Source: Halegenticoccus soli (GTDB lineage: Archaea; Halobacteriota; Halobacteria; Halobacteriales; Haloferacaceae). From it: a stretch of 64,000 bases of DNA. A model generated the notes under the pieces. That model searched no databases. It was not told the DNA's origin and saw only the letters and a list, made by a program, of their open reading frames with translations. Numbering within the stretch: position 1 is the stretch's first letter; every line of letters starts with the position of its first letter. Shown in pieces: positions 1 through 64,000 of this stretch. A program made the position numbers and the translations under genes. The stretch lies in contig NZ_PEND01000001.1 of the NCBI RefSeq assembly GCF_002844195.1, forward strand, positions 620,001 to 684,000, read 5' to 3'.

Positions 1-219
1 GCCGGCGACGGGGTCGGGCGGCCTCTTCGGCTGAGCGGCGGTGGCCGGCGAGTGGCCGACGAGGCCGCGGCGGTCTCGTCCCCGGAGGACCTCGCGGTTC
101 CGGCGGCGGACGACGACCTCCTGGAGCGGACGCGGCGGGTCCAGGGGGCCGATACCCACCCGGGGCTGCGCCCCCGGCGGACGATCGGCGACGGCGGCCC
201 CGGTCCAGTCCTGCCCCGT
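1..219. other. Window edge without a supportable gene
   Basis: One frame on the plus strand reads PATGSGGLFG and then stops at position 34, so this could be the last ten residues of a gene that begins outside the window. Nothing else identifies it. Positions 35-219 lie downstream of the minus-strand kinase gene and show no convincing coding signal; the long open frames here are side effects of the very high GC content. Confidence 0.3.
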
Positions 220-675
220 CTACTCCGACTCCTCGACGAGCCACCGGCCGATCGCCCGGCACAGCCGATCGACCGCCCGCTCCGGGGACACCTCGTCCGT
301 GTCGATCGTCACGTCGGCGTCGGGTTCCTCGAAGCGGCGGTAGATGGCGCGGACGCCCCGTTCGTCGATCGGCTCCGCCCGCTCTTCGTTCCGCCGGAGG
401 CAGGTCTCCAGGTCGGCCGCGAGGTAGACGACCTTCGCGTCGCCCAGGTCGCGGAACCGCTCCCGCCACTCGCGCCTGTAGAAGGTCCCGTCGAGGAGCC
501 AGTTCGACCCCGGCGCGTCGGCGACCCGCTCCGACATCCGATCGTAGGGGCGCCGGGAGAAATCGTCCGAGTGGAGGAGTTCGAACGAGTGCCCGGCGGC
601 GGCGAGCCGATCCCAGAGCCGCGTCGCGACGGTCGTCTTCCCCGACCCGGGCGGCCCGCACAGGACGACGATCAC
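220..675 (-). CDS. Small P-loop kinase / AAA family ATPase
   Basis: This 151-residue cytosolic protein opens with a Walker A motif, GPPGSGKTT, at about residues 7-15, followed by an alpha/beta nucleotide-kinase layout. The segment LHSDDFSR at about 35-42 looks like the substrate-binding Asp strand of small-molecule kinases, and an arginine-rich lid (RRNEERAEP) lies in the middle. The size and layout match the adenylylsulfate kinase / PSTK-like group of zeta-toxin-type kinases. I cannot assign the substrate. The start is the ATG at 675, directly before the first beta strand. The gene stands alone. Confidence 0.75.
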   Translation of the reverse strand: MIVVLCGPPGSGKTTVATRLWDRLAAAGHSFELLHSDDFSRRPYDRMSERVADAPGSNWLLDGTFYRREWRERFRDLGDAKVVYLAADLETCLRRNEERAEPIDERGVRAIYRRFEEPDADVTIDTDEVSPERAVDRLCRAIGRWLVEESE

Positions 676-851
676 GGTCGCCGACGCCTACGCGCGGGGC
701 GCGCAAAAGTGACGCGGCGGCGGAGTTCGGTGCGGCTGATCGCCTGCGCGTCGTCGAACGGCCTCGCGCCAGCGCCGACTCGCAGAGCGCCGCCGTCGGC
801 GAACTGCGCGGCGTGTCACCAGGACACATGACTAACGGGAATAATCCGATC

Positions 852-860
852 CATTTTAAT
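852..860 (+). promoter_or_regulatory. TATA-like box for the NhaC-type antiporter
   Basis: ATTTTAAT-type sequence centred about 28 nt before the ATG at 885. That is the spacing expected of a leaderless haloarchaeal transcript, and it supports 885 over the upstream in-frame starts at 813 and 828. Confidence 0.55.
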
Positions 861-884
861 GCTCTCTGTGCATACGTGGCGGCG

Positions 885-2330
885 ATGGTTTCGAAAGACT
901 TCGCGCCGCTCACGTTCGAGGAGCTCGATCCGGAGCGACGACCGTCGCTCCGCCTGGCGATCCTGCCGGTCGTCGCGCTCGTCGGGTTCCTCGGCGTCGG
1001 TTCGGCGGTGCTGGAACTCGATCCGCACGTGCCGCTGCTCTGGAGCATCGTGGCCGTCGCGGCCGTCGGCCGGTACGGGATCGGCCTGCCGTGGGAGGAC
1101 CTCTCCGACGGCGTCGCGCGGGGGTTGAACATGGGGCTGCAGGCGCTTCTCATCATCTTCACCATCTACGCGCTCATCGCCACCTGGGTGAGCGCGGGGA
1201 CGATTCCGGCCCTGATGTACTACGGACTCGGACTGCTGAGCCCCGCCGTGTTCCTGCCGGCGGCCGCGCTGCTCGCGGCCGTCGTGGCCTTCTCCATCGG
1301 CTCGTCGTGGACCACGGTCGGCACGCTCGGCGTCGCGTTCGTCGGCATCGGATCCGGGCTCGGCGTCCCGGCGCCGATGACCGTGGGGGCCGTCCTCTCC
1401 GGCGCCTACGCCGGGGACAAGCAGTCGCCGCTCTCGGACACGACGAACCTCGCCGCCGGGGTGACCAACACCGACCTGTACGACCACATCCGGGCGATGC
1501 GCGCCGGCACGGTCGCCGCCTTCGGGGTCGCCGTCCTCGCGTACGCCGCGCTCGGGCTCCGGGCCGCGGGCGGCGCTCCTCCGGGTCGCGTCGCGGAGAT
1601 CCAGACGGCCCTGGCGGGGACGTACGACCTCTCGCCGCTCGTGTTTCTCCCGCTCCTGGCGACGTTCGGGCTCGCGCTCCGGGGGTACCCGGCGCTCCCG
1701 TCGCTGGTCGCGGGCGTCTTCGCCGGGGTCGGGACGAGCATCGCCGTCCAGGGTCGATCGTTCGTCGACGCCTGGGGGGCGTTCATGTACGGGACGAGCC
1801 CCGAGACGGGCACAGACCTCGTCAACGAACTGCTCGCCAGCGGCGGCCTCACCGGGTCCGCCTGGACGATCACGGTCGTCGTCGCGGCGCTCGCGCTCGG
1901 CGGCCTCCTCGAACGGACCGGCGTGCTGGCCGTGCTCGCCCACCACCTCTCGAAGTCCGTGAGCGGCGTCGGCGGCCTCGTCGCCGGCACGGGGGCGGCG
2001 GCCGCGGTGACGAACGCCTTGACCGCCCAGCAGTACATGAGCATCGTCGTCCCCGGCCTGACGCTCCGGAACCTCTACGACGAGTACGGGCTCGACAGCA
2101 CGGACCTCTCTCGCGCCGTCGAGGCGGCCGGCACCCCCACCGGGGCGCTCATCCCGTGGCACGCCGGCGGCGTGTACATGGCGACCGTGACCGGCGTCGC
2201 CACGCTGTCGTACGCCCCGTACTACTTCTTCGGGTTCCTCTCGCCGCTCGTGCTCTTCGCCATGGCGGCGACGGGGTGGCAGCTCACCCGCTCCGGGGAC
2301 GCGACGGGGGTCGCCGGCGCGGCCGACTGA
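885..2330 (+). CDS. NhaC-family Na+/H+ antiporter
   Basis: Membrane protein of 481 residues with about ten to twelve hydrophobic segments. After a short cytosolic start (MVSKDFAPLTFEEL) come helices separated by family hallmarks: SIGSSWTTVGTLGVAF, the AYAGDKQSPLSDTTNLAAG loop (the conserved GDxxSPLSDTT motif of NhaC proteins) and, near the C terminus, TPTGALIPWHAGG. The family exchanges sodium for protons across the cytoplasmic membrane, as expected in a salt-in halophile. Earlier in-frame starts would place residues before the transcription start implied by the TATA box, so ATG 885 is preferred. Transport specificity (Na+/H+ versus malate/lactate exchange as in some relatives) cannot be decided from sequence. 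Confidence 0.88.
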   Translation: MVSKDFAPLTFEELDPERRPSLRLAILPVVALVGFLGVGSAVLELDPHVPLLWSIVAVAAVGRYGIGLPWEDLSDGVARGLNMGLQALLIIFTIYALIATWVSAGTIPALMYYGLGLLSPAVFLPAAALLAAVVAFSIGSSWTTVGTLGVAFVGIGSGLGVPAPMTVGAVLSGAYAGDKQSPLSDTTNLAAGVTNTDLYDHIRAMRAGTVAAFGVAVLAYAALGLRAAGGAPPGRVAEIQTALAGTYDLSPLVFLPLLATFGLALRGYPALPSLVAGVFAGVGTSIAVQGRSFVDAWGAFMYGTSPETGTDLVNELLASGGLTGSAWTITVVVAALALGGLLERTGVLAVLAHHLSKSVSGVGGLVAGTGAAAAVTNALTAQQYMSIVVPGLTLRNLYDEYGLDSTDLSRAVEAAGTPTGALIPWHAGGVYMATVTGVATLSYAPYYFFGFLSPLVLFAMAATGWQLTRSGDATGVAGAAD

Positions 2331-2586
2331 GGCGCTCTCGGACGGCGGTGCGAGGACGAACTCGAACGCGCGAGGCGGCAGTGGACGAACCGTTCGGCCG
2401 CTCGCCCCCGTCTCGGGCCGTGTCGAACCGGCGGCTCGTCGAGCCGGTCGAGCAGCGGGTGGCCGACGTTGCCGCCCATCGCCGCGACGACGGCGTCTCG
2501 CGGGCGGGAACGGCTACCGACGGCGGATCGACCGCGAGCGGGGCGTTTATACGATCGGAATTTATCTCGTAAATAGGAGAAAATCC

Positions 2587-2597
2587 GTTAAGAGGGA
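2587..2597 (+). promoter_or_regulatory. TATA-like box for the GH5 lipoprotein gene
   Basis: CCGTTAAGAG lies about 26 nt before the ATG at 2617, consistent with a leaderless transcript. A more AT-rich stretch (2548-2590, including TTTATACG and AATTTATC) lies just upstream and may hold a second promoter or a regulator site. Confidence 0.45.
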
Positions 2598-2616
2598 CAC
2601 CGTCGTAATTTCCTGC

Positions 2617-3828
2617 ATGTCACGGTTCACGCGCCGCGAACTCCTCGCGGGCGGGGCTGCCGCGGGCGCGATCGGGCTCGCCGGCTGCAACGCTCCAATA
2701 AACAGCCGCAGTCGGCAGCCGAGGCGGGCCGAAACCGAAACCGCGTCCCCGGTCCAGCGGACGCCGACGGACGAGGAGGAACTGGAGGACATAGACCAGT
2801 CGGCCCTCGATCCGGTCGACGTTCGCGGCGCGATGTACTTCCCGGCGCAGGCGTACAACACGTATCAGATGTGGGGCGGCTACGACCCCGACGTGGTCGA
2901 ACGGGACCTGGGGTACGCCGAGCAACTGGGGCTGAACGCCGTTCGGACGTGGCTGAGCTACGAATTCTGGGAGGAGGATCCGGAAGCTCACGAGGAGGCG
3001 GTGGATCACTTCCTGGAGACGGCGGCGGACTACGACATCCGCCCCATGATCGGGCTCTTCGAAGCCGTCGGCGAAAACCCGACCGAGGAGAACCTGACCA
3101 ACACGGATCCGCTGACCGCGACCGGCGTGTACTCGCCGAGCGACGAGGTGCTGAACAGCCCCTCGATGTGGGACGGGCCGCGGGAGTTCGTCACGTGGTT
3201 CATGGACCGCTACCGCGACGACGAGCGACTGCTCGCGATCGAGGTGATGAACGAACCGGGCTGGTGGTCCAAAAAGAAGCAGTTCGCCGAGGCGATGTTC
3301 GAGGTCATGGTGGGGCTCCGCGGCGAGGTCCCCCTCACCGTCGGCTCGACGAGCATGGCGAACAACGCGGACTACGTGGAGTGGGGCACCGACGTGATCC
3401 AGTTTCACTACAACTTCCCGTCGAACCGGATCCAGTACCGCGACCTGCTGCGGCAGGCCATCACGATCGGGGCCGCGGCGCCCCAGCCGGTGTATCTCAC
3501 CGAGTGGCAGCGGATACGCCGCGGCCGCGGGTTCGCCTCCGAGATCGAGGGCGACGAGTGGCAGCCGAACTACGCGTCGCTCGCGCCCGTGATCCACAAG
3601 GCCGGCGTCGGCAACTTCTTCTGGTCGCTCATGGTCAAGCCGGCCTACGTCCCCATCCAGCGGAAGCTCGGCGTGATAAGCGGGGTGTTTCACGAGGACG
3701 GCTCGGTGTGGAGCCTGGACGACGCCCGCTCGCTGAAGGCCATGTCCGGCGACGACTCGTTCGAGGCCGAGGAGCGGCCGGAGTGGCCCGAGTGGGCGAT
3801 GGCCGCGAAGGAGGCCTACCGCGGCTGA
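2617..3828 (+). CDS. Tat-exported, lipid-anchored GH5-type glycoside hydrolase
   Basis: The 403-residue protein begins with a twin-arginine-like signal (FTRRELLAGG) and a lipobox LAGC with Cys24, so it should be exported folded and anchored to the outer face of the membrane. A Thr/Glu-rich linker (about 38-62) precedes a (beta/alpha)8 glycosidase domain. The GH5/clan A signature is visible: the acid/base in IEVMNEPGWW (Glu213) and the nucleophile in VYLTEW (Glu296). GH5 enzymes are endo-acting beta-glucanases or mannanases; which sugar this one cuts is unknown. Neighbouring beta-helix genes also suggest a role in surface or external polysaccharide handling. Confidence 0.8.
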   Translation: MSRFTRRELLAGGAAAGAIGLAGCNAPINSRSRQPRRAETETASPVQRTPTDEEELEDIDQSALDPVDVRGAMYFPAQAYNTYQMWGGYDPDVVERDLGYAEQLGLNAVRTWLSYEFWEEDPEAHEEAVDHFLETAADYDIRPMIGLFEAVGENPTEENLTNTDPLTATGVYSPSDEVLNSPSMWDGPREFVTWFMDRYRDDERLLAIEVMNEPGWWSKKKQFAEAMFEVMVGLRGEVPLTVGSTSMANNADYVEWGTDVIQFHYNFPSNRIQYRDLLRQAITIGAAAPQPVYLTEWQRIRRGRGFASEIEGDEWQPNYASLAPVIHKAGVGNFFWSLMVKPAYVPIQRKLGVISGVFHEDGSVWSLDDARSLKAMSGDDSFEAEERPEWPEWAMAAKEAYRG

Positions 3829-3858
3829 CCCCTCGCCGGCGGTCCCTCCCGCAGGGGA

Positions 3859-4377
3859 TCAGATGACGTCGGACGGGAAGGGCTGGTCGTCGATGTCGGC
3901 GACGTAGTTCCCGACCAGCGAGTTGTTCCTGAGGCGGTTCGCGCTGGCCGCGGGGCCGATGCCGACGAGGTTGTTCACGATGGTGTTGCCGGCGATGGTG
4001 TTGCTGATCGCTTCTTCGAGATAGATCCCGTGGGCGTTCTTCCTCGCCGTGACGTTCCGCACCTTCCCGTTCGAGAGGTTCTTGAGGTGGATCCCGCAGT
4101 TCCAGTCGGTGACGGTCAGGTTCCTGATCGTCACGTTCTCGACCGACGACGCCGATCCGACGGTGACGCCCTTCGTTCCGCTGATCCCGTTGCCGTCGAC
4201 GACGTGTCCCCGTCCGTCGAGGACGACGTCGCTGGCCTCGATCGTGATACAGCTCTCCGAGAGCCGCGTGCCGCGGCTGTTCCGCAGATCCGTGACGAGC
4301 ACGTACTCGCCGGGTTTCTCGATCGTCGTCGGCCCGTCGATCCGCTTCGGGCCGCCGAAGCTGATCTGAAACGACAT
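3859..4377 (-). CDS. Right-handed beta-helix (NosD-like) protein, probably lacking its signal peptide
   Basis: The 172 residues show the periodic N/V/I-rich rungs of a parallel beta-helix (VVLDGRGHVVDG, VENVTIRNLTV, GKVRNVTARKN, NTIAGNTIVNN). They align by eye with the longer secreted paralogue at 9272-10573, including the shared start PGEYVLVTDL versus PGRYVLAADV. Unlike that paralogue it has no signal peptide: its ATG at 4377 overlaps the TGA of a 35-codon upstream frame (4377-4484) that begins exactly where a TATA box predicts transcription to start. Either the gene is frameshifted near its 5' end or it is translated by coupling. It converges with the GH5 gene. Confidence 0.65.
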   Translation of the reverse strand: MSFQISFGGPKRIDGPTTIEKPGEYVLVTDLRNSRGTRLSESCITIEASDVVLDGRGHVVDGNGISGTKGVTVGSASSVENVTIRNLTVTDWNCGIHLKNLSNGKVRNVTARKNAHGIYLEEAISNTIAGNTIVNNLVGIGPAASANRLRNNSLVGNYVADIDDQPFPSDVI

Positions 4378-4484
4378 CAGCTGAACGCCTCCCTGGAGAG
4401 CGCGAAAGGCGAGGACCCGAACGGCCGAGACAGCCGGCGCCGTCGGGGCGACGACGTCCGCTCCGACTTACCCGTCGATAGCAT
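4377..4484 (-). other. 35-codon upstream frame, TGATG-coupled to the beta-helix gene
   Basis: ATG at 4484 opens MLSTGKSERTSS and ends at a TGA that shares bases with the beta-helix ATG. The peptide is Arg/Ser-rich and resembles nothing I know. In the beta-helix frame the same DNA reads a hydrophobic run (APAVSAVRVLAF) but is closed by a TAA at its 5' end. The likeliest reading is a single-base indel between about 4440 and 4470 that separated the start codon from a former export signal. A true leader peptide is the alternative. Confidence 0.4.
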
Positions 4485-4506
4485 ACGGACAGTAACGTCC
4501 TTCGAC

Positions 4507-4514
4507 CATTTATG
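4507..4514 (-). promoter_or_regulatory. TATA-like box pointing at ATG 4484
   Basis: On the minus strand the sequence is CATAAATG, centred 26 nt before ATG 4484. It places the transcript start at the upstream frame rather than at the annotated-looking beta-helix start 107 nt further on. Confidence 0.5.
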
Positions 4515-4643
4515 TTCGCCGGCCGATTGCGCGCGGCGCGAAACCGTGCCGCACGTCCCGTCAGTGCGCGGCGAACGCCGAACGCCGATCGCCGACGGCC
4601 GCCCGACTCCCGACACGCGGAGCCGCGGCGGGTGTCGTCGCGC

Positions 4644-5486
4644 TCACGCGGACTCTTCGTCCGACCGAGAGACGTCCGGCGACGGGAGCCAATCGTAATC
4701 GGCCTCGACGCGGTCGGCGAGAACCGCGTTCAGGACGCCGCCCAGGAGGAGCGCGAGGCCGCCGAGGTACAGCCACGTCAGGAGCAGGAGCGCGCCGCCG
4801 GCGACGCCGTACAGTTGGACGCTCTCCGAGGTCCGCGCGTACAGGCGGAAGCCGAGGCCGGAGACCGTCCAGGCGGCCGCAGAGAGGAGCGCGCCGGGCA
4901 GCGCCTCCCGGAGGGTGACGCGCTTGCCCGGGAACAGGTAGTACATCGGGACGAAGACGAAAAGCAGCGCGAGGAACAACAGCGGGAGGCTGAGCACCGC
5001 CCACGCGACGCCGTCGAAGACGAACGACAGCGAGACGCCGACGACGCCGAGCAGCCCGACGGCGAGCGCGACCGTGGCGAGGGTGATCGCGCTGTCCACC
5101 GCCTTGCGACCGGCCGACCGGCGTTTGCGCGTGCCGTACACCTCCGAGAAGGAGGTGTTGACCGCGTGGAACATGCGCGCGGCGCTCCACGTCAGGATGA
5201 CCACGGCGATGGCGGCGGCGCGGGCGCGTCCGGTGGTCGTCGCCGTGGCGCGTCGGAACGACGACCCGGCCCGCGCGGGGTCCACTCCCGCCACGACTTC
5301 GAGCAGGTGCATCAGTCGATCCACCTGCTCGAACACCGACACCCCGACGACGAGGAGCAACGCGAGCGGGATGAGCGCGTTGAACGCGTGGTACGCGAGG
5401 CCGGCCGCGGTGAGCGTCACCTGCCGCTCGCGGGCCACGGCCGCGACCGCCTTGAGGACCCCGACCCATCGGCGCGAATTCGTCAT
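4644..5486 (-). CDS. YihY/BrkB-family integral membrane protein
   Basis: This 280-residue protein has six clear hydrophobic segments in the YihY/virulence factor BrkB arrangement. The typical first motif LTAAGLAYHAFNALIPLALL is near residues 24-43, followed by ILTWSAARMFHAVNTSFSEVYG in the middle and VQLYGVAGGALLLLTWLYL near the end. Function is not settled in the family: it was once miscalled RNase BN and is now regarded as a membrane protein of unknown transport role. ATG 5486 is chosen because the nine residues before it (from 5513) are not family-like. The acidic C-terminal tail (SPDVSRSDEESA) is cytosolic. Confidence 0.8.
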   Translation of the reverse strand: MTNSRRWVGVLKAVAAVARERQVTLTAAGLAYHAFNALIPLALLLVVGVSVFEQVDRLMHLLEVVAGVDPARAGSSFRRATATTTGRARAAAIAVVILTWSAARMFHAVNTSFSEVYGTRKRRSAGRKAVDSAITLATVALAVGLLGVVGVSLSFVFDGVAWAVLSLPLLFLALLFVFVPMYYLFPGKRVTLREALPGALLSAAAWTVSGLGFRLYARTSESVQLYGVAGGALLLLTWLYLGGLALLLGGVLNAVLADRVEADYDWLPSPDVSRSDEESA

Positions 5487-5595
5487 GAGACGACAATCAC
5501 GCCCGGACGACAAGTACCCTCCCGTCGACGTTCGTCGCCCCGTCAGCGCGGTTCGCCGCGTCCGATTCCGACGGATCCCACCTCGACCAGTCCCG

Positions 5596-6867
5596 TCAGG
5601 CGTCGGGTTCCTGATCCCTTATGGCCGCGACCGCCGGGGTGGCGGTCACGCCGTGCAGGACGATCGAGACGAGCACGACCGCGCCGACGAGCGCCCAGGC
5701 CCGCTCGGCATCGGCGAACGCCGCCTCGTTCACCCCGTAGGCGAGGTAGTAGAAGGATCCGATGCCCCGGATGCCGAAAAAGGAGATGACCGCCCTCTCG
5801 GTCCACGCCCGGGCGAAGCCGAGCAGGCCGACGAGCCCCGCGACCGGCCGGACGACGAGGACGATGGCGGCCGCCGCCACGGCGTCCGTCGACGTCAGCG
5901 GGTCGAAGAGCCCCGTCGCGAGCGCGCCGCCGAAGGCGACCATGATCAGCGTCATCAGCACGTGCTCGGACTTTTCTGCCACCTCGTGTAGCGTCGCGTT
6001 GTACTCGTGCTGCCGCTCGTAGTTTCGGATCACGAGCGCCGCGACGAACACCGCGAGAAAGCCGTATCCCCCCGCGATCTCCGTCAGCCCGTAGACGAGG
6101 AGCGTCCCGCCGACGGCCTCCAGCCCCTGCACCGACCGGGCCAGTTTCGTCTCCGCGGAGAAGCGGAAGACGATCCGGGCGAGCGCCCACCCGAGGACGA
6201 CGCCGGCCGCGAGGCCGACGCCGATCTTGAACAGGACGTACACCGTCACCCACTCTCCCAGCCAGTTTCCCGGCGCGACGCCGAGCGTCGCCGTCAGGAT
6301 GGCGAGGTAGGTGAAGGGAAAGGCGAGGCTGTCGTTGAGTCCGGCCTCGGAGGTGAGCGCGAAGCGCACCTCGTCGGCCTTCCCCTCCTTGCCCTCGATC
6401 TCGATCTCCTCTTCTTCCTCGCCCTCCCCGGGTTCCTCCACCTGGACCTCCGAGGCGAGCACGGGATCGGTCGGCGCGATGACCGCGCCGAGCAACGCGG
6501 CGGTCGGGAGGACGAACCCGGCGACGCCCCAGCCGAGGAGCGCCGCCCCGACGATCGAAAGCGGCATCGTGATCCCGAGGAGCCGCCAGGTCGAGATCCA
6601 CGAACGCAGCCCTGGGACGCGATCGAGCTTCAACCCGGCGCTCGTGAGCGCGAAGATGACGCCGAGTTCGGTCAGTCGCTCCGCGAGTTTCCCGTGTTCG
6701 AGCGGATCGGGCGCGGGGAGCCCCAGCGGAAGCGCGAACACCGCGGCGCCGAAGGCGACGTAGAAGATGGGGAGCGAGACGGGGCGGTCGGACACGATCC
6801 TGGGCAGGAGCGTCACTCCGAGCACCGCGACTCCGACGACCGCGAGGCCGACGACGTACGGCTCCAT
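5596..6867 (-). CDS. CPA-type cation:proton antiporter
   Basis: The 423-residue membrane protein has about twelve helices of the NhaP/Kef type. The motif GAVIAPTDPVLASEVQV (about 125-141) carries the Thr-Asp-Pro typical of CPA1 antiporters, and a helix-breaking region LRDxxN-like is present as EAGLNDSLAFPFTYLA. Between them sits an unusual cytosolic loop, EEPGEGEEEEEIEIEGKEGK, almost entirely charged, which is longer than in most homologues. Helix 12 contains GIRGIGSFYYLAYG. The family swaps Na+ or K+ for H+. The gene is a single unit, read away from the asparagine-synthase-like gene. Confidence 0.87.
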   Translation of the reverse strand: MEPYVVGLAVVGVAVLGVTLLPRIVSDRPVSLPIFYVAFGAAVFALPLGLPAPDPLEHGKLAERLTELGVIFALTSAGLKLDRVPGLRSWISTWRLLGITMPLSIVGAALLGWGVAGFVLPTAALLGAVIAPTDPVLASEVQVEEPGEGEEEEEIEIEGKEGKADEVRFALTSEAGLNDSLAFPFTYLAILTATLGVAPGNWLGEWVTVYVLFKIGVGLAAGVVLGWALARIVFRFSAETKLARSVQGLEAVGGTLLVYGLTEIAGGYGFLAVFVAALVIRNYERQHEYNATLHEVAEKSEHVLMTLIMVAFGGALATGLFDPLTSTDAVAAAAIVLVVRPVAGLVGLLGFARAWTERAVISFFGIRGIGSFYYLAYGVNEAAFADAERAWALVGAVVLVSIVLHGVTATPAVAAIRDQEPDA

Positions 6868-7382
6868 GGTAGTCGACGGGTACGGTACGGGGGATCAAAA
6901 CGGATGTGGCGGCCGGCCGCGGGACGTCGCTCTCGTCGGACAAATTCCGTCGTCTCACGGGAGAATCAATCGCCACCTATCACTGAAATAATCAGTAACA
7001 ACTGCCGTTAGGATGGCCATAGATAAGTGAACACGAACAATCGGTCTACGATAATGGTCGTGCGTATCGATCCGGTCCCCGCCGGCGCGCCGGACGCGAG
7101 TTCGGGCTCTCGATCCGCCGCCTCGATCGCCGAGGACGCCCTCCCCGAGGCTCCTTCCCGGCGTCTCGACGCCGGGCGGCGCTTTCGACCGCCCCGCCGG
7201 ACCGCGACGGGCGCTCGTCGCGGCGGCCGCCGCGCGTCCGCGTCGCGGGATCGGAACCGTCTCGGATCGACGATCGAAACCGTCCCGCGCTCCGGCGCGA
7301 GCGTCGCGGCGCCACAACGCTTATTCTCCGCCGGGCGCGAGGACCGATCCGGCGACGGTCGCGGTCCGCCGGAGGAACGTAC
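6868..7382. other. 515-nt intergenic region, no gene seen
   Basis: The first part, up to about 7060, is relatively AT-rich and holds a weak inverted repeat (ACTGA-AATAA-TCAGT, about 6983-6997). The rest is GC-rich and non-coding in character. Open frames here encode Arg-rich, non-acidic peptides that do not look haloarchaeal. A TATA-like GCTTATTC at about 7319-7326 probably drives the asparagine-synthase-like gene with a leader of about 30 nt. Confidence 0.5.
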
Positions 7383-9110
7383 ATGAGCAGCACCCTCGAC
7401 GCCGGCTCCGAACGATCCGGGTCGCGGCCGGCGGGTATGAAGAAGGAAGTGTTCGGCGTCTTCGGCGACGGCCACGACCTCTCGCGGCTCCGCCCGGAAC
7501 GGGCGTTCGACGCCGTCCTCGAAGGCGACCGCGTCGCCGTCGGCGTCCGGGACGCGGGCCTCGGCTCGTCGGGGCGGACGGCGGTCCACTCGGACGAACG
7601 CGGACTCTGTCTCGTCTTCGGAGAGGCCTTCGTCGGGGGCGCGCGCGAATCGAACGAATCCGGCGCCCCCGTCGATCGCAACGCGGCGCGGCGGCTGCTC
7701 GACCGCTACGCCGCGGTCGGACGCGACGCCCTCTCGGAGCTGAACGGATCCCACGTCGTCGTGCTCGAATACGGCGGCGAGGCGCTCGTCGCGACGGATC
7801 GGCTCCGCTCCTGGGAGTGTTTCTACGCCGACCTTGACGGGCTCCGCGCGTTCACGACCGACCTCTCGTCGCTCGTCCCCCACGTCGACCGCTCCCGCGT
7901 CGACCGAACCGCCCTGCTCGAATTTCTCCACGTGGGGACGGTGCTGGGGACCGCGACGGTGTTCGAGCAGGTGCGGCGGGTCCCCTTCGACGGGTATCTC
8001 ACCCCGCGCGGCACCGGTACGCTCGACCGGTTCGTCTACGAACCGCGCGAGTTCGACTACGTCGACGAACTCGCCCGGCGACTCACCCGAGCGATCCGCC
8101 GCCGCGCCGACCTCCCCGGCCGCAAGGGGCTGCTCCTCTCGGGCGGCAAGGACTCGCGCGTGCTGCTCTCGCAGCTTCCGGCCATCGAGCACTGTTACAC
8201 CATCGGCAGCCCGGACGCTCGCGAGGTTCGCTCGGCGCGGAAGGTCGCCCGGCAGTACGGGTCCGGGCACACGGTGCTCGAACCGGACGATCGGTACCTC
8301 CGACCGACAGCCGAGAAGCTCACGTACACCCAGGCGATCAAGGAATCGCTGCACATCCACCACGCGGGGTACGCTGACGCGTTCGACGTTGACACGCTGT
8401 ACCACGGGGCGCTGTTCGACACGCTGCTGAAGGGGTACTTCCTCGAACGCGACGGGGTCGAGCTGTTCGGCTCGAAGCTCCCCTCGCGGCGTCTGCACCC
8501 GGACCCGGACCCGATCGACTCGCTGCTCGGGACGCTCGGGTACTATCCCGACGCGAGCGTCCGCCTCGCGGACGCCGCGGGCGACCTCTTCGACGACATC
8601 GCGCTCGATTCGCCCGACGAGTTCCTCAGAGAGCGGTTCCGCGCGGAGCTCGAAACGTGCTGGGAGCGGACCGAGTCGGTGCACAACGCGATGGATCTGC
8701 TCGTCATCAAGAACCAGCCGGTGCTGCCGTTCCGGACCCACATCGCTGACAACTTCTTCGAGGGCTTCATCGCCGCCGACACCGACCTCCTCGATTGGCA
8801 CCTTAGGACGCCGCCGGAGCACCGTCACGACGACACGTTCTGGCGGGCGCTGAAGCGGATCGACCCGGCGATCTTCCGTCACCGTCCGCCGAGCCAGCCG
8901 CACTCGTCGACCAGGCTCAACCAGATCGAGCGGTTCGCCCGCCGGAAGCTCCCGTTCGTCGAGGCGTTCCAGCCGGCCTGGCCCGACCGGAGGGAGGTGT
9001 ACGAGGCCTACGGGATGGACGAGGAGCTGTTCCCGTTCTGTCAGTCGGTCCGGGAGCTCCCGGTCAGGCTGAAGCTCCGCATCAATGACATTCGCTGGTG
9101 GCTCGACTGA
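7383..9110 (+). CDS. Asparagine-synthase-like ATP-pyrophosphatase enzyme without a glutaminase Cys
   Basis: The 575-residue protein has an AsnB-like layout. Its N-terminal Ntn-like half (about 22-215) keeps the fold features (LRSWECFY, FTTDLSSLVPHVD) but has no Cys at position 2, so glutamine cannot be its nitrogen source in the usual way. The C-terminal half carries the PP-loop motif SGGKDS at 253-258, which binds ATP to make an acyl-adenylate. Such relatives amidate substrates other than aspartate, often in surface-polysaccharide loci. A second possible start is Met19 (7437), which opens KKEVFGVFGD. The enzyme sits between two beta-helix genes, but its substrate is unknown. Confidence 0.75.
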   Translation: MSSTLDAGSERSGSRPAGMKKEVFGVFGDGHDLSRLRPERAFDAVLEGDRVAVGVRDAGLGSSGRTAVHSDERGLCLVFGEAFVGGARESNESGAPVDRNAARRLLDRYAAVGRDALSELNGSHVVVLEYGGEALVATDRLRSWECFYADLDGLRAFTTDLSSLVPHVDRSRVDRTALLEFLHVGTVLGTATVFEQVRRVPFDGYLTPRGTGTLDRFVYEPREFDYVDELARRLTRAIRRRADLPGRKGLLLSGGKDSRVLLSQLPAIEHCYTIGSPDAREVRSARKVARQYGSGHTVLEPDDRYLRPTAEKLTYTQAIKESLHIHHAGYADAFDVDTLYHGALFDTLLKGYFLERDGVELFGSKLPSRRLHPDPDPIDSLLGTLGYYPDASVRLADAAGDLFDDIALDSPDEFLRERFRAELETCWERTESVHNAMDLLVIKNQPVLPFRTHIADNFFEGFIAADTDLLDWHLRTPPEHRHDDTFWRALKRIDPAIFRHRPPSQPHSSTRLNQIERFARRKLPFVEAFQPAWPDRREVYEAYGMDEELFPFCQSVRELPVRLKLRINDIRWWLD

Positions 9111-9258
9111 GCCGACCCGCGAGAGCGGGGGCGTCGACGCCCGACGTCGGTTCCAGCCGCGACCCCTCTCGGCGCTTATGTAGTCGTTAATCCGTCGTTT
9201 CAACCTCCTTAGTGTGTCTATACTCATGAACGTTCCCCGAGAAGCGCCGGATCGTTCA

Positions 9259-9264
9259 GGGAGG
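9259..9264 (+). promoter_or_regulatory. Strong Shine-Dalgarno before the beta-helix gene
   Basis: GGGAGG ends 7 nt before ATG 9272. This decides the start and shows that the gene has a leader, unlike many neighbours. The leader probably begins near 9200, downstream of TTAGTGTG/TCTATACTC-type sequence. Confidence 0.6.
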
Positions 9265-9271
9265 TTATGAA

Positions 9272-10573
9272 ATGAAACGAACTTCTGCGATCGTTCTGTC
9301 GGCGCTCGCGCTCGCGTCCGTGATCGCCACGGACGCGCTGGCCGCGCAGGCGGGACTCCTTTCGCTCCCCGGCGGGGCGGCCGCCGACGCGGGCGACGCG
9401 ACGACGGAGCCGACGGCGCTCACGGCGCACTCGGCGGAGGCGACCGACGCGCCGGCGGGGACGCCGGAGGCGGACCGGAGCGACGAAACCGACGACAGCG
9501 ACGAAACGGACGCCGAATCGACGGACGGAGAGAACTCCGCGGGGGAAACGCCCGCCGCCGAACCGGTCGAGATCCGCTCTTGCACCGTCATCGACTCGCC
9601 CGGCCGGTACGTCCTCGCGGCCGACGTCGAAGACGCCGGGGCGGACGCGTGCATCCGGATCGTCGCCAGCGACGTCGTTCTCCGCGGCGGGGGTCACGCG
9701 GTCGACGCGGCGTTCGACGACCGCGCTGCGGATCCGAGCGCGTCCCGCGCCGGCTTCGGCGTGGTCGTCGGAGCCGAGGCGGAGACGGTCACGAACGTCA
9801 CGGTCGCGAACCTGACGGCGGTCGACTGGGGCACCGGGATCAAGTACGAGAACGCGAGCGAAAGCGCCCTCCGAAACGTCACCGTCCGATCGGCCGACAC
9901 CGGCGTCCTCTTTTACCGGACCTCCGACTCGGTCGTCGCAGACAGCGTCGTCACCGACACGCGGCGCGGCGAGGCGGTCCTTCTCGTCTCCTCCGACCGC
10001 AACCGGCTGGTCGGGAACGACGTCTCCGGCAACGACTTCGACTCGTTCGGCGGCCGCGCTCGCGGCGTCGTCCTCCGCGGATCCAGCGGCAACGAGATCC
10101 GGTGGAACACGCTCGCGGAGAACAACGCCGGCGTCCACGTCGAGGCGGCGAGCGACGGCAACGAGATCGCCGGAAACGGGTTCGAAATCTCCGAGATGGG
10201 CGGCGTCGCCGTCCGCATCGCCGGCTCGGACGGCAACGCGGTTCGCGACAACGCCTTCTCGGTCGCGGGGCCGGGCGTCTCCGGCGTGACCGCCGTCGAG
10301 GTGGTCGGATCTACCGGCGCGGTCGTCGAGAACAACGCGCTGTCCGCCGTCGACGTGACGGTGAGCGACTCCTCGACGGACGTCGCGGTCGCGGACAACG
10401 AGGTCGCAGACGGGACGATCAGCGTCGTCCGCTCGGCGAGCGACGTGTCGGTGACCGGGAACCGAATCGTCGACGGCCGGATCTACGCGGGCCTCGGCGC
10501 GACGAACGTCACCGTGCGCGACAACGACCTCGTGCGGAGCGAGGTCTCCGTCGAGGACGGGGCGCAGTCGTGA
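9272..10573 (+). CDS. Secreted right-handed beta-helix (NosD-like) repeat protein
   Basis: The 433-residue protein starts with a Sec-type signal (MKRTSAIVLSALALASVIATDALA, cut after about residue 24) and a highly acidic Asp/Glu/Thr linker (about 35-90). The rest is a parallel beta-helix of some 13 rungs built on repeats of the type GNxIxxNxL (for example SSGNEIRWNTLAENNAG, SDGNEIAGNGFEIS, SDGNAVRDNAFSV). Such proteins bind or cleave polysaccharides or act as surface scaffolds; catalytic residues cannot be picked by eye. It is a longer paralogue of the damaged gene at 3859-4377. The absence of a C-terminal membrane anchor suggests release or non-covalent surface attachment. Confidence 0.8.
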   Translation: MKRTSAIVLSALALASVIATDALAAQAGLLSLPGGAAADAGDATTEPTALTAHSAEATDAPAGTPEADRSDETDDSDETDAESTDGENSAGETPAAEPVEIRSCTVIDSPGRYVLAADVEDAGADACIRIVASDVVLRGGGHAVDAAFDDRAADPSASRAGFGVVVGAEAETVTNVTVANLTAVDWGTGIKYENASESALRNVTVRSADTGVLFYRTSDSVVADSVVTDTRRGEAVLLVSSDRNRLVGNDVSGNDFDSFGGRARGVVLRGSSGNEIRWNTLAENNAGVHVEAASDGNEIAGNGFEISEMGGVAVRIAGSDGNAVRDNAFSVAGPGVSGVTAVEVVGSTGAVVENNALSAVDVTVSDSSTDVAVADNEVADGTISVVRSASDVSVTGNRIVDGRIYAGLGATNVTVRDNDLVRSEVSVEDGAQS

Positions 10574-10600
10574 AAACTCGGGGCGGAAGCTCGGCTCGGT

Positions 10601-11029
10601 TCACGCCGACGGCTCGAAGTCGAGCGCGACGGAGTTGATGCAGAACCGCTTGCCGGTCGGTTCGGGTCCGTCGTCGAACACGTGGCCGAGGTGGCCGTCG
10701 CAGTTCGCACACAGGATCTCGACGCGCCGCATCCCGTGGCGCGTGTCCGTCCGGCGCTCGATGTTCCCCTCGTTCGCGGCGTAGAAGCTCGGCCAGCCGC
10801 AGCCGGAGTCGTACTTCGTCTCCGAGTCGAACAGGACCGCGCCGCAGCCGGCGCACGTGTAGACGCCGTCGTCCGTCCGGTCGACGTGCTCGCCGCTGAA
10901 GCGCGCCTCGGTGCCGCGCTCGCGGAGGATCCGGTACTCCTCGTCGCCGAGCCGCTCGCGCCACTCAGCCTCGGACCGCGGGAGGTCGGCCGTCGGGGCT
11001 CCGTCGTTCTCGCTCTCGCTCTCGTTCAC
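10601..11029 (-). CDS. msrB: Peptide-methionine (R)-S-oxide reductase MsrB
   Basis: MsrB repairs methionine-R-sulfoxide in oxidised proteins using thioredoxin electrons. The 142-residue form starting at GTG 11029 shows both zinc pairs, CAGC (59, 62) and CANC (107, 110), the structural signature SGCGWPSF, and the catalytic Cys130 in RFCINS. GTG 11029 is favoured over the upstream ATG at 11113 because a TATA-like CATAAC lies about 27 nt before it, and because the 28 extra residues are not MsrB-like and would run into the neighbouring gene at 11055-11603. The first residues (NESESENDG) are an acidic haloarchaeal extension. Confidence 0.9.
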   Translation of the reverse strand: MNESESENDGAPTADLPRSEAEWRERLGDEEYRILRERGTEARFSGEHVDRTDDGVYTCAGCGAVLFDSETKYDSGCGWPSFYAANEGNIERRTDTRHGMRRVEILCANCDGHLGHVFDDGPEPTGKRFCINSVALDFEPSA

Positions 11030-11054
11030 GCCGTCCCCTTGGCGCCGAGACGGG

Positions 11055-11603
11055 TTATGACTTTTCTCGACGTCGTCGGCCGTCGGGCCGACTGCCGCCC
11101 TCGCCGCGCCCATCGTCGCGTCCGCCCTCGCCGCGGTCCCCGTTCGGGCTGCTCGGTCGGGAACGGGGGGTCGCCGCGTCGACGAAGCAGTTGAACTCGA
11201 CTGTCGCCTCCGCGACGATCGCCCCGTCCGCGGACTCCGCGCCGACGAAGTAGCGTCCGTGTGTCGGCCGCGGTCCGAGGTTCACCGCGTACTCGCGCCT
11301 GTCGACGAGTGGGATCTGGTAGAGCAGGTCGCCGTCCGCGTTGCGGATCGAAACGCGATCCACCCCGAACGCCGATATCGCGCCTCGCTCGAACCGGATC
11401 CGGAGCACGGCGTACTCGCGGTACGGGCGCACGGTGATCCGCCGGAGCACGCCCTCGGTCCCGTACGTCGACGCTCGGGTCGAACAGCCGCGCTCCGGCC
11501 GTCGCCGTCGTTTCGAGGCCGCGCGACCGGGGAGCGCGCCGGCCGTGAGACACGCGACGCCCGCCGTCAGCGCTCGCCGCCGAGAGCAGTGATCGGATAG
11601 CAC
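11055..11603 (-). CDS. Tat-signal secreted protein of unknown function
   Basis: The 182-residue product begins with a twin-arginine-type signal (SRRRALTAGVACLTAGALPGRA), so export of a folded domain is likely. The mature part has a compact beta-rich core (about 48-145; VRPYREYAVLRIRFERGAIS, VSIRNADGDLLYQIPLV) that could be an Ig-like or jelly-roll fold. The last 35 residues (from PRSRPSSPNGD on) are a Gly/Arg/Asp-rich tail. I do not recognise the family. It is upstream of msrB in the same direction; the 25-nt gap would allow co-transcription, though msrB also seems to have its own TATA box inside this gene's 3' end. Confidence 0.6.
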   Translation of the reverse strand: MLSDHCSRRRALTAGVACLTAGALPGRAASKRRRRPERGCSTRASTYGTEGVLRRITVRPYREYAVLRIRFERGAISAFGVDRVSIRNADGDLLYQIPLVDRREYAVNLGPRPTHGRYFVGAESADGAIVAEATVEFNCFVDAATPRSRPSSPNGDRGEGGRDDGRGEGGSRPDGRRRREKS

Positions 11604-11649
11604 TCGAATAGGTGACAGGTGCTCCGCGGATATAGGTCTGACCCGGGAT

Positions 11650-11898
11650 TCACCCGTCGTCCCCCGGCCGCACCCGCTCCAGCACGTCCGCGAGCTCGTC
11701 GACGGCCCCGCTCTCCTCGAACTCCTCGGCCTCCTCGACGAGCTTCTCGCGGAGCCGGCGCCGGTACTCGTCGGCGTCCGCGACGCGCGTCTCCGGCGTC
11801 TCGCCGCTCCCCCTGACGATCTCGGGGATCCGATTCCGAACGAGTTTGTCGTACTCGCGGACGCGCCCGTCGCGTCCGTCGCGGTCTTCGCCGCTCAG
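11650..11898 (-). CDS. MazG/PRA-PH-like nucleotide pyrophosphohydrolase with a CTG (or GTC) start
   Basis: This 82-residue frame has no ATG, GTG or TTG, so simple gene finding will miss it. The translation contains REYDKLVRNRIPEIV followed by DEYRRRLREKLVEEAEEF and VDELADVLE. That is the phosphoribosyl-ATP pyrophosphohydrolase-like (all-alpha NTP-PPase) signature, with the E-x-x-E/E-x-x-D metal ligands in the last two segments. Most relatives start at the residue before YDKLVRDRIP. The only plausible starts are CTG 11898, which overlaps the reductase stop as CTGA, or the unusual GTC at 11862. House-cleaning of non-canonical nucleotides is the likely role. It is the third gene of a coupled operon. 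Confidence 0.65.
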   Translation of the reverse strand: MSGEDRDGRDGRVREYDKLVRNRIPEIVRGSGETPETRVADADEYRRRLREKLVEEAEEFEESGAVDELADVLERVRPGDDG

Positions 11899-12737
11899 TC
11901 CGGGAACAGCTCCACCTCACGGTCGATCGACTCGATCGCGGCCGCGTCCCCGTCGTCGAGTTCGAGCTCGCGCGCGGTGAGGTTCGCCCGGAGGTGCGCC
12001 TCCCCGCTCGCCTTCGGAATAACTACCACGTTCTCCTTGCCGAGGAGCCACGCGAGGCTCACCGCCGCCTCGTCCGCGCCGTGCTTCTCGGCGATCGCGG
12101 AGAGGACCGGCACGTCGAACACCTTCCCGCCCGCGAGCGGCGAGTACGCGACGAGGTAGTACCCGTGCCGCCGGGCGTGCTCGACGAGCTCCGGCCGCCG
12201 GAACAGCGGGTGGTACTCGGTCTGGTGGGCGAAGAGCGGCGAATCGAGGACGGAGCGCGCCTCGTCGAGCTGGTCGACCGAGAAGTTGCTCACCCCGACG
12301 TGCCGGACCGTCCCCTCCCCGCGGAGGCGGTCGAAGGCGGCGAGCGTCTCCTCGGGGTCGTAGGCCCCGACGGGGCGGTGGACGTACAGCAGGTCGACGG
12401 CGTCGACGTCCAGGCGGCCGAGGCTCGCCCTCGTCGTCTCAATCGCGTCGTCGCGTGCGAGGCTGTCCGCCCACACCTTCGTCGCGAGGAAGACCTCCTC
12501 GCGCGGCGCGTCGGCGGCCGCGAGCCCGTCGCCGACGACGGCCTCGTTGCCGTAGATCTGCGCCGTGTCGAGGTGGCGGTACCCCAGTTCGAGCGCCGTC
12601 GCCACGGTCTCGGGGTCGCGTATCCCCATCGTTCCGAGGCCGACGGGCGGCAGCGTCGTCTCACCGCCGTCCCGCTCGCAGCCGTCGGTGCGCACACCGC
12701 CGTCCTTCCGCCCGCCTCCGCCGTCCGCGCCGCTCAC
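11895..12737 (-). CDS. Aldo/keto reductase
   Basis: Cytosolic (beta/alpha)8 NADPH-dependent reductase of 280 residues. The family layout is clear: LPPVGLGTMGI near the start, LDTAQIYGNE with the catalytic Asp and Tyr, an active-site Lys in FLATKVW, the His in YVHRP, VGVSNFS, and a coenzyme-binding VVVIPKAS near the end. The frame stays open far upstream, but the start is set by GTG 12737, whose GTGA overlaps the stop of the HAD gene. A Gly-rich acidic stretch (SGADGGGGRKDGG) then precedes the barrel. Its own stop overlaps the putative CTG start of the next gene. The substrate is probably a small aldehyde or ketone; it cannot be specified. Confidence 0.88.
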   Translation of the reverse strand: MSGADGGGGRKDGGVRTDGCERDGGETTLPPVGLGTMGIRDPETVATALELGYRHLDTAQIYGNEAVVGDGLAAADAPREEVFLATKVWADSLARDDAIETTRASLGRLDVDAVDLLYVHRPVGAYDPEETLAAFDRLRGEGTVRHVGVSNFSVDQLDEARSVLDSPLFAHQTEYHPLFRRPELVEHARRHGYYLVAYSPLAGGKVFDVPVLSAIAEKHGADEAAVSLAWLLGKENVVVIPKASGEAHLRANLTARELELDDGDAAAIESIDREVELFPD

Positions 12738-13423
12738 GCGCGCTCCTCCCCCGCCGCCGGCGCGGCGGACACCCCGTCGATTTCGAGCAGGTCCGCCAGG
12801 CCGTCGATCTCGTAGGTCGGCTCCGCCTTCAGCGAGTGGTCCGCGCGGTGGTCCCGGCGGACGAACGCCGAGTCGATCCCGGCGTTGGCGGCGGCGAGCA
12901 CGTCGACGTCGCTGTCGCCGACGAACAGCGCGCGCTCGGCACCGAGGTCGGTCAGCGCGCGCTCCAGGTAGTGCGCCTCGGGCTTCTTCCGGCGCAGGCT
13001 CTCCACCGTCGGCTCTCGGCCGTAGGCGGTTTCGAACAGGTCGCCGATCCCGAAGTGATTGAGGAGGAAGTCGATCGTCTCCTGCTGGTTCGAGCTGACG
13101 ATGCCGAGCGGCGGATCGAGCGCGCGGACCGCGTCGAAGTCGCCGTACAGCGCCTTCCGTCCGGCGCGGACCTCGGCCTGCTGCGCCAGCGAGGCGGTCC
13201 GGTCGCGGACGGACCAGAACTCGTCCGGGTCGAGCTCGTAGGCCGAACAGACCGTCGAGAGGACCTCCGGTGTCACGCCGAGCGCCATCTCGTCGACGTG
13301 CGCGGGGTCGGGTTCCACGCCGAGGGACGCGAACGTCTCGCGCGCCGCCTCGCGGAGCACCTCGTACTCGACGAGGGTGACGAGCACGCCGTCGTTGTCG
13401 AACAGCACCGCGTCGTATGTCAT
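12734..13423 (-). CDS. HAD-superfamily phosphatase
   Basis: The 229 residues follow the phosphoglycolate phosphatase / beta-phosphoglucomutase pattern. Motif I is VLFDNDGVLV (nucleophile Asp9, acid Asp11), an alpha-helical cap follows (about 17-90), motif II is GIVSSN (about 110-115), motif III is the Lys in RRKKPEAHYLERAL, and motif IV is ALFVGDSDVDVLAAANAG. The enzyme hydrolyses a phosphate monoester of a small metabolite, such as 2-phosphoglycolate, in the cytosol. It is the first gene of the operon that continues, through overlapping stop/start codons, into the aldo/keto reductase and the PRA-PH-like gene. The last residues, PAAGEERA, are a short non-conserved tail. Confidence 0.85.
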   Translation of the reverse strand: MTYDAVLFDNDGVLVTLVEYEVLREAARETFASLGVEPDPAHVDEMALGVTPEVLSTVCSAYELDPDEFWSVRDRTASLAQQAEVRAGRKALYGDFDAVRALDPPLGIVSSNQQETIDFLLNHFGIGDLFETAYGREPTVESLRRKKPEAHYLERALTDLGAERALFVGDSDVDVLAAANAGIDSAFVRRDHRADHSLKAEPTYEIDGLADLLEIDGVSAAPAAGEERA

Positions 13424-13574
13424 CTACCGGACGAACGGATCGCGGGCGTGAAAAATCGTTCCACCCGCCGCCGAGCGAAGCGTTTAGCACCGACCAGTCC
13501 CCCCAGTCAACCATGGACGCGAGTGCCGAACCCGAGCGCCGACGCCGGCCGAGTGCGGGGGGCGCGTGGGCGCG

Positions 13575-14618
13575 ATGACCCGCTCCGTCGGGATCGTCGG
13601 AGCCGGCGCGGCCGGCGTCGGGGCCGCGTACGCGCTCCGTGACGCCGACGCCGACGTGGCGGTTCTGGAGGCGAGCCGCGGCGTCGGCGGACGGGCGGCG
13701 ACCCGCCGAAAGCGCGGCTGTCGGTACGATCACGGCGCGAACTACGTCAAGGGCGGCGGGCGGACGGCCGAACTCGTCCGGTCGCTGGGCGCGGACGGGC
13801 TGGTCGACGTCGAGGAGCCGGTCTGGACGTTCGACGTGGACGGGACGATCTCCGAGGGGGATCCGGACCGGCGAGACGACCACAAGTGGACCTGGACCGG
13901 GGGGATCGCCCAGTTGGCGGAGCGCCTGCTCGACCGGACGGACGCGACGGTCGAGCGCGAGGTTCGGATCGAGGCGCTCGAACGCGCGGCGGACGGGTGG
14001 TGGACGATCGCGGCCGACGGGAGTGAGCGCGGGCCGTTCGACGCGCTCGTCCTGACGCCGCCCGCGCCGCAGGTCGCCGGGCTCCTCGCGGAGACGAAGT
14101 GGCAGAGCCCCCACCTCCCGGCGCTCAGAGAGGCGGTCGGTGCGGTCCCCTACCGGCCGATCCGGACGGTCGTGCTCCACTACCCGTTCGAACTCGATCG
14201 GCCGTACTACGCGCTCGTGAACGCCGACCGGGAACACGAGGTCGGCTGGGTCGCCCGCGAGGAGTGCAAGGAGGGACACGTGCCGGCCGGCGAGTGTCTG
14301 CTCGTCGTCCAGATGGCTCCCGAGTGGTCCGCGGCGCACGACGACGACCCGCCCGACGAAGCGGCCGCGACGGCGGCCGACGCGGTCGCGGAGCTCCTCG
14401 GCGAGAACCGCCTCCGCGACCCCGACTGGGTCGACGACCGGGCGTGGCGGTACGCGCTCCCGGACGACGGAGCCGACCGCGAGGTCGTCCGGCGCGGCGA
14501 GGAGGACGGGCTGTTCTTCGCCGGGGACTGGGTCGCCGGCGAGGGTCGGGTCCACGAGGCGCTGTGGAGCGGCGTCGAGGCGGGCGAGCGGATCGAACGC
14601 CGGGTGCTCCGGCGCTGA
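13575..14618 (+). CDS. FAD-dependent oxidoreductase (renalase/amine-oxidase-like)
   Basis: A 347-residue flavoprotein. The N terminus holds the FAD-binding Rossmann motif GIVGAGAAGVGAAYAL followed by the acidic end of strand 2 (VLEAS) and the GG motif GVGGRAATRR, typical of the amine oxidase / renalase group. The C terminus carries the second FAD contact, LFFAGDWVAGEGRVHEALWSGVEAGERI. The centre is a substrate domain rich in beta strands. It may oxidise a nicotinamide or amine; I cannot say which. ATG 13575 is preferred over the GTG nine bases earlier, since Met-Thr-Arg directly precedes the first strand. Confidence 0.82.
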   Translation: MTRSVGIVGAGAAGVGAAYALRDADADVAVLEASRGVGGRAATRRKRGCRYDHGANYVKGGGRTAELVRSLGADGLVDVEEPVWTFDVDGTISEGDPDRRDDHKWTWTGGIAQLAERLLDRTDATVEREVRIEALERAADGWWTIAADGSERGPFDALVLTPPAPQVAGLLAETKWQSPHLPALREAVGAVPYRPIRTVVLHYPFELDRPYYALVNADREHEVGWVAREECKEGHVPAGECLLVVQMAPEWSAAHDDDPPDEAAATAADAVAELLGENRLRDPDWVDDRAWRYALPDDGADREVVRRGEEDGLFFAGDWVAGEGRVHEALWSGVEAGERIERRVLRR

Positions 14619-14667
14619 TCGGCCGGGAGCCGAGGCGCGCTGCCCGAGCGACCGCCGCGACGGCCGG

Positions 14668-16329
14668 TCACTCCTCCCGGCGCTGTCTGAGGTTCTGCCG
14701 GGTGAACTGCGGCGTCGCCCGGAGTCCGCTCCGCGAGCGGAACGAGCGGTACAACAGCACCGCGAACGGGGCGGTGAGGGCGGCGCCGACGACGACCGCC
14801 GCCACGCTGTCGCCGAAGGCGTAGAGGATCGACACCGAGAGCACGCCGACCGCGAGGAGGACGCCGTAGACGATGCGCTTCGCGAAGAGATCGAAGACGC
14901 CGTTTCTGTCCTCGACGCGGACGTTGACCGTGAGGTTCTCCCGTTCGGCGCGGTCCAGGACGCGGTCGAGCTTCGGCGGGACCGTGAGCAGCGACCGCGC
15001 CGTCCGCTGGACCTGTTCGCCCGCGCCCTCGACGATCCGCTGGACGCTCTCCTCGCGGTACCCCTGCTCCGTCAGATACGACGTGGCGACGGCGATGAAG
15101 TCGAAGTCGGGGTCGAGCGTGACGCAGACCCCCTCGACGACGGTCGCCACCCGGAGCACCAGCGCGAGGTTTCTCGGCAGGCGCAGCGGGAACTCGTAGA
15201 TCGTCGATTCGACCTGCTCTATGATCTGCTGGACGCGGTACTGCTCGATGTCCTCGCCGCGGGCGTCGGCGATGGCGAGCTCCATCACCTCGCCCATCAC
15301 CCGCCGGTCCGCCTCCGGCGAGAGCGTCCCCATCTCGATCAGCGCGTCGAGGATGCCGTCTATGTCCTGGTTCGCGACGGCGACGTAGAAGTCGACGATC
15401 TTCCCCTGGATGTACGAGTCGACCCGGCCGCTCATCCCGAAGTCGTAGAAGATGATCGAGCCGTCGTCGGCGACCGCGAGGTTCCCCGGGTGCGGGTCGG
15501 CGTGGAACACCCCGTCGTCGATGATCATCTGGAGGTAGATGCGCTGGAGGCGCTCTGCGAGGTCGGTCCGGTCGACCCCCATCTCGTCGAGCTGCTCGAC
15601 CCGCGTGATCTTCACCCCGGGGACGTACTCCATCGTCAGGACCCGCGGCCCGGAGCACTCGTCGACCACCCGGGGGATGCGAATGGAGCCGTTCCCCTCG
15701 AAGTTCTCCCTGATCTCCTTCAGCATCCGCCCCTCGCGGTCGTAGTCCATCTCCTGGCGGATGGTCTTCGCGAACTCGTCGGCGAGGTTTTCGAGCGAGA
15801 ACGCCCGCCCCTCGCCGATGAAGCGCATCACGAGCGGCAGCGACCACCGGACGACTCTGAGATCGGCCTCGACGAGCTCCTCGATGTTCGGCCGGCGCAC
15901 CTTCACGGCGACGCGCTCGCCGTCCCGGGAGGCGAGATACACCTGTCCGAGGCTCGCACCGCTTATCGCTTCGGGGTCGAACTCGTCGAACGTCTCCTCG
16001 ACGGGGCCGAGCTCCGCTTCGAGGACGGCGCGCGCCTCGTCCCAGTCGGCCGGCGGAACCTCGTCCTGGAGGCTCGACAGCACGTCGACGTACTCCGGCG
16101 GGAGGACGTCGGGGCGGGTCGAGAGTAGCTGTCCGAGCTTGATGAACGTCGGCCCGAGGGTCAAAAGCGAGTCGAGCAGTACCTCGGCGCGTTCGACGCG
16201 CTCTTCGGCCGTGACGGCCCGCGACGGGCCGAAGAGAAGGAACCGGTGGCGGTCCCGAGCGTAGGCGACGATCAGCGGCGAGAACTGGTAGAAGACGACC
16301 AGGAACCGCCAGTAGGCGCGAAGGTTCAC
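14668..16329 (-). CDS. ABC1/AarF/UbiB-family atypical kinase
   Basis: The 553-residue membrane-associated protein belongs to the ABC1/ADCK/UbiB group, which supports quinone or other isoprenoid lipid metabolism in many organisms. Visible features are the KxGQ-type motif IKLGQLLSTRPDVLP (about 61-75), the nucleotide lysine in VAVKVRRPNI, the catalytic HADPHPGNLAV loop and the metal-binding FYDFGMSG. Two hydrophobic helices near the C terminus (GVLLAVGVLSVSILYAF and VAAVVVGAALTAPFAVLLY) anchor it in the membrane. Haloarchaea use menaquinone, so a role in quinone handling is plausible but inferred. Confidence 0.88.
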   Translation of the reverse strand: MNLRAYWRFLVVFYQFSPLIVAYARDRHRFLLFGPSRAVTAEERVERAEVLLDSLLTLGPTFIKLGQLLSTRPDVLPPEYVDVLSSLQDEVPPADWDEARAVLEAELGPVEETFDEFDPEAISGASLGQVYLASRDGERVAVKVRRPNIEELVEADLRVVRWSLPLVMRFIGEGRAFSLENLADEFAKTIRQEMDYDREGRMLKEIRENFEGNGSIRIPRVVDECSGPRVLTMEYVPGVKITRVEQLDEMGVDRTDLAERLQRIYLQMIIDDGVFHADPHPGNLAVADDGSIIFYDFGMSGRVDSYIQGKIVDFYVAVANQDIDGILDALIEMGTLSPEADRRVMGEVMELAIADARGEDIEQYRVQQIIEQVESTIYEFPLRLPRNLALVLRVATVVEGVCVTLDPDFDFIAVATSYLTEQGYREESVQRIVEGAGEQVQRTARSLLTVPPKLDRVLDRAERENLTVNVRVEDRNGVFDLFAKRIVYGVLLAVGVLSVSILYAFGDSVAAVVVGAALTAPFAVLLYRSFRSRSGLRATPQFTRQNLRQRREE

Positions 16330-16344
16330 CGCGGAACCTCGACC

Positions 16345-16701
16345 TTACGCGTCCTCGATGGGGATGGTCTTCTCGGGGGTGGCCTCGCGCTTGGGGAGCC
16401 GGATTTCGAGGACGCCGCGCTCCATCTTCGCCTCGGCTCCCGTGCCGGTGACGTCCGGCGGCAGGGGGAGCTCGGCGTCGAGGAACAGAGAGCGGTCCTC
16501 GCGGACGTAACGGTACTCCAAGGGGAGGGACTTCTCGCGACGGGCTTCGATGACGAGCTTGCCGTTCTCGACGCTGATGTCAGCCGTCTCGGCCGTCACG
16601 CCCGGCAGGTCGAGGACGAGCAGGTACGCCTCGTCGCTCTCCAACAGGTCCGCGAACACAGCCTCCGGAAGCTCGCGCAGCGCGTCGCGCAGTGCTGACA
16701 T
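16345..16701 (-). CDS. Hsp20 / alpha-crystallin small heat-shock protein
   Basis: ATP-independent chaperone of 118 residues that keeps unfolding proteins soluble as an oligomer. The alpha-crystallin beta-sandwich runs from about residue 25 to 110: YLLVLDLPGVTAETADISVENGKLVIEA, LFLDAELPLPPDVTG and the conserved closing strand GVLEIRLPKRE. The C-terminal TIPIED carries the I-x-I-type tail that docks into a neighbouring subunit. ATG 16701 is chosen because the frame upstream encodes Arg/Ser-rich sequence and the N-terminal arm MSALRDALRELP is a normal short helix. The stop lies 15 nt from the start of the AarF gene, in the same direction. Confidence 0.9.
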   Translation of the reverse strand: MSALRDALRELPEAVFADLLESDEAYLLVLDLPGVTAETADISVENGKLVIEARREKSLPLEYRYVREDRSLFLDAELPLPPDVTGTGAEAKMERGVLEIRLPKREATPEKTIPIEDA

Positions 16702-16905
16702 GGGCGGCCCTACGTATTGGGCGCCGAAAAAGCCCGCGGTGTGGGACTCGTTCCCTGCGGCCGCAGATTTCGCGATCCGCTTCGAACCGGCGTGACGCCG
16801 GGAAACGGCCGCGTCCTCCGCGTCGAACGCTCCGACTTCCGTCGGAGGATTCCGCTCGCGATTCCGACCCACTGGGACCGTTTCTCACGGAATTGCCGCC
16901 ACCGC

Positions 16906-17079
16906 GTCCGGAATATCAGCGGGTACCCGTACAAGTTCTACCGCCTCAGCGACGACGCCCGGGCGCTGTTCGATCGGAACGATCTCTTCCCGGAAGCGGC
17001 GTGGCGGCGGCAGTACGATCGAGTCCGGAAGCCGGGGCGGATCACGGAACTCGAAGAGGTGCCGCGTCCCACCCGGTAG
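16906..17079 (+). pseudogene. C-terminal remnant of a haloarchaeal ArsR-like winged-helix regulator
   Basis: Only the last 57 residues look like a real protein. They read ISGYPYKFYRLSDDARALFDRN, then LFPEAAWRRQYDRV and finally a short acidic end, EELEEV-like, in ITELEEVPRPTR. This matches, by memory, the dimerisation tail of haloarchaeal helix-turn-helix regulators, in which a wing strand is followed by A-R-x-L-F-D-R-N and W-R-R-Q-Y. Upstream, none of the three frames encodes a helix-turn-helix; the sequence is Arg-rich and non-acidic. So this appears to be the stub of a gene whose 5' part was lost before the moeA locus. Confidence 0.5.
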
Positions 17080-17224
17080 CGGCTCGATCGCTCTTTCCCC
17101 TTCGATCTTCGAGAGTGAGAGGAGCTACTGATCCCGTGCGCGCCCGCAATTCCCTTCAGTCCCCTCCGCGCCAGCCGTCCGACCAGCGGCCGCTCGTCCG
17201 CACCCGAACCGCGACGGGGCAGAC

Positions 17225-17232
17225 GCTTTTAC
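17225..17232 (+). promoter_or_regulatory. TATA-like box for the moeA pair
   Basis: GCTTTTAC centred about 26 nt before ATG 17255, the spacing of a leaderless transcript. The second moeA overlaps the first by ATGA, so one promoter should serve both. Confidence 0.5.
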
Positions 17233-17254
17233 CTCGGGGCCGAAAGGTGCGGAC

Positions 17255-18475
17255 ATGAGCCACGACGACCTGCGGCGCGCCGGGTTCAAGGAGCGGACCC
17301 GCGTCGCGGCCGCCCGGGAGCGACTCCTCGGGGCGGTCACGCCGCACGACCGGACCGAACGGCTGCCGCTCGGCCCCGCCGACGGGCGGGCGCTCGCCGA
17401 AACCGTCGCCGCCCCGAACCCCGTGCCGGGGTACGACCGCGCCGCGATGGACGGCTACGCGGTCCGCGCCGAGGACACCTTCGGCGCGAGCGACCGGTCG
17501 CCGAAGATCCTCTCCGAGGAGGAGGGTGACGTCGCCCCCGGCGAGGCCGTCCGCGTCCACACCGGGAGCGAACTCCCGCCCGGCGCGGACGCGGTCGTGA
17601 TGATCGAGCGGACCGAGGTCCTCGGCGACGAAGTCGAGGTGTACGACGCCGTCGCGGAGGGCGAGAACGTCGGCGCGGCCGGCGAGGACGTCGCGGAGGG
17701 GCAGCCGCTGTACGAACCCGGCCACCGGCTCCGACCCTCCGACCTCGGGCTCCTCAAGTCCGTGGGCGTCCGGGAGGTGGACGCGTACGAGCGGCCGACG
17801 GTCGGGGTGATCCCGACCGGCGAGGAGCTCGTCCAGCGCGACCCCGCGCCGGGCGAGGTCGTCGAAACCAACGGCCTCACCGTCTCGAAGCTCGTCCAGC
17901 GGTGGGGCGCGGTCCCGACGTACCGCGACGTCGTCCCCGACGACCCCGACGCGATCCGCGCGGCGATCCAGCGCGACCTGACGAGGGACGTCGTCGTCAC
18001 GACCGGCGGCTCCTCGGTCGGCGAGCGAGACTACACCCCCGAAGTCGTCGACGAGCTCGGCGAGGTGCTCGTCCACGGGGTCGCGCTCAAACCCGGCCAC
18101 CCCGTCGCGCTCGGCGTCGTCGAGGGGACGCCGGTGTTGATGCTCCCCGGCTACCCCGTCGCCTGCATCATCAACGCCGTGCAGTTCCTCCGCCCGGTCG
18201 TGAAGCGGATCGGCCACCTCCCCGAGACCCCGCACCCGACCGTCGAGGCGACGCTCGCCCGGAAGATCGCGAGCGAACCGGGGACGCGGACCTACGCGCG
18301 CGTGAAACTCGAGGAGACCGACGACGGCCCGGTCGCGACGCCGACGCGGGCCAGCGGCTCCGGCGTCCTCTCCAGCGTCGCGCTCGCGGACGGCTGGGTC
18401 GTCGTCCCCGAGCGGAGCGAGGGGTTCGAGGAGGGCGCGACCGTCGAGGTCGAAGACTGGGAGTGGTCTGGATGA
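17255..18475 (+). CDS. moeA: Molybdopterin molybdotransferase MoeA
   Basis: MoeA inserts molybdate (or tungstate) into adenylylated molybdopterin, the last step of cofactor synthesis. The 406-residue protein shows all family landmarks in order: RAAMDGYAVRAEDTFGAS (domain III/I), GSELPPGADAVVMIE, the linker repeat region, PTVGVIPTGEELV, the MPT-binding TTGGSSVGERDYTPEVV and the domain closing with MLPGYPVACIINAVQFL. Domain IV, a beta-barrel, follows to the end (LPGYP onward, with TPTRASGSGVLSSVALADGWVVVP). It is coupled by an ATGA overlap to a second MoeA with an extra domain. Confidence 0.93.
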   Translation: MSHDDLRRAGFKERTRVAAARERLLGAVTPHDRTERLPLGPADGRALAETVAAPNPVPGYDRAAMDGYAVRAEDTFGASDRSPKILSEEEGDVAPGEAVRVHTGSELPPGADAVVMIERTEVLGDEVEVYDAVAEGENVGAAGEDVAEGQPLYEPGHRLRPSDLGLLKSVGVREVDAYERPTVGVIPTGEELVQRDPAPGEVVETNGLTVSKLVQRWGAVPTYRDVVPDDPDAIRAAIQRDLTRDVVVTTGGSSVGERDYTPEVVDELGEVLVHGVALKPGHPVALGVVEGTPVLMLPGYPVACIINAVQFLRPVVKRIGHLPETPHPTVEATLARKIASEPGTRTYARVKLEETDDGPVATPTRASGSGVLSSVALADGWVVVPERSEGFEEGATVEVEDWEWSG

Positions 18476-20421
18476 GTTCGAGAAAGGAGTTCCGCGACCT
18501 CGCAGAGCCGGAGGAGGCTCACGCCGCGATCGCGTCGCTCGACCTCGAACCCGCCCCCGAGCGCGTCTCCCTCTCCGAGGCGCGCGGGCGGGTTCTCGCC
18601 GAGCGGATCGACGCCGAACTCGACGTGCCGGGCTTCGACCGCGCCTCGATGGACGGCTACGCCGTCCGCGCGCGGGACACGTTCGGCGCTGACGAGGCCG
18701 ATCCGGTCGTCCTCGACCTGATCGGCGCGGTCCACGCGGGCGCGGAACCGGACGTGACCGTCGAGTCCGGCACCTGCGCCGAGATCTCCACCGGCGCGGT
18801 GATGCCGCCGGGGGCGGACGCGGTGGTCATCGTCGAGCGAACCGATGAAACCGCCGGAGGCGACGCGGTCGAGATCAGGACGGCGGTCGCGCCGGGCGAC
18901 AGCGTGATGCTCGCCGGCGCGGACATCGCCGCCGGCGCGCGGGCGCTCGGGCCCGGAACCCGACTGACGCCGCGGGAGATCGGCCTGCTCTCGGCGCTCG
19001 GAGTCGATCGGGTGCCCGTCCGCGGGCGGCCGCTCGTGGGCATCATCTCCACCGGCGACGAGCTCGTCCGCCCCGGCGAGGCGCTCGACAGCGACGCCGG
19101 GCAGATCTACGACGTGAACAGCTACGCCGTCGCCGCGGCCGTCGAGGAGGCCGGCGGCGAGGCGCGGCTGTACCCCCACGCCGGCGACGACTACGACGAG
19201 ATGGAGCGGATCCTCGTCGAGGCCGCCGAGGAGTGCGACCTCGTGCTCTCGTCGGGCTCCACGTCCGCGAGCGCGGTGGACGTGATCTACCGCGTCATCG
19301 AGTCGCGCGGCGAACTCCTGCTGCACGGCGTCGCGGTCAAGCCCGGCAAACCGATGCTCGTCGGTCGGCTGGGCGCGTCCGCGTACGTCGGCCTCCCGGG
19401 CTACCCCGTTTCGGCGCTCACCATCTTCCGGACGTTCGTCGCGCCCGCGATCCGGCGCGCCGCGGGCCTGCCCGAACCGCGGACGGCGACCGTCTCGGGG
19501 CGGATGGCCGTCCGCGAGCGGTACGGCGAGGGCCGACTCCGGCTCATGCCGGTCGGCCTGATCGAAGACGAAACGGGCGAGACGCTCGTCTACCCCGTGG
19601 ACAAGGGCAGCGGCGCGACCACGAGCCTCGTCGAGGCCGACGGGATCGTGGAGGTGCACCCCGACACCGAGTACCTCGCGGCGGGGGAGGCCGTCGACGT
19701 ACGGCTGTTCTCGCCGGACGTGCGGGTCCCGTCGCTACTCGGCGTCGGCGAGGACGACCCCGCGCTCTCCCGCCTGCTCGATCGGCTCTCCGCCCCGCGG
19801 TACCTCCCGCTGGGGAGCCGAGAGGGGCTCCGACGGCTCCGGAACGGGGTGCCGGACGCGGCGGTCGTCGCGGGACCGGCGGACGTGACGGGTCGGCGAG
19901 GTGCCGGCGAGGCCGGAGGAGATGCCGGCACCGTCGCCGGCGAGATCGAGGCGGTCGACCTCGGCGGCTGGATCCGGGAGTGGGGGCTGATCGTCCCGGC
20001 GGGCAACCCCGAGGGGGTCGAGGGACTCGCCGACCTCGTCGAGCGTGACCTCCGGTTCGTCAACCGCGACGCGAACTCCGGGCTGCGGACGAGCCTCGGC
20101 AACGCCGTCGCCGACCTCGCGGCGGAGCGCGGCGTCGAACGGCGCTCGATCGTCGAGTCCGTCGACGGGTTCGAACTCGCGGTGAAAGCCCACGAGAGCC
20201 CTGCGCGGCAGGTCGCCGCCGGGAAGGCAGACGCGGGGCTCGGCCTGCGCGCGACGGCGGAGAAACTGGGGCTCGGATTCGTCTCCCTCGGCGACCAGCG
20301 CGTCGTCGTCCGCGCGAACGCCGATCGGGCGGAGAAGCCGGGCGTCGCGGAGCTGCGATCGGCGCTCTCGGGGCTCGATTCTATCGTCGAGGGGCTGGCG
20401 GGGTACGAGGTAGGGCGGTAG
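18472..20421 (+). CDS. MoeA fused to a periplasmic-binding-protein-like domain
   Basis: Residues 1 to about 410 repeat the MoeA plan (SMDGYAVRARDTFGAD, STGAVMPPGADAVVIVE, GIISTGDELV, GLPGYPVSALTIFRTFV), but the usual TTGGSS loop is LSSGSTSASAVD. Residues 430-649 form a type-2 solute-binding fold (YLPLGSREGLRRL, WGLIVPAGNPEGVEGLADL, FVNRDANSGLRTSL, VAAGKADAGLGLRATAE), as in the LysR-substrate-like domain that many archaea join to MoeA. It has no signal peptide, so the binding domain works in the cytosol, probably presenting molybdate or tungstate to the catalytic part. Having two different MoeA proteins suggests one for each metal, but that is inference. Confidence 0.9.
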   Translation: MSSRKEFRDLAEPEEAHAAIASLDLEPAPERVSLSEARGRVLAERIDAELDVPGFDRASMDGYAVRARDTFGADEADPVVLDLIGAVHAGAEPDVTVESGTCAEISTGAVMPPGADAVVIVERTDETAGGDAVEIRTAVAPGDSVMLAGADIAAGARALGPGTRLTPREIGLLSALGVDRVPVRGRPLVGIISTGDELVRPGEALDSDAGQIYDVNSYAVAAAVEEAGGEARLYPHAGDDYDEMERILVEAAEECDLVLSSGSTSASAVDVIYRVIESRGELLLHGVAVKPGKPMLVGRLGASAYVGLPGYPVSALTIFRTFVAPAIRRAAGLPEPRTATVSGRMAVRERYGEGRLRLMPVGLIEDETGETLVYPVDKGSGATTSLVEADGIVEVHPDTEYLAAGEAVDVRLFSPDVRVPSLLGVGEDDPALSRLLDRLSAPRYLPLGSREGLRRLRNGVPDAAVVAGPADVTGRRGAGEAGGDAGTVAGEIEAVDLGGWIREWGLIVPAGNPEGVEGLADLVERDLRFVNRDANSGLRTSLGNAVADLAAERGVERRSIVESVDGFELAVKAHESPARQVAAGKADAGLGLRATAEKLGLGFVSLGDQRVVVRANADRAEKPGVAELRSALSGLDSIVEGLAGYEVGR

Positions 20422-20564
20422 CCGGAGCGGCTCCGACGAGCGGTCCTCCGGCGGTCACCAGACGGACGCGCCGTTACTGCACCGTCCCAAGAGCCGTTCG
20501 GAGCCGTGACGCGAGTCCGCCCGTCAACGAGCGCGGGCGTTCGAACGGCGCGTCCGCGAACCGC

Positions 20565-21200
20565 TCACCGCGGGAGTTCGTCGAACGACTCGACGCGGTA
20601 GTCGCCAAGGACGCACTGCCCGCGGAACGACGGGTCGTGGCGCTCGACGTGGACGCCGTCGAGGTCGGCGTTCCACGCCGCGCCGATGTCGTTCGCGCCG
20701 TCGCCCGCGAGCACCCCCCGGTGGACGCCGTTGACGCCCAGGCTCGACATCGCGCGTTTCACCGGCGCCGGGTCCGGCTTCCAGCCCGTCTCCTCGGTGC
20801 AGCAGACGACGACGTCGAACCAGTCGCGGATGTCGAGGCGGTCCAGCACGGGGCCCGCCAGGAACTCCTGGCAGTGGGTCACGAGCCCGATCGGGGCGTC
20901 GAGCGAGGAGATGAACGCCGCGGCGTCCTCGTGGAGGTACGTCGCCGCCGCGCGGGCCTGCGGGTCTTCGACCGCGTGGAAGGCCGGCCAGAACTCCTCG
21001 GGCGGGATCCCCCACTCCCTGAGCTGGGGGTCGCGCGCGCCGCTCAGGCCGTGCCAGAGGATTTCGACCTCGCGGTCGGTGAACTCGCGCCCGAGCCGAG
21101 CTCCCACCCGGTCGAACGCCTCCCGGGTGTACGACCACTCGGCGTCGACGAGCGTCCCGTCGAGGTCGAACAGCCAGAAGTCGTACGCGTCGAGAACCAT
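20565..21200 (-). CDS. HAD-superfamily phosphatase
   Basis: Cytosolic 211-residue HAD hydrolase. Motif I is FWLFDLDGTLVD (nucleophile Asp12, acid Asp14), followed by a helical cap (about 25-90). Motif II is GLVTHCQ, motif III is the Lys in ETGWKPDPAPVK, and motif IV is GVLAGDGANDIGAAWNA. The cysteine pair CCTEET in the core before motif III is uncommon among haloarchaeal homologues. It would act on a small phosphate ester such as phosphoglycolate or a sugar phosphate. It is one of three HAD genes of this kind in the window, all separate in sequence, and it has no obvious operon partner. Confidence 0.83.
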   Translation of the reverse strand: MVLDAYDFWLFDLDGTLVDAEWSYTREAFDRVGARLGREFTDREVEILWHGLSGARDPQLREWGIPPEEFWPAFHAVEDPQARAAATYLHEDAAAFISSLDAPIGLVTHCQEFLAGPVLDRLDIRDWFDVVVCCTEETGWKPDPAPVKRAMSSLGVNGVHRGVLAGDGANDIGAAWNADLDGVHVERHDPSFRGQCVLGDYRVESFDELPR

Positions 21201-21340
21201 CGGAGTATCTGATAGTGCGCCCCCGGTATTGGATGTTCCGGCGGATTTCAGCCGCTGCAGGCGACTCTCACCGCTCGATTACTTTCGCTCGCGTGAACTG
21301 ATCCGGAGCGGAGAGCCCCGTCCGAATCGGGGCCCCCGGC

Positions 21341-21712
21341 TCACGACGAGGTGACCCGGATCGAACTGCCGAGGTACTTGTGCAGCACCTCGGCGACGTC
21401 GTCGGCGTTGAAGCGCGAGAGGTCCCGACCGATCTCCGACTTCAACGCGTCGAGGTACGCCTCGTCGGTTTCGAGCTCCCGGAACGTCGCGCCCGCGACC
21501 GGCACGCCGAGGGCCTCCTCGAACCGGTCGCGGAGGTGCCGCTCGTCGTTCGCGTTCCCGCGCCAGAGGGAGTCCCGGAAGAAGAGCCAGCCGTCCTCGC
21601 CCGGCTCGGCCGCCGGCAGGCGGAGCACCGTCTCGAACTCCCGCGGATCGACGCGCACCCCCTCCGCCGGGGCCAGCCGAAACCGCACCCGGAAGACGTA
21701 CGCGGCGTTCAC
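21341..21712 (-). CDS. LWR-salt protein (haloarchaeal family, function unknown)
   Basis: The 123-residue acidic protein contains DSLWRGNAND in the middle, the LWR motif for which the family is named. It has an alpha/beta make-up with an N-terminal strand set (AAYVFRVRFRLAP) and a C-terminal helix (ADDVAEVLHKYLGSSIRVTSS). No catalytic residues are evident. The start is GTG 21712, two bases after the TGA of the upstream pterin dehydratase gene, so the two genes are almost certainly co-transcribed. The constant pairing may point to a role linked with that enzyme. Confidence 0.75.
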   Translation of the reverse strand: MNAAYVFRVRFRLAPAEGVRVDPREFETVLRLPAAEPGEDGWLFFRDSLWRGNANDERHLRDRFEEALGVPVAGATFRELETDEAYLDALKSEIGRDLSRFNADDVAEVLHKYLGSSIRVTSS

Positions 21713-21713
21713 G

Positions 21714-21989
21714 TCAGTACTCGCCGTCGAACAGCTCGGCCATCCGGATGTCCTGGTCGGTGATGCCGCCGGCCTCGTGGCTCGTCAGGCGCACTTCGAC
21801 CTCCTTGTAGCCGATGAGTATCTCCGGGTGGTGGAACTCCTCCTCGGCGACTTCGGCCACGTTCGTGGCGAAGGTGACGCCCTTGAGGTAGTCGTCGAAC
21901 TCGTAGGTTCGGACGATCTCGTCGCCCTCGCGGTGCCAGTCGTCCGGGAGCCGCTGGTCGATCTCGTCGTCGGACAGTAGCTCTGCCAT
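21714..21989 (-). CDS. Pterin-4a-carbinolamine dehydratase (PCD/DCoH-like)
   Basis: A 91-residue protein with the full PCD fold. The active-site histidines sit in FHHPEILIGYKEVEVRLTSHEAGGIT, matching the family pattern of a His-His-Pro, a following aromatic or strand and a third His before a Gly-rich turn. In animals the enzyme dehydrates 4a-hydroxytetrahydrobiopterin; in prokaryotes it often accompanies molybdopterin or folate metabolism, and the moeA genes lie a few kb away. ATG 21989 gives the normal length, whereas the longer frame from 22079 adds an Arg-rich, unrelated stretch. It leads the two-gene unit with the LWR-salt gene. Confidence 0.87.
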   Translation of the reverse strand: MAELLSDDEIDQRLPDDWHREGDEIVRTYEFDDYLKGVTFATNVAEVAEEEFHHPEILIGYKEVEVRLTSHEAGGITDQDIRMAELFDGEY

Positions 21990-22202
21990 GGCCGGTACAT
22001 CGGGTGGCGGTCGGATAACGTTTGCCCAGCGGCGGGTCGAAATTTGTTCGCGGACGCCGCCTCCGTCGCGGCCTCGCACCGCCCGCTCCGCCGGGCAGCC
22101 TCCCGACGGCGACCCGCCCGGACGCGGCCGGCGTCTTCGGCGGGATCGTCGCGACGATGCGTCGACCCCCGGCGTAGAGAACTCGGTCGCCGGAGGGAGC
22201 GC

Positions 22203-23567
22203 TCAGTCGTCGGAAAGCTGTTCGAGCACGTGCGGAGGGATGTCGGCGCTCTCTGCGATCCCGTCCGGGATTCCGTCGAGAAGCGAGTCGTCCGGCGTCG
22301 CGTCCGCGGTCGGCGGCGTCGATCCGCCGAACTCGGGATCGAAAAGCTGCATGGCCGTCTGGATCGTGGTCCAGTCGTCCTCGGCCGCCGCGTCGCGCAG
22401 GCTCTTGGTCGGCGCGGCGAGCAGTTGCCCGACGAGCGCGTCCGCCAGCGCCGCGACCGTCTCCCGCTGCTCGTCGGTCAGCTCGCCCTGCGCTTCGAGC
22501 TTCGAGAGCGCGGTGTCGAGCTCCCGCTCCTTCACGATCTCGGCGCTCTCGTACATCGCGCTGATGGCGTCGTCCGCCCGCTTGCGCTTGTAGGCGTCGA
22601 GGAGGCGCTCGAACTCCTCGTCGATCATCGCCTCCACCTGCTCGGCCTCGCGCGCCCGCTGCTCTCGCGTCTCGGCGGTGACCGACCGGAGCGCGTCGAT
22701 GTCGCGGAGGGTGACGCCCTCGACCGCGACCGCGTCGGGGTCGACGTCGCGCGGCTGGGCGATGTCGATGAGCACGGTTTCGCCGGCGCCTTCGAGCGCG
22801 GCGCGGTCGAGCACGTACGTCGAACTCCCCGTCGCCGCGATGACGATGTCCGCCTCCCGAGCGGCCGCCGGCGCGTCGTCGAGTCCGACGGCGCGGGCGT
22901 CCGCGTCCACCTCGGTCGCGAGGTGCTCGGCGCGGGGGACGGTCCGGTTGGCGACGATGAGCGCGCCCACGTCCGCGGCGTCGAGCGCGCGGGCCGCGAG
23001 CGCGCCCATCTCGCCGGCGCCGACGACCAGGGCCGTCGCCCCCTCGACGTCGGTCTCCGCGTCCGCCAGCGCGACCGCGGCGCTGCCGAGCGAGACGACC
23101 CCCTCGTTGATCCGCGTCTCCGTCCGGGCGCGCTCGCCGACGTGGACGGCCTTCGTCAGCGCGTCGTCCAGCATCGCGCCGATCCCGCCCGCGGCGCGGG
23201 CCTCCTCCGTCGCCGTTCTGAGCTGTCCCAGGATCTGATCCTCGCCGAGCACGAGCGACTCCAGCCCGGCGGCGACGCGCATCAGGTGGCGGATGCTCTC
23301 CTCGTGGTCCATGTGGACGATCGCGCCGTCGCGCACGTCCGGGGCGAAGTCGGAGAGGGCGGCGGCCCCCTCGGCGGCCCGGTCCGTGACGACGTACGCC
23401 TCGGCGCGGTTGCACGTCTGGATGGCGAACGCCTCCGTGACGCCGTCGCGGGCGAGGAGGTCCCGGACGACGGTCCGCTCGTCCTCGCGGCAGGCGGCGG
23501 CGATCTCGTCCACGCTCGCACGCACGTGCGAGACGCTAACGCCGGATATCACGCCCGCGTCAATCAT
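22203..23567 (-). CDS. hemA: Glutamyl-tRNA reductase HemA
   Basis: HemA reduces glutamyl-tRNA(Glu) to glutamate-1-semialdehyde with NADPH, the first committed step of tetrapyrrole synthesis. The 454-residue protein has the catalytic Cys in QTCNRAEAYVV (about 50-60), EDQILGQLRTA, the Rossmann NADPH site ALVVGAGEMGALAARAL and a long C-terminal helical dimerisation domain from about 300. It is a little longer than usual because of an acidic C-terminal tail. Its ATG overlaps the stop of the precorrin-2 dehydrogenase gene by four bases, so it is the last gene of the heme operon. Confidence 0.95.
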   Translation of the reverse strand: MIDAGVISGVSVSHVRASVDEIAAACREDERTVVRDLLARDGVTEAFAIQTCNRAEAYVVTDRAAEGAAALSDFAPDVRDGAIVHMDHEESIRHLMRVAAGLESLVLGEDQILGQLRTATEEARAAGGIGAMLDDALTKAVHVGERARTETRINEGVVSLGSAAVALADAETDVEGATALVVGAGEMGALAARALDAADVGALIVANRTVPRAEHLATEVDADARAVGLDDAPAAAREADIVIAATGSSTYVLDRAALEGAGETVLIDIAQPRDVDPDAVAVEGVTLRDIDALRSVTAETREQRAREAEQVEAMIDEEFERLLDAYKRKRADDAISAMYESAEIVKERELDTALSKLEAQGELTDEQRETVAALADALVGQLLAAPTKSLRDAAAEDDWTTIQTAMQLFDPEFGGSTPPTADATPDDSLLDGIPDGIAESADIPPHVLEQLSDD

Positions 23568-24211
23568 CGCGGCTCACCTCTGGTTTCTCGAATCACGCGC
23601 TCCGCCTCTCTCCGGGCGTTAGATTCCGCCGTACGTAAAGCCTTCCAAACGCGCGAACTCCGCGCGACGGCCCGAATCGCCGCCCTGCGCTCGTCCGGCG
23701 GGACGCCGTCCCCCTTCAGTTCCTCGCGGAGTTCGCCGGTCAGCTCCGCCATCGCGCCCGCGCCTGCCAGCTCCGACTCCAGCCGCTCGCGGAGGTACTT
23801 CGACAGCGCGGGGCTCGCCCCGCCGGTCGAGACGGCGACCGTCACGGGCCCGTCGCGGACGGTCGCCGGGACGACGACGCTGCCCGCGTCGCGTCCGCCC
23901 GCGCGGTCCGCCCGGTTGACCAGCGCGCAGCGCCCGCGCGCCGCGGCCTCGGCCGCGCCGTTCACCGCGTCGTCGTCCGTCGCGGCGACGACGAGCGCGG
24001 GGTCGACCCGGTCGACCCACCCGGACACCGCCTCGGGCGTCGGCGCGGCCCGGACCAGTTCCGCGTCCCCGAAGTCGCGCCCGCCGAACGCGGGACTCAC
24101 GACGACGACGCGCGCCTCGCGCGCGAACCGCCGGGCCTTGCGCGCGCCGACGGCGCCGCCGCCGAAGACGAGCACGGACTCGTCCGAGAAGTCGTGGAAC
24201 AGCGGGATCAT
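23564..24211 (-). CDS. Precorrin-2 dehydrogenase / sirohydrochlorin ferrochelatase-like protein
   Basis: This 215-residue protein corresponds to the N-terminal half of CysG (Met8p-like): NAD-dependent oxidation of precorrin-2 to sirohydrochlorin and possibly iron insertion. It begins MIPLFHDFSDESVLVFGGGAVGARKARRF, the typical Rossmann start, and carries VAATDDDAVNGAAEAAARGRCALVNRAD and the substrate loop VAVSTGGASPALSKYLRE. The C-terminal helix bundle is shorter than in bacteria. Its position between ahbAB and hemA shows that the organism makes heme through siroheme, the archaeal route. The start lies 4 nt after the ahbAB stop. Confidence 0.9.
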   Translation of the reverse strand: MIPLFHDFSDESVLVFGGGAVGARKARRFAREARVVVVSPAFGGRDFGDAELVRAAPTPEAVSGWVDRVDPALVVAATDDDAVNGAAEAAARGRCALVNRADRAGGRDAGSVVVPATVRDGPVTVAVSTGGASPALSKYLRERLESELAGAGAMAELTGELREELKGDGVPPDERRAAIRAVARSSRVWKALRTAESNARREAERVIRETRGEPR

Positions 24212-24215
24212 GTGG

Positions 24216-25439
24216 CTACTCGGCCGAAGCGTCCGTGTCCGCGCCGGCTGCGCTCGCGGCGTTTGCCGTGTTCGCCTCGGCTCGCTCGGTCAGTCTGATA
24301 CCCGTTTTCTTCAGGATTCGCGCGGAAAACAGCGTGTCCCAGTTGCCGGCGTCCCGATCGTCGCCGACCTGCGGGTCGCTGCCGACGTCCCGCCCGCCGC
24401 CGACGTGCCGCTCTCGATCCCGCTCGCCGGCGTCGGAGGCGATCCGTCGGGCCGACGCCGGCTCCTCGTCGACGTCCCAGTACTCGGCCATCTTCGCACG
24501 CACCTCCCGGATCCGGCGTTCGCTCTCCTCCTCGCTGCGGCCGTGGGTCATCGCGAAGAAGTTGTACGGCCAGACGCCCCCGTGGCGCGGGCGCTGATAG
24601 CAGTGGGTGACGAAATCGAGCGAGGCGACGGCGGGGCCGACCTCCTCGACGAGGTCGTCGGGGACGTTCCAGACGGTCATGCCGTTCTCGGTGTAGCCGA
24701 GGGCGTAGTGGTTCGGGATGACGCCGACCCGTCGGATCTTCCCCTCCAGGTCGAACCGCGCTATCGTTTCGAGGACCCACTCCGTCTCGACGCCGAGCGC
24801 CTCCGCCACGTCGCGGTACGGCGTCTCGGCGATCGGCAGGCCGTCCTGGATCTCGGAGACGAGCTCGAGTTCGCGGGGAGTGAGGGTCCGCCTGCCGATC
24901 GGCTCCGCGTCGGGGCCGAGGTGCGAGAGGTCGACGTCGCCGTCGGGGATCGGTCCGTCGACGAGGAACTTCGCCTCGACCCGGAACTCGCGGACTTTCG
25001 GCATGTTGTACGTCGGCTGGCCGGTCTCCGCTTCGATCTCGGCGAGCACCTCCGCCACCTCGTCCTCGTTCGCCACGCTGACGACGAACCACATGTTGAG
25101 GTGCGGGTGCTCGCGCTCGTAGTTGTGCGCCACCTCGCGGTGGGCGTTCACGAGGTCGGCGACCTCGTCGAACCGGTCCGGCGGCGCGTGCATCGCGACC
25201 AGCGTCGCGGTCCCGCCGATCTCCTCGGCGTTGACGAGCGCGCCGAAGCGCGTCAGCACGCCCGACTCGTCCAGCTCGCGGATGCGGTCGCACAGCTCCG
25301 ACGCGGTGACGTCCACGCCGCGCTCCCGGAGCGCCGCGGCGGCCGGGTCGAACGGACGTTCGACCACCGGAAAGCCGCCCTGGAAGGCGTTGATGACGGC
25401 GCGGTCGAGCGTCGAGAGGTCCGCGTCCACCGTTCTCAT
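24216..25439 (-). CDS. Fused siroheme decarboxylase AhbA-AhbB
   Basis: Siroheme decarboxylase converts siroheme to didecarboxysiroheme, the archaeal heme step. Here two Lrp/AsnC-like modules lie in one 407-residue chain: module 1 at about 1-170 (LSTLDRAVINAFQGGFPVV, VLTRFGALVN, HLNMWFVVS) and module 2 at about 180-375 (LTPRELELVSEIQDGLPIA, GKIRRVGVIPNHYALGY, MTVWNVPDD, FVTHCYQRPRHGGVWPYNFFAMTHG). The typical end LFSARILKKTGIRL is preceded by a low-complexity insert (GERDRERHVGGGRDVGSD) and followed by an Ala-rich tail. ATG 25439 is the first residue that matches the family. It leads the heme operon. Confidence 0.87.
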   Translation of the reverse strand: MRTVDADLSTLDRAVINAFQGGFPVVERPFDPAAAALRERGVDVTASELCDRIRELDESGVLTRFGALVNAEEIGGTATLVAMHAPPDRFDEVADLVNAHREVAHNYEREHPHLNMWFVVSVANEDEVAEVLAEIEAETGQPTYNMPKVREFRVEAKFLVDGPIPDGDVDLSHLGPDAEPIGRRTLTPRELELVSEIQDGLPIAETPYRDVAEALGVETEWVLETIARFDLEGKIRRVGVIPNHYALGYTENGMTVWNVPDDLVEEVGPAVASLDFVTHCYQRPRHGGVWPYNFFAMTHGRSEEESERRIREVRAKMAEYWDVDEEPASARRIASDAGERDRERHVGGGRDVGSDPQVGDDRDAGNWDTLFSARILKKTGIRLTERAEANTANAASAAGADTDASAE

Positions 25440-25643
25440 GTTCGGCACTCGGGGAGGAGGGGGAATAAGCGTCTCGAAGCCGGCGCAACCGCCCCGATCG
25501 GAGCCGGCGAGGCCGACGAAGTCGAGCCCGGATCGGGTGCGATAGCCGAGCGCGGAGACGGCCCGGGAGTCGAGAGTGGATTCGGCGCGCCACCGAGAGC
25601 GACCCCGACTCGACCGACGAACCCTCGGCGGCGGATAGCAACT

Positions 25644-25649
25644 GTTATT
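25644..25649 (+). promoter_or_regulatory. TATA-like box for the fluoride operon
   Basis: GTTATT centred about 26 nt before position 25673, so transcription should begin within a few bases of the riboswitch 5' end (25676). This fits an aptamer at the very start of the transcript. Confidence 0.5.
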
Positions 25650-25675
25650 CCTCCGACCCGGCGTTTCCGACCAAC

Positions 25676-25750
25676 GGGCGACGGGGCTCGACCATGATCG
25701 ACGGGAGGTCGCCCGACCCGACCGCCGACTCGGCTGATGGCTCCTGTCGA
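25676..25750 (+). ncRNA. Probable fluoride riboswitch (crcB motif)
   Basis: The RNA lies just 5' of two fluoride channel genes. It can form P1 (GGGCGAC with GTCGCCC), a loop beginning GGGGCU that can pair with GGCUCC downstream to make the family's pseudoknot, and a P2 hairpin GCCG-ACU-CGGC followed directly by UGAUGGCUCCUGU. The last element closely matches the conserved crcB end UGAUGGCxUCxxC. The P1 loop holds an extra mini-hairpin (TCGA-CCATGA-TCGA) not present in the minimal motif. An in-frame ATG at 25694 lies inside the aptamer and is therefore unlikely to be used. Confidence 0.72.
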
Positions 25751-25786
25751 CGACACCGCGGGACGGAATCTCCTGCCCGAACACAG

Positions 25787-26173
25787 ATGAGACGGAAACG
25801 CGCGCTCGAACGATTCGAAACCGTACTGCTCGTCGCCGTCGGGGGATTCGCCGGATCGAACCTCCGGTACTTCTTCGACGCCGCGATCCCGCAGCCCCTC
25901 GCGGCGACGTTCCTCGTGAACGTGGCCGGGAGCTTCGCGCTCGCCGTGTTACTGTACGACGCGACGGGCGGCGAACTGTTCGCGCGCCGGAGCCGGCTCG
26001 TCTTCGGCGCGGGCTTCCTCTCGTCTTTCACCACGTACAGCACGTTCGTCGTCGAGGCGTTCACCCGCCCCGACGCCGCGCTGCTGTACGTCGGCGCGAG
26101 CTACGCCTGCGGGTTCGGCGCGGTGCTGGTGGGACGCGCGGCCCTCGGCCGCATCGACGGAGGCGGGCACTGA
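25787..26173 (+). CDS. crcB: Fluoride ion channel CrcB/Fluc, first subunit
   Basis: The 128-residue protein has four membrane helices and exports F- passively. Family motifs are GGFAGSNLRYFFD (first loop), TFLVNVAGSFALAVL (with the pore Asn) and GFLSSFTTYSTFVVEAF (the fluoride-lining Phe-Thr-Thr-Tyr-Ser motif). ATG 25787 is used because earlier residues would be read from the riboswitch. Two-gene crcB pairs usually encode an antiparallel heterodimer with opposite membrane orientation, and the second gene follows with an overlapping TGATG. Expression should rise with fluoride through the riboswitch. Confidence 0.9.
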   Translation: MRRKRALERFETVLLVAVGGFAGSNLRYFFDAAIPQPLAATFLVNVAGSFALAVLLYDATGGELFARRSRLVFGAGFLSSFTTYSTFVVEAFTRPDAALLYVGASYACGFGAVLVGRAALGRIDGGGH

Positions 26174-26517
26174 TGGATCCGGCGCACCTCCTCGGCACCG
26201 GGGGCGCGCTCGGCGCGGTCCTCCGGTACCTCGTCGGAGAGGCCGTCCCCGCGGAGGAGTTTCCGGTCGCGACGCTCGTCGTCAACGTCGTCGGGAGCTT
26301 CGTCCTGGGGCTGGTCACGTTCGGCGGCGTCGGCGGCGACGTCGCGCTGTTCGTGGGCGGCGGCATGTGCGGGGCGTTCACGACGTACTCGTCGTTCAGC
26401 GTCCAGACCGTCCTCCTGTGGGAGCGGCGGACGCCGCTTCTCGCCGCCGTCAACGCCGCGGGGAACCTCCTTTCGTGCGTCGGCGCGGTCTGGCTCGCGC
26501 GGCTGCTGGTCGGCTGA
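26173..26517 (+). CDS. crcB: Fluoride ion channel CrcB/Fluc, second subunit
   Basis: A 114-residue partner of the preceding gene, with motifs GTGGALGAVLRYLVGE, TLVVNVVGSFVLGLVTF and GGMCGAFTTYSSFSVQTVLL. The charges around the helices differ from those of the first subunit, as expected of an oppositely inserted partner. The ATG shares its A with the upstream TGA (TGATG), which sets the start and implies coupled translation. Confidence 0.9.
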   Translation: MDPAHLLGTGGALGAVLRYLVGEAVPAEEFPVATLVVNVVGSFVLGLVTFGGVGGDVALFVGGGMCGAFTTYSSFSVQTVLLWERRTPLLAAVNAAGNLLSCVGAVWLARLLVG

Positions 26518-26545
26518 ACGCGCCGGAGGCGGGGTTCTCCCCGCC

Positions 26546-26938
26546 TCAGGGGACCGGCGTCACCCGGTGACCCATCCCCTCGATCTCCTCGACGATCGCC
26601 TCCTGGTCGGTGTCCGCCTCGTAGTAGAACACCAGGTCGAACGTCCCCTCGCGGAGGAGCTGCTGGCACTCCCAGACGAACTCGTCGTCTTCGAGGGTGA
26701 GCCCCTGGAACTGGTTCGAGGCGAACCGGCTGTCGTCGTTGCCGGCGTAGATGTACGCCTCGCCCTTGCCGGCGTGCGCCGCGATCACGTCGTTCAGCTC
26801 GACCGTCAGCTCGTGCATCTCGAGGTCCTCGTCGCTCGTGAGGTCCGTGTGGACGATGACGCCAGCGAGTTCGATCTCCCCCGGTTCGAGGAACGCCTTC
26901 GTCCGCTGGTAGAGGTCCTCGTCGAGAACGTCGCTCAT
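26546..26938 (-). CDS. DUF5778-like haloarchaeal protein of unknown function
   Basis: The 130-residue acidic, soluble protein has an alpha/beta pattern (LAGVIVHTDLTSDEDLEMHELTVELNDVIAAHAGKGEAYIYAG, then TFDLVFYYEAD, and an end EIEGMGHRVTPVP). No enzyme motif is visible. I recall a haloarchaeal DUF5778 family of this length and content, but this is by memory only. It converges on the crcB genes with a 28-nt gap, and both transcripts probably end there. Confidence 0.5.
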   Translation of the reverse strand: MSDVLDEDLYQRTKAFLEPGEIELAGVIVHTDLTSDEDLEMHELTVELNDVIAAHAGKGEAYIYAGNDDSRFASNQFQGLTLEDDEFVWECQQLLREGTFDLVFYYEADTDQEAIVEEIEGMGHRVTPVP

Positions 26939-27189
26939 GATCGGAGCGTGCGGCCGCGGGGGATATACGGGTGGCGATTCCCCGTCCGGCCCGATCGTCC
27001 GACGCCCGCTGCGATGGAGGGGGGAGGATCGCCGCCTCGCGCCGTCGTGCCGCGGTTTCTCAGCCGCTCGGTCGCCCGTCTCGCGTGCTGCTCTGTACGG
27101 TCTGTCGACCTGTGCCGCGCGGTGGAACTGCGGGCCGGGCGACCGTCACGTCAAAAAGCACATAGGGCGGGATGGATATCTAACGACAC

Positions 27190-28119
27190 ATGCTACAGCG
27201 GGCGCGCACGGAGTTCGATCGGGCGTACGAGCGGTTGCTCCGCCGCGAGATCGGCGACGGCCCCACGCACGTCGCCATCATCCAGGACGGCAACCGACGG
27301 TACGCCCGAAAACGCGGCGCTGAGGCCCCCGACGGGCACCGCGCCGGGGCGCAGACGACCGAGAACGTCCTCGACTGGTGCGACGAACTCGGCATCGAGG
27401 AGCTGACGCTTTATGCCTTCTCGACGGAGAACTTCAACCGGCCGCCCGAGGAGCGCGAGCCGCTCTTCGACCTCATCGAGTCGAAGCTCCGCGAGTTCGC
27501 CGACGCGGAGCGGGTCCACGAAAACGAGGTGTGCATCCGCGCCATCGGCGACATCGATCGGCTCCCGCGCCGCGTCCGCGACGCTGTCGACTACGCGGAG
27601 GATCGGACGCGCGAGTACCACCGCTTCCGCCTGAACATCGCGCTCGCCTACGGCGGCAGGAGCGAACTCCTCCGCGCCGCGCGGGACGTGGCGGCCGCCG
27701 TCCGCGACGGCGACCTCGCGGCCGACGAGATCGACGTCGCGGAGATCGAGGGCCGCCTCTACCGCCAGCCCGTCCGCGACGTGGACCTCATCATCCGCAC
27801 CGGCGGCGACGAGCGCACGAGCAACTTCCTCCCGTGGCACGCGAACGGCAACGAGGCCGCGGTCTACTTCTGTGCCCCCTTCTGGCCGGAGTTCTCGAAG
27901 GCGGATTTCCTCCGCGGGATCCGGACCTACGAGTCCCGCGAGGCGTCGTGGCAGCGCACCCGAACCGAGCGGGCGGTCGCGCTCGTGCGGGCGCTGGCGG
28001 GCGTCGAACTGGCGGAGGCGCGGAGCGTGGCGGCGCGCCTGCGCGATCAGCTGTCGAGTCGCGGGGCCAGGGAGATCAACGAGGCGCTCGAACGCCACGA
28101 ACTCGAACCGGCCGACTGA
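27190..28119 (+). CDS. uppS: cis-prenyltransferase (UppS family), catalytic-type subunit
   Basis: Makes a long cis-polyprenyl diphosphate, the precursor of the dolichol-type carrier used in glycoprotein synthesis. The 309-residue protein keeps the whole catalytic core: IIQDGNRRYARKRG with Asp33, the substrate region LTLYAFSTENFNRPPEE, IGDIDRLPRRV, LNIALAYGGRSELLRA and VDLIIRTGGDERTSNFLPWH. Past this it departs from the norm: the usual SELYF stretch is AAVYFCAPFWPEFSK, and an extra 60-residue tail follows. A second paralogue without the DGNR motif lies at 28862-29476, so the two may form one enzyme. Confidence 0.9.
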   Translation: MLQRARTEFDRAYERLLRREIGDGPTHVAIIQDGNRRYARKRGAEAPDGHRAGAQTTENVLDWCDELGIEELTLYAFSTENFNRPPEEREPLFDLIESKLREFADAERVHENEVCIRAIGDIDRLPRRVRDAVDYAEDRTREYHRFRLNIALAYGGRSELLRAARDVAAAVRDGDLAADEIDVAEIEGRLYRQPVRDVDLIIRTGGDERTSNFLPWHANGNEAAVYFCAPFWPEFSKADFLRGIRTYESREASWQRTRTERAVALVRALAGVELAEARSVAARLRDQLSSRGAREINEALERHELEPAD

Positions 28120-28149
28120 CGAGCGGCGCGGTCCCAGAGCGCCGGCGCG

Positions 28150-28662
28150 CTACCGTTCGAACCGCCAGCGCGTGGCGTCGCGCGGGTAGTCGCTCCACGC
28201 GAAGACGGCGCGCGGGCGGACGGCCCAGACCGGCGTCCCGTGCGGGATCCCGTACTTCTCCTCGTAGGCGGCGTCGATCCGTTCGAGCAGCGAGGGGTCG
28301 GTCCCCTCCCCCGGCGCGAGCTTCTCGGCGACGCCCTCGACGATCACGACCTCGTCGCCGCTTTCGCGGTGGACGGCGATCTCCGGGTTCGACGCGAGGT
28401 TCCGCGCCCAGCGCGTCTCGCCCCCGCCGCAGTGGAACGCCCCGTCGACCCAGACGCCCCACACGGGTCTCGCGTGCGGGCGGCCGCGCGGGCCGACGGT
28501 CGCCACCCAGTAGTTGCGGTCGCTCCGCATCCGCTCTTCGACGTACTCCCACGGGAGCATCCCCTCCGCGTCGGTCGGGATTCCGTACCTCGAATCGGTT
28601 TCCGGTCGGCCGCGCTCGGCGTCCGGGCGGTCGTCAGAATCGCGTTCGGTTTCGTTCGCCAT
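28150..28662 (-). CDS. Pyridoxamine 5'-phosphate oxidase-like FMN-binding split-barrel protein
   Basis: The 170-residue protein carries the split-barrel strands and the FMN loop in order: YWVATVGPRGRPHARPVWGVWVDGAFHCGGG, then RWARNLASNPEIAVHRE, and a C-terminal VWAVRPRAVFAWSDYPRDATRWRF, which is the typical end of general-stress or F420-binding relatives. Haloarchaea have F420, so FMN or F420 could be the cofactor. ATG 28662 is chosen because the frame before it is Arg/Gly-rich repeat sequence. The stop lies 31 nt from the uppS stop (convergent). Confidence 0.8.
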   Translation of the reverse strand: MANETERDSDDRPDAERGRPETDSRYGIPTDAEGMLPWEYVEERMRSDRNYWVATVGPRGRPHARPVWGVWVDGAFHCGGGETRWARNLASNPEIAVHRESGDEVVIVEGVAEKLAPGEGTDPSLLERIDAAYEEKYGIPHGTPVWAVRPRAVFAWSDYPRDATRWRFER

Positions 28663-28773
28663 CGGCCGGCTCACTAGCCGGCGTCGGCGCATAACGCCGT
28701 CGCTCGGCCGCTCTCTGTCGGCGAGCGCGCCGACGTTCGTCCCTCGACGACCCGTTCGTTCCCCGAGACCTCC

Positions 28774-28874
28774 GGGCGGTTCGCTCCGCTCACCGACCGA
28801 ACTCCCGTCGGTCCGCTCGCCGACGCTCGCTCCCCGACGACCTTTGGGCGGTTCGCTCCGCTCACCGCCCAAAG
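28774..28874. repeat. Paired GC-rich repeat and 11-bp hairpin at the end of the second uppS gene
   Basis: GGGCGGTTCGCTCCGCTCACCG occurs twice, at 28774-28795 and 28846-28867. The second copy is extended into a perfect hairpin (11-bp arms 28842-28852 and 28864-28874, 11-nt loop) that includes the uppS2 stop codon. It may end transcription of that gene. The unit resembles dispersed short repeats common near gene ends in Halorubrum-like genomes. Confidence 0.6.
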
Positions 28875-29476
28875 CGCCGCTGTCTGTTCTGGTAATCGAG
28901 CACCGCCCGGAGGTAGTCGCGCTTCCTGAAGTCGCGCCAGTTCACGTCCGTGAAGTACAGCTCGGAGTAGACCGACTGCCAGATCATGAAGTCCGAGAGC
29001 CGCTCCGCGCCCGTCTTGATCACGAGGTCCGGCTCGTCGGGGAACACGAGCCGGCGTTCGACGTCGACTTCGTCGATCTCCTCGGGGTCGAGTCGGCCGC
29101 TTTCGACCTCCCGGGCGATCGAGCGGACCGCCTCGGCGAACTCGTGTTTTCCGCCGAGTCCGATGCTCACCTGGACGGGCGCGTCGGCCCGCTCCGTGTC
29201 CCCGGGGGCGCGGACGGCGACGGGTTGCGGCGCGTCCACGGTCCGGAGCTCCCGTTCGAGCGTCGGCACGACGGCGGCGTCGAGCACGCTCACGTAGATC
29301 GTCACCCGCTCGGCGCCGTACTCGAACGCCCACCCGAGGAACCGTTCGAGCGTCTCGTAGGCACCCTGTTCGAGCAGATCCCGCTCCGTGATGACGACCG
29401 CGACGCGGGCCGGCGGATCCGCCGGGTTCCGGCGGTGGCGAAGGGCGAGATAGGCGTCGTAGAGTCCCACACCCAC
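28862..29476 (-). CDS. cis-prenyltransferase-like protein lacking the catalytic DGNR motif
   Basis: The C-terminal half of this 204-residue protein is a good UppS match: VQVSIGLGGKHEFAEAVRSIA, DLVIKTGAERLSDFMIWQSVYSELYFTDV and LDYQNRQRRFG, the regions that bind isopentenyl diphosphate and form the dimer. The N-terminal half is not: where DGNRR is expected it reads VVITERDLL (about 28-34), and the next 60-residue substrate segment is shortened. GTG 29476 or GTG 29470 is the start; the longer frame to 29866 is unrelated. By analogy with NgBR/Nus1 it may be a non-catalytic partner of the other UppS; that is inference. Confidence 0.75.
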   Translation of the reverse strand: MGVGLYDAYLALRHRRNPADPPARVAVVITERDLLEQGAYETLERFLGWAFEYGAERVTIYVSVLDAAVVPTLERELRTVDAPQPVAVRAPGDTERADAPVQVSIGLGGKHEFAEAVRSIAREVESGRLDPEEIDEVDVERRLVFPDEPDLVIKTGAERLSDFMIWQSVYSELYFTDVNWRDFRKRDYLRAVLDYQNRQRRFGR

Positions 29477-29573
29477 GAATCGCCCCGCGACGCCTAAAGC
29501 GCACGGCTTCGCGTCGGCTCGCGGGGCGGGTCGTGTCGGGAGCGTTAAGTGGGCGTCCGCGATACCGGGGAGT

Positions 29574-30887
29574 GTGACTTCCACGCTCCGGCGGGCGGGC
29601 GGATTCGCGGCCGTGGGGACGCTCGCGCTCGCGGCGCCGGTTCTCGGCGCGGTCGCCGCCGTCCCCTTCGCCGTCATCGCCGCGCTCGCGGCCTTCGTGG
29701 TCGACGACGGGCCGGTGTTCGAGCTGTTCGCCCGCCCGGGGGACCGGAAGGACGGACGGCTCAACGGGCTGGCCGGCTTCGCGCTCGCGGCGACCGGCCT
29801 GGCGCTGCTGTCGACGCTGCCGCGGATGTCGATGCCGCTCGCGGTGTTCGTCGCCGCCGTGTTCATTCTCGCCTACGGCAACCTCGGCGAGCAGTTCGTC
29901 CGCGCGTCTGGCGGCGACCCCTTCGTCTCGGCGACGGGGTTCATCCTCGTCGCGTTCCTCGCCGGCGTGGTCGGCCAGAGCGCCGCCGCCTACCTCCTGG
30001 TCGACCCCGTCTCCCTCCCCGAGGTGGTCTTCCTCGCGGCGACCGGCGCGCTCGTCGCCGCGCTGCTCCGCTCCGTGCTCTACGAGCGCGACGACCCGCT
30101 CGTGATGCTCTCGGTCGGCCTCCTCCTGTGGTTCTTCGACCTGCTCGCCATCGACGTGGGCGGCCTCACCGTCGCCGCCGCGCTCGTCGTCACCGCCGTG
30201 CTCGGCTACCTCTCCTACGCGCTCGGGACGGCGTCCGTCCCCGGCATGCTGACGGGGGTGCTGCTCGGCCTGCTCACCGTCGTTCTCGGCGGGTTCGGGT
30301 GGTTCGCCGTGCTCATCTCGTTTTTCACCATCGGGGGGCTGTCGACGAAGTTCAAGTACGAGTCGAAGCGCCGGCGCGGCGTCGCCGAGGAGAACGACGG
30401 CGCGCGGGGCAGCGGGAACGTCCTCGGGAACGCCGCGGTCGCGCTCGTCGCCGTGATCGGCTTCGCCGCCAGCCCGCACCTGCCGGTGCCCGGCGCGCTC
30501 TTTCTGTTCGCGTTCGCGGGGTCGATCGCGGCGGCGATGAGCGACACCCTCTCGAGCGAGGTCGGCGGCCTGTACGACAACCCGCGGCTGATCACGTCGT
30601 TCGAGCGCGTCGACCCCGGCACCGACGGCGGCATCACGTGGCAGGGCGAACTCGCCGGCGTCGTCGGAGCGGCCGTCGTCGCCTGCATCTCCGCGCTGCT
30701 CCTCCCGATCGGAGCGCCGCTTCTCGGCGCGCTCGTCGTCGTCGTCGGCGGGATATTCGGGATGACCGTCGACAGCGTCCTCGGCGCGACGGTCGAGGGC
30801 GAGCGCATCGGCAACCAGACCGTCAACTTCCTGGCGACGCTGGCCGGCGCCCTCGCGAGCGCCGCGCTCGCGGCCGCGCTCCTCTGA
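29574..30887 (+). CDS. DUF92 integral membrane protein (VTE6-like kinase/cytidyl family)
   Basis: The 437-residue protein has about 10-11 transmembrane helices. The family signature is in the C-terminal part: FFTIGGLSTKFKYESKRRRGVAEENDGARGSGNVLGNA, and later MSDTLSSEVGGLYDNPRLITSF and GGITWQGELAGVVGA. Plant VTE6 in this family is a phytyl-phosphate kinase; archaeal members are not well characterised. The gene is divergent from the DGNR-less uppS and its start lies 98 nt away, so a role in polyprenyl or isoprenoid phosphate handling is a reasonable guess. The start is GTG 29574. Confidence 0.8.
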   Translation: MTSTLRRAGGFAAVGTLALAAPVLGAVAAVPFAVIAALAAFVVDDGPVFELFARPGDRKDGRLNGLAGFALAATGLALLSTLPRMSMPLAVFVAAVFILAYGNLGEQFVRASGGDPFVSATGFILVAFLAGVVGQSAAAYLLVDPVSLPEVVFLAATGALVAALLRSVLYERDDPLVMLSVGLLLWFFDLLAIDVGGLTVAAALVVTAVLGYLSYALGTASVPGMLTGVLLGLLTVVLGGFGWFAVLISFFTIGGLSTKFKYESKRRRGVAEENDGARGSGNVLGNAAVALVAVIGFAASPHLPVPGALFLFAFAGSIAAAMSDTLSSEVGGLYDNPRLITSFERVDPGTDGGITWQGELAGVVGAAVVACISALLLPIGAPLLGALVVVVGGIFGMTVDSVLGATVEGERIGNQTVNFLATLAGALASAALAAALL

Positions 30888-30888
30888 C

Positions 30889-31389
30889 GTGACCGACGAT
30901 CGCGTTCCCGCTGCCACCCGGCCCGTCGATCGCGCCCCTGCGGGGGTGCGCCGGGCGACGCCGGCCGACCGCCCGGCGCTGTCGGCGCTCCAGTCGTTCC
31001 TGCCCGAGCCGAGCCCCGAGTTGCTCGACCGCGGGCTCGCCGCGGGAGCCTGCGAGGCGTTCGTCTCGACCGCCGACGGCGCGCCGGTCGGGTACCTCCT
31101 CGCGGTCGGCGGCGACGGAGCGCACGTCGCCGAGCTGGTCGTGGCCCCCGGCTTCCGACGCGAGGGGCGCGCGTCGTCGCTCCTCTCGGCGCTCTTCGCC
31201 TCGCTCGACCCCGGAACGCGCGTCACGCTCGCCGTCTCGGCGGACAACGGGGCGGCGCTGGCGCTCTACCGCGGGTTCGGATTCCGCGTCGTCGGCCGTC
31301 GGCAGGACGCCTTCGCCGACGGAGCGGGGCTGTCGCTCGTCGCGACGGCGCGGCCGGTCCGATCAAAAAGTCATCCGTCGCGCAGCTGA
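30889..31389 (+). CDS. GNAT N-acetyltransferase
   Basis: The 166-residue cytosolic acetyltransferase has the GNAT motif [21 protein letters not shown] (Q/R-x-x-G-x-A-type acetyl-CoA loop), preceded by the beta-4 strand HVAELV and followed by [23 protein letters not shown], the motif B signature of the RimI-like group. The substrate is unknown. Translation starts at GTG 30889, two bases beyond the DUF92 stop, so the two genes form an operon. Its 3' end overlaps the end of dnaG, which runs the other way. Confidence 0.83.
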
Positions 31390-32765
31390 TCTGCGGTCCG
31401 CACGCGGACGTCAATCGGCTTCTTCACGAACTCGCCCTCGGAACGGGCGACGACGTGTTCCACGCCCCGCTGGGACGCCACGTCGAGCACCCGCTGCGTG
31501 AGCTGGCCGTCGAGAACCACGGCGTACGGCACCGCGTCGGCCTCGGCGATCGCGTCGAACGCCTCGGCGGCGGCGGCCTCCCCGAACGCGTCGAACGACC
31601 GGTCGAGGAGGCGGACGGTGCCGGCTTCGCCGCCGATCACCTCCCGGACGTGGCCCCGGAACGTGGTCGGCTCCGGTTCGGCCCCCTCGGGTTCGCCCGC
31701 TTTCGCCTCGGCTCCGTCCGATTCGCTTCCGTCGGTTTCGACCCCGCCTCCGTCGGCCGCGTCGGCCGCGGCTTCGGGTTCGGCGCCGTCGGTCGCGTCG
31801 TCGGGGCCGCTCTCGCCGTCGTCTGCCTCCGTTTCGGGAGTCGGAGCCGCGGGGGAGTCAGTCGTCCCCGGCGACTCCGTTCGAGGGTCCGCGGTTCCCC
31901 CCTCGGGCGCGGGACGGGTGCTCCCGTCCGTCGCGGCGACCGCACCCCGCGCGTTCGACTTCCCCGCGACCGTCTCGTACGGCACCTTGTCCCGCAGGGC
32001 GGACATGACCTCGTCCCGCGCGAGATCCTCGACGGAGCGCCCGGCGGGGGCGAACGCGACGTAGTCGACCGCCCCGACCTGCGCGAGTTCCCGCAGGATG
32101 AGTTCGCCGCCGCGGTCGCCGTCGAGGAACGCCGTGACGGTGCGCTCCTGGGTGAGCTTCGCGACGGCGTCGGGGACGTTCGTCCCCTCGACCGCGACGG
32201 CGTTTTTGATGCCGTAGCGAAGCATCGTCAGCACGTCCGCCCGCCCCTCGACGACGATGATCGCGTCGGAGGTGTCGACGTGCGGCCCGGCGGGGAGCCC
32301 GCCGTATTCGGTGATGTCCTCGACGCGGACCGACTCGCGGACCTCCTCCAGGATCTCGCGGCTCGTCATGACGCTCTCGTCGAACGACTCCGTCAGGAGT
32401 TCCTTCGCCCGCTCGACGACCTCGCGCCGCTTGGCCGCGCGCACGTCCTCGATGTCCGTGACCTCGACGGTCGCGCGGCACGGACCGACGCGGTTTATCG
32501 TTTCGAGCGACGCGGCGAGGATCGACGTCTCCACCTTGTCGAGGCTGCTCGCGATGGTGACCTCGCCGATCGACCGTCCGTTCTCGCTCGCGATCTGTAC
32601 GTCTATGCGCCCGACTTTCGAAGACTGCTGCAGGTCGCGGAGGTCCAGGTCGTCGCCGAGCAACCCCTCGGTCTGCCCGAAGATGGCACCGACGACGTCG
32701 CTCCGCTCGACGACGCCGTCGGCCGTGATCGCCGCGTGAATGAGATATTTTGCCGTATCGTCCAT
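31371..32765 (-). CDS. dnaG: Archaeal DnaG primase-like protein
   Basis: The 464-residue protein has the Toprim catalytic domain: [19 protein letters not shown] (Glu of the first motif, about 168-186) and [19 protein letters not shown] (the D-x-D motif). An N-terminal domain (about 1-150; [36 protein letters not shown]) follows the archaeal pattern. Archaeal DnaG is not the main replication primase; it associates with the exosome. A 90-residue low-complexity acidic linker (about 285-375) splits the Toprim region from a C-terminal module ([19 protein letters not shown]). The start is ATG 32765; the leader can form a hairpin over the Shine-Dalgarno. Confidence 0.92.
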
Positions 32766-32771
32766 GATGAA

Positions 32772-32832
32772 CTCCCCTCCGGGGAGGTAGTGATCGTGAT
32801 AGCGATGTGGGGGTACCCACTCACTATATATA
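32772..32832 (-). promoter_or_regulatory. dnaG promoter and Shine-Dalgarno hairpin
   Basis: The minus-strand TATATATA at 32825-32832 would start the transcript near 32800, giving a leader of about 35 nt. In it, CUCCCC pairs with GGGGAG (32772-32777 and 32781-32786; 3-nt loop GGA), so the GGAGG Shine-Dalgarno, 6-10 nt before the ATG, is inside the stem. This could limit translation of dnaG. Confidence 0.45.
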
Positions 32833-33018
32833 CGTTTCCCACGGGAGAAATACCTATCGTACCGCAGATCTCACCCCGGAACCGCCGTAACCGCCGATTC
32901 GGCGGCTTCAGCTGCCGGATACCCGACGGCGAACGAATCGAAGAAGAATTTTCTTCGAACTTCATTTCCGAAGTACATCCGACAACGCTTTAGTGTATTG
33001 TCGAGTATGCGTCGAGCA

Positions 33019-33234
33019 ATGAGGCGAAACAGAACTGGCGCCGTCTGGGCACCGCTCTTCGCGGTACTCGTGGCGCTCGCGGTTCCGTGGTTCCTCTGGG
33101 GCGACGCCCGCGTGGTCGCCGGGCTGCCGCTGTGGCTGTGGTGGCACGTCGGCTGGATGGGAGTGGCGACGGTCGCGTTCTACGCGTTCACGCGCGGGGC
33201 GTGGGACCGCGCGATGGGGGTGAACCGTGGCTGA
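33019..33234 (+). CDS. DUF3311-type small membrane subunit
   Basis: This 71-residue protein has two transmembrane helices (VWAPLFAVLVALAVPWFLWG and LPLWLWWHVGWMGVATVAFYAF) and ends in a short charged tail. Small DUF3311 proteins precede solute:sodium symporters in many bacteria and archaea; here the symporter starts 8 nt before this gene's stop. It probably assists the transporter, though its mechanism is unknown. ATG 33019 is chosen over TTG 32998 and ATG 33007 because the TATA-like GCTTTAGTG at 32987-32995 lies 27 nt upstream. Confidence 0.7.
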   Translation: MRRNRTGAVWAPLFAVLVALAVPWFLWGDARVVAGLPLWLWWHVGWMGVATVAFYAFTRGAWDRAMGVNRG

Positions 33235-34735
33235 CCTGGCCGTCCAGCTCGGCGTCCTCGGCGCGTATCTCGTCGTCGCGCTCGCCGTCGGGCTGGTCGC
33301 CTACCGCGTCACGAGCCGCGACGCCGAGGACTACTACCTCGCGGGGCGCTCGCTCGGAACCGTCGTGCTCCTCTTTACGACCTTCGCCACGCTGCTGTCG
33401 GCGTTCACGTTCTTCGGGGGGCCGGATCTCGCGTACCGCGCGGGCCCCGAGTGGATCCTGGTCATGGGCGTCATGGACGGGATCCTCTTCGCGCTCCTCT
33501 GGTACGTCATCGGGTACAAGCAGTGGCTCGTGGGTCGGACGCACGGCTACGTGACGCTCGGCGAGATGCTCGGCGACCGCTTCGGGTCGCCGACGCTCCG
33601 CGGGTTCGTCGCGGCGGTCAGCCTCTTCTGGCTGCTCCCGTACGTGATGCTCCAGCAGATGGGCGCGGGCGAGGCGCTCGTCGGCCTGACCGACGGACTC
33701 GTCCCCTACTGGGCGGGCGCGGCGCTCATCACCGCGTTCATGATCGCCTACGTCGCGCTCTCGGGGATGCGCGGCGTCGCCTGGACCGACACGCTCCAGG
33801 GGCTGTTCATGCTCGGCGTCACCTGGGCGGCGGTCGGCTGGGTGCTCGCGGCGGTCGGCGGGCCCGCGGCGGCGACCGCCGGGCTGGCCGAGTCGAAGCC
33901 GGAGTTCCTCGCGCTCGGCGGCGGCGTGTACACCCCGCAGTTCATACTCTCGCAGGCCGTCGTCATCGCCTTCGGCGTGACGATGTTCCCGCAGATCAAC
34001 CAGCGCTTTTTCGTCGCGAAGTCCGCCCGCGTCCTGAAGCGGTCGTTCGCCCTCTGGCCGGTGCTCGTGGTCCTCCTGTTCGTGCCGGCGTTCATGCTCG
34101 GCGCGTGGGCCGCGGGCCTCGGCGTCGCGGTGCCGGAGGGCGCGAACGTCCTCCCCGTCCTGCTCAACGAGTACACGCCCGCGTGGTTCGCGGCGCTCGT
34201 CGTCGCCGGCGCGATGGCGGCGATGATGTCCTCGTCGGACTCGATGCTCCTGTCCGGCTCGTCGTACTTCACGCGCGACCTCTACCGGCCGTTTCTCGCG
34301 TCCGACGCCGGCGAGCGTCGGGAGACGTGGGTCGCGCGGGTCGGCGTCGCGCTGTTCGCCGTCCTCGCGTTCGTCGCGAGCCTCTTCCGCCCCGGCACGC
34401 TGGTCGAGGTCGGCGCCACGGCGTTCGGCGGCTACGCGCAGCTGGCGCTGCCGGTGCTCGTCTCGCTGTACTGGTCGGGCACGACGCGGAGCGGGATGTA
34501 CGCCGGACTCGTCGGGAGCCAGGCGTTCTACCTCCTCTCGGTGTTCGTCCCGGCGACGACGGTCGGGGCGTTCGGCGGCGAGGCGATCCTGTTCGCGCGC
34601 TCGTACCTCGGCTGGGACGTCGCCCTCTTCGGCATGCTCCTCGGCCTCGCGCTCACCGTCGGCGTCTCCGCGCTCACCGCCCCCGCCGCCGAGGAGGAGG
34701 CGAGTCGGTTCACCGAGGGGCTGAGCGCCGACTGA
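33227..34735 (+). CDS. Sodium:solute symporter (SSS family, PanF/MctP-like)
   Basis: The 502-residue transporter has 13 predicted helices and uses the sodium gradient to import an organic solute. The SSS landmarks are DAEDYYLAGRSLGTVVLLFTTFATLLSAFTFFGG near the start, YIALSGMRGVAWTDTLQG-like (AYVALSGMRGVAWTDTLQGLFML) and, after helix 8, GAMAAMMSSSDSMLLSGSSYFTRDLYRPFL, which contains the conserved sodium site Ser residues. The substrate class (monocarboxylate, pantothenate or sugar) is undetermined. It is co-transcribed with the DUF3311 gene, and its frame starts inside that gene's last codons. Confidence 0.88.
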   Translation: MADLAVQLGVLGAYLVVALAVGLVAYRVTSRDAEDYYLAGRSLGTVVLLFTTFATLLSAFTFFGGPDLAYRAGPEWILVMGVMDGILFALLWYVIGYKQWLVGRTHGYVTLGEMLGDRFGSPTLRGFVAAVSLFWLLPYVMLQQMGAGEALVGLTDGLVPYWAGAALITAFMIAYVALSGMRGVAWTDTLQGLFMLGVTWAAVGWVLAAVGGPAAATAGLAESKPEFLALGGGVYTPQFILSQAVVIAFGVTMFPQINQRFFVAKSARVLKRSFALWPVLVVLLFVPAFMLGAWAAGLGVAVPEGANVLPVLLNEYTPAWFAALVVAGAMAAMMSSSDSMLLSGSSYFTRDLYRPFLASDAGERRETWVARVGVALFAVLAFVASLFRPGTLVEVGATAFGGYAQLALPVLVSLYWSGTTRSGMYAGLVGSQAFYLLSVFVPATTVGAFGGEAILFARSYLGWDVALFGMLLGLALTVGVSALTAPAAEEEASRFTEGLSAD

Positions 34736-34928
34736 GCCTCGATCGCTCGCGGTCGGACCCCGTCGCTTCGCTCGTCGATCGGGTGCCGTTCGCCACTCCC
34801 CGTCGGTCCGCTCTCATCCGTCACTTCGCGGCGATTCGCCCCGCGTTCGACTGTCAACCTACGATCGTCCACGAAACGATCGGCTCGGGGCGCGATTGTC
34901 GGGTATCATCGTCGTATTCGAAACGTAG

Positions 34929-35786
34929 ATGGGCTCTCGGCCCTCCTCCGTCGACATGAACGAGACGGGCCTGGACGCGCTGCTCGACCAACCGACTCTC
35001 GGGGAACGCGTCGACGCGGGGTCGCTGCCCGAGTGGGTCGTCGCCCACTACGAGTCGTTCCGCGCGTCGATGCTCGGCGACCGCGACGGCGCGCCGTTCC
35101 CCTGTTACTTCGGGATCGAAGCCGAACGGCGGGGCGGCCTCCTCTACACCGCCTGCCGGTCGACGACGCACAAGGACGCCCTCCTGGCGCTCCGGGACGC
35201 GCTCTCGGAGTACCTGGACGTCTACCGCGACCACGCCGACCGCGCGCCGCTCGTCGTCTTCTTCGCGCCGCCGACGCGGGGGCTGTCGGAGGCCGAGTAC
35301 CACGAGCGGCTCTGGAACGTCCTCCAGTTCCTCCACGTCCACGACCCCGAGCCGTGGCCCGAGGCGATTCCCACCGACCCCGACGACTCCCGCTGGGAGT
35401 TCTGCTTCGGCGGCGAGCCGATGTTCCCGACCTGCCGCGCCCCGTTTTACGACCGGCGGACGAGCCGGTACTGCCCCGTCGGTCTGGAGATCACCTTCCA
35501 GCCGCGGACGGTGTTTGAGGGCATCACGGCCGACACGGCGGCGGGGCGGCGAGCCCGCGAGGTAATCCAGGAACGGCTCGAAGACTACGACGGCGTCTGC
35601 CCGCACGCCGACCTCGGCGACTGGGGGGTCGAGGGCGACCGCGAGTGGCCGCAGTACCTCTTATCGTCCGACCCCGAGCAGGCCCCGGACGAGTGTCCGA
35701 TGCGCGTCTCGCGCGACCACCCGAAGGTCGGCCCGGAGCTGCTGGCCCCCCGATCGCGCCGGACCGCGCGGGCGGAGGCCGACTGA
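34929..35786 (+). CDS. YqcI/YcgG-family protein
   Basis: The 285-residue cytosolic protein carries the family's typical stretches [13 protein letters not shown], the aromatic/His segment [13 protein letters not shown] and [26 protein letters not shown], with several conserved Cys and His that may bind iron or heme. The function of the family is not firmly known. The following gene, an isochorismatase-like hydrolase, starts one base after this stop, so the two form an operon. Met10 (34956) is an alternative start; 34929 is preferred because a TATA-like sequence (GGTATCATC, 34900s) lies at the leaderless distance. Confidence 0.75.
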
Positions 35787-35787
35787 G

Positions 35788-36357
35788 ATGTCCGCGCTCT
35801 CGCTCCCCGACGACGCCGTCCTCCTGCTCGTCGACTTCCAGCGCGGCTTCGACGAGCCGATCTGGGGCGACCGGAACAACCCCGACGCCGAGGCGCGGGC
35901 CGCGGACCTCCTTTCGGCCTGGCGCGAGGCGGACCGTCCCGTCGTCCACGTCCGGCACGACTCCCGGGAGTCCGACTCGCCCCTCCGGAGCGATCGGCCG
36001 GGGTTCGCGTTCAAGCCCGAGACGGCCCCCGAGGGGGACGAGCGGGCCTTCGAAAAGCGGGTCAACAGCTGCTTCATCGGCACCGGGCTCGAAGGGTGGC
36101 TCCGGGACCGCGGGTACGACGCGCTCGTGATCGCCGGCCTGACGACGGACCACTGCGTCTCGACGACGACGCGGATGGCGGAGAACCTCGGCTTCCGCGC
36201 CGCCGTCGTGAGCGACGCGACGGCGACGTTCGACCGCGAGGGCCCGGACGGCGAGCGCTACACCGCCGAGGAGACGCACCGGACGGCGCTCGCGCACCTC
36301 CGCGGCGAGTTCGCCGCCGTGGTCGACGCCGACGGGGCGCTCTCGGCGTTCGAGTGA
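35788..36357 (+). CDS. Isochorismatase-family cysteine hydrolase
   Basis: Cytosolic 189-residue hydrolase with the catalytic triad of the family: Asp16 in [10 protein letters not shown], Lys90 in FEKRVNSCF and Cys123 in [13 protein letters not shown], with a cis-peptide loop before Cys. Known members cleave nicotinamide, biuret, isochorismate and similar molecules, so I cannot select a substrate. A second cysteine, Cys95, lies next to the Lys. It is co-transcribed with the YqcI-like gene. Confidence 0.88.
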
Positions 36358-36402
36358 GGAGGAGCGACCGGGTGGGCTATTTCCGACTTCGGCCGTCGGA
36401 AC

Positions 36403-36409
36403 GCTTATC
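36403..36409 (+). promoter_or_regulatory. TATA-like box for the small membrane protein
   Basis: GCTTATC about 27 nt before ATG 36433; the gene should be leaderless. The box is close to the isochorismatase stop, so the small gene probably has its own promoter. Confidence 0.5.
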
Positions 36410-36432
36410 ACACGTGTAGAAATACTGACATT

Positions 36433-36564
36433 ATGCTTCCGCTCCAGTTCGGTTCCGTCCCCGTCGGCCCCGAGATTCTCGTCATCCTCCTCGTCGCGCT
36501 CCTGATCGGAATTCCGCTGCTCTACGTCGGCAGCCAGTTCGTCGCGGGCCTGAAGGGGAACTGA
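36433..36564 (+). CDS. Small single-pass membrane protein with an apparent out-of-frame acidic tail
   Basis: The 43-residue product reads MLPLQFGSVPVGPEILVILL and continues in one strong helix (VALLIGIPLLYVGSQFV), then stops directly after GLKGN. In the -1 frame, starting in the GGGG run at about 36555, the DNA continues without a stop as ELTGKVDGKLTEGIEGEP and ends DPIE at 36644. That tail has the acidic, Gly-containing style of haloarchaeal coding sequence, so the full protein may be about 71 residues and either frameshifted by one missing G or made by slippage. The function is unknown. Confidence 0.6.
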   Translation: MLPLQFGSVPVGPEILVILLVALLIGIPLLYVGSQFVAGLKGN

Positions 36565-36717
36565 CCGGGAAAGTCGACGGGAAGCTGACCGAGGGGATCG
36601 AAGGGGAGCCGGTCGAAACGGTCGAGTGGGATCCCATCGAGTAGGACCCGATTGCGACCGGACGGCTCACCCGCGCCCATCGCAGAACCTAACACGTGAA
36701 CTGTCCAATCCCCCCGC

Positions 36718-37674
36718 ATGCAGACGCACGTCGTCCCGGTGGGGTTCGACTACGATCGGCTCATCGCCCCGCTCATCCGCGATCAGCGCGACGTGGACCG
36801 GGTGATCCTCCTCGAAGGCGCGGTCGGCAGCGAGGCCAACGTCGAGTACTCCCGCCGGCTCTCCCGCAAGCTCGAACAGGACTTCAGGAACCTCCTCGGC
36901 GCGGAGACCGAGCGGGTCGTCGTCGACGACGTGTACGACTACGACGCCGCGTTCGAGCAGGCGTACGAGCTGATCAACGCGGAGCTCGACGGCGAACCGG
37001 GCGGGGACGAGCCGTCGCGGTCGGGCGCGGAAGCGGACTCGTCGGCTGATCGGGAGGTCTGGGTGAACGTGAGCGCGATGCCCCGGCCGGTCAGCTTCGC
37101 GTTCGCCACCGCCGCCCACTCGATCATGGTCGAGCGGCAGGCCGACCGCGACCGCATCCACACCTACTACACCGCGCCGGAGAAGTACCTCGAAACCGAA
37201 CTCGCGGAGGAGCTGCGGGCCGGCAAGGAGCTCCTCGAGGACGTCCGGCGCGGCGAGGTGGACTCCGACCGCATCGACGAGCGGCTCGACAGCGTCGCCG
37301 ACCTCCTCGCGGAGTTCGACGAGCGCGGGACGACGATCGGCGCGAAGCGCATCGGGGAGACCCACGTCGTCGAGCTCCCGGTCGCCTCCTTCTCGAACGT
37401 CAAACCCTTCGAGGAGGTCATCCTCTACAAGCTCGGCGAGGCGGGCGAGTTCGAGAGCGTGAGCGAGCTCGCCGAGGCGCTCGCCCGCGATCTGAACGAG
37501 GAGTACACGGACAGCTTCCGCTCGAAGGTCATCTACAACGTCGACCGGCTCGGTCCGGGCGGCAAGGGGTACATCGAGCGGGAGGAGCGGGGCAAGTCCC
37601 ACCGGACGCGCCTGTCGCGCATCGGCGAGCTGTGGGTCCGAGCGCACGCGGATCGGTCCGGTCGATCGGACTGA
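36718..37674 (+). CDS. HFX_2341-type regulator (CARF-like N domain plus winged helix)
   Basis: The 318-residue protein starts with a Rossmann-like domain (about 1-165; MQTHVVPVGFDYDRLIAPLI, VILLEGAVGSEANVEYS, VWVNVSAMPRPVSFAFATAAH), close to CARF-type ligand domains, and ends with a winged-helix region (about 235-305; FEEVILYKLGEAGEFESVSELAEAL, YIEREERGKSHRTRLSRIGEL). A helical middle joins them. This is the layout of the haloarchaeal DUF6293/HFX_2341 regulators. Its ligand and targets are unknown. It stands alone, not next to CRISPR genes. Confidence 0.7.
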   Translation: MQTHVVPVGFDYDRLIAPLIRDQRDVDRVILLEGAVGSEANVEYSRRLSRKLEQDFRNLLGAETERVVVDDVYDYDAAFEQAYELINAELDGEPGGDEPSRSGAEADSSADREVWVNVSAMPRPVSFAFATAAHSIMVERQADRDRIHTYYTAPEKYLETELAEELRAGKELLEDVRRGEVDSDRIDERLDSVADLLAEFDERGTTIGAKRIGETHVVELPVASFSNVKPFEEVILYKLGEAGEFESVSELAEALARDLNEEYTDSFRSKVIYNVDRLGPGGKGYIEREERGKSHRTRLSRIGELWVRAHADRSGRSD

Positions 37675-37687
37675 GGCCCGCCGCGGC

Positions 37688-38734
37688 TCAGAACGCCAGT
37701 CCCCGCGGCTCCGCCGGCGGGGAGAGCGGGCTCCCCGGAAGGTTTTCGGCCACCTCGGGATCGTTGTACGCGCCCGGCGCGACGTCGTTCGGGCCGTCGG
37801 GGTAGAAAAGCGACGCGAGCGCCTGGACGTGCGAGCGGCCGACGTCGAGTTCGAACTGCCCCCCGCCGTACAGCCGGACGCCGCGCTCCTCGCAGTACTC
37901 CAGCGTCTCGAACAGCGACTCGACGGACCCGAACCGCGAGGGCTTGACGTTCAGCCACCGCGGCTCGAAGGGGAGTTCCTCGACGCTCTCGACGCCGGTG
38001 ATCGGCGCGTCCCACGAGACGTGGTCCTCGCGGCCGGCGACGATCGGCTCGGTCTCGTCCGTCAGCGCCGGATCCTCGACGACGGCGTCCGGGAAGCCCT
38101 CGAACACCACGTCGTACAGCTCCGGGTCCGGGTCCTGGTCGACCTCGGTTCCGCGGTACTGCCCCTTCAGGTCGAGAATCCTGACCGCGCCGGTCGCCGC
38201 GAGATCCGCGACGATCCCGTCGGTCCAGTCCGAGGTCGGATCGAGCTTGAATTCGAGGTCCGGATTCCCGTCGAGAAGAGCGTCCACCCGGTCGGTCGAC
38301 GGCGGTTCGCCGAGCCGCGTGCTCACGACGAACCGGACCGGATCGTAGTCGCGGCCGACCGCCTCGCCGAGGGTCGCGTCGGCCTGCCGGAGCGCGAGGT
38401 CGAGCGCGGCGCTTTCGAGCGCCCAGCGCCGGTAGTGCCGCGAGGACTCCCGCTCAGGGGGCTTCGTCGGGAAGAGGTCGAGCCCGTCCAGCCGCTCGGA
38501 GAACGAGGCGACGGTGTACTCGCCGGCCAGGTCGAACGGCGGCACGCCCGCGAGGGCGTCGTGGTCCTCGGCGTCGTAGGTCACGTCCTCGCCGCGGCCC
38601 GTCTCCCCGGCGCCGGAGAGCGCGAAGACGGTCGTCGCGCGCCGGAATCCGCTCGACACGTCGCGGGCGTGCCGGGTCCGGTCTTCGTCCTCGATGCGGA
38701 GCGGGAGGTCGGCGACGCGCTCGTAGAGTGTCAC
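37688..38734 (-). CDS. Enolase-superfamily-like protein, divergent
   Basis: The 348-residue protein aligns in outline with the mandelate racemase/MenC group: an N-terminal capping domain (about 1-125; ERVADLPLRIEDEDR) and a barrel with LEFKLDPTSDWTDGIVADLA, VRILDLKGQYRG, VFEGFPDAVVEDPALTDE, and HVSWDAPITGV. The Lys-x-Asp at FKLD and Asp-x-Lys at LDLKG sit near the usual acid/base positions, but the metal-binding Asp-Glu-Glu ladder is not obvious. It could be an o-succinylbenzoate synthase relative or a non-enzymatic member. The start ATG 38734 is the only one near the first strand. Confidence 0.6.
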   Translation of the reverse strand: MTLYERVADLPLRIEDEDRTRHARDVSSGFRRATTVFALSGAGETGRGEDVTYDAEDHDALAGVPPFDLAGEYTVASFSERLDGLDLFPTKPPERESSRHYRRWALESAALDLALRQADATLGEAVGRDYDPVRFVVSTRLGEPPSTDRVDALLDGNPDLEFKLDPTSDWTDGIVADLAATGAVRILDLKGQYRGTEVDQDPDPELYDVVFEGFPDAVVEDPALTDETEPIVAGREDHVSWDAPITGVESVEELPFEPRWLNVKPSRFGSVESLFETLEYCEERGVRLYGGGQFELDVGRSHVQALASLFYPDGPNDVAPGAYNDPEVAENLPGSPLSPPAEPRGLAF

Positions 38735-38845
38735 GGGTCGCGGTATCGCTCGGCGGAGCCAAGGGTCTACCGGTGGCGCGTCCCGTCGCGGGCGACCGTC
38801 GACTTCGTCAGGGTCGTCCAGTGTCGGCCGCCGCCACCGACCCCG

Positions 38846-39577
38846 TCACGATCGTCGAGCCCCGGCCGTCGCCCCGGCTTCGAGCTTCTTCGCGCGGGTC
38901 GAAAGCGCGAGGAACGTCGCCGAGAGCGTCAGCGCGACCGCCCCCGCGGCGGCGAGCTGGAGCGCCGTCGTGCCGCCGACGGCGGCCCCGTCCGAAAGCG
39001 GGAGGTACGTGTGGTGGGGGTCGCCGACGATCGGGACGAAGTAGTCGACGAGGTCGTTGAACCCGTACCAGAGGGCGGCGACGAACACCGCGCCGACGGG
39101 GAAGTCACTGTACCGGTGGATGAGGAACGCCTCGACCGCCATCGCCAGGTGACTCAGGTAGAGGAAGGCGTACATCGGCGCCCACGTGGTCTCGAGGAAC
39201 GCGCCCGCGAAGACGGTGAGGACGTAGGGGGTCCACAGCCCGAGCTTCCAGCAGCCGAAGAACGCCAGCGCGTTCACGTACTCGTTGTTCCGGCCGAGCT
39301 TCCACAGCGCGAGCGAGAGCGCGATGAAGAGCGTCGCGACGGGGCTGTCGGGGACGAACGGCCACATGATCGCGGGGGTGTCCGCGAACTGGAACCGGTA
39401 GTACCAGAAGCCGAACGCCGTCCCCGCGAGGTTGATCGCGACGACCAGCCACGCGATGCGGAGCCCGAAGTTCTCCAGCCGGCGCGGCAGCGGCGCGAGC
39501 CACCGCGGCAGCGAGTCCCGCTCGGGGAGTCCGTCGCCGGAGACGAGCCCGCGGAGGCTGACGCGAGAGACGGCCAT
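38846..39577 (-). CDS. DUF1405 integral membrane protein
   Basis: The 243-residue protein has six to seven hydrophobic segments. DUF1405-like stretches include GTAFGFWYYRFQF, WPFVPDSPVATLFIALSLALW, NALAFFGCWKLGLWTPYVLTVF and LYLSHLAMAVEAFLIHRY. Its function is unknown. Conserved Trp, Tyr and His residues at the membrane border suggest lipid or cofactor contact. ATG 39577 is chosen; the nine residues before it in the open frame are Arg-rich. An acidic end is absent, so the last helix is followed by a short basic tail (TRAKKLEAGATAGARRS). Confidence 0.75.
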   Translation of the reverse strand: MAVSRVSLRGLVSGDGLPERDSLPRWLAPLPRRLENFGLRIAWLVVAINLAGTAFGFWYYRFQFADTPAIMWPFVPDSPVATLFIALSLALWKLGRNNEYVNALAFFGCWKLGLWTPYVLTVFAGAFLETTWAPMYAFLYLSHLAMAVEAFLIHRYSDFPVGAVFVAALWYGFNDLVDYFVPIVGDPHHTYLPLSDGAAVGGTTALQLAAAGAVALTLSATFLALSTRAKKLEAGATAGARRS

Positions 39578-39732
39578 GCGCCACGGGATGCGTCGCTGAA
39601 CCAAAGCGGTGGCGGTCCGTCAACGGCCGCGGGCGGCCGACTCCGCCGCCGGAGCCGGTTATCGGCCGCGCTCCGGCCCCGGATCCGAACCGGCGAACAC
39701 GTTTACGTTCTTCGCCGACGCAACGTATCTAC

Positions 39733-39897
39733 ATGGCATCATCCATGGCGGAGTACATGGACGAAGTGGGTCCCGGCCTCGTCATCCTCGTCGGGCTGAT
39801 CCTGATCGCGATCCCGGAACCGGCGACCTCGACGCTCGGCGCCGGGCTCGTCCTCTTCGGCCTCGCGTACCTGTTCTACGAGTGGCAACGCCCGTAG
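39733..39897 (+). CDS. Small two-segment membrane protein
   Basis: This 54-residue frame has an amphipathic start (MASSMAEYMDEVG) and two hydrophobic stretches (GLVILVGLILIAI and TLGAGLVLFGLAYLFYEW) joined by PEPATS. It ends QRP. A TATA-like GTTTACG (39701-39707) lies 27-30 nt before the ATG, so it seems to be a real leaderless gene. The family is unknown to me. An alternative start, Met5 (39745), would shorten the first segment. Confidence 0.65.
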   Translation: MASSMAEYMDEVGPGLVILVGLILIAIPEPATSTLGAGLVLFGLAYLFYEWQRP

Positions 39898-39917
39898 GAG
39901 GCACGTTTCCTCTGTCG

Positions 39918-40107
39918 CTCGCGGGCTCGCTTCCTCGGAAAATCTGGATCAAAAAGACGCTCAGTCCCGGCCGCGCTTCGCACCCGGGTTCGTCACCACA
40001 CCCTTCCACCTTTTTTGCCTCGGGTCCGCTTCGCGCACCGCTCGGCAAAAAATCTGGACCAAAAACTTAGTCTTGCCTCCGCTTCGCACCCGGATTCGTC
40101 ACCGCCC
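39918..40107. repeat. Partial duplication of the ilvD 3' end
   Basis: Two imperfect copies, about 39918-40002 and 40019-40107, share the order CTCGG, A-rich AATCTGGA(T/C)CAAAAA, AGTC and GCTTCGCACCCGG(G/A)TTCGTCACC. The inner copy holds the true end of ilv[11 protein letters not shown] then stop; the outer copy reads TNPGAKRGRD then stop on the same strand but belongs to no open gene. Each copy also carries a T-run that would act as a terminator on the minus strand, and TTTTTTGCC/GGCAAAAAA (40011-40019 with 40044-40052) can form a hairpin. Confidence 0.7.
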
Positions 40108-41839
40108 CGTTGGCGGCCGAGCCGAACGCCTCGCCGTACTTGGCCAGCACGCCCGTCGTGTAGTTCGGCTCGCGCGGCTCCCACGCGTCCCGCCGCGCGT
40201 CCAGTTCCTCGTCGGACAGGTCGACTTCGAGCGTCCGGTTCGGGATGTCGACGGTGACCTCGTCGCCGTCCTCCAGCAGGGCGATGGGGCCGCCGTCGGC
40301 CGCCTCCGGGGCGACGTGGCCGATCATCGGTCCCCGGGTCGCGCCCGAGAAGCGCCCGTCCGTGATGAGCGCCACGTCGTCCTCGTGGCCCTGGCCGACG
40401 ACGGCCGCGGTGACGCCGAGCATCTCGCGCATGCCGGGGCCGCCGCGCGGCCCCTCGTTGCGGATCGCGATCACGTCCCCGGAGGAGACGCGGCCCTCCT
40501 GGACCCACTTCATCGCCGTCTCCTCGTTCTCGAAGACCCGGGCGGGGCCGGTGTGGCGGAGCTGATCGTCCTCGCCCGTCACCTTCAGCACCGCGCCGTC
40601 GGGCGCGAGATTCCCCTTGAGGATCTTGATCGCCCCCTCCTCGTGGAACGGGTCGTCGACGGGCCGGAGGAAATCCACGTCGATCTCGTCGTCGTCGGGG
40701 AGGTCGAGCGTCGAGAGCTCCTCGGCGATGGTCCGGCCGGTGACGGTCATCGCGTCGCCGTGGAAGAGGTCGGCGTCAAGCAGCCGGCGGATCACGACCG
40801 GGACGCCGCCGACCTCGTGGAGGTCGGACATGACGCGCGTTCCGCCGGGCTGGAGGTTCGCGATCTTCGGGGTCCGGCGGGAGATCTCGTCGAACTCGTC
40901 GATGTCGAGGTCGATCCCCGCTTCGGCCGCCAGCGCGAGCAGGTGGAGGACCGCGTTGGTCGACCCGCCGACGGCGACCTGGAGCGCGATGGCGTTCTCG
41001 AAGGACTTCTTCGAGAGCACGTCGGAGGGTTTGCGGTCGCGCTCGACGCAGTCGAGAACCGCCTCGCCGGCCCGGCGGGCGACCTCGTAGCGCTCTTCGG
41101 ACTCGGCGGGCGCGCTCGCGCTCCCGAGGGGCGCCATGCCGATCGCCTCGCTGATCGAGGCCATCGTGTTGGCGGTGAACATCCCGCCGCAGGAGCCCGC
41201 ACCCGGGCAGGCGTGCCGTTCGAGGTCGTCCAGCTCCTCCGCGCTCATGTCGCCCGAGGCGTACGCGCCGACGCCCTCGAACACGTTCTGGACGGTCACC
41301 TCGCGGCCCTCGTGCTCGCCGGGGAGGATCGACCCGCCGTAGAGGAACACGGTCGGCAGGTCCGTCCGGACGGCGGCCATCATCATCCCGGGGAGGTTCT
41401 TGTCGCACCCGGCGACGGTGACGAGCGCGTCCATCCGCTCGCCGAACGCGACGAGTTCGACGCTGTCCGCTATCACCTCCCGGGAGATGAGCGACGCCTT
41501 CATCCCCTCGGTGCCCATCGAGATGGCGTCCGAGATGGTGATCGTGCCGAACTCGATGGGCATGCCGCCGGCCCCGTCGACGCCTTCGATCGCGGCCGCC
41601 GCGACGTCGTCGAGGTGGACGTTACAGGGAGTGATGTCCGCGGCGGGGTTGGCGACGCCGACCATCGGCGACGAGAGGTCCTCGTCGTCGAATCCCATCG
41701 CCCGGAACATCGAGCGGTGGGGGGCGCGCTCCGCGCCCTCCGTCACTTCGGTGCTCCGCAGTCGCGGGTCCTTCCGCCCGGCGAACGGTTCGTCTCCCCC
41801 GGATTCGGCCTCCTCGGGCCGGGGCTCCTGCTTGCTCAT
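40067..41839 (-). CDS. ilvD: Dihydroxy-acid dehydratase IlvD
   Basis: IlvD dehydrates 2,3-dihydroxy-isovalerate in valine, isoleucine, leucine and pantothenate synthesis. The 590-residue cytosolic enzyme carries the iron-sulfur cysteines: TPCNVHLDD (first Cys), [12 protein letters not shown] (second) and [23 protein letters not shown] (third), as well as [19 protein letters not shown] near the end. It begins with a short acidic segment ([18 protein letters not shown]). ATG 41839 lies 27 nt after a minus-strand TATA (ATTTATAAC, 41861-41870), which sets the start. The C-terminal codons are repeated downstream. Confidence 0.95.
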
Positions 41840-41860
41840 GTTCCCCCGTTGCCGCACACG

Positions 41861-41870
41861 GTTATAAATG
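41861..41870 (-). promoter_or_regulatory. TATA box for ilvD
   Basis: Reads CATTTATAAC on the minus strand, centred 27 nt before ATG 41839; a near-ideal archaeal TATA element for a leaderless transcript. Confidence 0.6.
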
Positions 41871-41935
41871 GTCGCGACCGGACAACGTCGACTGTCGAAC
41901 CGAACGTCCGACCTCCCTCCGTCTCCTCCGCGACG

Positions 41936-42646
<711 letters not shown>

Positions 42647-42787
42647 GATCCGCCGTTCGGTTCGGGGCACTAAAACGTCCCTCCCCGCGGACAGAACTGT
42701 CACCCGATCCCCCGGTCCCCCGTCCTCGTCATCACCCGCTGAGAACGACCGATACCCTATTTCTCCCCGCGCGTCAGCTAGTACGAT

Positions 42788-43033
42788 ATGAAATCCCTGT
42801 CGGCGGTCATCAGCCTCCTGGCCGGCGTCGCGTCCTCCGTCGGCGTCGGCGCCGCCCTCACCGCGCTCCTCGACCCGTACCTCTGGCCGTCTCTCCTCGT
42901 CGGGATCCCGGTGGGCGCCGTGACGGGGGCCGCGGTCGCGGTGGGGGTGTACATCGCCCTCGCGTCCAGAGACGCCGAAAAGCGTCGGGATCGGGTGACG
43001 GGCGCGGATTCCGCCGGTACTCGGAAGGCGTAG
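42788..43033 (+). CDS. Small membrane protein of unknown function
   Basis: The 81-residue product has two hydrophobic stretches, VISLLAGVASSVGVGAALTALL and SLLVGIPVGAVTGAAVAVGVYIAL, joined by DPYLWP, followed by a basic cytosolic tail (RDAEKRRDRVTGADS). I do not recognise the family. A TATA-like CTATTTCT lies about 27 nt upstream (42755-42762), which supports ATG 42788 and suggests an independent gene. Confidence 0.65.
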   Translation: MKSLSAVISLLAGVASSVGVGAALTALLDPYLWPSLLVGIPVGAVTGAAVAVGVYIALASRDAEKRRDRVTGADSAGTRKA

Positions 43034-43105
43034 TCGTCGGGCGGATTCCGGAAATCCCGACGGTCGGGGCATACAGTTTTGTCCGCGGGTGTGCGATGCA
43101 CGCGC

Positions 43106-44146
43106 ATGAAAGCCGTCCAGTTCACGGATCACGGCGACCGCGACGTCATCACGTACGACGAGTTTCCGGACCCCGAGCCCGGACGCGACGAGGTGCTGGT
43201 GGACGTCAAGGCCGGCGCGCTGAACCACCTCGACATCTGGACGCGCAAGGGGTTACCCGGGGTGACCCTGGAGATGCCGCACGTCCCCGGGAGCGACGGC
43301 GCCGGCATTGTCGAGGCCGTGGGGGAGGACGTGAGCCGGTTCGAGCCCGGCGATCACGTCGCCGTGACCGCCGGCGTCGCCTGCGGCGAGTGCGAGTTCT
43401 GCCGCCACGGCGAGGAGTCGATGTGCGTGCGCTTCCGCATCCTCGGCGAGCACCTTCCGGGCGTCCACGCCGAGGTGGCGGCGGTGCCGGAGGACAACCT
43501 CGTGGCCGTGCCGAAGGACGTCGACTGGGAGATCGCCGGGTCGGCGTCGCTCGTCTTCCAGACCGCCTGGCGGATGCTCCTGACGCGCGGCGAACTCGCG
43601 CCGGGCGAGAAAGTGCTCGTCCTCGGCGCCTCCGGCGGCGTCGGCCACGCCGCGGTGCAGATCGCCGACTACGTCGGCGCGGAGGTGTACGCGACCGCGA
43701 GCAGCGACGAGAAGCTCGAGTACGCCGAGGCGTGCGGCGCGGACCACCTCATCAACTACGAGGCGGAGGACTTCGCCGGGGCGATCCGCGAGCTGACCGG
43801 CAAGCGCGGCGTCGACATGGTGGTCGACCACGTCGGCGCGGCGACGTGGCGCGACTCGCTGAAGAGCCTGGCGAAGGGCGGCCGGATCGTCACCTGCGGG
43901 GCGACCACGGGCGGGCGACCGGAGACGGACCTGAACCGCATCTTCTGGAACCAGCTGTCAGTCGTCGGGTCGACGATGGCGACGCCGGGGGAGGTCGACG
44001 ACGTGCTCGAACTGGTGTGGGACGGCACGTTCGAGCCGCGGATCCGTGAGGTGCTCCCGATGAGCGAGACCGCCCGCGCCCACGAGATGATCGAGAACCG
44101 TGAGGGATTTGGCAAAGTGGTGGTAAGACCAGACAGTGAACTCTGA
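43106..44146 (+). CDS. Zinc-type medium-chain alcohol dehydrogenase
   Basis: The 346-residue oxidoreductase has the MDR layout. The catalytic zinc site includes HVPGSDGAGIVEAVGEDV and the structural-zinc loop GVACGECEFCRHGEESMC keeps four Cys. The NAD(P)-binding motif is VLVLGASGGVGHAAVQIADYVGAEVYATASS. The closing segment MSETARAHEMIENREGFGKVVV is typical of quinone-oxidoreductase-like members, so the substrate may be an alcohol or an enone. ATG 43106 fits the family N terminus MKAVQFTDHGDRD; the nine-residue extension from 43079 does not. The stop lies inside the next gene, overlapping its start by 11 nt. Confidence 0.88.
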   Translation: MKAVQFTDHGDRDVITYDEFPDPEPGRDEVLVDVKAGALNHLDIWTRKGLPGVTLEMPHVPGSDGAGIVEAVGEDVSRFEPGDHVAVTAGVACGECEFCRHGEESMCVRFRILGEHLPGVHAEVAAVPEDNLVAVPKDVDWEIAGSASLVFQTAWRMLLTRGELAPGEKVLVLGASGGVGHAAVQIADYVGAEVYATASSDEKLEYAEACGADHLINYEAEDFAGAIRELTGKRGVDMVVDHVGAATWRDSLKSLAKGGRIVTCGATTGGRPETDLNRIFWNQLSVVGSTMATPGEVDDVLELVWDGTFEPRIREVLPMSETARAHEMIENREGFGKVVVRPDSEL

Positions 44147-44645
44147 GGGCGAGCGGAGGAAGCGAAGTGACGGCGTCTCCGCGAGCGAAGCGAGCGGAGG
44201 CTCGTCGGACGAGCGGAGCGAGTTCGACGGCGTCTCCGCGAGTAGCGCGGAGCGAAGCTCCGCGGACCGTTTGAGCGGGCGAGGCCCGCGAAAAGACGAA
44301 GCGAGCGGAGGCTCGTCGGGAGCGAAGCGACCCGACGGCGTCTCCGCGAGTAGCGCGGAGCAAACTGACGGCGGGTACGTCCACCGGCCCGAGGGCTACG
44401 ATGCCGACGAGCGGAGCGAACCGGAACCGACGGGGTTCGGCCGAGCCGGCTGGGCCCTCGTCGCCGTCGTCGTCCTCTCGTTCCTCGTGATCCCGGGCGT
44501 CATCTACCTCTTCCCCGGCGCGTTGTCGGAGCTGGGTCTGCCGTTCCTCGTGGCGATGCTCGTGCTGCCGATGGTCCCGGCGCTGCTGCTCGGCCTGACG
44601 GCCGTCTGGTCGATGACCGGCGCGACCCGCGGCCGGCGGCGGTAG
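44136..44645 (+). CDS. Hypothetical membrane protein with a repeat-built N-terminal arm
   Basis: The C-terminal 75 residues have two strong helices (WALVAVVVLSFLVIPGVIYLF and GLPFLVAMLVLPMVPALLLGLTAVW) and look like an ordinary haloarchaeal membrane protein. The first 90 residues are Ser/Gly/Ala/Glu-rich and come from tandem repeats in the DNA (GVSAS and EASGGSS-type units). The start is GTG 44136, within the last codons of the dehydrogenase. The unusual arm may be a repeat invasion or expansion; its composition differs from both neighbours. No function can be assigned. Confidence 0.6.
   Translation: MNSEGERRKRSDGVSASEASGGSSDERSEFDGVSASSAERSSADRLSGRGPRKDEASGGSSGAKRPDGVSASSAEQTDGGYVHRPEGYDADERSEPEPTGFGRAGWALVAVVVLSFLVIPGVIYLFPGALSELGLPFLVAMLVLPMVPALLLGLTAVWSMTGATRGRRR
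44169..44350 (+). repeat. Interleaved GC-rich repeats inside the membrane-protein gene
   Basis: GACGGCGTCTCCGCGAG occurs three times (44169-44185, 44226-44242 and 44334-44350), and a 22-bp unit (GAAGCGAGCGGAGGCTCGTC plus GG) occurs twice (44187-44208 and 44298-44319). All are in the coding strand. The units resemble the short GAGCGGAGCGA-type elements seen elsewhere in the window. Confidence 0.7.
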
Positions 44646-44694
44646 GGTCCCGCACGCAGGCAGGTATTTACTGCGAGGCGGCGTATCGAGGTCC

Positions 44695-44769
44695 ATGAAC
44701 GCACAGTACGGCGGCTTCGGGTCGCCGCAACTCGGCTGGTCGATCCAGGGGACGTCGGCTCTCGCGTGA
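44695..44769 (+). CDS. 24-codon leader peptide or very small gene before the hydrolase
   Basis: A TATA-like GGTATTTA (44663-44670) lies about 28 nt before ATG 44695, so the transcript should begin at this ATG. The peptide MNAQYGGFGSPQLGWSIQGT ends SALA and a TGA, and the hydrolase ATG follows after one base. It might be a leader peptide that couples translation, or the promoter's first start codon by chance. Confidence 0.4.
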   Translation: MNAQYGGFGSPQLGWSIQGTSALA

Positions 44770-44770
44770 C

Positions 44771-45685
44771 ATGGCGGTCGACACAGACACCGACGTCGGC
44801 TACCCGTCGAACGTTCCCGGGGAGAGCGTCTACGTCGAGACGAACGGCGTCAGACTCCACACGGTGCAGGCGGGGCCGAACGACGGCCCGCTCGTCGTGC
44901 TCCTCCACGGCTTTCCCGAGTTCTGGTACGCGTGGCACGACCAGATCCGACCGCTCGCGAACGCCGGCTTCCGCGTCGTCGTCCCCGACCAGCGGGGGTA
45001 CAACCTGAGCGACAAGCCGTCGAGCGTGTCGGCGTACCGCATCGACGAACTCGCCGCCGACGTGGTCGGCCTGATCGACGCGACGGGCCGCGAGAAGGCG
45101 TTCGTCGTCGGGCACGACTGGGGCGCCGCCGTCGGGTGGTGGGTCGCCCTGCACCACCCGGGACACGTGGAGAAGTTCTGCGCCGTGAACGTCCCCCACC
45201 CGTCGGTGTTCCGGCGGACCCTCAGGCGGAGCTGGAGTCAGCGGCTGCGAAGCTGGTACGTGGCCTTCTTCCAGCTTCCGGTGCTCCCGGAGGCGACCTC
45301 GCGGTTCCACGACTGGGAGCTGATCGTGCGGACGATGCGAGAGTCGAGCGAGCCCGGAACCTTCTCCGAGGTCGACTTCGAGCGCTACCGCGAGGCGTGG
45401 AGCAGGCCGGGAGCGTTCACCGCGATGGTGAACTGGTACCGCGCGATCGTGCGCAACCGACCCCGTCCGCGGCGCAGACGGGTCCGGGTACCGACGCTCG
45501 TCATCTGGGGGGCGAGGGATCAGTTCCTCAAGAAGTCGATGGCGCGGCCGAGCGTGAACCTGTGCGACGACGGTCGGCTGGCGATGCTCGACGCGAGCCA
45601 CTGGGTCCAACACGAGGAGCCGGTGAAGGTGGCGAACCTGCTCCTCGACTTCTTCTCGGAGCGGGGGAATCACCGAGCGGAGTAA
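44771..45685 (+). CDS. Alpha/beta-fold hydrolase, epoxide-hydrolase/dehalogenase-like
   Basis: The 304-residue protein shows the oxyanion motif VVLLHGFPEFWYAW (about 42-55), the nucleophile elbow VVGHDWGAAVGWW with Asp116, and the catalytic His in ASHWVQHEEP close to the C terminus. The acid lies in LVIWGARDQFLK. An Asp nucleophile and the H-G-F-P-E motif place it with soluble epoxide hydrolases and haloalkane dehalogenases rather than esterases. Substrate unknown; cytosolic. The cap domain (about 140-225) is rich in Trp and Arg. Confidence 0.85.
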   Translation: MAVDTDTDVGYPSNVPGESVYVETNGVRLHTVQAGPNDGPLVVLLHGFPEFWYAWHDQIRPLANAGFRVVVPDQRGYNLSDKPSSVSAYRIDELAADVVGLIDATGREKAFVVGHDWGAAVGWWVALHHPGHVEKFCAVNVPHPSVFRRTLRRSWSQRLRSWYVAFFQLPVLPEATSRFHDWELIVRTMRESSEPGTFSEVDFERYREAWSRPGAFTAMVNWYRAIVRNRPRPRRRRVRVPTLVIWGARDQFLKKSMARPSVNLCDDGRLAMLDASHWVQHEEPVKVANLLLDFFSERGNHRAE

Positions 45686-45908
45686 CTCGATCGGCCATCG
45701 GCTTCGTCCGCACCCCGATGCGATGTGCGGCGAGTGCGAACGGACGGCTCCGGCGCCGAACGCGGAACGGGTCGCCGTGCTCCCGCGGGCCGTTCCGCGG
45801 CTGTCTCTCAGAGCATGGCACCAACTGGCCCCGTTTTGGCATATTAATCTCAGGACGTCGCGGAGGTCAAAGGGGAGCGGCGGCCTGCAACGGCTCGCGC
45901 GGACCGGC

Positions 45909-46607
45909 TCACCACCCGATGACTTCCCGGTCGCGCCAGAACCGCCCCGCCGGACTTCCGGGCCTGAACCGGCAGAGCCACGCCGGCGTCTCCGCCCCCT
46001 TCTCGACGGGGCGGCTCGCGTCCCCGCCGCCCATGTCCGTCCGCACCCACCCCGGGCAGACCGAGTTGGCGATCAGGCCGCGCTCGCCGTACTCGCCGTG
46101 GAGGTAGGCGGTCAGCCCGTTCAGCCCGGTCTTCGAAACCCGGTAGGCCGGGGACCTGCCGCTCTGTGGTTCGGTGATCGCGCCCATGCCGGAGGAAACG
46201 TTGACGACGCGTCCGCCCTCCCGCTGGAGCAGGAGGGGGAGCGCGTGCTTGCAGAGCAGCATCGGGCCGCGGAGGTTGACCGCGAGCGTCCGGTCGATGC
46301 GTTCCGTCGGTTCGCCGACGAGCGAGTCGCCGAACTCGCCCACTCCCGCGTTGTTCACCAGCACGTCCAGCCGGCCCGCCTCCTCGAAGATGCCGTCGAC
46401 CGCGGCCTCGATGTCGCCCTCCTGGGTCACGTCCAGAAGGACCGACCGCTGGTCGCCGGGCACCTCGTGTGAAACGCTCCGAACGCCGGCGTACACCGTC
46501 GCGCCGAGGTCCGCCAGTCGGGCGGCGATCTCCCTCCCGATCCCCCGGTTCGCGCCGGTGACGAGCGCGACCTGTCCGTCGAGCGAATCGTACAGTTCGG
46601 GTTGCAT
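45909..46607 (-). CDS. Short-chain dehydrogenase/reductase
   Basis: Classical SDR of 232 residues: cofactor motif TGANRGIG (17-24), NNAG (85-88), catalytic Ser139 in VVNVSSG, and Tyr155/Lys159 in AYRVSKT. An Arg in GVRSV after the second strand suggests a preference for NADP(H). The substrate is not predictable. ATG 46607 is chosen; the earlier residues from 46634 would overlap the putative promoter. Its 5' end faces the HAD gene at 46670, with about 60 nt between the two divergent starts. Confidence 0.87.
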   Translation of the reverse strand: MQPELYDSLDGQVALVTGANRGIGREIAARLADLGATVYAGVRSVSHEVPGDQRSVLLDVTQEGDIEAAVDGIFEEAGRLDVLVNNAGVGEFGDSLVGEPTERIDRTLAVNLRGPMLLCKHALPLLLQREGGRVVNVSSGMGAITEPQSGRSPAYRVSKTGLNGLTAYLHGEYGERGLIANSVCPGWVRTDMGGGDASRPVEKGAETPAWLCRFRPGSPAGRFWRDREVIGW

Positions 46608-46669
46608 CGCGTGCGAATTACCGGCACGCGGCAATAGGCCTTATCTACGGCCGGCCCGATCGTGATGGC

Positions 46670-47314
46670 GTGGCAACTGTTTACGTCGATCTCGACGGCA
46701 CGCTCGTCCGGTACGAGCGCTCCTACGGGGAGATCTTCGCCGCGACCTGCGAGTCGCTCGGCGTCGCCGTCGGCGGGGACGGCGTCGACTACTACACGGA
46801 GTCCTTCTTCGAGCGCTTCCTCTCGTTCGCCGACGACCCGTACCGCGAAGCGGCCGCCGACCTCTGTTCGGCGTACGACCTCGACGTCGACGGCGGAACC
46901 TTCGCCGACGCGTACCTCGAACGCGAAATCGCGGCCTCGACGGTCGCCTCCGGCGCGAAGGCGGCGCTCTCGGCGCTGGCCGCGGATCACGCCCTCGGCG
47001 TGCTCTCGAACGGCGTCGGGGAGGTACAGCGCGCGAAGCTGGCGGCCCACGGCCTCGAACCCCTGTTCGACGAGATCCTCGTCTCGCACGAGTTCGGGGC
47101 GATGAAGCCGGATCCGGCGATCTTCGCGGCCGCGAAGGAGCGACTGCCGGCCGAGCGGTACGTCTACGTCGGCGACGACCCCGACGACGACATCGAGCCG
47201 GCGCGGGCGGCCGGCTTCCTGCCGGTACAGGTGACGGACGGCGACGACCCCGACCCGGGGGCCGCCCTCCACGTCTCCCCCGACGAGTTCTTCCGCGTCG
47301 CCGAACTCGTCTGA
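46670..47314 (+). CDS. HAD-superfamily hydrolase
   Basis: The 214-residue phosphatase begins directly at its catalytic strand, ATVYVDLDGTLVRYERSY (nucleophile Asp7). Motif II is GVLSNGVG, Lys in GAMKPDPAIFAAAKE is motif III, and YVYVGDDPDDDIEPARAAGF is motif IV. The cap is helical. By sequence it falls with HAD enzymes such as phosphoglycolate phosphatase or the 2-haloacid dehalogenase-like group; the substrate is unknown. Start codon GTG 46670. The gene is divergent from the SDR. Confidence 0.85.
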   Translation: MATVYVDLDGTLVRYERSYGEIFAATCESLGVAVGGDGVDYYTESFFERFLSFADDPYREAAADLCSAYDLDVDGGTFADAYLEREIAASTVASGAKAALSALAADHALGVLSNGVGEVQRAKLAAHGLEPLFDEILVSHEFGAMKPDPAIFAAAKERLPAERYVYVGDDPDDDIEPARAAGFLPVQVTDGDDPDPGAALHVSPDEFFRVAELV

Positions 47315-47357
47315 GCGCGTCCGGGCGGGCGCTTCCGGCCGTCCCTGCCACACCCGA

Positions 47358-47789
47358 TCACTCGACGGCGATCGGCAGCGGATCGAACGCCTCGCCCGTC
47401 CAGCGCCACGCCCGAACCTCGTCCGTTCGGGGCGCGACGATGAGGTAGACGTACCCGTTCCACGTCGCCCGATCGCGGTCCGTCTCGCTCGGAACCGGCG
47501 GGCTCTCGGGATGGGAGTGGTAGAACCCGACGACGTCCAGTCCCGCCGCTTCGGCGTCCTCGATCGCGGCGAGCGCCTCCGCCGGATCGAGTTCGTACTC
47601 CGTCCGCGGATTCGCCGCGACGTTCGGGACGCGCCGGCAGTCGGTCGCGCGGTCTGCGCCGTCCCGCTCACGGGCCCGCGCGCCGACGAGAACGCCGCAC
47701 ACCTCCCGCGGACCGTCGCGGAGCCCCTGGCGGGCGTGACGGAGCAGGGCCCCGCGGACCCCGTCAGCGAGCGTCAGCTCGGAAGTCAC
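47358..47789 (-). CDS. JAMM/MPN+ metalloprotease, desampylase-like
   Basis: The 143-residue protein has a complete JAMM zinc site: Glu29 in REVCGVLVG, His91 and His93 in FYHSHPESPP, Ser101 and Asp104 in PSETDRD. Archaeal proteins of this size, including Haloferax HvJAMM1, remove SAMP ubiquitin-like tags from proteins and also process SAMP precursors. The start is GTG 47789, placed 26 nt inside the end of the isomerase gene, so translation is coupled. No other SAMP-pathway gene lies in the window. Confidence 0.8.
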   Translation of the reverse strand: MTSELTLADGVRGALLRHARQGLRDGPREVCGVLVGARARERDGADRATDCRRVPNVAANPRTEYELDPAEALAAIEDAEAAGLDVVGFYHSHPESPPVPSETDRDRATWNGYVYLIVAPRTDEVRAWRWTGEAFDPLPIAVE

Positions 47790-48354
47790 GGCGCATGGCG
47801 ATCTCGAACCACGGGCAGAGCCGCAGCTGCCGGTACCACCGGGGGTGGTCGTGGAGGTGCTCGTAGTCCACCCAGAGCAGCCCGCCGATCTCGTCCTCGT
47901 CGGGGTCGAGGGAGACGTCGTCCAGTGTCACCTTGAGCACGGCGCAGACCTCCCACTCGACGCCCTCATTCGGGTAGTAGCGCTTGTACTCGAACCGGTC
48001 CGTCACCCGGAGGTCGTCGTACTGGTCGGGCGTGACGCCGAGTTCCTCTTCGAGGCGCTTTCGGGTCGCCTCCTCCTGCGTCTGTCCCTGACTCGGGTGG
48101 GAGGCGACGGTGCCGTCCCAGTAGGTGTCCCAGAGGCGCTTTTTCGGGCTGCGCTGGGCGAGGAGCAGCCGCCCGCCGCCGTCGAAGACGAGGCAGGTGA
48201 ACGCCCGGTGCCGGACGCCGTCGCCGGTGTGGGCTTCGAGTCGGTTCACGAGCCCCTGCTCGTTGTCGTCCCCGTCGACGGCGATGACGTTCTGTCGGGC
48301 GTTCCTGTGGACCTCGGCCTCCTCTCCGGACGCCGGAACCTCGTTCGCGCTCAT
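47764..48354 (-). CDS. idi: Isopentenyl-diphosphate delta-isomerase, type I (Nudix)
   Basis: Interconverts isopentenyl and dimethylallyl diphosphate, needed for archaeal lipids, carotenoids and polyprenols. The 196-residue protein carries RHRAFTCLVFD, LLLAQRSPKKRLWDTYWDGTVASHP (the active-site Cys of many type-I enzymes is replaced here by the D-G-T-V-A context) and the Nudix-like QEEATRKRLEEELG, plus the C-terminal acid site VEWEVCAVLKV. ATG 48354 is preferred to distant upstream starts in the same frame. Its end overlaps the desampylase gene. Confidence 0.87.
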   Translation of the reverse strand: MSANEVPASGEEAEVHRNARQNVIAVDGDDNEQGLVNRLEAHTGDGVRHRAFTCLVFDGGGRLLLAQRSPKKRLWDTYWDGTVASHPSQGQTQEEATRKRLEEELGVTPDQYDDLRVTDRFEYKRYYPNEGVEWEVCAVLKVTLDDVSLDPDEDEIGGLLWVDYEHLHDHPRWYRQLRLCPWFEIAMRRDFRADAR

Positions 48355-48543
48355 GGCGGAGTCATTGCGCACGGGGGTGAAGGGTTCTTCGATGCGGGCG
48401 GCGATTCCGCGCCGCGTCAGTCGACCAACGGGACGGCGGCTGACTCGCTTCGCGTCGGTCGATTGGCGGCGCGGCGACCGAAACGGCCCCGCTTCGGCGT
48501 CGAGAGGGGGAAGAGCAAAGGGTCGCCCCCCGGTTGTTCGACT

Positions 48544-49203
48544 GTGTACGCTGTCGACCTCCACACCCACAGCCGTTTCTTCCACGGATGGCGCGGCCGA
48601 CCGACGCGGTACGACCCGATCGGGCTGCGCCTGCACGCGCTGGTCGCCCGGCTCCGCGGCCTCGACGGCTTCGCCGTGACGAACCACGACTACGCGTACT
48701 CCGCCGAGATCGGCACGCCGACGGTCCCGGGCGTCGAGGTGTCGACGACCGAGGGACACGTGGTCGTGGTCGGGCCGGACCCGCCGAGCCGGACGGAGGC
48801 GGGCGGCCTCACGCCGGTCGAGACGGTGTCGCTCGCGCACGAGCGGGGGTGCGCGGCGATCCTCGCCCACCCGTACCGCAACAGCGCGGCGCGGAACTCC
48901 GACGCCGAGTTCGACGCCGTGGAGTTGAACGGGAAGAACCCCGACCACGTCGCGCGGACGCGGCGGCTCGCCGAGCGGCTCGGCCTCCCGCTCGTCGGCG
49001 GCAGCGACGCGCACTATCCGATCGAAGTCGGCCGGGCGTACACCCGGATCGACGCCGACGACCTCTCGCCCGCCTCCGTGGTCGAGGCGATCCGCGGCGG
49101 CCGGATCGAACCGGTCGTCAAGCTCGGCCCCGCCGACCGCGTCCTCGCGAAGGCGTACAACCGCATCCACACGGCCAAAGGGTGGATGGACACCGGCGAG
49201 TGA
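48544..49203 (+). CDS. PHP-domain metal-dependent hydrolase
   Basis: The 219-residue protein belongs to the PHP superfamily. Metal ligands are visible in VDLHTHSRF (start), AVTNHDYAY, LAHPYRN and GGSDAHYPIEVGRAYT. PHP proteins hydrolyse phosphate esters or serve as exonuclease modules, so this may be a histidinol-phosphatase-like or RNase AM-like enzyme. Start codon GTG 48544 places the first ligand strand five residues in. The C-terminal VLAKAYNRIHTAKGW is shared with haloarchaeal relatives. Confidence 0.83.
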   Translation: MYAVDLHTHSRFFHGWRGRPTRYDPIGLRLHALVARLRGLDGFAVTNHDYAYSAEIGTPTVPGVEVSTTEGHVVVVGPDPPSRTEAGGLTPVETVSLAHERGCAAILAHPYRNSAARNSDAEFDAVELNGKNPDHVARTRRLAERLGLPLVGGSDAHYPIEVGRAYTRIDADDLSPASVVEAIRGGRIEPVVKLGPADRVLAKAYNRIHTAKGWMDTGE

Positions 49204-49264
49204 GGTCGGCGCGCGCTTGCGCCGGCTTGCGCTCGTCCGCGCCGCGCTGACGCTATTCCGCGTC

Positions 49265-50347
49265 CTACTCCGGGTGCGGCTCGTACGATTCCCCGACGCA
49301 AACGTCGAGGCCGCCCGCCCGCGTTTCCGCGGCGAGGCGGTCGGCGGCGATCATCTCGCCGTCGAGGCTGAACCGGATCGGCTCGTCGCCGAGCACGTCG
49401 AGCGAGAGTTCGGGCGCCTTCAGCCGGGTGATGTGCTCCGTCTCGCCGCCGAACAGGCGCTGGACCGCCGCCTGCCCGGCGAGATCGACGGCGGGCCGGT
49501 CCTCGATGATCGTCACGTCGAAGAGCCCGTCTTCCATGTCCGCCTGCGTCCGCCCCTCGGCCGGGAACCGCCGGCCGTTTCCGACGAGGACGCACAGCGC
49601 CTCCCCGTGCCACGCCTCTCCTTCCCACCCGCCCCGAGCGTCGTCGTACCCGCTCTCGCTCTCGCCGTCGTCGCGGGGGGCTCCGCCCTCCCGCGGTACC
49701 GAGGCCGACTCGAGGTCGACGCCGAGGCGCACGGCGTCGAAGTCGGCGAGGGTCCGAAGCGTGGTCAGAACGTACGCCACGACGCCGAACCGGCTCTTCG
49801 ACTCCGCCTCCGTCGCGCCGCTCGCTTCGGCGGTCAGCCCGCCCACGCAGGAGTTGACGAACGGGCGTTCGGTCGTTCCCTCGTCCGTCGTCGCGCTGAC
49901 GCGCCCCACGTCGATCCGGCGGCGGCGGCCGGACTCCATGACCTCGAAGGCGTGTTCGATCCCCTCGACGCCGACGTTCCCGGCGAAGTTGTTGCCGGTC
50001 CCCGCCGGCACGACGCCGAGCGTCACGTCTCCGAGCCCGCCCGCGCGGTCGACGCCGCGGACGACCTCGTTGATCGTCCCGTCGCCCCCGCAGGCCGCCA
50101 CGAACTCGGCACCGTCCTCGACGGCCTCGGCCGCGAGGCGGACGCCGTCGCGCTCCTCGTCCGTCTCGCGGACGGAAAAGCCGTGGTCGGCCGCGAGATC
50201 GCGGACCGTCGCGGCGTGGTCCGCGCTCCCGCTGATCGGGTTCAAGACGAGCACCCGGTCGCCGCGGGCGGGACGGCCGCCGTCAGCCGCGGCTCGGAGG
50301 GTGCGACCGCCGGAAGAAGGGCCGTCCGGCCGGGGGTCTCGTCGCAT
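49265..50347 (-). CDS. Diacylglycerol kinase-family lipid kinase (YegS-like)
   Basis: The 360-residue protein transfers phosphate from a nucleotide to a lipid hydroxyl. The catalytic domain is marked by RVLVLNPISGSADHA, AACGGDGTINEVVRGV (87-98) and VVPAGTGNNFAGNVG, and the beta-sandwich C domain by VLVGNGRRFPAEGRTQADMEDGLFDVTI. In the middle an acidic insert (GGAPRDDGESESGYDD) replaces a shorter loop. A first stretch of about 28 residues (MRRDPRPDGPSSGGRTLRA) is not family-like, so a later start is possible. Confidence 0.85.
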   Translation of the reverse strand: MRRDPRPDGPSSGGRTLRAAADGGRPARGDRVLVLNPISGSADHAATVRDLAADHGFSVRETDEERDGVRLAAEAVEDGAEFVAACGGDGTINEVVRGVDRAGGLGDVTLGVVPAGTGNNFAGNVGVEGIEHAFEVMESGRRRRIDVGRVSATTDEGTTERPFVNSCVGGLTAEASGATEAESKSRFGVVAYVLTTLRTLADFDAVRLGVDLESASVPREGGAPRDDGESESGYDDARGGWEGEAWHGEALCVLVGNGRRFPAEGRTQADMEDGLFDVTIIEDRPAVDLAGQAAVQRLFGGETEHITRLKAPELSLDVLGDEPIRFSLDGEMIAADRLAAETRAGGLDVCVGESYEPHPE

Positions 50348-50441
50348 GGCGCGTGCTACTCCCGCCGACGAGATAGGTTTGGCGGGCGAACCGACGGACG
50401 GGACGACAGGTGCCCGCGGTGGTGGGCGGATCCGCGGTCGG

Positions 50442-50855
50442 TCAGCCGAGCCGCTCGTCGAGGATCAGCCGCGTCTTGGTGCTCTTCACCTCCTCCAGCT
50501 CGCGCGCCTGCGTGATGAGATCGTTCACCGCGCGCGTGTCGGCGGCGTCGACGACGAGCACGATGTCCTCCTCGCCCGACACCTGCCAGGCGAAGTCGAC
50601 CTCCTCCCACTCTGCCATCCGATCCGACACCGCCGCGGTGTTCACGTCGACCGCGACGGACACCTCGATCATCGCCTTGACGTTGCCCGTCCGGGTCGCG
50701 ACGGTGAACCGCTCGATGACGCCCTCGGTCGTCATCCGCTCGACTCGATTCCTGACCGTCCCCTCCGAGGTGCCGACGCGCTCTGCGATCTCCGTGTAGG
50801 GCGTTCGCGCGTCGCGTCGGAGGATGCTGAGGATCCGCCGGTCGAGGTCGTCCAT
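50442..50855 (-). CDS. Lrp/AsnC-family transcriptional regulator
   Basis: The 137-residue regulator has the winged helix-turn-helix LDRRILSILRRDARTPYTEIAERVGTSEGTVRNRVERM at about 4-41 and a RAM ligand-binding domain with AMIEVSVAVDVN, WQVSGEEDIVLVVDAAD and VKSTKTRLILDERLG. Lrp proteins bind DNA as dimers or octamers and respond to amino acids. The gene is divergent from carA. A 19-bp palindrome (50887-50905) lies between them and probably serves both promoters, so it is likely to regulate itself and carbamoyl phosphate synthesis. ATG 50855 is preferred to ATG 50861. Confidence 0.9.
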   Translation of the reverse strand: MDDLDRRILSILRRDARTPYTEIAERVGTSEGTVRNRVERMTTEGVIERFTVATRTGNVKAMIEVSVAVDVNTAAVSDRMAEWEEVDFAWQVSGEEDIVLVVDAADTRAVNDLITQARELEEVKSTKTRLILDERLG

Positions 50856-50886
50856 GTGCACGGGGATGCGTCTCGTGCAGCTTAGG

Positions 50887-50917
50887 GATTACGAAATTCG
50901 TAATCTGATTTCGAAAG
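50887..50917. promoter_or_regulatory. Palindromic operator between lrp and carA
   Basis: GATTACGAA-A-TTCGTAATC is a perfect 9-bp inverted repeat at 50887-50905, followed by GATTTCGAAAG, a related half site. It lies just upstream of the carA TATA box and beside the lrp-like promoter. The core TTACGAAATTCG also occurs upstream of carB, 78 nt before its start. Confidence 0.7.
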
Positions 50918-50922
50918 TAAGG

Positions 50923-50929
50923 CTTATAC
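50923..50929 (+). promoter_or_regulatory. TATA box for carA
   Basis: CTTATAC centred about 29 nt before ATG 50955, which supports a leaderless transcript and the choice of ATG 50955 over GTG 50943. Confidence 0.6.
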
Positions 50930-50954
50930 GCCCGGGTTTCGTGTGTTTCTCGTA

Positions 50955-52031
50955 ATGTCGGACGCCTACATCGCCCTGGCGGACGGCCGCGTCGTCGAGG
51001 CGCGTGGCCGCGTTCCGGGGCGGACGCGTGGCGAACTGGTGTTCACAACGGCCTACACGGGCTACGAAGAGAGCCTGACCGACCCCTCCTACGAGGAGCA
51101 GGTCCTCACCTTCTCGTACCCGCTCATCGGGAACTACGGCGTCCGAGACGAGCGATTCGAATCCGACCGGATCCACCCGCGCGCGGCCGTCGCCCGCGAG
51201 TTCACCGACGAGGTCGTCGAGTGGCTCGCCGACGAGGGCGTGCCGGCGATCGATCACATCGACACGCGCGCGCTCGTGACCGCGATCCGCGAGGAGGGCG
51301 CCATGCGCTGCGGGATCGCCGTCGGCCCCGACGCCACTCCCGAAGCCGCACGCGAAGAGCTGGAACAGTGCAAGGAGATGAGCGAGCACGCGGACATCGG
51401 GGCGCAGGTGAGCGTGACCGAACCCGAGGTCCACCCGGGCGGGGGGGACGCCACCGTCGCGCTCGTCGACTGCGGCGCGAAGGGTTCGATCGTCACGTCG
51501 CTCGTCGAACGCGGCGCCGACGTCCACGTCCTCCCGTACGACGCGAGCGTCGAGGACGTCGAGTCGGTAGACCCGGACGTGCTCTTCGTCTCGAACGGGC
51601 CGGGCGACCCGGCGAACTTCGAGGCGGCCGCGGCGCTCGTCGAGCGCTTCGTCGGCGAGGTGCCGCTCGCGGGCATCTGCCTCGGCCAGCAGGTGATCGC
51701 CCGCGCGCTCGGCGGCGAGACGGAGAAGATGGCGTTCGGCCACCGCGGGGTCAACCAGCCCGTCCGCGATCTCGACACCGGCCGCGTGATCATGACCACG
51801 CAGAACCACGGCTACACGGTCGCCGACCCCGGACCGAAGCTCGACGTGACGCAGGTGAACGTCAACGACGACACCGCCGAGGGGCTGGCGAACGACGAGC
51901 TCCGGGTCATCACCCGGCAGTACCACCCCGAGGCGAACCCCGGACCGCACGACTCGCTCGACTTCTTCGACGACGTGCTGGCGATGGCGGGGAAGGGCAG
52001 CGAAAAGCCCCCCGCGGTCGCCTCGGACTGA
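50955..52031 (+). CDS. carA: Carbamoyl-phosphate synthase small (glutaminase) subunit CarA
   Basis: CarA hydrolyses glutamine and channels ammonia to CarB, for arginine and pyrimidine synthesis. The 358-residue protein has the N-terminal CarA fold (ELVFTTAYTGYEESLTDPSYEEQVLTFSYPLIGNYG, HIDTRALVTAIREEGAMRCGI) and a class I glutaminase domain with Cys242 in AGICLGQQV and the His/Glu pair in RQYHPEANPGPHDS. The partner carB is more than 6 kb downstream on the other strand, not adjacent. It shares an upstream element with carB, so both may be regulated by the neighbouring Lrp protein. Confidence 0.95.
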   Translation: MSDAYIALADGRVVEARGRVPGRTRGELVFTTAYTGYEESLTDPSYEEQVLTFSYPLIGNYGVRDERFESDRIHPRAAVAREFTDEVVEWLADEGVPAIDHIDTRALVTAIREEGAMRCGIAVGPDATPEAAREELEQCKEMSEHADIGAQVSVTEPEVHPGGGDATVALVDCGAKGSIVTSLVERGADVHVLPYDASVEDVESVDPDVLFVSNGPGDPANFEAAAALVERFVGEVPLAGICLGQQVIARALGGETEKMAFGHRGVNQPVRDLDTGRVIMTTQNHGYTVADPGPKLDVTQVNVNDDTAEGLANDELRVITRQYHPEANPGPHDSLDFFDDVLAMAGKGSEKPPAVASD

Positions 52032-52083
52032 AAACCGACGCCGACCGGCTCCCGACCCTCCCCCTCCTCCGACCGACTGCCGC

Positions 52084-52743
52084 TCAGGGAGCGTGCGCGT
52101 CGAGGAACGCTTCGAGGTCCCGGAAGTCGTCCAGCCGCTCCCGGAGCGCGTCGCGGTCCCAGTCCCACCACTCGGTGGCCTCGATCCGGGCGGCGACCTC
52201 GTCGGGGAACCGCCGCCCCACCGGCTCGGCCGGGACGCCGGCGACGATCGCGTACGGCTCCACGTCGTCGACGACGACGGCGCCCGCGCCGACAACCGCG
52301 CCGTTGCCGACGGTCACGTCCGGGAGGACGGTCGCGCCGTGGCCGATCCAGGCGTCGTGGCCCACCTCGACCGGCTGGTCGGCCCGCCACTCGAAGACCG
52401 ACTCGTCGTCCTCGCCGAGGCCGTACATCTCGCAGCGGTAGGTGAAGTGATGGGCCGTCGGCCGGTCGATCGGATGGTTCGTCGGCCCGAGTCGGGCGTC
52501 CGACGCGACGTTTCCGAACTTCCCTACCGCCGCGTAATCGAGCTGGACGCGCTCCATCAGGTACGTGTAATCGCCGATCTCCGAGGCGTGCAGCCGGGAG
52601 CCGGATCGGATCTCGGTCCAGTCACCGAGGGAGCTCTCCGTGATCTGTACGCCCTCGTGGATCGTCGGCTCGGGAGACAGGCGCTCGACGCGCGGACCGC
52701 CGCGGGATCGGACGTACTTCGAATCGCGTGCGTTCTCCGACAT
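52084..52743 (-). CDS. Hexapeptide-repeat acyltransferase, phosphonate-associated type
   Basis: The 219-residue protein is a left-handed beta-helix acyltransferase. Its motifs match the family often found with phn genes: a helix of repeats beginning [25 protein letters not shown], the signature [31 protein letters not shown], then [30 protein letters not shown]. The catalytic His is in AHHFTYR. No phosphonate gene lies in this window, so the acceptor is unknown. The frame starts at ATG 52743. Confidence 0.8.
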
Positions 52744-53049
52744 CGCGCCAGCTTGGCGAAGCGGCGGAATAACCCTTGGCTACGGAGAGTTCGGAGGCGC
52801 ACGCCCCGCCGCTCGATCCCGTCCGGCCCGTCGATTCGAGGCCGGACGCGCGCGACCGACGCGGTCGGCGAAGGGACCCGTCGCGTCGCGTCCGGAGTCG
52901 TACGTACGCCGCGAGTATCCACCCCTCGCGGCGTACTGCCCGCTCCGCCTCGGGGGCGACGGCGGCAGTTCGGTCGAAGCGAACCCCGACGGCACCGCCG
53001 GGCAGTCGCCGCGACGGCGGGCGGCAACCGCGGTCGTGAGGGGATCAGA
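52744..53049. other. 306-nt intergenic region without a gene
   Basis: Between two minus-strand genes. It contains a strong hairpin at 52904-52936 but no coding sequence. Open frames here are Arg-rich and are probably artefacts of GC content. Confidence 0.5.
52904..52936. terminator. 12-bp hairpin downstream of the PHP gene
   Basis: GTACGCCGCGAG pairs perfectly with CTCGCGGCGTAC around a 9-nt loop (TATCCACCC). It lies 114 nt past the PHP stop on the minus strand, too far for a simple terminator and with no T-run. It may end or process that transcript, or be a protein-binding palindrome. Confidence 0.4.
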
Positions 53050-53907
53050 TCACCGCGACAGCGGCGAGAGGTTGTAGAGCGCTCGCGCGCCGCGCGCCGC
53101 GCCGAGCACGGCGTAGCGACCGCCGAGAAGCGCGCCGGTCTTGGCGACCTTCCCGCCCAGGAGCGCCCCGGTCTTCGCCACCTTTCCGCTGCGGAGCGCG
53201 CCGACTTTCGCGTAGTAGCCGCTCGTCCGCGCCGCGCCGATGGCGTAGTGGCGCGCGGAGACCGGGATCGGCGTCCGCCGCCCCCGGATGAGGGTTTCGC
53301 CGTCGCGGATCGCGCCGAGGATCAGCTCCGCGTCGAGGTCCGCGCGGGTCGCGCCGTCGATGGTGATCTCGGTGTACGCCCGTCCGACCAGCGGGACGCT
53401 GTGGGCGTCGCTGGCGGCCACGCCCGGGTAGCCGTGCGCGTCTGCGAAGCGGCGGGCGCGCCGGTTCTTGTACCCCGTGAAGAGCCAGGAGTTGTACACC
53501 TCGATCGCGTCGACGCAGCCGCCGTCGCAGCCGACGAGGTGGCGCTTTCTGATCCCGTGGCGGCTCCGCTGGAACGGATGGGGGACGATGGCGACGCCGC
53601 CGCGCTCGCGCACCCAGGCCGCGGTCTCGTCGACGGGTCTGCGCCGCGGCGGCATCTCCTCGACCCCGATCGCGAGAAGGTGCCCGTGGGCGGTCGTCAC
53701 CTCGACGCCCGGAATCCCGACGAGCCCGTACAGCGGGGCGAGTTCCGCCGCGCGGAGGGACTCGTCGATCACGTCGTGATCGGTGATGACGACGGCGTCG
53801 AGCCCGATTTCGGCCGCCTGCTCCAGCACGAGTTCGACTGGCGCGCTGGCGTCGTAGGACGCCTCCGAGTGGACGTGGGGATCGATTCGGACGGTGAGTT
53901 CGGACAC
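53050..53907 (-). CDS. PHP-domain hydrolase with a C-terminal Gly/Lys/Ala repeat tail
   Basis: Residues 1 to about 225 are a PHP metallohydrolase: RIDPHVHSEASYDAS, VITDHDVIDESL, VAIVPHPFQRSRHG and VAASDAHSVPLVGRAYTEITIDG. The last 60 residues hold tandem units of the type KVAKTGALLGG (two full copies plus GKVGALRSG-like relatives), a pattern not expected in PHP enzymes; it may bind nucleic acid or a membrane. Start GTG 53907 gives a normal N terminus (VSELTVRIDPHVHS), while the open frame continues back to 53949. It shares only the fold with the PHP gene at 48544. Confidence 0.78.
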   Translation of the reverse strand: MSELTVRIDPHVHSEASYDASAPVELVLEQAAEIGLDAVVITDHDVIDESLRAAELAPLYGLVGIPGVEVTTAHGHLLAIGVEEMPPRRRPVDETAAWVRERGGVAIVPHPFQRSRHGIRKRHLVGCDGGCVDAIEVYNSWLFTGYKNRRARRFADAHGYPGVAASDAHSVPLVGRAYTEITIDGATRADLDAELILGAIRDGETLIRGRRTPIPVSARHYAIGAARTSGYYAKVGALRSGKVAKTGALLGGKVAKTGALLGGRYAVLGAARGARALYNLSPLSR

Positions 53908-54041
53908 GGTCGCCCGTTGTACGGGCGCGAGGGGCAAAAGCGTATTCACCGACGGAATGACCCGACGTCGGGAATGATAATCCGGTTTACAGAAATTCGC
54001 TCCAGAGAACGGTTTTACCCCGTCCCGCGCTACCCTGCGTC

Positions 54042-55787
54042 ATGAGCGAACCCGCCACCAACTTCGTCGAGGCGGTCCCGGAGGCCGAGTTGCGAGCCGA
54101 GGGACGGAAGCTTCTCGCGATCGACGGCCGCTCCGTCGCGCTGTTCCACCACGAGGGCGAGATCCACGCCGTCGACAACCGGTGCCCGCACATGGGCTTT
54201 CCGCTGACCGAGGGGACCGTCGAGGAGGGGATCCTCACCTGCCACTGGCACCACGCGCGGTTCGAACTCTCCTGCGGGAGCACGTTCGACCCCTGGGCCG
54301 ACGACGTGCCGAGTTACCCCGTCGAAGTCCGCGACGGGACGGTGTACGTCGATCCGACCCCCCGGCGCGACGACCCGCCCGCGGTCCACTGGGCCGAGCG
54401 GCTGGAGGACGGCCTCGAAGGGAACCTCCGGCTGGTGATCGCGAAGTCCGCCATCGGGCTCGTCGACGCCGGCGTCGCCCCCGAGACGCAGGTGGAGACC
54501 GGCGTGCTGTTCGGGACGCGCTACCGCGAGGGCGGCTGGGGTCCGGGACTGACCATCCTGACCGCGATGGCGAACGTCCTGCCGACGCTGCGCGAGGAGG
54601 ACCGAAAGCGTGCGCTGTACCAGGGGCTCGTCCACGTCGCGCGCGACTGCGCCGACCAGCCGCCGAAGTTCGACCAGGAGCCGTTCGACGCCCGCGATCT
54701 CCCCTTCTCCCGGCTCAAAGCGTGGTTCCGGGACACGATCGAGGTGCGGGACGCCGACGGGGCGGAGCGGTGTCTCCGCACCGCCGTCGCCGCCGGGTGC
54801 TCGCAGGCCGAACTGGCGGAGCTCCTCGTCGCCGCCGCGACGGACCACCGCTACCTCGACGCCGGTCACGCGATGGACTTCGTCAACAAGGCGTGCGAGG
54901 CGCTCGACCACGTCGGCTGGGAGCGCGCGGATCACGTCCTCCCGAGCCTGGTCCGGGGGCTCGCCACCGCGGCGCGCAGCGAGGAGCGCTCCTCGTGGCG
55001 GCAGCCGGTCGACCTCGCGGCGATGCTCGCCGAGACGTTCGACCGGCTCGACGACCTGGTGGCGGCGGGCGCGGGACGGACGTGGACCGAACCCGAGTCG
55101 TTCGCCGAGACGCTCCTGAGCGACGACCCCGAGGCGATCGTCGGCGCGCTGGAGGGGGCGATCCGCGAGGGGGCGACGATAGAGGAGCTGGCGTCGTCGG
55201 TCGCGCTCGCGGCCGCCACCCGCGTCGCGCGGTTCTCGACGAGCAACGAGTTCTCGGACTGGAACACCGTCCACCACACGTTCACGTACGCGAACGCGGT
55301 CCACCGGCTGAGTCAGCGGACGAACGCGACCGAGCTGTACCGCGGCGTGTTCGACGGGGCCGTCAACGTCTACCTCGACCGCTTCCTGAACACCCCGCCC
55401 GCGCCGCTCCCGGGGCGCGGCGACGCGGACGCCGACCCGGAGGCGCTGCTCTCAGATCTGATGGAGACGTTCGACGAGGAGGGCGAGGTGAACGCCGCGG
55501 GCGCGCTGGCGGCGCACTACCTCGACGCCGGCGGCGACCCGGCGGCGCTGAGAGAGCGGCTCGGGGAGGCGCTGTTGCGCGAGGACGCGGGCTTCCACAC
55601 GTACCAGGCGCTCGAAGCCGGGTTCGCGCAGTACGACGGGCGCGACGACGCCGACGAAAAACGGACGCTGCTGGTCGCGGTCGCGCGGTACCTCGCGGCG
55701 CACTCGCCGACGCGCCGCGAGCGGGAGCAGACGTTCACCATCGCGGCGCGCCTCCAGCGCGGAGAGCGGATCTACGAGGGCGAGTAG
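54042..55787 (+). CDS. Rieske-type [2Fe-2S] protein fused to a helical domain
   Basis: The first 110 residues form a Rieske ferredoxin domain with the cluster ligands Cys48 and His50 (NRCPHMGFPL) and Cys67 and His70 (LTCHWHHARF). The next 470 residues are mainly helical (SAIGLVDAGVAPETQVETGVLFGTRYREGGWG, ASSVALAAATRVARFSTSNEFSDWNTVHHTFTYANAVHRL) and are not a known ring-hydroxylase domain; they resemble an AhpD-like/peroxidase helical fold in parts. Cytosolic. Function unknown; electron transfer to an unknown partner is the likely role. Confidence 0.75.
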   Translation: MSEPATNFVEAVPEAELRAEGRKLLAIDGRSVALFHHEGEIHAVDNRCPHMGFPLTEGTVEEGILTCHWHHARFELSCGSTFDPWADDVPSYPVEVRDGTVYVDPTPRRDDPPAVHWAERLEDGLEGNLRLVIAKSAIGLVDAGVAPETQVETGVLFGTRYREGGWGPGLTILTAMANVLPTLREEDRKRALYQGLVHVARDCADQPPKFDQEPFDARDLPFSRLKAWFRDTIEVRDADGAERCLRTAVAAGCSQAELAELLVAAATDHRYLDAGHAMDFVNKACEALDHVGWERADHVLPSLVRGLATAARSEERSSWRQPVDLAAMLAETFDRLDDLVAAGAGRTWTEPESFAETLLSDDPEAIVGALEGAIREGATIEELASSVALAAATRVARFSTSNEFSDWNTVHHTFTYANAVHRLSQRTNATELYRGVFDGAVNVYLDRFLNTPPAPLPGRGDADADPEALLSDLMETFDEEGEVNAAGALAAHYLDAGGDPAALRERLGEALLREDAGFHTYQALEAGFAQYDGRDDADEKRTLLVAVARYLAAHSPTRREREQTFTIAARLQRGERIYEGE

Positions 55788-55851
55788 CCCGCCGTCCGCG
55801 ACGGCGGGCGGTTCGGCGCTTCGGCGGTCCGCCGGTCGCTTCTCGTCCGCG

Positions 55852-56214
55852 TCACGCCCCGGGTACGCCGAGCGCGCCGAGCGAGACGATGTTGAGCACC
55901 GCGAGCACGTACAGGGCGACGACCGCCACGATCCAGGCCACGAAGCCGATGGCCGCCGCGGAGCCCCAGCCGCCGGGGTACTGCAGGTTGATGACGCTGA
56001 TCCAGGCGATGAGCATGAGCAGCGGCCCGAGCAGCGGGATCCACCCCACGAAGAAGCTCAGGACGCCCCACACGATCGCGCCGACGAGCGCGGTTATCAC
56101 CGCCCGGACGAACCCGACGTCGCTGTCGATGACGAGCTTCGCGCCGACGTGGATGGCGAGCGCGCCGACGAGTAGGCTGATGACGAAGATCAGGATTGTG
56201 TCTACGAGTGCCAT
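55852..56214 (-). CDS. Small integral membrane protein
   Basis: The 120-residue protein has four hydrophobic segments (ILIFVISLLVGALAIHVGAKL, VITALVGAIVWGVLSFFVGWIP, LLGPLLMLIAWISVINLQY and IGFVAWIVAVVALYVLAVLNIV). No enzyme or transport motif is apparent. It starts 6 nt past the amphi-Trp gene's stop, so the two genes form an operon. Confidence 0.75.
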   Translation of the reverse strand: MALVDTILIFVISLLVGALAIHVGAKLVIDSDVGFVRAVITALVGAIVWGVLSFFVGWIPLLGPLLMLIAWISVINLQYPGGWGSAAAIGFVAWIVAVVALYVLAVLNIVSLGALGVPGA

Positions 56215-56220
56215 GGTGGA

Positions 56221-56463
56221 TCACTCCGTGGATTTCCAGGACGCGTCCAGTTCGATCGATTCCTTGTCCCCGCGCAGGATCGACGAGCGCTCGACGACCT
56301 CGACCTCGGCCGTGATCTCGCCCGGCGGGTGCAGCGTCACCGACTTGTTGTCGACCGAGACGGTCACCTCACCCTCACCGTCGAACCCGTCGGCCAACAT
56401 CCGCAGGTAGTCGGCGAACTCCTCGCGGCTCATCGTCCGTTTCGTCTCGGTTTTGTCCGCCAT
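56221..56463 (-). CDS. Amphi-Trp domain protein
   Basis: The 80-residue protein shows the amphi-Trp pattern: a charged helix TMSREEFADYLRMLADGFDGEG, then two strands GEVTVSVDNKSVTLHPPGEITAEVEVVERS and the end SIELDASWKSTE with the single conserved Trp. The family is small, haloarchaeal and bacterial, and of unknown role, possibly at a membrane or in stress. ATG 56463 is selected because the 14 residues before it (from 56505) are not conserved. It leads a two-gene unit with the membrane protein. Confidence 0.82.
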   Translation of the reverse strand: MADKTETKRTMSREEFADYLRMLADGFDGEGEVTVSVDNKSVTLHPPGEITAEVEVVERSSILRGDKESIELDASWKSTE

Positions 56464-56614
56464 ACCGTAATGTAGGTGCGATTCCATGATAAATTTGCGG
56501 GCCAAAATGATAGGAAAAGAATGTCCGGAAACCGCACATTCGCCGACTGTGATACGAACGCCCCCGACGCGTCGGCACCGCGCCGCGAGGCGCGCGAAGC
56601 GAGAAACGGCCGGG

Positions 56615-57616
56615 TCAGAAGATGTTGGCCTGCCGGTAGACGCTGATCCCCGTCGCGGTGATCTCGTAGGGCTTCGTCTCGCGGGAGTGGTTTGCGTCGC
56701 GGATCTTCTGAATCTCCACAGCCAGCCTCGTCTCGCGGAAGTCCGACGGCCGGACGTACTGGAGGACGAACACGGCGTCGGCGAGGTACTCGACGATGCC
56801 GTGCCTGGAGGCGTAGGGGTTGTCCTCGCTCGCCTCGGAGGTGAGCATCGTCGTCACCCCGGCCTCCTTGAGCGCGCGGGCGAAGTCGAACACCTCGCTG
56901 CGGCGCTTCGAGGGGTGGTCGTACATCATCTCCAGGAGGGAGACGGAGTCGAGCACGAGGCGGTCGGCCCCGAACTCGTCGATGAGCCGCGGGAGGTCGT
57001 TTCGAATGCTCGCCAGGCTGTTCGCCATCTCGACCGGGTCGAGCGCGACGACCGCGAGGCGCGCTTCGTCCTCGAAGCGCCGGAAGGGCCACCCCTTCTC
57101 CTCCGCCGTCGCCAGGATGGCCTCGCGGCTCTCCTCTAAGGTGATGTAGACGCCCCTTCCGTCGTTCCGGAGCGCCTCGTGGAGGAACTGCAGGCCGACC
57201 GTCGTCTTCCCGGTGCCGGCGCTGCCGATGGCGACCATCAGCGACCGCTTCGGGACGCCGCCGAGGATCATCTCGTCGAGCCCCTCGATCCCGATCTCGA
57301 TCCGCTCGATGTCCGATTCGAACTCCTCGTCGTCGAACGGTCCGCCGCCGAACGAGTCCGCGCCGTCGTCGCCGAAGGCGGCGAAGCCGAAGTCGTCCCC
57401 CGCGTCGAAACCGCCGAAGCCGTCCCCGCGGTCGCCGACTCCGGCGCGCTCGGGCGCGTTCTCGAACCCGCCGGCGAAGTCCTGCAAGTCCGGCGACGCC
57501 TCGTCCGGCGCGCCGGGCGACGCCTCGCCGTCCCGTCGATCCGCCTCGCCGTCCCGCCGATCCGCCTCCCTCGCCTCACGGAGGGCCCGCTCGAACCAGT
57601 CCTCGTCGTCGCTCAT
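56615..57616 (-). CDS. KaiC/RadA-like ATPase with a long acidic arm
   Basis: The RecA-fold domain spans residues 105-333, with Walker A GSAGTGKTT (131-139), YITLEESREAILATAEEKGW, the Walker B LVLDSVSLLEM and PYASRHGIVEYLADAVFVLQYVR. Such single-domain archaeal KaiC-like proteins are thought to regulate phosphorylation or motility. In front lies a 100-residue disordered arm with Asp/Gly/Phe repeats (GGFDAGDDFGFAAFGDDGAD) and a duplicated ADRRDGE unit. ATG 57616 is divergent from the NAD kinase gene. Confidence 0.83.
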   Translation of the reverse strand: MSDDEDWFERALREAREADRRDGEADRRDGEASPGAPDEASPDLQDFAGGFENAPERAGVGDRGDGFGGFDAGDDFGFAAFGDDGADSFGGGPFDDEEFESDIERIEIGIEGLDEMILGGVPKRSLMVAIGSAGTGKTTVGLQFLHEALRNDGRGVYITLEESREAILATAEEKGWPFRRFEDEARLAVVALDPVEMANSLASIRNDLPRLIDEFGADRLVLDSVSLLEMMYDHPSKRRSEVFDFARALKEAGVTTMLTSEASEDNPYASRHGIVEYLADAVFVLQYVRPSDFRETRLAVEIQKIRDANHSRETKPYEITATGISVYRQANIF

Positions 57617-57762
57617 CGGGCACTCACCTCCCCGTGCCACCACCGGCGTATCATCGGACGGACAGTGGCGGCCGGGTGTCATGAATGTTGCCCGCGCCGC
57701 GCGGCTCGACGGCCCGCGGTCGGTACGGAGGGCTTTTGGCGGCCGGCGGTCAACCGCGTCGC

Positions 57763-58584
57763 ATGAACGTCGGCATCGTCGCACAGCGGGGCAACCGTCG
57801 GGCGGCGCGCCTCGCCAGCGATCTCCGATCCCGGCTCCGGGAAGCGGACGCGTCGGTCAGCCTCGACGAGGCGACGGCGGAGGCGCTCGACGCCGAAGGT
57901 TCTCCCGTGTCTCGGTTCGCCGAGTGCGACCTCGTCGTCAGCATCGGGGGCGACGGCACGTTCCTGTTCGCCGCCCGGGGCGCGCAGGACACGCCGATCC
58001 TCGGGGTGAACCTCGGGGAGGTCGGCTTCCTGAACGCGGTCTCGCCCGAGGACGCCATCGGGGCGGTCCTCGCCGAGGTCGAGGCGTTCCGCGCCGGCGA
58101 CTTCGAGGTCCGGGAGGTCCCCCGGATCGCCGCGCGGGGCGACGGCTGGTGGGGGGAACCCGCCGCGAACGAGATCGTCGTACAGGGCCCGCGGCGGGGG
58201 CGCGGCGGGGGCGCGCGCGTCGAGGTCCGGGTCGACGGCTCGCTGTACTCCGAGTCGGACGCCGACGGCGTGCTCGTGGCGACGCCGACGGGGAGCACCG
58301 CGTACAACCTGAGCGAGTACGGGCCGCTCGTCCACCCGCAGATAGAGGGGCTCGTCGTCAACGAGATGTGCGCCGACGACGGGATGCCCCCGATCGTCGT
58401 CCCGCCCGACAGCGAGGTGACGGTGGCGGTGACGGGGGCGGAGCGGGCGGTCGTCGTCAGCGACGGCCGGATCTCGCGGGAGCTCGCGCCGCCCGCCGAG
58501 GTCCGCATCGCGACCTCCGGACCGCCGATGCGGCTCGCCGGCCCGCAGTCGGACTTCTTTCAGGCGCTTGAGAAATTGGACTGA
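57763..58584 (+). CDS. NAD kinase
   Basis: Phosphorylates NAD+ to NADP+. The 273-residue enzyme has the family triad of motifs: VVSIGGDGTFLFAARG (GGDG at 62-65), NEIVVQ-type acid site, and ATPTGSTAYNLSEYGPLVHP, with the tail EVRIATSGPPMRLAGPQSD. ATG 57763 is chosen because the 26 residues upstream in the open frame are Gly/Arg-rich. In haloarchaea the gene is often next to a KaiC-like gene, as here. Confidence 0.9.
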   Translation: MNVGIVAQRGNRRAARLASDLRSRLREADASVSLDEATAEALDAEGSPVSRFAECDLVVSIGGDGTFLFAARGAQDTPILGVNLGEVGFLNAVSPEDAIGAVLAEVEAFRAGDFEVREVPRIAARGDGWWGEPAANEIVVQGPRRGRGGGARVEVRVDGSLYSESDADGVLVATPTGSTAYNLSEYGPLVHPQIEGLVVNEMCADDGMPPIVVPPDSEVTVAVTGAERAVVVSDGRISRELAPPAEVRIATSGPPMRLAGPQSDFFQALEKLD

Positions 58585-58943
58585 TCTCCCGCGACGAGTA
58601 TGCGGAAAACGGCGACGAGGACGAAGCGCCGGGCCGGCGTCGTCGCCGTTCGACCCGCCCGGCCGAGCGATCCGTCTCCTCGGTCGCTCGGACCGGCGCG
58701 TCAAAACGCCAGGCGGAACCGTCGAAGGCTGCGATATCGTGGGTGACCAGGTCACCAATCCCCCGACGACGATTCTCGACCTGTGAGTGTGTGTATGGTT
58801 GCCACGGAGATAATCGTATCGCCCCGTCGTCGAGCGACCCCGTTCCGCGGCGCGCCCCCGGTTCGTCGGCCGAGAGCGCGAACGGGGCGGTGCGACGCGC
58901 CCGCTCCCCGCAGCCGCCGACCGTTACTCCCTCGCTCGGCGGG
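58585..58943. other. 359-nt region between nadK and carB 3' ends, no gene
   Basis: Both genes end here. Apart from the palindrome at 58742-58756, nothing is identifiable. Open frames are Arg-rich and lack the acidic style of neighbouring genes. Confidence 0.5.
58742..58756. promoter_or_regulatory. Perfect 7-bp palindrome
   Basis: GGTGACC-A-GGTCACC lies alone in the convergent gap. It could bind a dimeric regulator or be part of a terminator stem. No start codon with a TATA box follows closely. Confidence 0.3.
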
Positions 58944-61900
58944 CTACTTCCCCCACTCGGCGACGCGCTTCGGCCGGTCCGAGACCGCCTGCACGTCGAT
59001 GGGGTCGTCCGCGGCGCGGATGCCCTCGAGCGCCGCCTTCGCGCTGGCCTCCGTCGAGAAGTACGTCACCTCCTCCTCGACGGCGACTTCGAGCGCCGCG
59101 CGGTCGCGGGAGACGATGAGGTCGATCTCGCCGGCGCGGATCGCCTCGCGGAAGGCCTCCGGATCGTCGAACGAGACGAGTTCGAAGTGCTCGGCGAACC
59201 CCTCCGCGAGTTCGCGGCCGGCCGCCGAGTCGGGGTCCGGGAACTCGTCGTCCGAGAGATCGACCACGGCGGTCCCGGTCGTCGGGATCGGCTTGCCCGT
59301 CGCGGCCTGCGCCTTCTCGTAGGCCTTTCCGAACGTCGAGGCCGTTCCCATCACCTCGCCGGTCGATTTCATCTCCGGGCCGAGCCGCGGGTCGGAGCCC
59401 GGCAGGCGGTCGAACGGGAGGACGACCTCCTTCACGCTCACCTGCTCCGGGATCCGCTCCGCCGCTTCGAGTTCGTCCAGCGACGCGCCCGCCATCACCT
59501 TCGCCGCGAGCTTCGCGATGGGCACGCCCGTCGCCTTCGAGACGTACGGGACGGTGCGCGACGAGCGGGGGTTGGCTTCGAGCACGTACACCTCGCTGCT
59601 CGCTTCCGAGGCGCTCTGCGCCTCCCCTTCGCGCTCCTTCACCGCCAGTTGGACGTTCAGCAGACCGACCGTCTCCAGCTCCCGGGCGATGTCCTCCGTC
59701 ACCTCGCGGACGCGGGCCATCGTCTCGTCGTCGAGCGACCGCGGCGGAATCATGCACGCGGAGTCGCCCGAGTGGACGCCCGCGCTCTCGACGTGCTCCA
59801 TCACGCCGCCGATCAGGACGCGCTCGCCGTCGGACACGGCGTCGACGTCGAGCTCGACGGCCCCGTCGAGGAACTGGTCGACGAGGATGGGCTTGTCGGG
59901 GCTCACGCGGACGGCCTCCTCGATGTACTCCGCCAGCTCGTCGTCGTCGTGGACGACCCGCATCGCGCGCCCGCCGAGGACGTAGCTCGGGCGGACGAGC
60001 ACGGGGTAGCCGAGGTCGCGCGCGAGGTCGAGCGCCTCCGCCTCGCTCGTCGCGGTGCCGCCCTCCGGCTGGGCGATCCCGAGGCCGTCCATGAGCGCGT
60101 TGAACCGGTCGCGGTCCTCCGCGAGGTCCATCGCCTCGACGCTCGTCCCGAGGATCCGACAGTCGAGGCCGCGGCGCTCCAGTTCCGCTTCGAGGGGCTC
60201 GCCGACGTTCACGGAGGTCTGCCCGCCGAACTGGACCATCACGCCGTCCGCGCCCGTCGCCTCGACGACGTCGGCGATCTCCTCGGCCGTGATCGGCTCG
60301 AAGAACAGCCCGTCTGAGGTGTCGTAGTCCGTCGAGACCGTCTCGGGGTTGTTGTTCACGACGTGGGCGTCGACGCCGGCCTCGCGGAGCGCGCGCACCG
60401 CGTGGACGGCGCAGTAGTCGAACTCGACGCCCTGCCCGATGCGGATCGGGCCGCCGCCGACCACGACGACGCTCTCGACGTCGGTGTCGACCCGAACCTC
60501 GTTCAGCGGCTCGTCGTTCAGGTACTCGGGCTGGCGGGCCGAGTAGTAGTACGGCGTCGACGCCTCGAACTCCCCGGCGCAGGTGTCGACCTGCTTGAAC
60601 GTCCGCTCGGGGACGGACATCTCGACCTCGTCCACCGACGCCCCCGCCGTCGCAGCGACCTCTGCGTTCGTGAAGCCCGCGGTCGCCGCGGGCTCGAAGT
60701 CCCCCTCGGCGGCCGCGGCGGAGGCTTCGGCGATGCGTCCGTACCGCTCGACGTACCACGTCTCGATCCCGGTCAGCTCCGCGACCTCCTCGACCGTGTA
60801 GCCGCGCTCGAACGCCTCGAACATCGCGTACGGGCGGTCGGGCGTTGGCGTTTCGAGGTACTCGGCTTCGAGCGCCTCGTCGCTCACTTCCGCCCAGTCG
60901 ACGCTCGGCTCGTACTCCGAGGAGCGTAGCGCCTTCAGCAGCGACTCCTCGAAGGTGCGGCCGATCGCCATCGCCTCGCCGGTCGACTTCATCGCCGTCC
61001 CGAGCGCGAAGTCGACGTCGTCGAACTTGTCCTTGGGCCAGCGCGGCACCTTCGTCACGACGTAGTCGATCGCCGGCTCGAAGGCCGCGGTCGTCTGGCC
61101 GGTGATCTCGTTTTCTATCTCGTGGAGGCGCTTGCCGAGCGCGACCTTCGCCGTGACGCGCGCGATCGGGTACCCCGTCGCCTTCGAGGCGAGTGCCGAC
61201 GACCGCGAGACGCGCGGGTTCACCTCGACGACGCGGTACTCGCCGGACGGCGTGCCGTCGTCGCGCCAGGCGAACTGAATGTTACAGCCGCCCTGGATGC
61301 CCAGCTCGCGGATGACTTCGAGCGCCGCCGAGCGCATCTCCTGGTGGCCGTCGTCCGGGATGACCTGCGAGGGCGTGACGACCGTCGACTCGCCGGTGTG
61401 GATGCCCATCGGGTCGATGTTCTCCATGTTGCAGATGATGATGCACGAGTCGTCGGCGTCGCGCATCACCTCGTACTCCAGTTCGACCCAGCCGGCGATC
61501 GACTCGGTGACGAGAACCTCGCCGTTCCGCGAGAGCCGCAGCCCCTTGCGGACGCGCTCGACGAGCTCGTCCATGTCGTCGACGACGCCGGAGCCGGAGC
61601 CGCCCAGCGTGTACGTCGTGCGGGCGATAACCGGGAGGCCGCCGACCGCCTCGACCGCGGCCTCGACGCGCTCCCTGAGCGCGCCCGCGTCGAAGTCCGT
61701 CACCGACTCGCCCTCGTCCAGCGAGATCGTCGTCGACCGGGGCATCGGCTGGCCGATGTCCTTCATCCGCTGGCGGAAAAGGTCGCGGTCCTCGGTCGCG
61801 TAGATGGTGTCCAGCGGCGTTCCCATGATCTCGACGTCGTACTCGTCGAGGACGCCCTCCTCCGCGAGTTCGGCCGTGACGTTGAGCCCGGTCTGGCCGC

Positions 61901-62198
61901 CTAGCCCCGCGATGACGCCGTCCGGGCGCTCCTTCCGGATGATCTCGGCGATGGCCTCGGTCGTGATCGGCTCGATGTACACCCGGTCTGCCATCTCCGG
62001 GTCGGTCATGATGGTCGCGGGGTTGGAGTTGACGAGGACGACTCGGGCCCCCTCCTCCTGTAGCGCGCGGCAGGCCTGCGCGCCGGAGTAGTCGAACTCC
62101 GCGGCTTGCCCGATCTGGATGGGTCCGCTGCCGATGAGCAGTATCGTCCGGTTCTCGGACTCCGCCCGAGAGTCAGTCGAAGTCGCCTCGTCGGTCAT
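58944..62198 (-). CDS. carB: Carbamoyl-phosphate synthase large subunit CarB
   Basis: CarB makes carbamoyl phosphate from bicarbonate, ammonia and two ATP. The 1084-residue protein contains the two tandem ATP-grasp halves. The first starts LLIGSGPIQIGQAAEFDYSGAQACRAL and includes NPATIMTDPEMADRVYIEPIT; the second repeats it as VVVVGGGPIRIGQGVEFDYCAVHAVRAL and NPETVSTDYDTSDGLFFEPIT. A C-terminal MGS-like allosteric domain (TYFSTEASAKAALEGI) follows. The TATA box and the shared operator lie upstream. An acidic stretch (TDEATSTDSRAESE) precedes the first strand, and ATG 62198 fits the promoter spacing. Confidence 0.96.
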   Translation of the reverse strand: MTDEATSTDSRAESENRTILLIGSGPIQIGQAAEFDYSGAQACRALQEEGARVVLVNSNPATIMTDPEMADRVYIEPITTEAIAEIIRKERPDGVIAGLGGQTGLNVTAELAEEGVLDEYDVEIMGTPLDTIYATEDRDLFRQRMKDIGQPMPRSTTISLDEGESVTDFDAGALRERVEAAVEAVGGLPVIARTTYTLGGSGSGVVDDMDELVERVRKGLRLSRNGEVLVTESIAGWVELEYEVMRDADDSCIIICNMENIDPMGIHTGESTVVTPSQVIPDDGHQEMRSAALEVIRELGIQGGCNIQFAWRDDGTPSGEYRVVEVNPRVSRSSALASKATGYPIARVTAKVALGKRLHEIENEITGQTTAAFEPAIDYVVTKVPRWPKDKFDDVDFALGTAMKSTGEAMAIGRTFEESLLKALRSSEYEPSVDWAEVSDEALEAEYLETPTPDRPYAMFEAFERGYTVEEVAELTGIETWYVERYGRIAEASAAAAEGDFEPAATAGFTNAEVAATAGASVDEVEMSVPERTFKQVDTCAGEFEASTPYYYSARQPEYLNDEPLNEVRVDTDVESVVVVGGGPIRIGQGVEFDYCAVHAVRALREAGVDAHVVNNNPETVSTDYDTSDGLFFEPITAEEIADVVEATGADGVMVQFGGQTSVNVGEPLEAELERRGLDCRILGTSVEAMDLAEDRDRFNALMDGLGIAQPEGGTATSEAEALDLARDLGYPVLVRPSYVLGGRAMRVVHDDDELAEYIEEAVRVSPDKPILVDQFLDGAVELDVDAVSDGERVLIGGVMEHVESAGVHSGDSACMIPPRSLDDETMARVREVTEDIARELETVGLLNVQLAVKEREGEAQSASEASSEVYVLEANPRSSRTVPYVSKATGVPIAKLAAKVMAGASLDELEAAERIPEQVSVKEVVLPFDRLPGSDPRLGPEMKSTGEVMGTASTFGKAYEKAQAATGKPIPTTGTAVVDLSDDEFPDPDSAAGRELAEGFAEHFELVSFDDPEAFREAIRAGEIDLIVSRDRAALEVAVEEEVTYFSTEASAKAALEGIRAADDPIDVQAVSDRPKRVAEWGK

Positions 62199-62220
62199 TG
62201 TTCCCTCGAAGTCCGCACAT

Positions 62221-62280
62221 CGTAATAAGTCCGGCGAAAAATTACGATGGGCGTAGAACGATTTCGAATTTCGTAAATAC
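62221..62280 (-). promoter_or_regulatory. carB promoter with an Lrp-type operator
   Basis: TATA ACTTATTACG (minus strand, 62221-62230) is 27 nt before ATG 62198. Upstream, at 62265-62276, the minus strand reads TTACGAAATTCG, the same 12 bp as the operator upstream of carA, in the same orientation relative to its gene; a second ATTACGA-like element lies at 62241-62247. Confidence 0.65.
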
Positions 62281-62637
62281 TGCGAACCGTGGCGGAGCTG
62301 ACGGCCGTACGGACCGGCCGTAGGCTCCGCGGTGACGGGCGACGCTGCCTCCTCGGGCGGTGAACCGCCGATCCGGCGGCTCGTCGAAAGATCCCGGTAG
62401 TCGCTGCCGGGTGACCGCGCCGCCGGCCGCGTGCCGCACCGAACGGGAATCGCGTCTCCGTCTCGGGAACGAAAAGCGGCGTGCGACGGACGCGCCACGG
62501 TCGGCTCCCGGAACCCTCCGGGCGAGGAGTCTCCGAAGCCGTCCGTCGGTTACGGCGCGGCCGGCGTACCTGTTCGAGACTCGCTGTCGTCCGGATACGT
62601 CGACCGGTTCGATCGGATCGATCAGCCCGGCCGAGCG
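62281..62637. other. 357-nt intergenic region, no supported gene
   Basis: GC-rich, with inverted short repeats but no acidic coding sequence. The 70-residue winged-helix gene ends at 62638 on the minus strand, so this is probably its downstream region plus the far upstream of carB. Confidence 0.45.
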
Positions 62638-62850
62638 TCACCGGGCGAGTTCGTACCGGTACGGTCGGTCGGGGATCACCACGACCCGGCCGCGCTCAGC
62701 CCACCGGCCGAGTATCGTGGCGACGCGGTGCGGGCTGTCGAGCGTCTCGTGCCCTTCGAGCGACGAGAGGATCTCGCTCGCGGTCAGCGGCTCCTCCGCC
62801 TCGGAGAGCACGCCCCGAAGCGGTTCGAATTCCCCCGTGCGAACGCGCAT
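62638..62850 (-). CDS. Small winged-helix-like protein
   Basis: The 70-residue product reads like a compact DNA-binding domain: LRGVLSEAEEPLTASEILSSL (helix-turn-helix), HRVATILGRWAERGRVVVIPDRPYRYELA (recognition helix and wing). It has no ligand domain. The acid/base balance is close to neutral, unlike most of the window. Function unknown; it may regulate a nearby gene. Confidence 0.6.
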   Translation of the reverse strand: MRVRTGEFEPLRGVLSEAEEPLTASEILSSLEGHETLDSPHRVATILGRWAERGRVVVIPDRPYRYELAR

Positions 62851-62970
62851 GTGGACCGCGATGCGATCGACCGACTTAACCCTCAGTGTGACGGGCGTCC
62901 GACAAAACGGGGATCGCCGCCGTCGCGCTTCGGGGGCCCTTCGGGGACGATTCGCGGTCGTTCGGTCGGC

Positions 62971-63504
62971 TCAGACGAACACGTCCTCCTCGCCCAGGTC
63001 GCGCTCGGCGCGGTACTGTTCGACGAACGCCGACACGTCGAACTCGAGCATCTGCGCTTCGAACTCGGAGATCGCGGCCTCGTCGTCGGCGTGGCTGACG
63101 GCGTGTTCCATCAGTTCGACGACGAGTTCGACGATGATCTCGTGGAGGCGGCGGGAGTCGAAGTCGGTCACCCACAGGAGGGCGTAGCCGATCTCCTGGT
63201 CGTCGGTCACGTCCTCGCTCACGACCTTCTCGGGGAACTCCTCGAGGACGATACCCATGAGGTGGGGCGTGCCGAACTCCGGCATCTCCTCGCTCGTCGT
63301 CTCGATCGCCTCCCGCAGGATCTCGACCAGGAACTCGGGGAGAAAGCGGTCGGGCGGGTGGACGTCGGTGACGACGGCGTGGGTCCCACCGCAGGCGCAG
63401 TCGAACTCCCGCATCCCCATGTCGATGTCCCTCACGCGCTTCGTCTCGCCGCAGGGGAGTTCGAGTTCCTCCCCCCGTCCTCCGGGGACGCGCGGTTGTG
63501 CCAT
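62971..63504 (-). CDS. DUF5815-like haloarchaeal protein
   Basis: The 177-residue acidic cytosolic protein begins with a small Cys-rich element (LPCGETKRVRDIDMGMREFDCACGGTHAVVTDV, Cys at about 18, 36, 38), which may bind zinc, followed by a helical body (FLVEILREAIETTSEEMPEFG, LHEIIVELVVELMEHAVSHADDEAAISEFEAQMLEFDVSAF). I recall haloarchaeal DUF5815 proteins of this kind, but only by memory. The upstream GTTAAAAC on the minus strand (about 63526-63533) fits a TATA box. Confidence 0.6.
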   Translation of the reverse strand: MAQPRVPGGRGEELELPCGETKRVRDIDMGMREFDCACGGTHAVVTDVHPPDRFLPEFLVEILREAIETTSEEMPEFGTPHLMGIVLEEFPEKVVSEDVTDDQEIGYALLWVTDFDSRRLHEIIVELVVELMEHAVSHADDEAAISEFEAQMLEFDVSAFVEQYRAERDLGEEDVFV

Positions 63505-63596
63505 ACCGGTGGTTGCCGTTTGGGGCGGTTAAAACTCGCGCTCCGCGCCCGGTTTCCGCCACGTTCGGCCCGTCCTTCGAACCGAGGCCGGACCGA

Positions 63597-63645
63597 CCTC
63601 GATTCGGCCTCGATTCGGCCTCGATCCGGCCTCGGTTCGGCTCGG
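63597..63645. repeat. Tandem 11-bp repeats
   Basis: CCTCGATTCGG repeats about four times (with single-base changes such as CCTCGATCCGG and CCTCGGTTCGG), ending CTCGGC. It lies between two minus-strand genes and has no coding frame. Confidence 0.7.
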
Positions 63646-63686
63646 CGTTCCGACGCCGGGGTGCGGCGGTCGTCCGTTCCTCCGAC

Positions 63687-64000
63687 TCACTCCTCCCGGT
63701 CGTCTCCCTCCGACTCCGATTCGTCCGCGCCCGTCGGCTCCGACTCGCCCTCGTTCTCCTCGTCGTTCTCCTCCGCCTCGCTCCCGTTCGCTTCCTCGCC
63801 TTCGTCGGTCTCCTCGCTCGCGTCCTCGTAGTCGCTCAGCTCGCTGTCTTCCCCGTCCGACTCCGTCCCGCCCGCTCGTTCGACCTCGACCTCTACTTCG
63901 ATCTCCAGCCCGTCGACCGAGAGCTCCGCCTCGGCGGTCTCGACGTCGCCGACCTCGATCTCCAGTTCGTCCTCGTCCACCTCGACTTCGACCTCCACGT
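63687..64000 (-). CDS. Acidic low-complexity C-terminal tail of a truncated gene
   Basis: The frame is open to the window edge, so the gene starts beyond 64000; a GTG at 63998 is probably internal. The visible 103 residues are mostly Glu, Asp, Ser and Gly: strand-like ELEIEVGDVETAEAELSVDG and then runs such as EEANGSEAEENDEENEGESE. No family can be named. It may be the disordered tail of a haloarchaeal surface or nucleic-acid-binding protein. Confidence 0.5.
   Translation of the reverse strand, partial: VEVEVEVDEDELEIEVGDVETAEAELSVDGLEIEVEVEVERAGGTESDGEDSELSDYEDASEETDEGEEANGSEAEENDEENEGESEPTGADESESEGDDREE

Follow-up and report, generated by a model that had tools for sequence, protein, structure and literature searches.

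In the human DHDDS/NgBR complex the NgBR chain ends in the tail R290-L291-G292-K293-COOH; the backbone of L291 and G292 binds phosphate at the IPP site, G292 touches N82 and R85 of DHDDS, the terminal residue touches R37 and R85, and E81 of DHDDS sits in an adjoining salt-bridge network (PMC7573591). The tetramer is built by the C-terminal domain of DHDDS, DHDDS without its partner forms homodimers with about 1/400 of the activity left, and yeast Nus1 has no canonical RxG motif (PMC7573591). In Methanosarcina mazei, MM_0618 and MM_1083 are reported to associate in a heteromer whose products are C45-50 (Emi 2019, as cited in PMC8131916), and MM_0014 of the same species, which is without RxG, is active and was crystallised as a homodimer (PMC8131916). 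A gene link between arCOG02245, the DUF92 family, and uppS has been known since 2015, HVO_2318 included, and in the passage concerned an isoprenoid kinase step is predicted for arCOG02245 and the N-terminal domain of Mbar_A3310 is called Sec59-like (Makarova et al. 2015, PMC5898192).

The window, i.e. the whole stretch of 64,000 nucleotides of Halegenticoccus soli DNA that was analysed, holds two genes that are both members of the cis-prenyltransferase family PF01255 by significant profile match, here called UppS1 and UppS2 (Table 1). They are the only two genes of this family in the genome, which also has one DUF92 gene and an STT3/AglB gene. UppS1 and UppS2 are convergent and 742 bp apart, which agrees with the 0.7 kb given by the sequence-only reading, but the PPOX-fold gene in the gap had gone unmentioned there. 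This gene looks like a lineage-specific insertion unrelated to the UppS pair, because among the fetched loci a counterpart was matched only in Halegenticoccus L034.

Table 1. Features of the cis-prenyltransferase locus, in positions of the window.
Feature	Position	Strand	Basis or remark
UppS1, putative catalytic subunit (309 aa)	27190..28119	+	PF01255, TIGR00055, residue tables, fold matches
PPOX-fold gene between UppS1 and UppS2	28150-28692	-	profile search
UppS2, putative NgBR/Nus1-like non-catalytic subunit (about 202 aa), ends RRFGR	28862..29470	-	PF01255, homologue comparison
UppS2 RxG motif (R-F-G codons)	28868..28876	-	translation; then one Arg codon 28865-28867, stop 28862-28864
Putative shared divergent promoter region	29471..29573	.	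TTAAGT 29545-29550 (+) before DUF92; TTTAGG 29498-29493 (-) before UppS2
DUF92 membrane protein (437 aa)	29574..30887	+	PF01940 6.6e-57; divergent from UppS2, 103 bp between

The PF01255 match of UppS1 is strong (E 1.8e-69), and TIGR00055 also scores above its cut-off. The protein keeps DGNRR, FSTENFNR and IRTGGDERTSNF, is missing RxG, and carries a helical C-terminal extension of about 55 residues, which several other Halobacteriota families lack or have in a short form. Its SELYF region, which had been described as changed, is indeed altered and reads GNEAAVYFCAP, but the change consists of a two-residue insertion only. The idea that haloarchaeal UppS1 has lost the Glu equivalent to E213 was considered and withdrawn, since the alignment puts the invariant Glu222 ahead of the two extra residues; the Glu of this region is probably kept in the haloarchaeal proteins. 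In the UppS1 of family f14, the alignment shows neither the insertion nor the Glu in the SELYF region.

The match of UppS2 to PF01255 (3.5e-28) covers the C-terminal half only, residues 103-212 of the stretch searched. The open reading frame listed for it (28862-29866) runs into the DUF92 gene; judged from its homologues, the corrected gene is 28862-29470, because these begin at the GTG at 29470 and a TTTAGG box lies about 25 bp upstream of that codon. Archaeal TATA-box spacing, on which the promoter reading is based, suggests that the UppS2 transcript is leaderless, and both UppS2 and DUF92 look leaderless with one divergent promoter region in common. The motifs VVITERDLL, SELYFTDV and LDYQNRQRRFG that the sequence-only reading had listed were all found. 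It had also called the substrate region shortened, and the donor-binding region is short, with the equivalents of Asp26, Asn28, Arg30, Asn74 and Arg77 gone; DGNR and the donor-binding loop are missing from the sequence. In the second-substrate region, Arg, Ser and Glu have been conserved (KTGAERLSDF, SELYF). The RxG motif with its one terminal residue, the key motif of this protein, had not been named earlier.

The complementary pattern of motifs proposed from the two sequences holds as a strict partition in haloarchaea and in 17 other families. We aligned 125 haloarchaeal UppS1 proteins, three of which, truncated or frame-broken, were left out of the count of the catalytic Asp. Residues were numbered by a sequence of E. 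coli UppS that agreed with the partial stretches it was compared to. In this alignment the Asp (Asp33 of the DGNRR motif, already pointed out from the sequence) is present in 122 of 122 complete UppS1 and in 0 of 139 UppS2, where the column holds T in 136, A in two and S in one. RxG shows the reverse, 139 of 139 UppS2 against 0 of 125 UppS1, and in every one of the 139 exactly one residue follows the Gly before the chain ends. The proteins of 17 further Halobacteriota families were sorted into the two orthologous groups by profile score. All 36 UppS1-type proteins have DGN and are without RxG; none of the 35 UppS2-type proteins has DGN, and RxG is found in 34 of them, the last one having KFG. 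Two UppS2 of family f15 have an Asp at the catalytic column with the rest of the DGN motif missing. As far as the sequences go this division is not due to chance, since it is kept in every complete homologue examined, with KFG as one conservative RxG exception outside haloarchaea. UppS1, with the Asp and the substrate-binding residues present and RxG absent, fits the DHDDS/Rer2 type of catalytic subunit, and UppS2, with the Asp lost and RxG at its extreme C-terminus, the NgBR/Nus1 type of non-catalytic subunit.

The AlphaFold2 monomer of UppS1 (mean pLDDT 83.8) is matched best in the PDB by DHDDS chains from the human complex; the match spans about 320 columns and reaches into the C-terminal helices. 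The overall fit is loose, with an rmsd of about 12 A, and the C-terminal extension is therefore placed differently. R36, N81, R84 and E80 of UppS1 correspond to R37, N82, R85 and E81 of DHDDS, and each is invariant or found in at least 90% of the sequences. The UppS2 monomer (pLDDT 84.6, weak at 164-169 in the SELYF region) also has DHDDS and not NgBR as its best fold match; the match of the UppS2 profile to NgBR is end-to-end and weak (E 2.5e-5 to 9e-5).

A comparison of gene presence across haloarchaea had been proposed as a check, and at least two PF01255 genes were found in 291 of 292 Halobacteriales genomes. The exception is a draft in 120 contigs, whose single PF01255 match scores like UppS2. 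The same was seen in 117 of 119 Halobacteriota genomes, the two exceptions, from one genus, having no PF01255 gene, and an UppS2 match was present in 59 of 59 genomes checked. The gene order is also conserved. The haloarchaeal set comprised 124 loci, each at least 14 kb long; in 101 of them UppS1 lies next to UppS2 and converges with it, and in 109 UppS2 lies next to DUF92 and diverges from it. Of 15 other Halobacteriota families, 10 have the convergent pair and six the divergent pair in at least one genome. Rate covariation (mirror-tree, partial correlations) was positive for UppS1-UppS2 (r 0.41), but the pair was not singled out, as DUF92-DUF5778 gave 0.48 and DUF92-DnaG 0.39, and the covariation is not counted in favour of the pair.

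Genomes of family f12 hold UppS1 and UppS2, and some also have an enzyme nearly identical to MM_0014. In genome G381, for instance, one UppS1-type and one UppS2-type protein are accompanied by another enzyme, which aligns with M. mazei MM_0014 over its whole length (E 3e-138). Because these genomes hold UppS1, UppS2 and an MM_0014-type enzyme, UppS1 and UppS2 are, by elimination, very probably orthologous to MM_0618 and MM_1083, the pair described as a heteromer in a citing paper.

It is very likely, from the motif partition, the co-occurrence, the conserved neighbourhood and this orthology by elimination, that a single heteromeric cis-prenyltransferase has UppS1 and UppS2 as its two subunits, which is a well supported interpretation but of a known kind. 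We infer the physical complex, its product length and the essentiality of the two proteins. The product of the heteromer would be the polyprenyl diphosphate from which haloarchaeal dolichyl phosphate is made. UppS1 would provide the working active site, with Asp33 for Mg, Arg36, Arg37 and Arg84 for the allylic diphosphate and Arg203, Arg209 and Ser211 for IPP. UppS2 would be catalytically dead, and its C-terminal tail, R-F-G and one residue, may cross the dimer interface and complete the UppS1 site, in the way that the NgBR tail completes the DHDDS site. By analogy, a dimer of heterodimers formed via the helical extension of UppS1 is plausible. It is possible but unlikely that an obligate heteromer, with a DHDDS-like C-terminal domain on UppS1 for the dimer of heterodimers, was present in the Halobacteriota ancestor and that eukaryotic DHDDS/NgBR descended from such an archaeal heteromer and did not arise independently.

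Some observations count against two subunits of one enzyme. The loss of RxG is no proof of dependence on a partner, as seen from MM_0014, DHDDS alone and yeast Nus1; universal co-occurrence may reflect only the core-gene status of both genes; rate covariation is not discriminating; and UppS2 resembles DHDDS rather than NgBR in its best fold match. The two genes are also far apart in genomes of genus g2 (Halorubrum-like), which, together with the active, homodimeric crystallised MM_0014 (PMC8131916) and the weakly active DHDDS homodimers (PMC7573591), would suit an UppS1 that is a self-sufficient homodimer, with UppS2 as a separate protein that is not essential and acts as a regulator or modifies the chain length. 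This is quite improbable, since nearly all genomes of the phylum have kept UppS2 together with UppS1, the tail motif of UppS2 is almost absolutely constrained, and the Methanosarcina orthologues are reported, in the citing account, as a heteromer. If UppS2 were an enzyme in its own right, with an altered activity based on its retained IPP-site-like residues, this would explain why the second-substrate Arg, Ser and Glu are conserved. These are, however, the residues that a partner subunit would supply, and the shortened donor-binding region with its lost residues brings the chances of an independent enzyme close to negligible.

The adjacency of UppS2 to DUF92 is at least as conserved as that to UppS1, it persists where UppS1 has moved off (f14, f18, f25), and the partial rate correlation is similar. 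It is conceivable from this that UppS2 works mainly with DUF92 instead of UppS1 and helps a membrane lipid kinase to handle polyprenyl phosphates. We regard this as highly improbable, since seven other families keep the UppS1-UppS2 adjacency with UppS2-DUF92 apart or not examined there, co-regulation of UppS2 and DUF92 could come from a shared divergent promoter region with no need for contact, and the residue complementarity points to UppS1.

The DUF92 protein consists of a C-terminal DUF92 domain and, at the N-terminus, a membrane domain of some 200 residues; its association with UppS2 is real but was already published, in the passage on arCOG02245 (PMC5898192). The sequence-only reading had put it in the VTE6 phytyl-phosphate kinase family; its TIGR00297 score is 172.5 bits, under the cut-off of 205.85. 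An internal duplication was considered and rejected (hhalign probability 0.3%). In the haloarchaeal protein, the first 200 residues align with those of other Halobacteriota members, and a Sec59-like N-terminus would rest on this homology together with the passage in PMC5898192; Pfam and NCBIfam profile searches gave no match to a dolichol-kinase domain there and thus no confirmation. It is plausible, as a guess at its activity, that DUF92 is a lipid or lipid-phosphate kinase of the same pathway, and the locus may make or recycle a dolichol-type carrier.

The pair is a concrete candidate for the haloarchaeal dolichol-chain synthase, in organisms with good genetics, a step without assignment in the N-glycosylation literature as far as it was covered. 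The lipid made would be the long carrier on which cell-surface sugars are assembled. The split enzyme known from reports on Methanosarcina appears to be near-universal in Halobacteriota and thus the rule there, and to annotate UppS2 as another undecaprenyl diphosphate synthase would be misleading. Two findings are added here: the split is fixed throughout the phylum, and the UppS2 terminus matches the NgBR tail.

The neighbourhood of arCOG02245/DUF92 and uppS described by Makarova et al. 2015 (PMC5898192) shows the same gene association as the H. soli locus, and in the passage concerned the adjacent UppS (HVO_2318 of H. volcanii) is not called a non-catalytic subunit. M. mazei, with MM_0618 and MM_1083 as cited in PMC8131916, belongs to the same phylum, and genomes of its family have one UppS1-type and one UppS2-type gene, which are apart there, while they are convergent neighbours in haloarchaea. 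Bacterial UppS (E. coli, 1JP3) has the same fold and belongs to the same family, and UppS1 has all its catalytic residues; the bacterial homodimer, however, has Asp and RxG on one chain, whereas UppS1 and UppS2 carry them on separate chains. Human DHDDS/NgBR (6W2L, 6Z1N) is likewise made of a catalytic chain with Asp and without RxG and a dead partner, and DHDDS and UppS1 both have a helical C-terminal extension. UppS2 is shorter than NgBR, without its transmembrane N-terminal part and beginning almost at the domain, but both proteins end in RxG and one residue.

The DUF5778 gene adjoining UppS1, the catalytic-type cis-prenyltransferase gene, keeps its neighbour position in many of the haloarchaeal loci fetched for comparison. 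The PPOX-fold gene (F420-dependent oxidoreductase-like), which sits between UppS1 and the NgBR/Nus1-like UppS2, had a match among the fetched loci in Halegenticoccus (L034) only.

Genes surrounding UppS1 and UppS2 (window positions)
Position	Strand	Gene
23564-24211	-	precorrin-2 dehydrogenase-like
24216-25616	-	probable siroheme decarboxylase
25694-26517	+	CrcB/Fluc-family pair
26546-26938	-	DUF5778
28150-28692	-	PPOX-fold

The CrcB/Fluc-family genes are adjacent, overlapping and of unequal length, 159 and 114 aa (PF02537, 4.6e-19 and 5.4e-23 respectively), and probably form a paired fluoride channel. The protein at 24216-25616, adjoined by the precorrin-2 dehydrogenase-like gene, is probably an AhbA-AhbB siroheme decarboxylase fusion, since the AsnC_trans_reg2 domain and the siroheme-decarboxylase HTH each match twice within the one chain.

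The search with PF01255, the cis-prenyltransferase family profile, gave zero matches in G298 and G306 (family f17, genus g85; both 91% completeness), which is either a data gap or an archaeon without a cis-prenyltransferase. Nine haloarchaeal genomes (G001, G025, G040, G124, G143, G148, G188, G238, G241) carry three or four PF01255 genes each; in G143, G025 and G040, if not in more of them, two of the matches are strong and UppS1-like. Loci L276, L277, L278 and L282 hold a third cis-prenyltransferase with the C-terminal end TLGG; enzymes of this kind, found in families f11 and f26 as well as in f12, are of the same type as MM_0014 of M. mazei.
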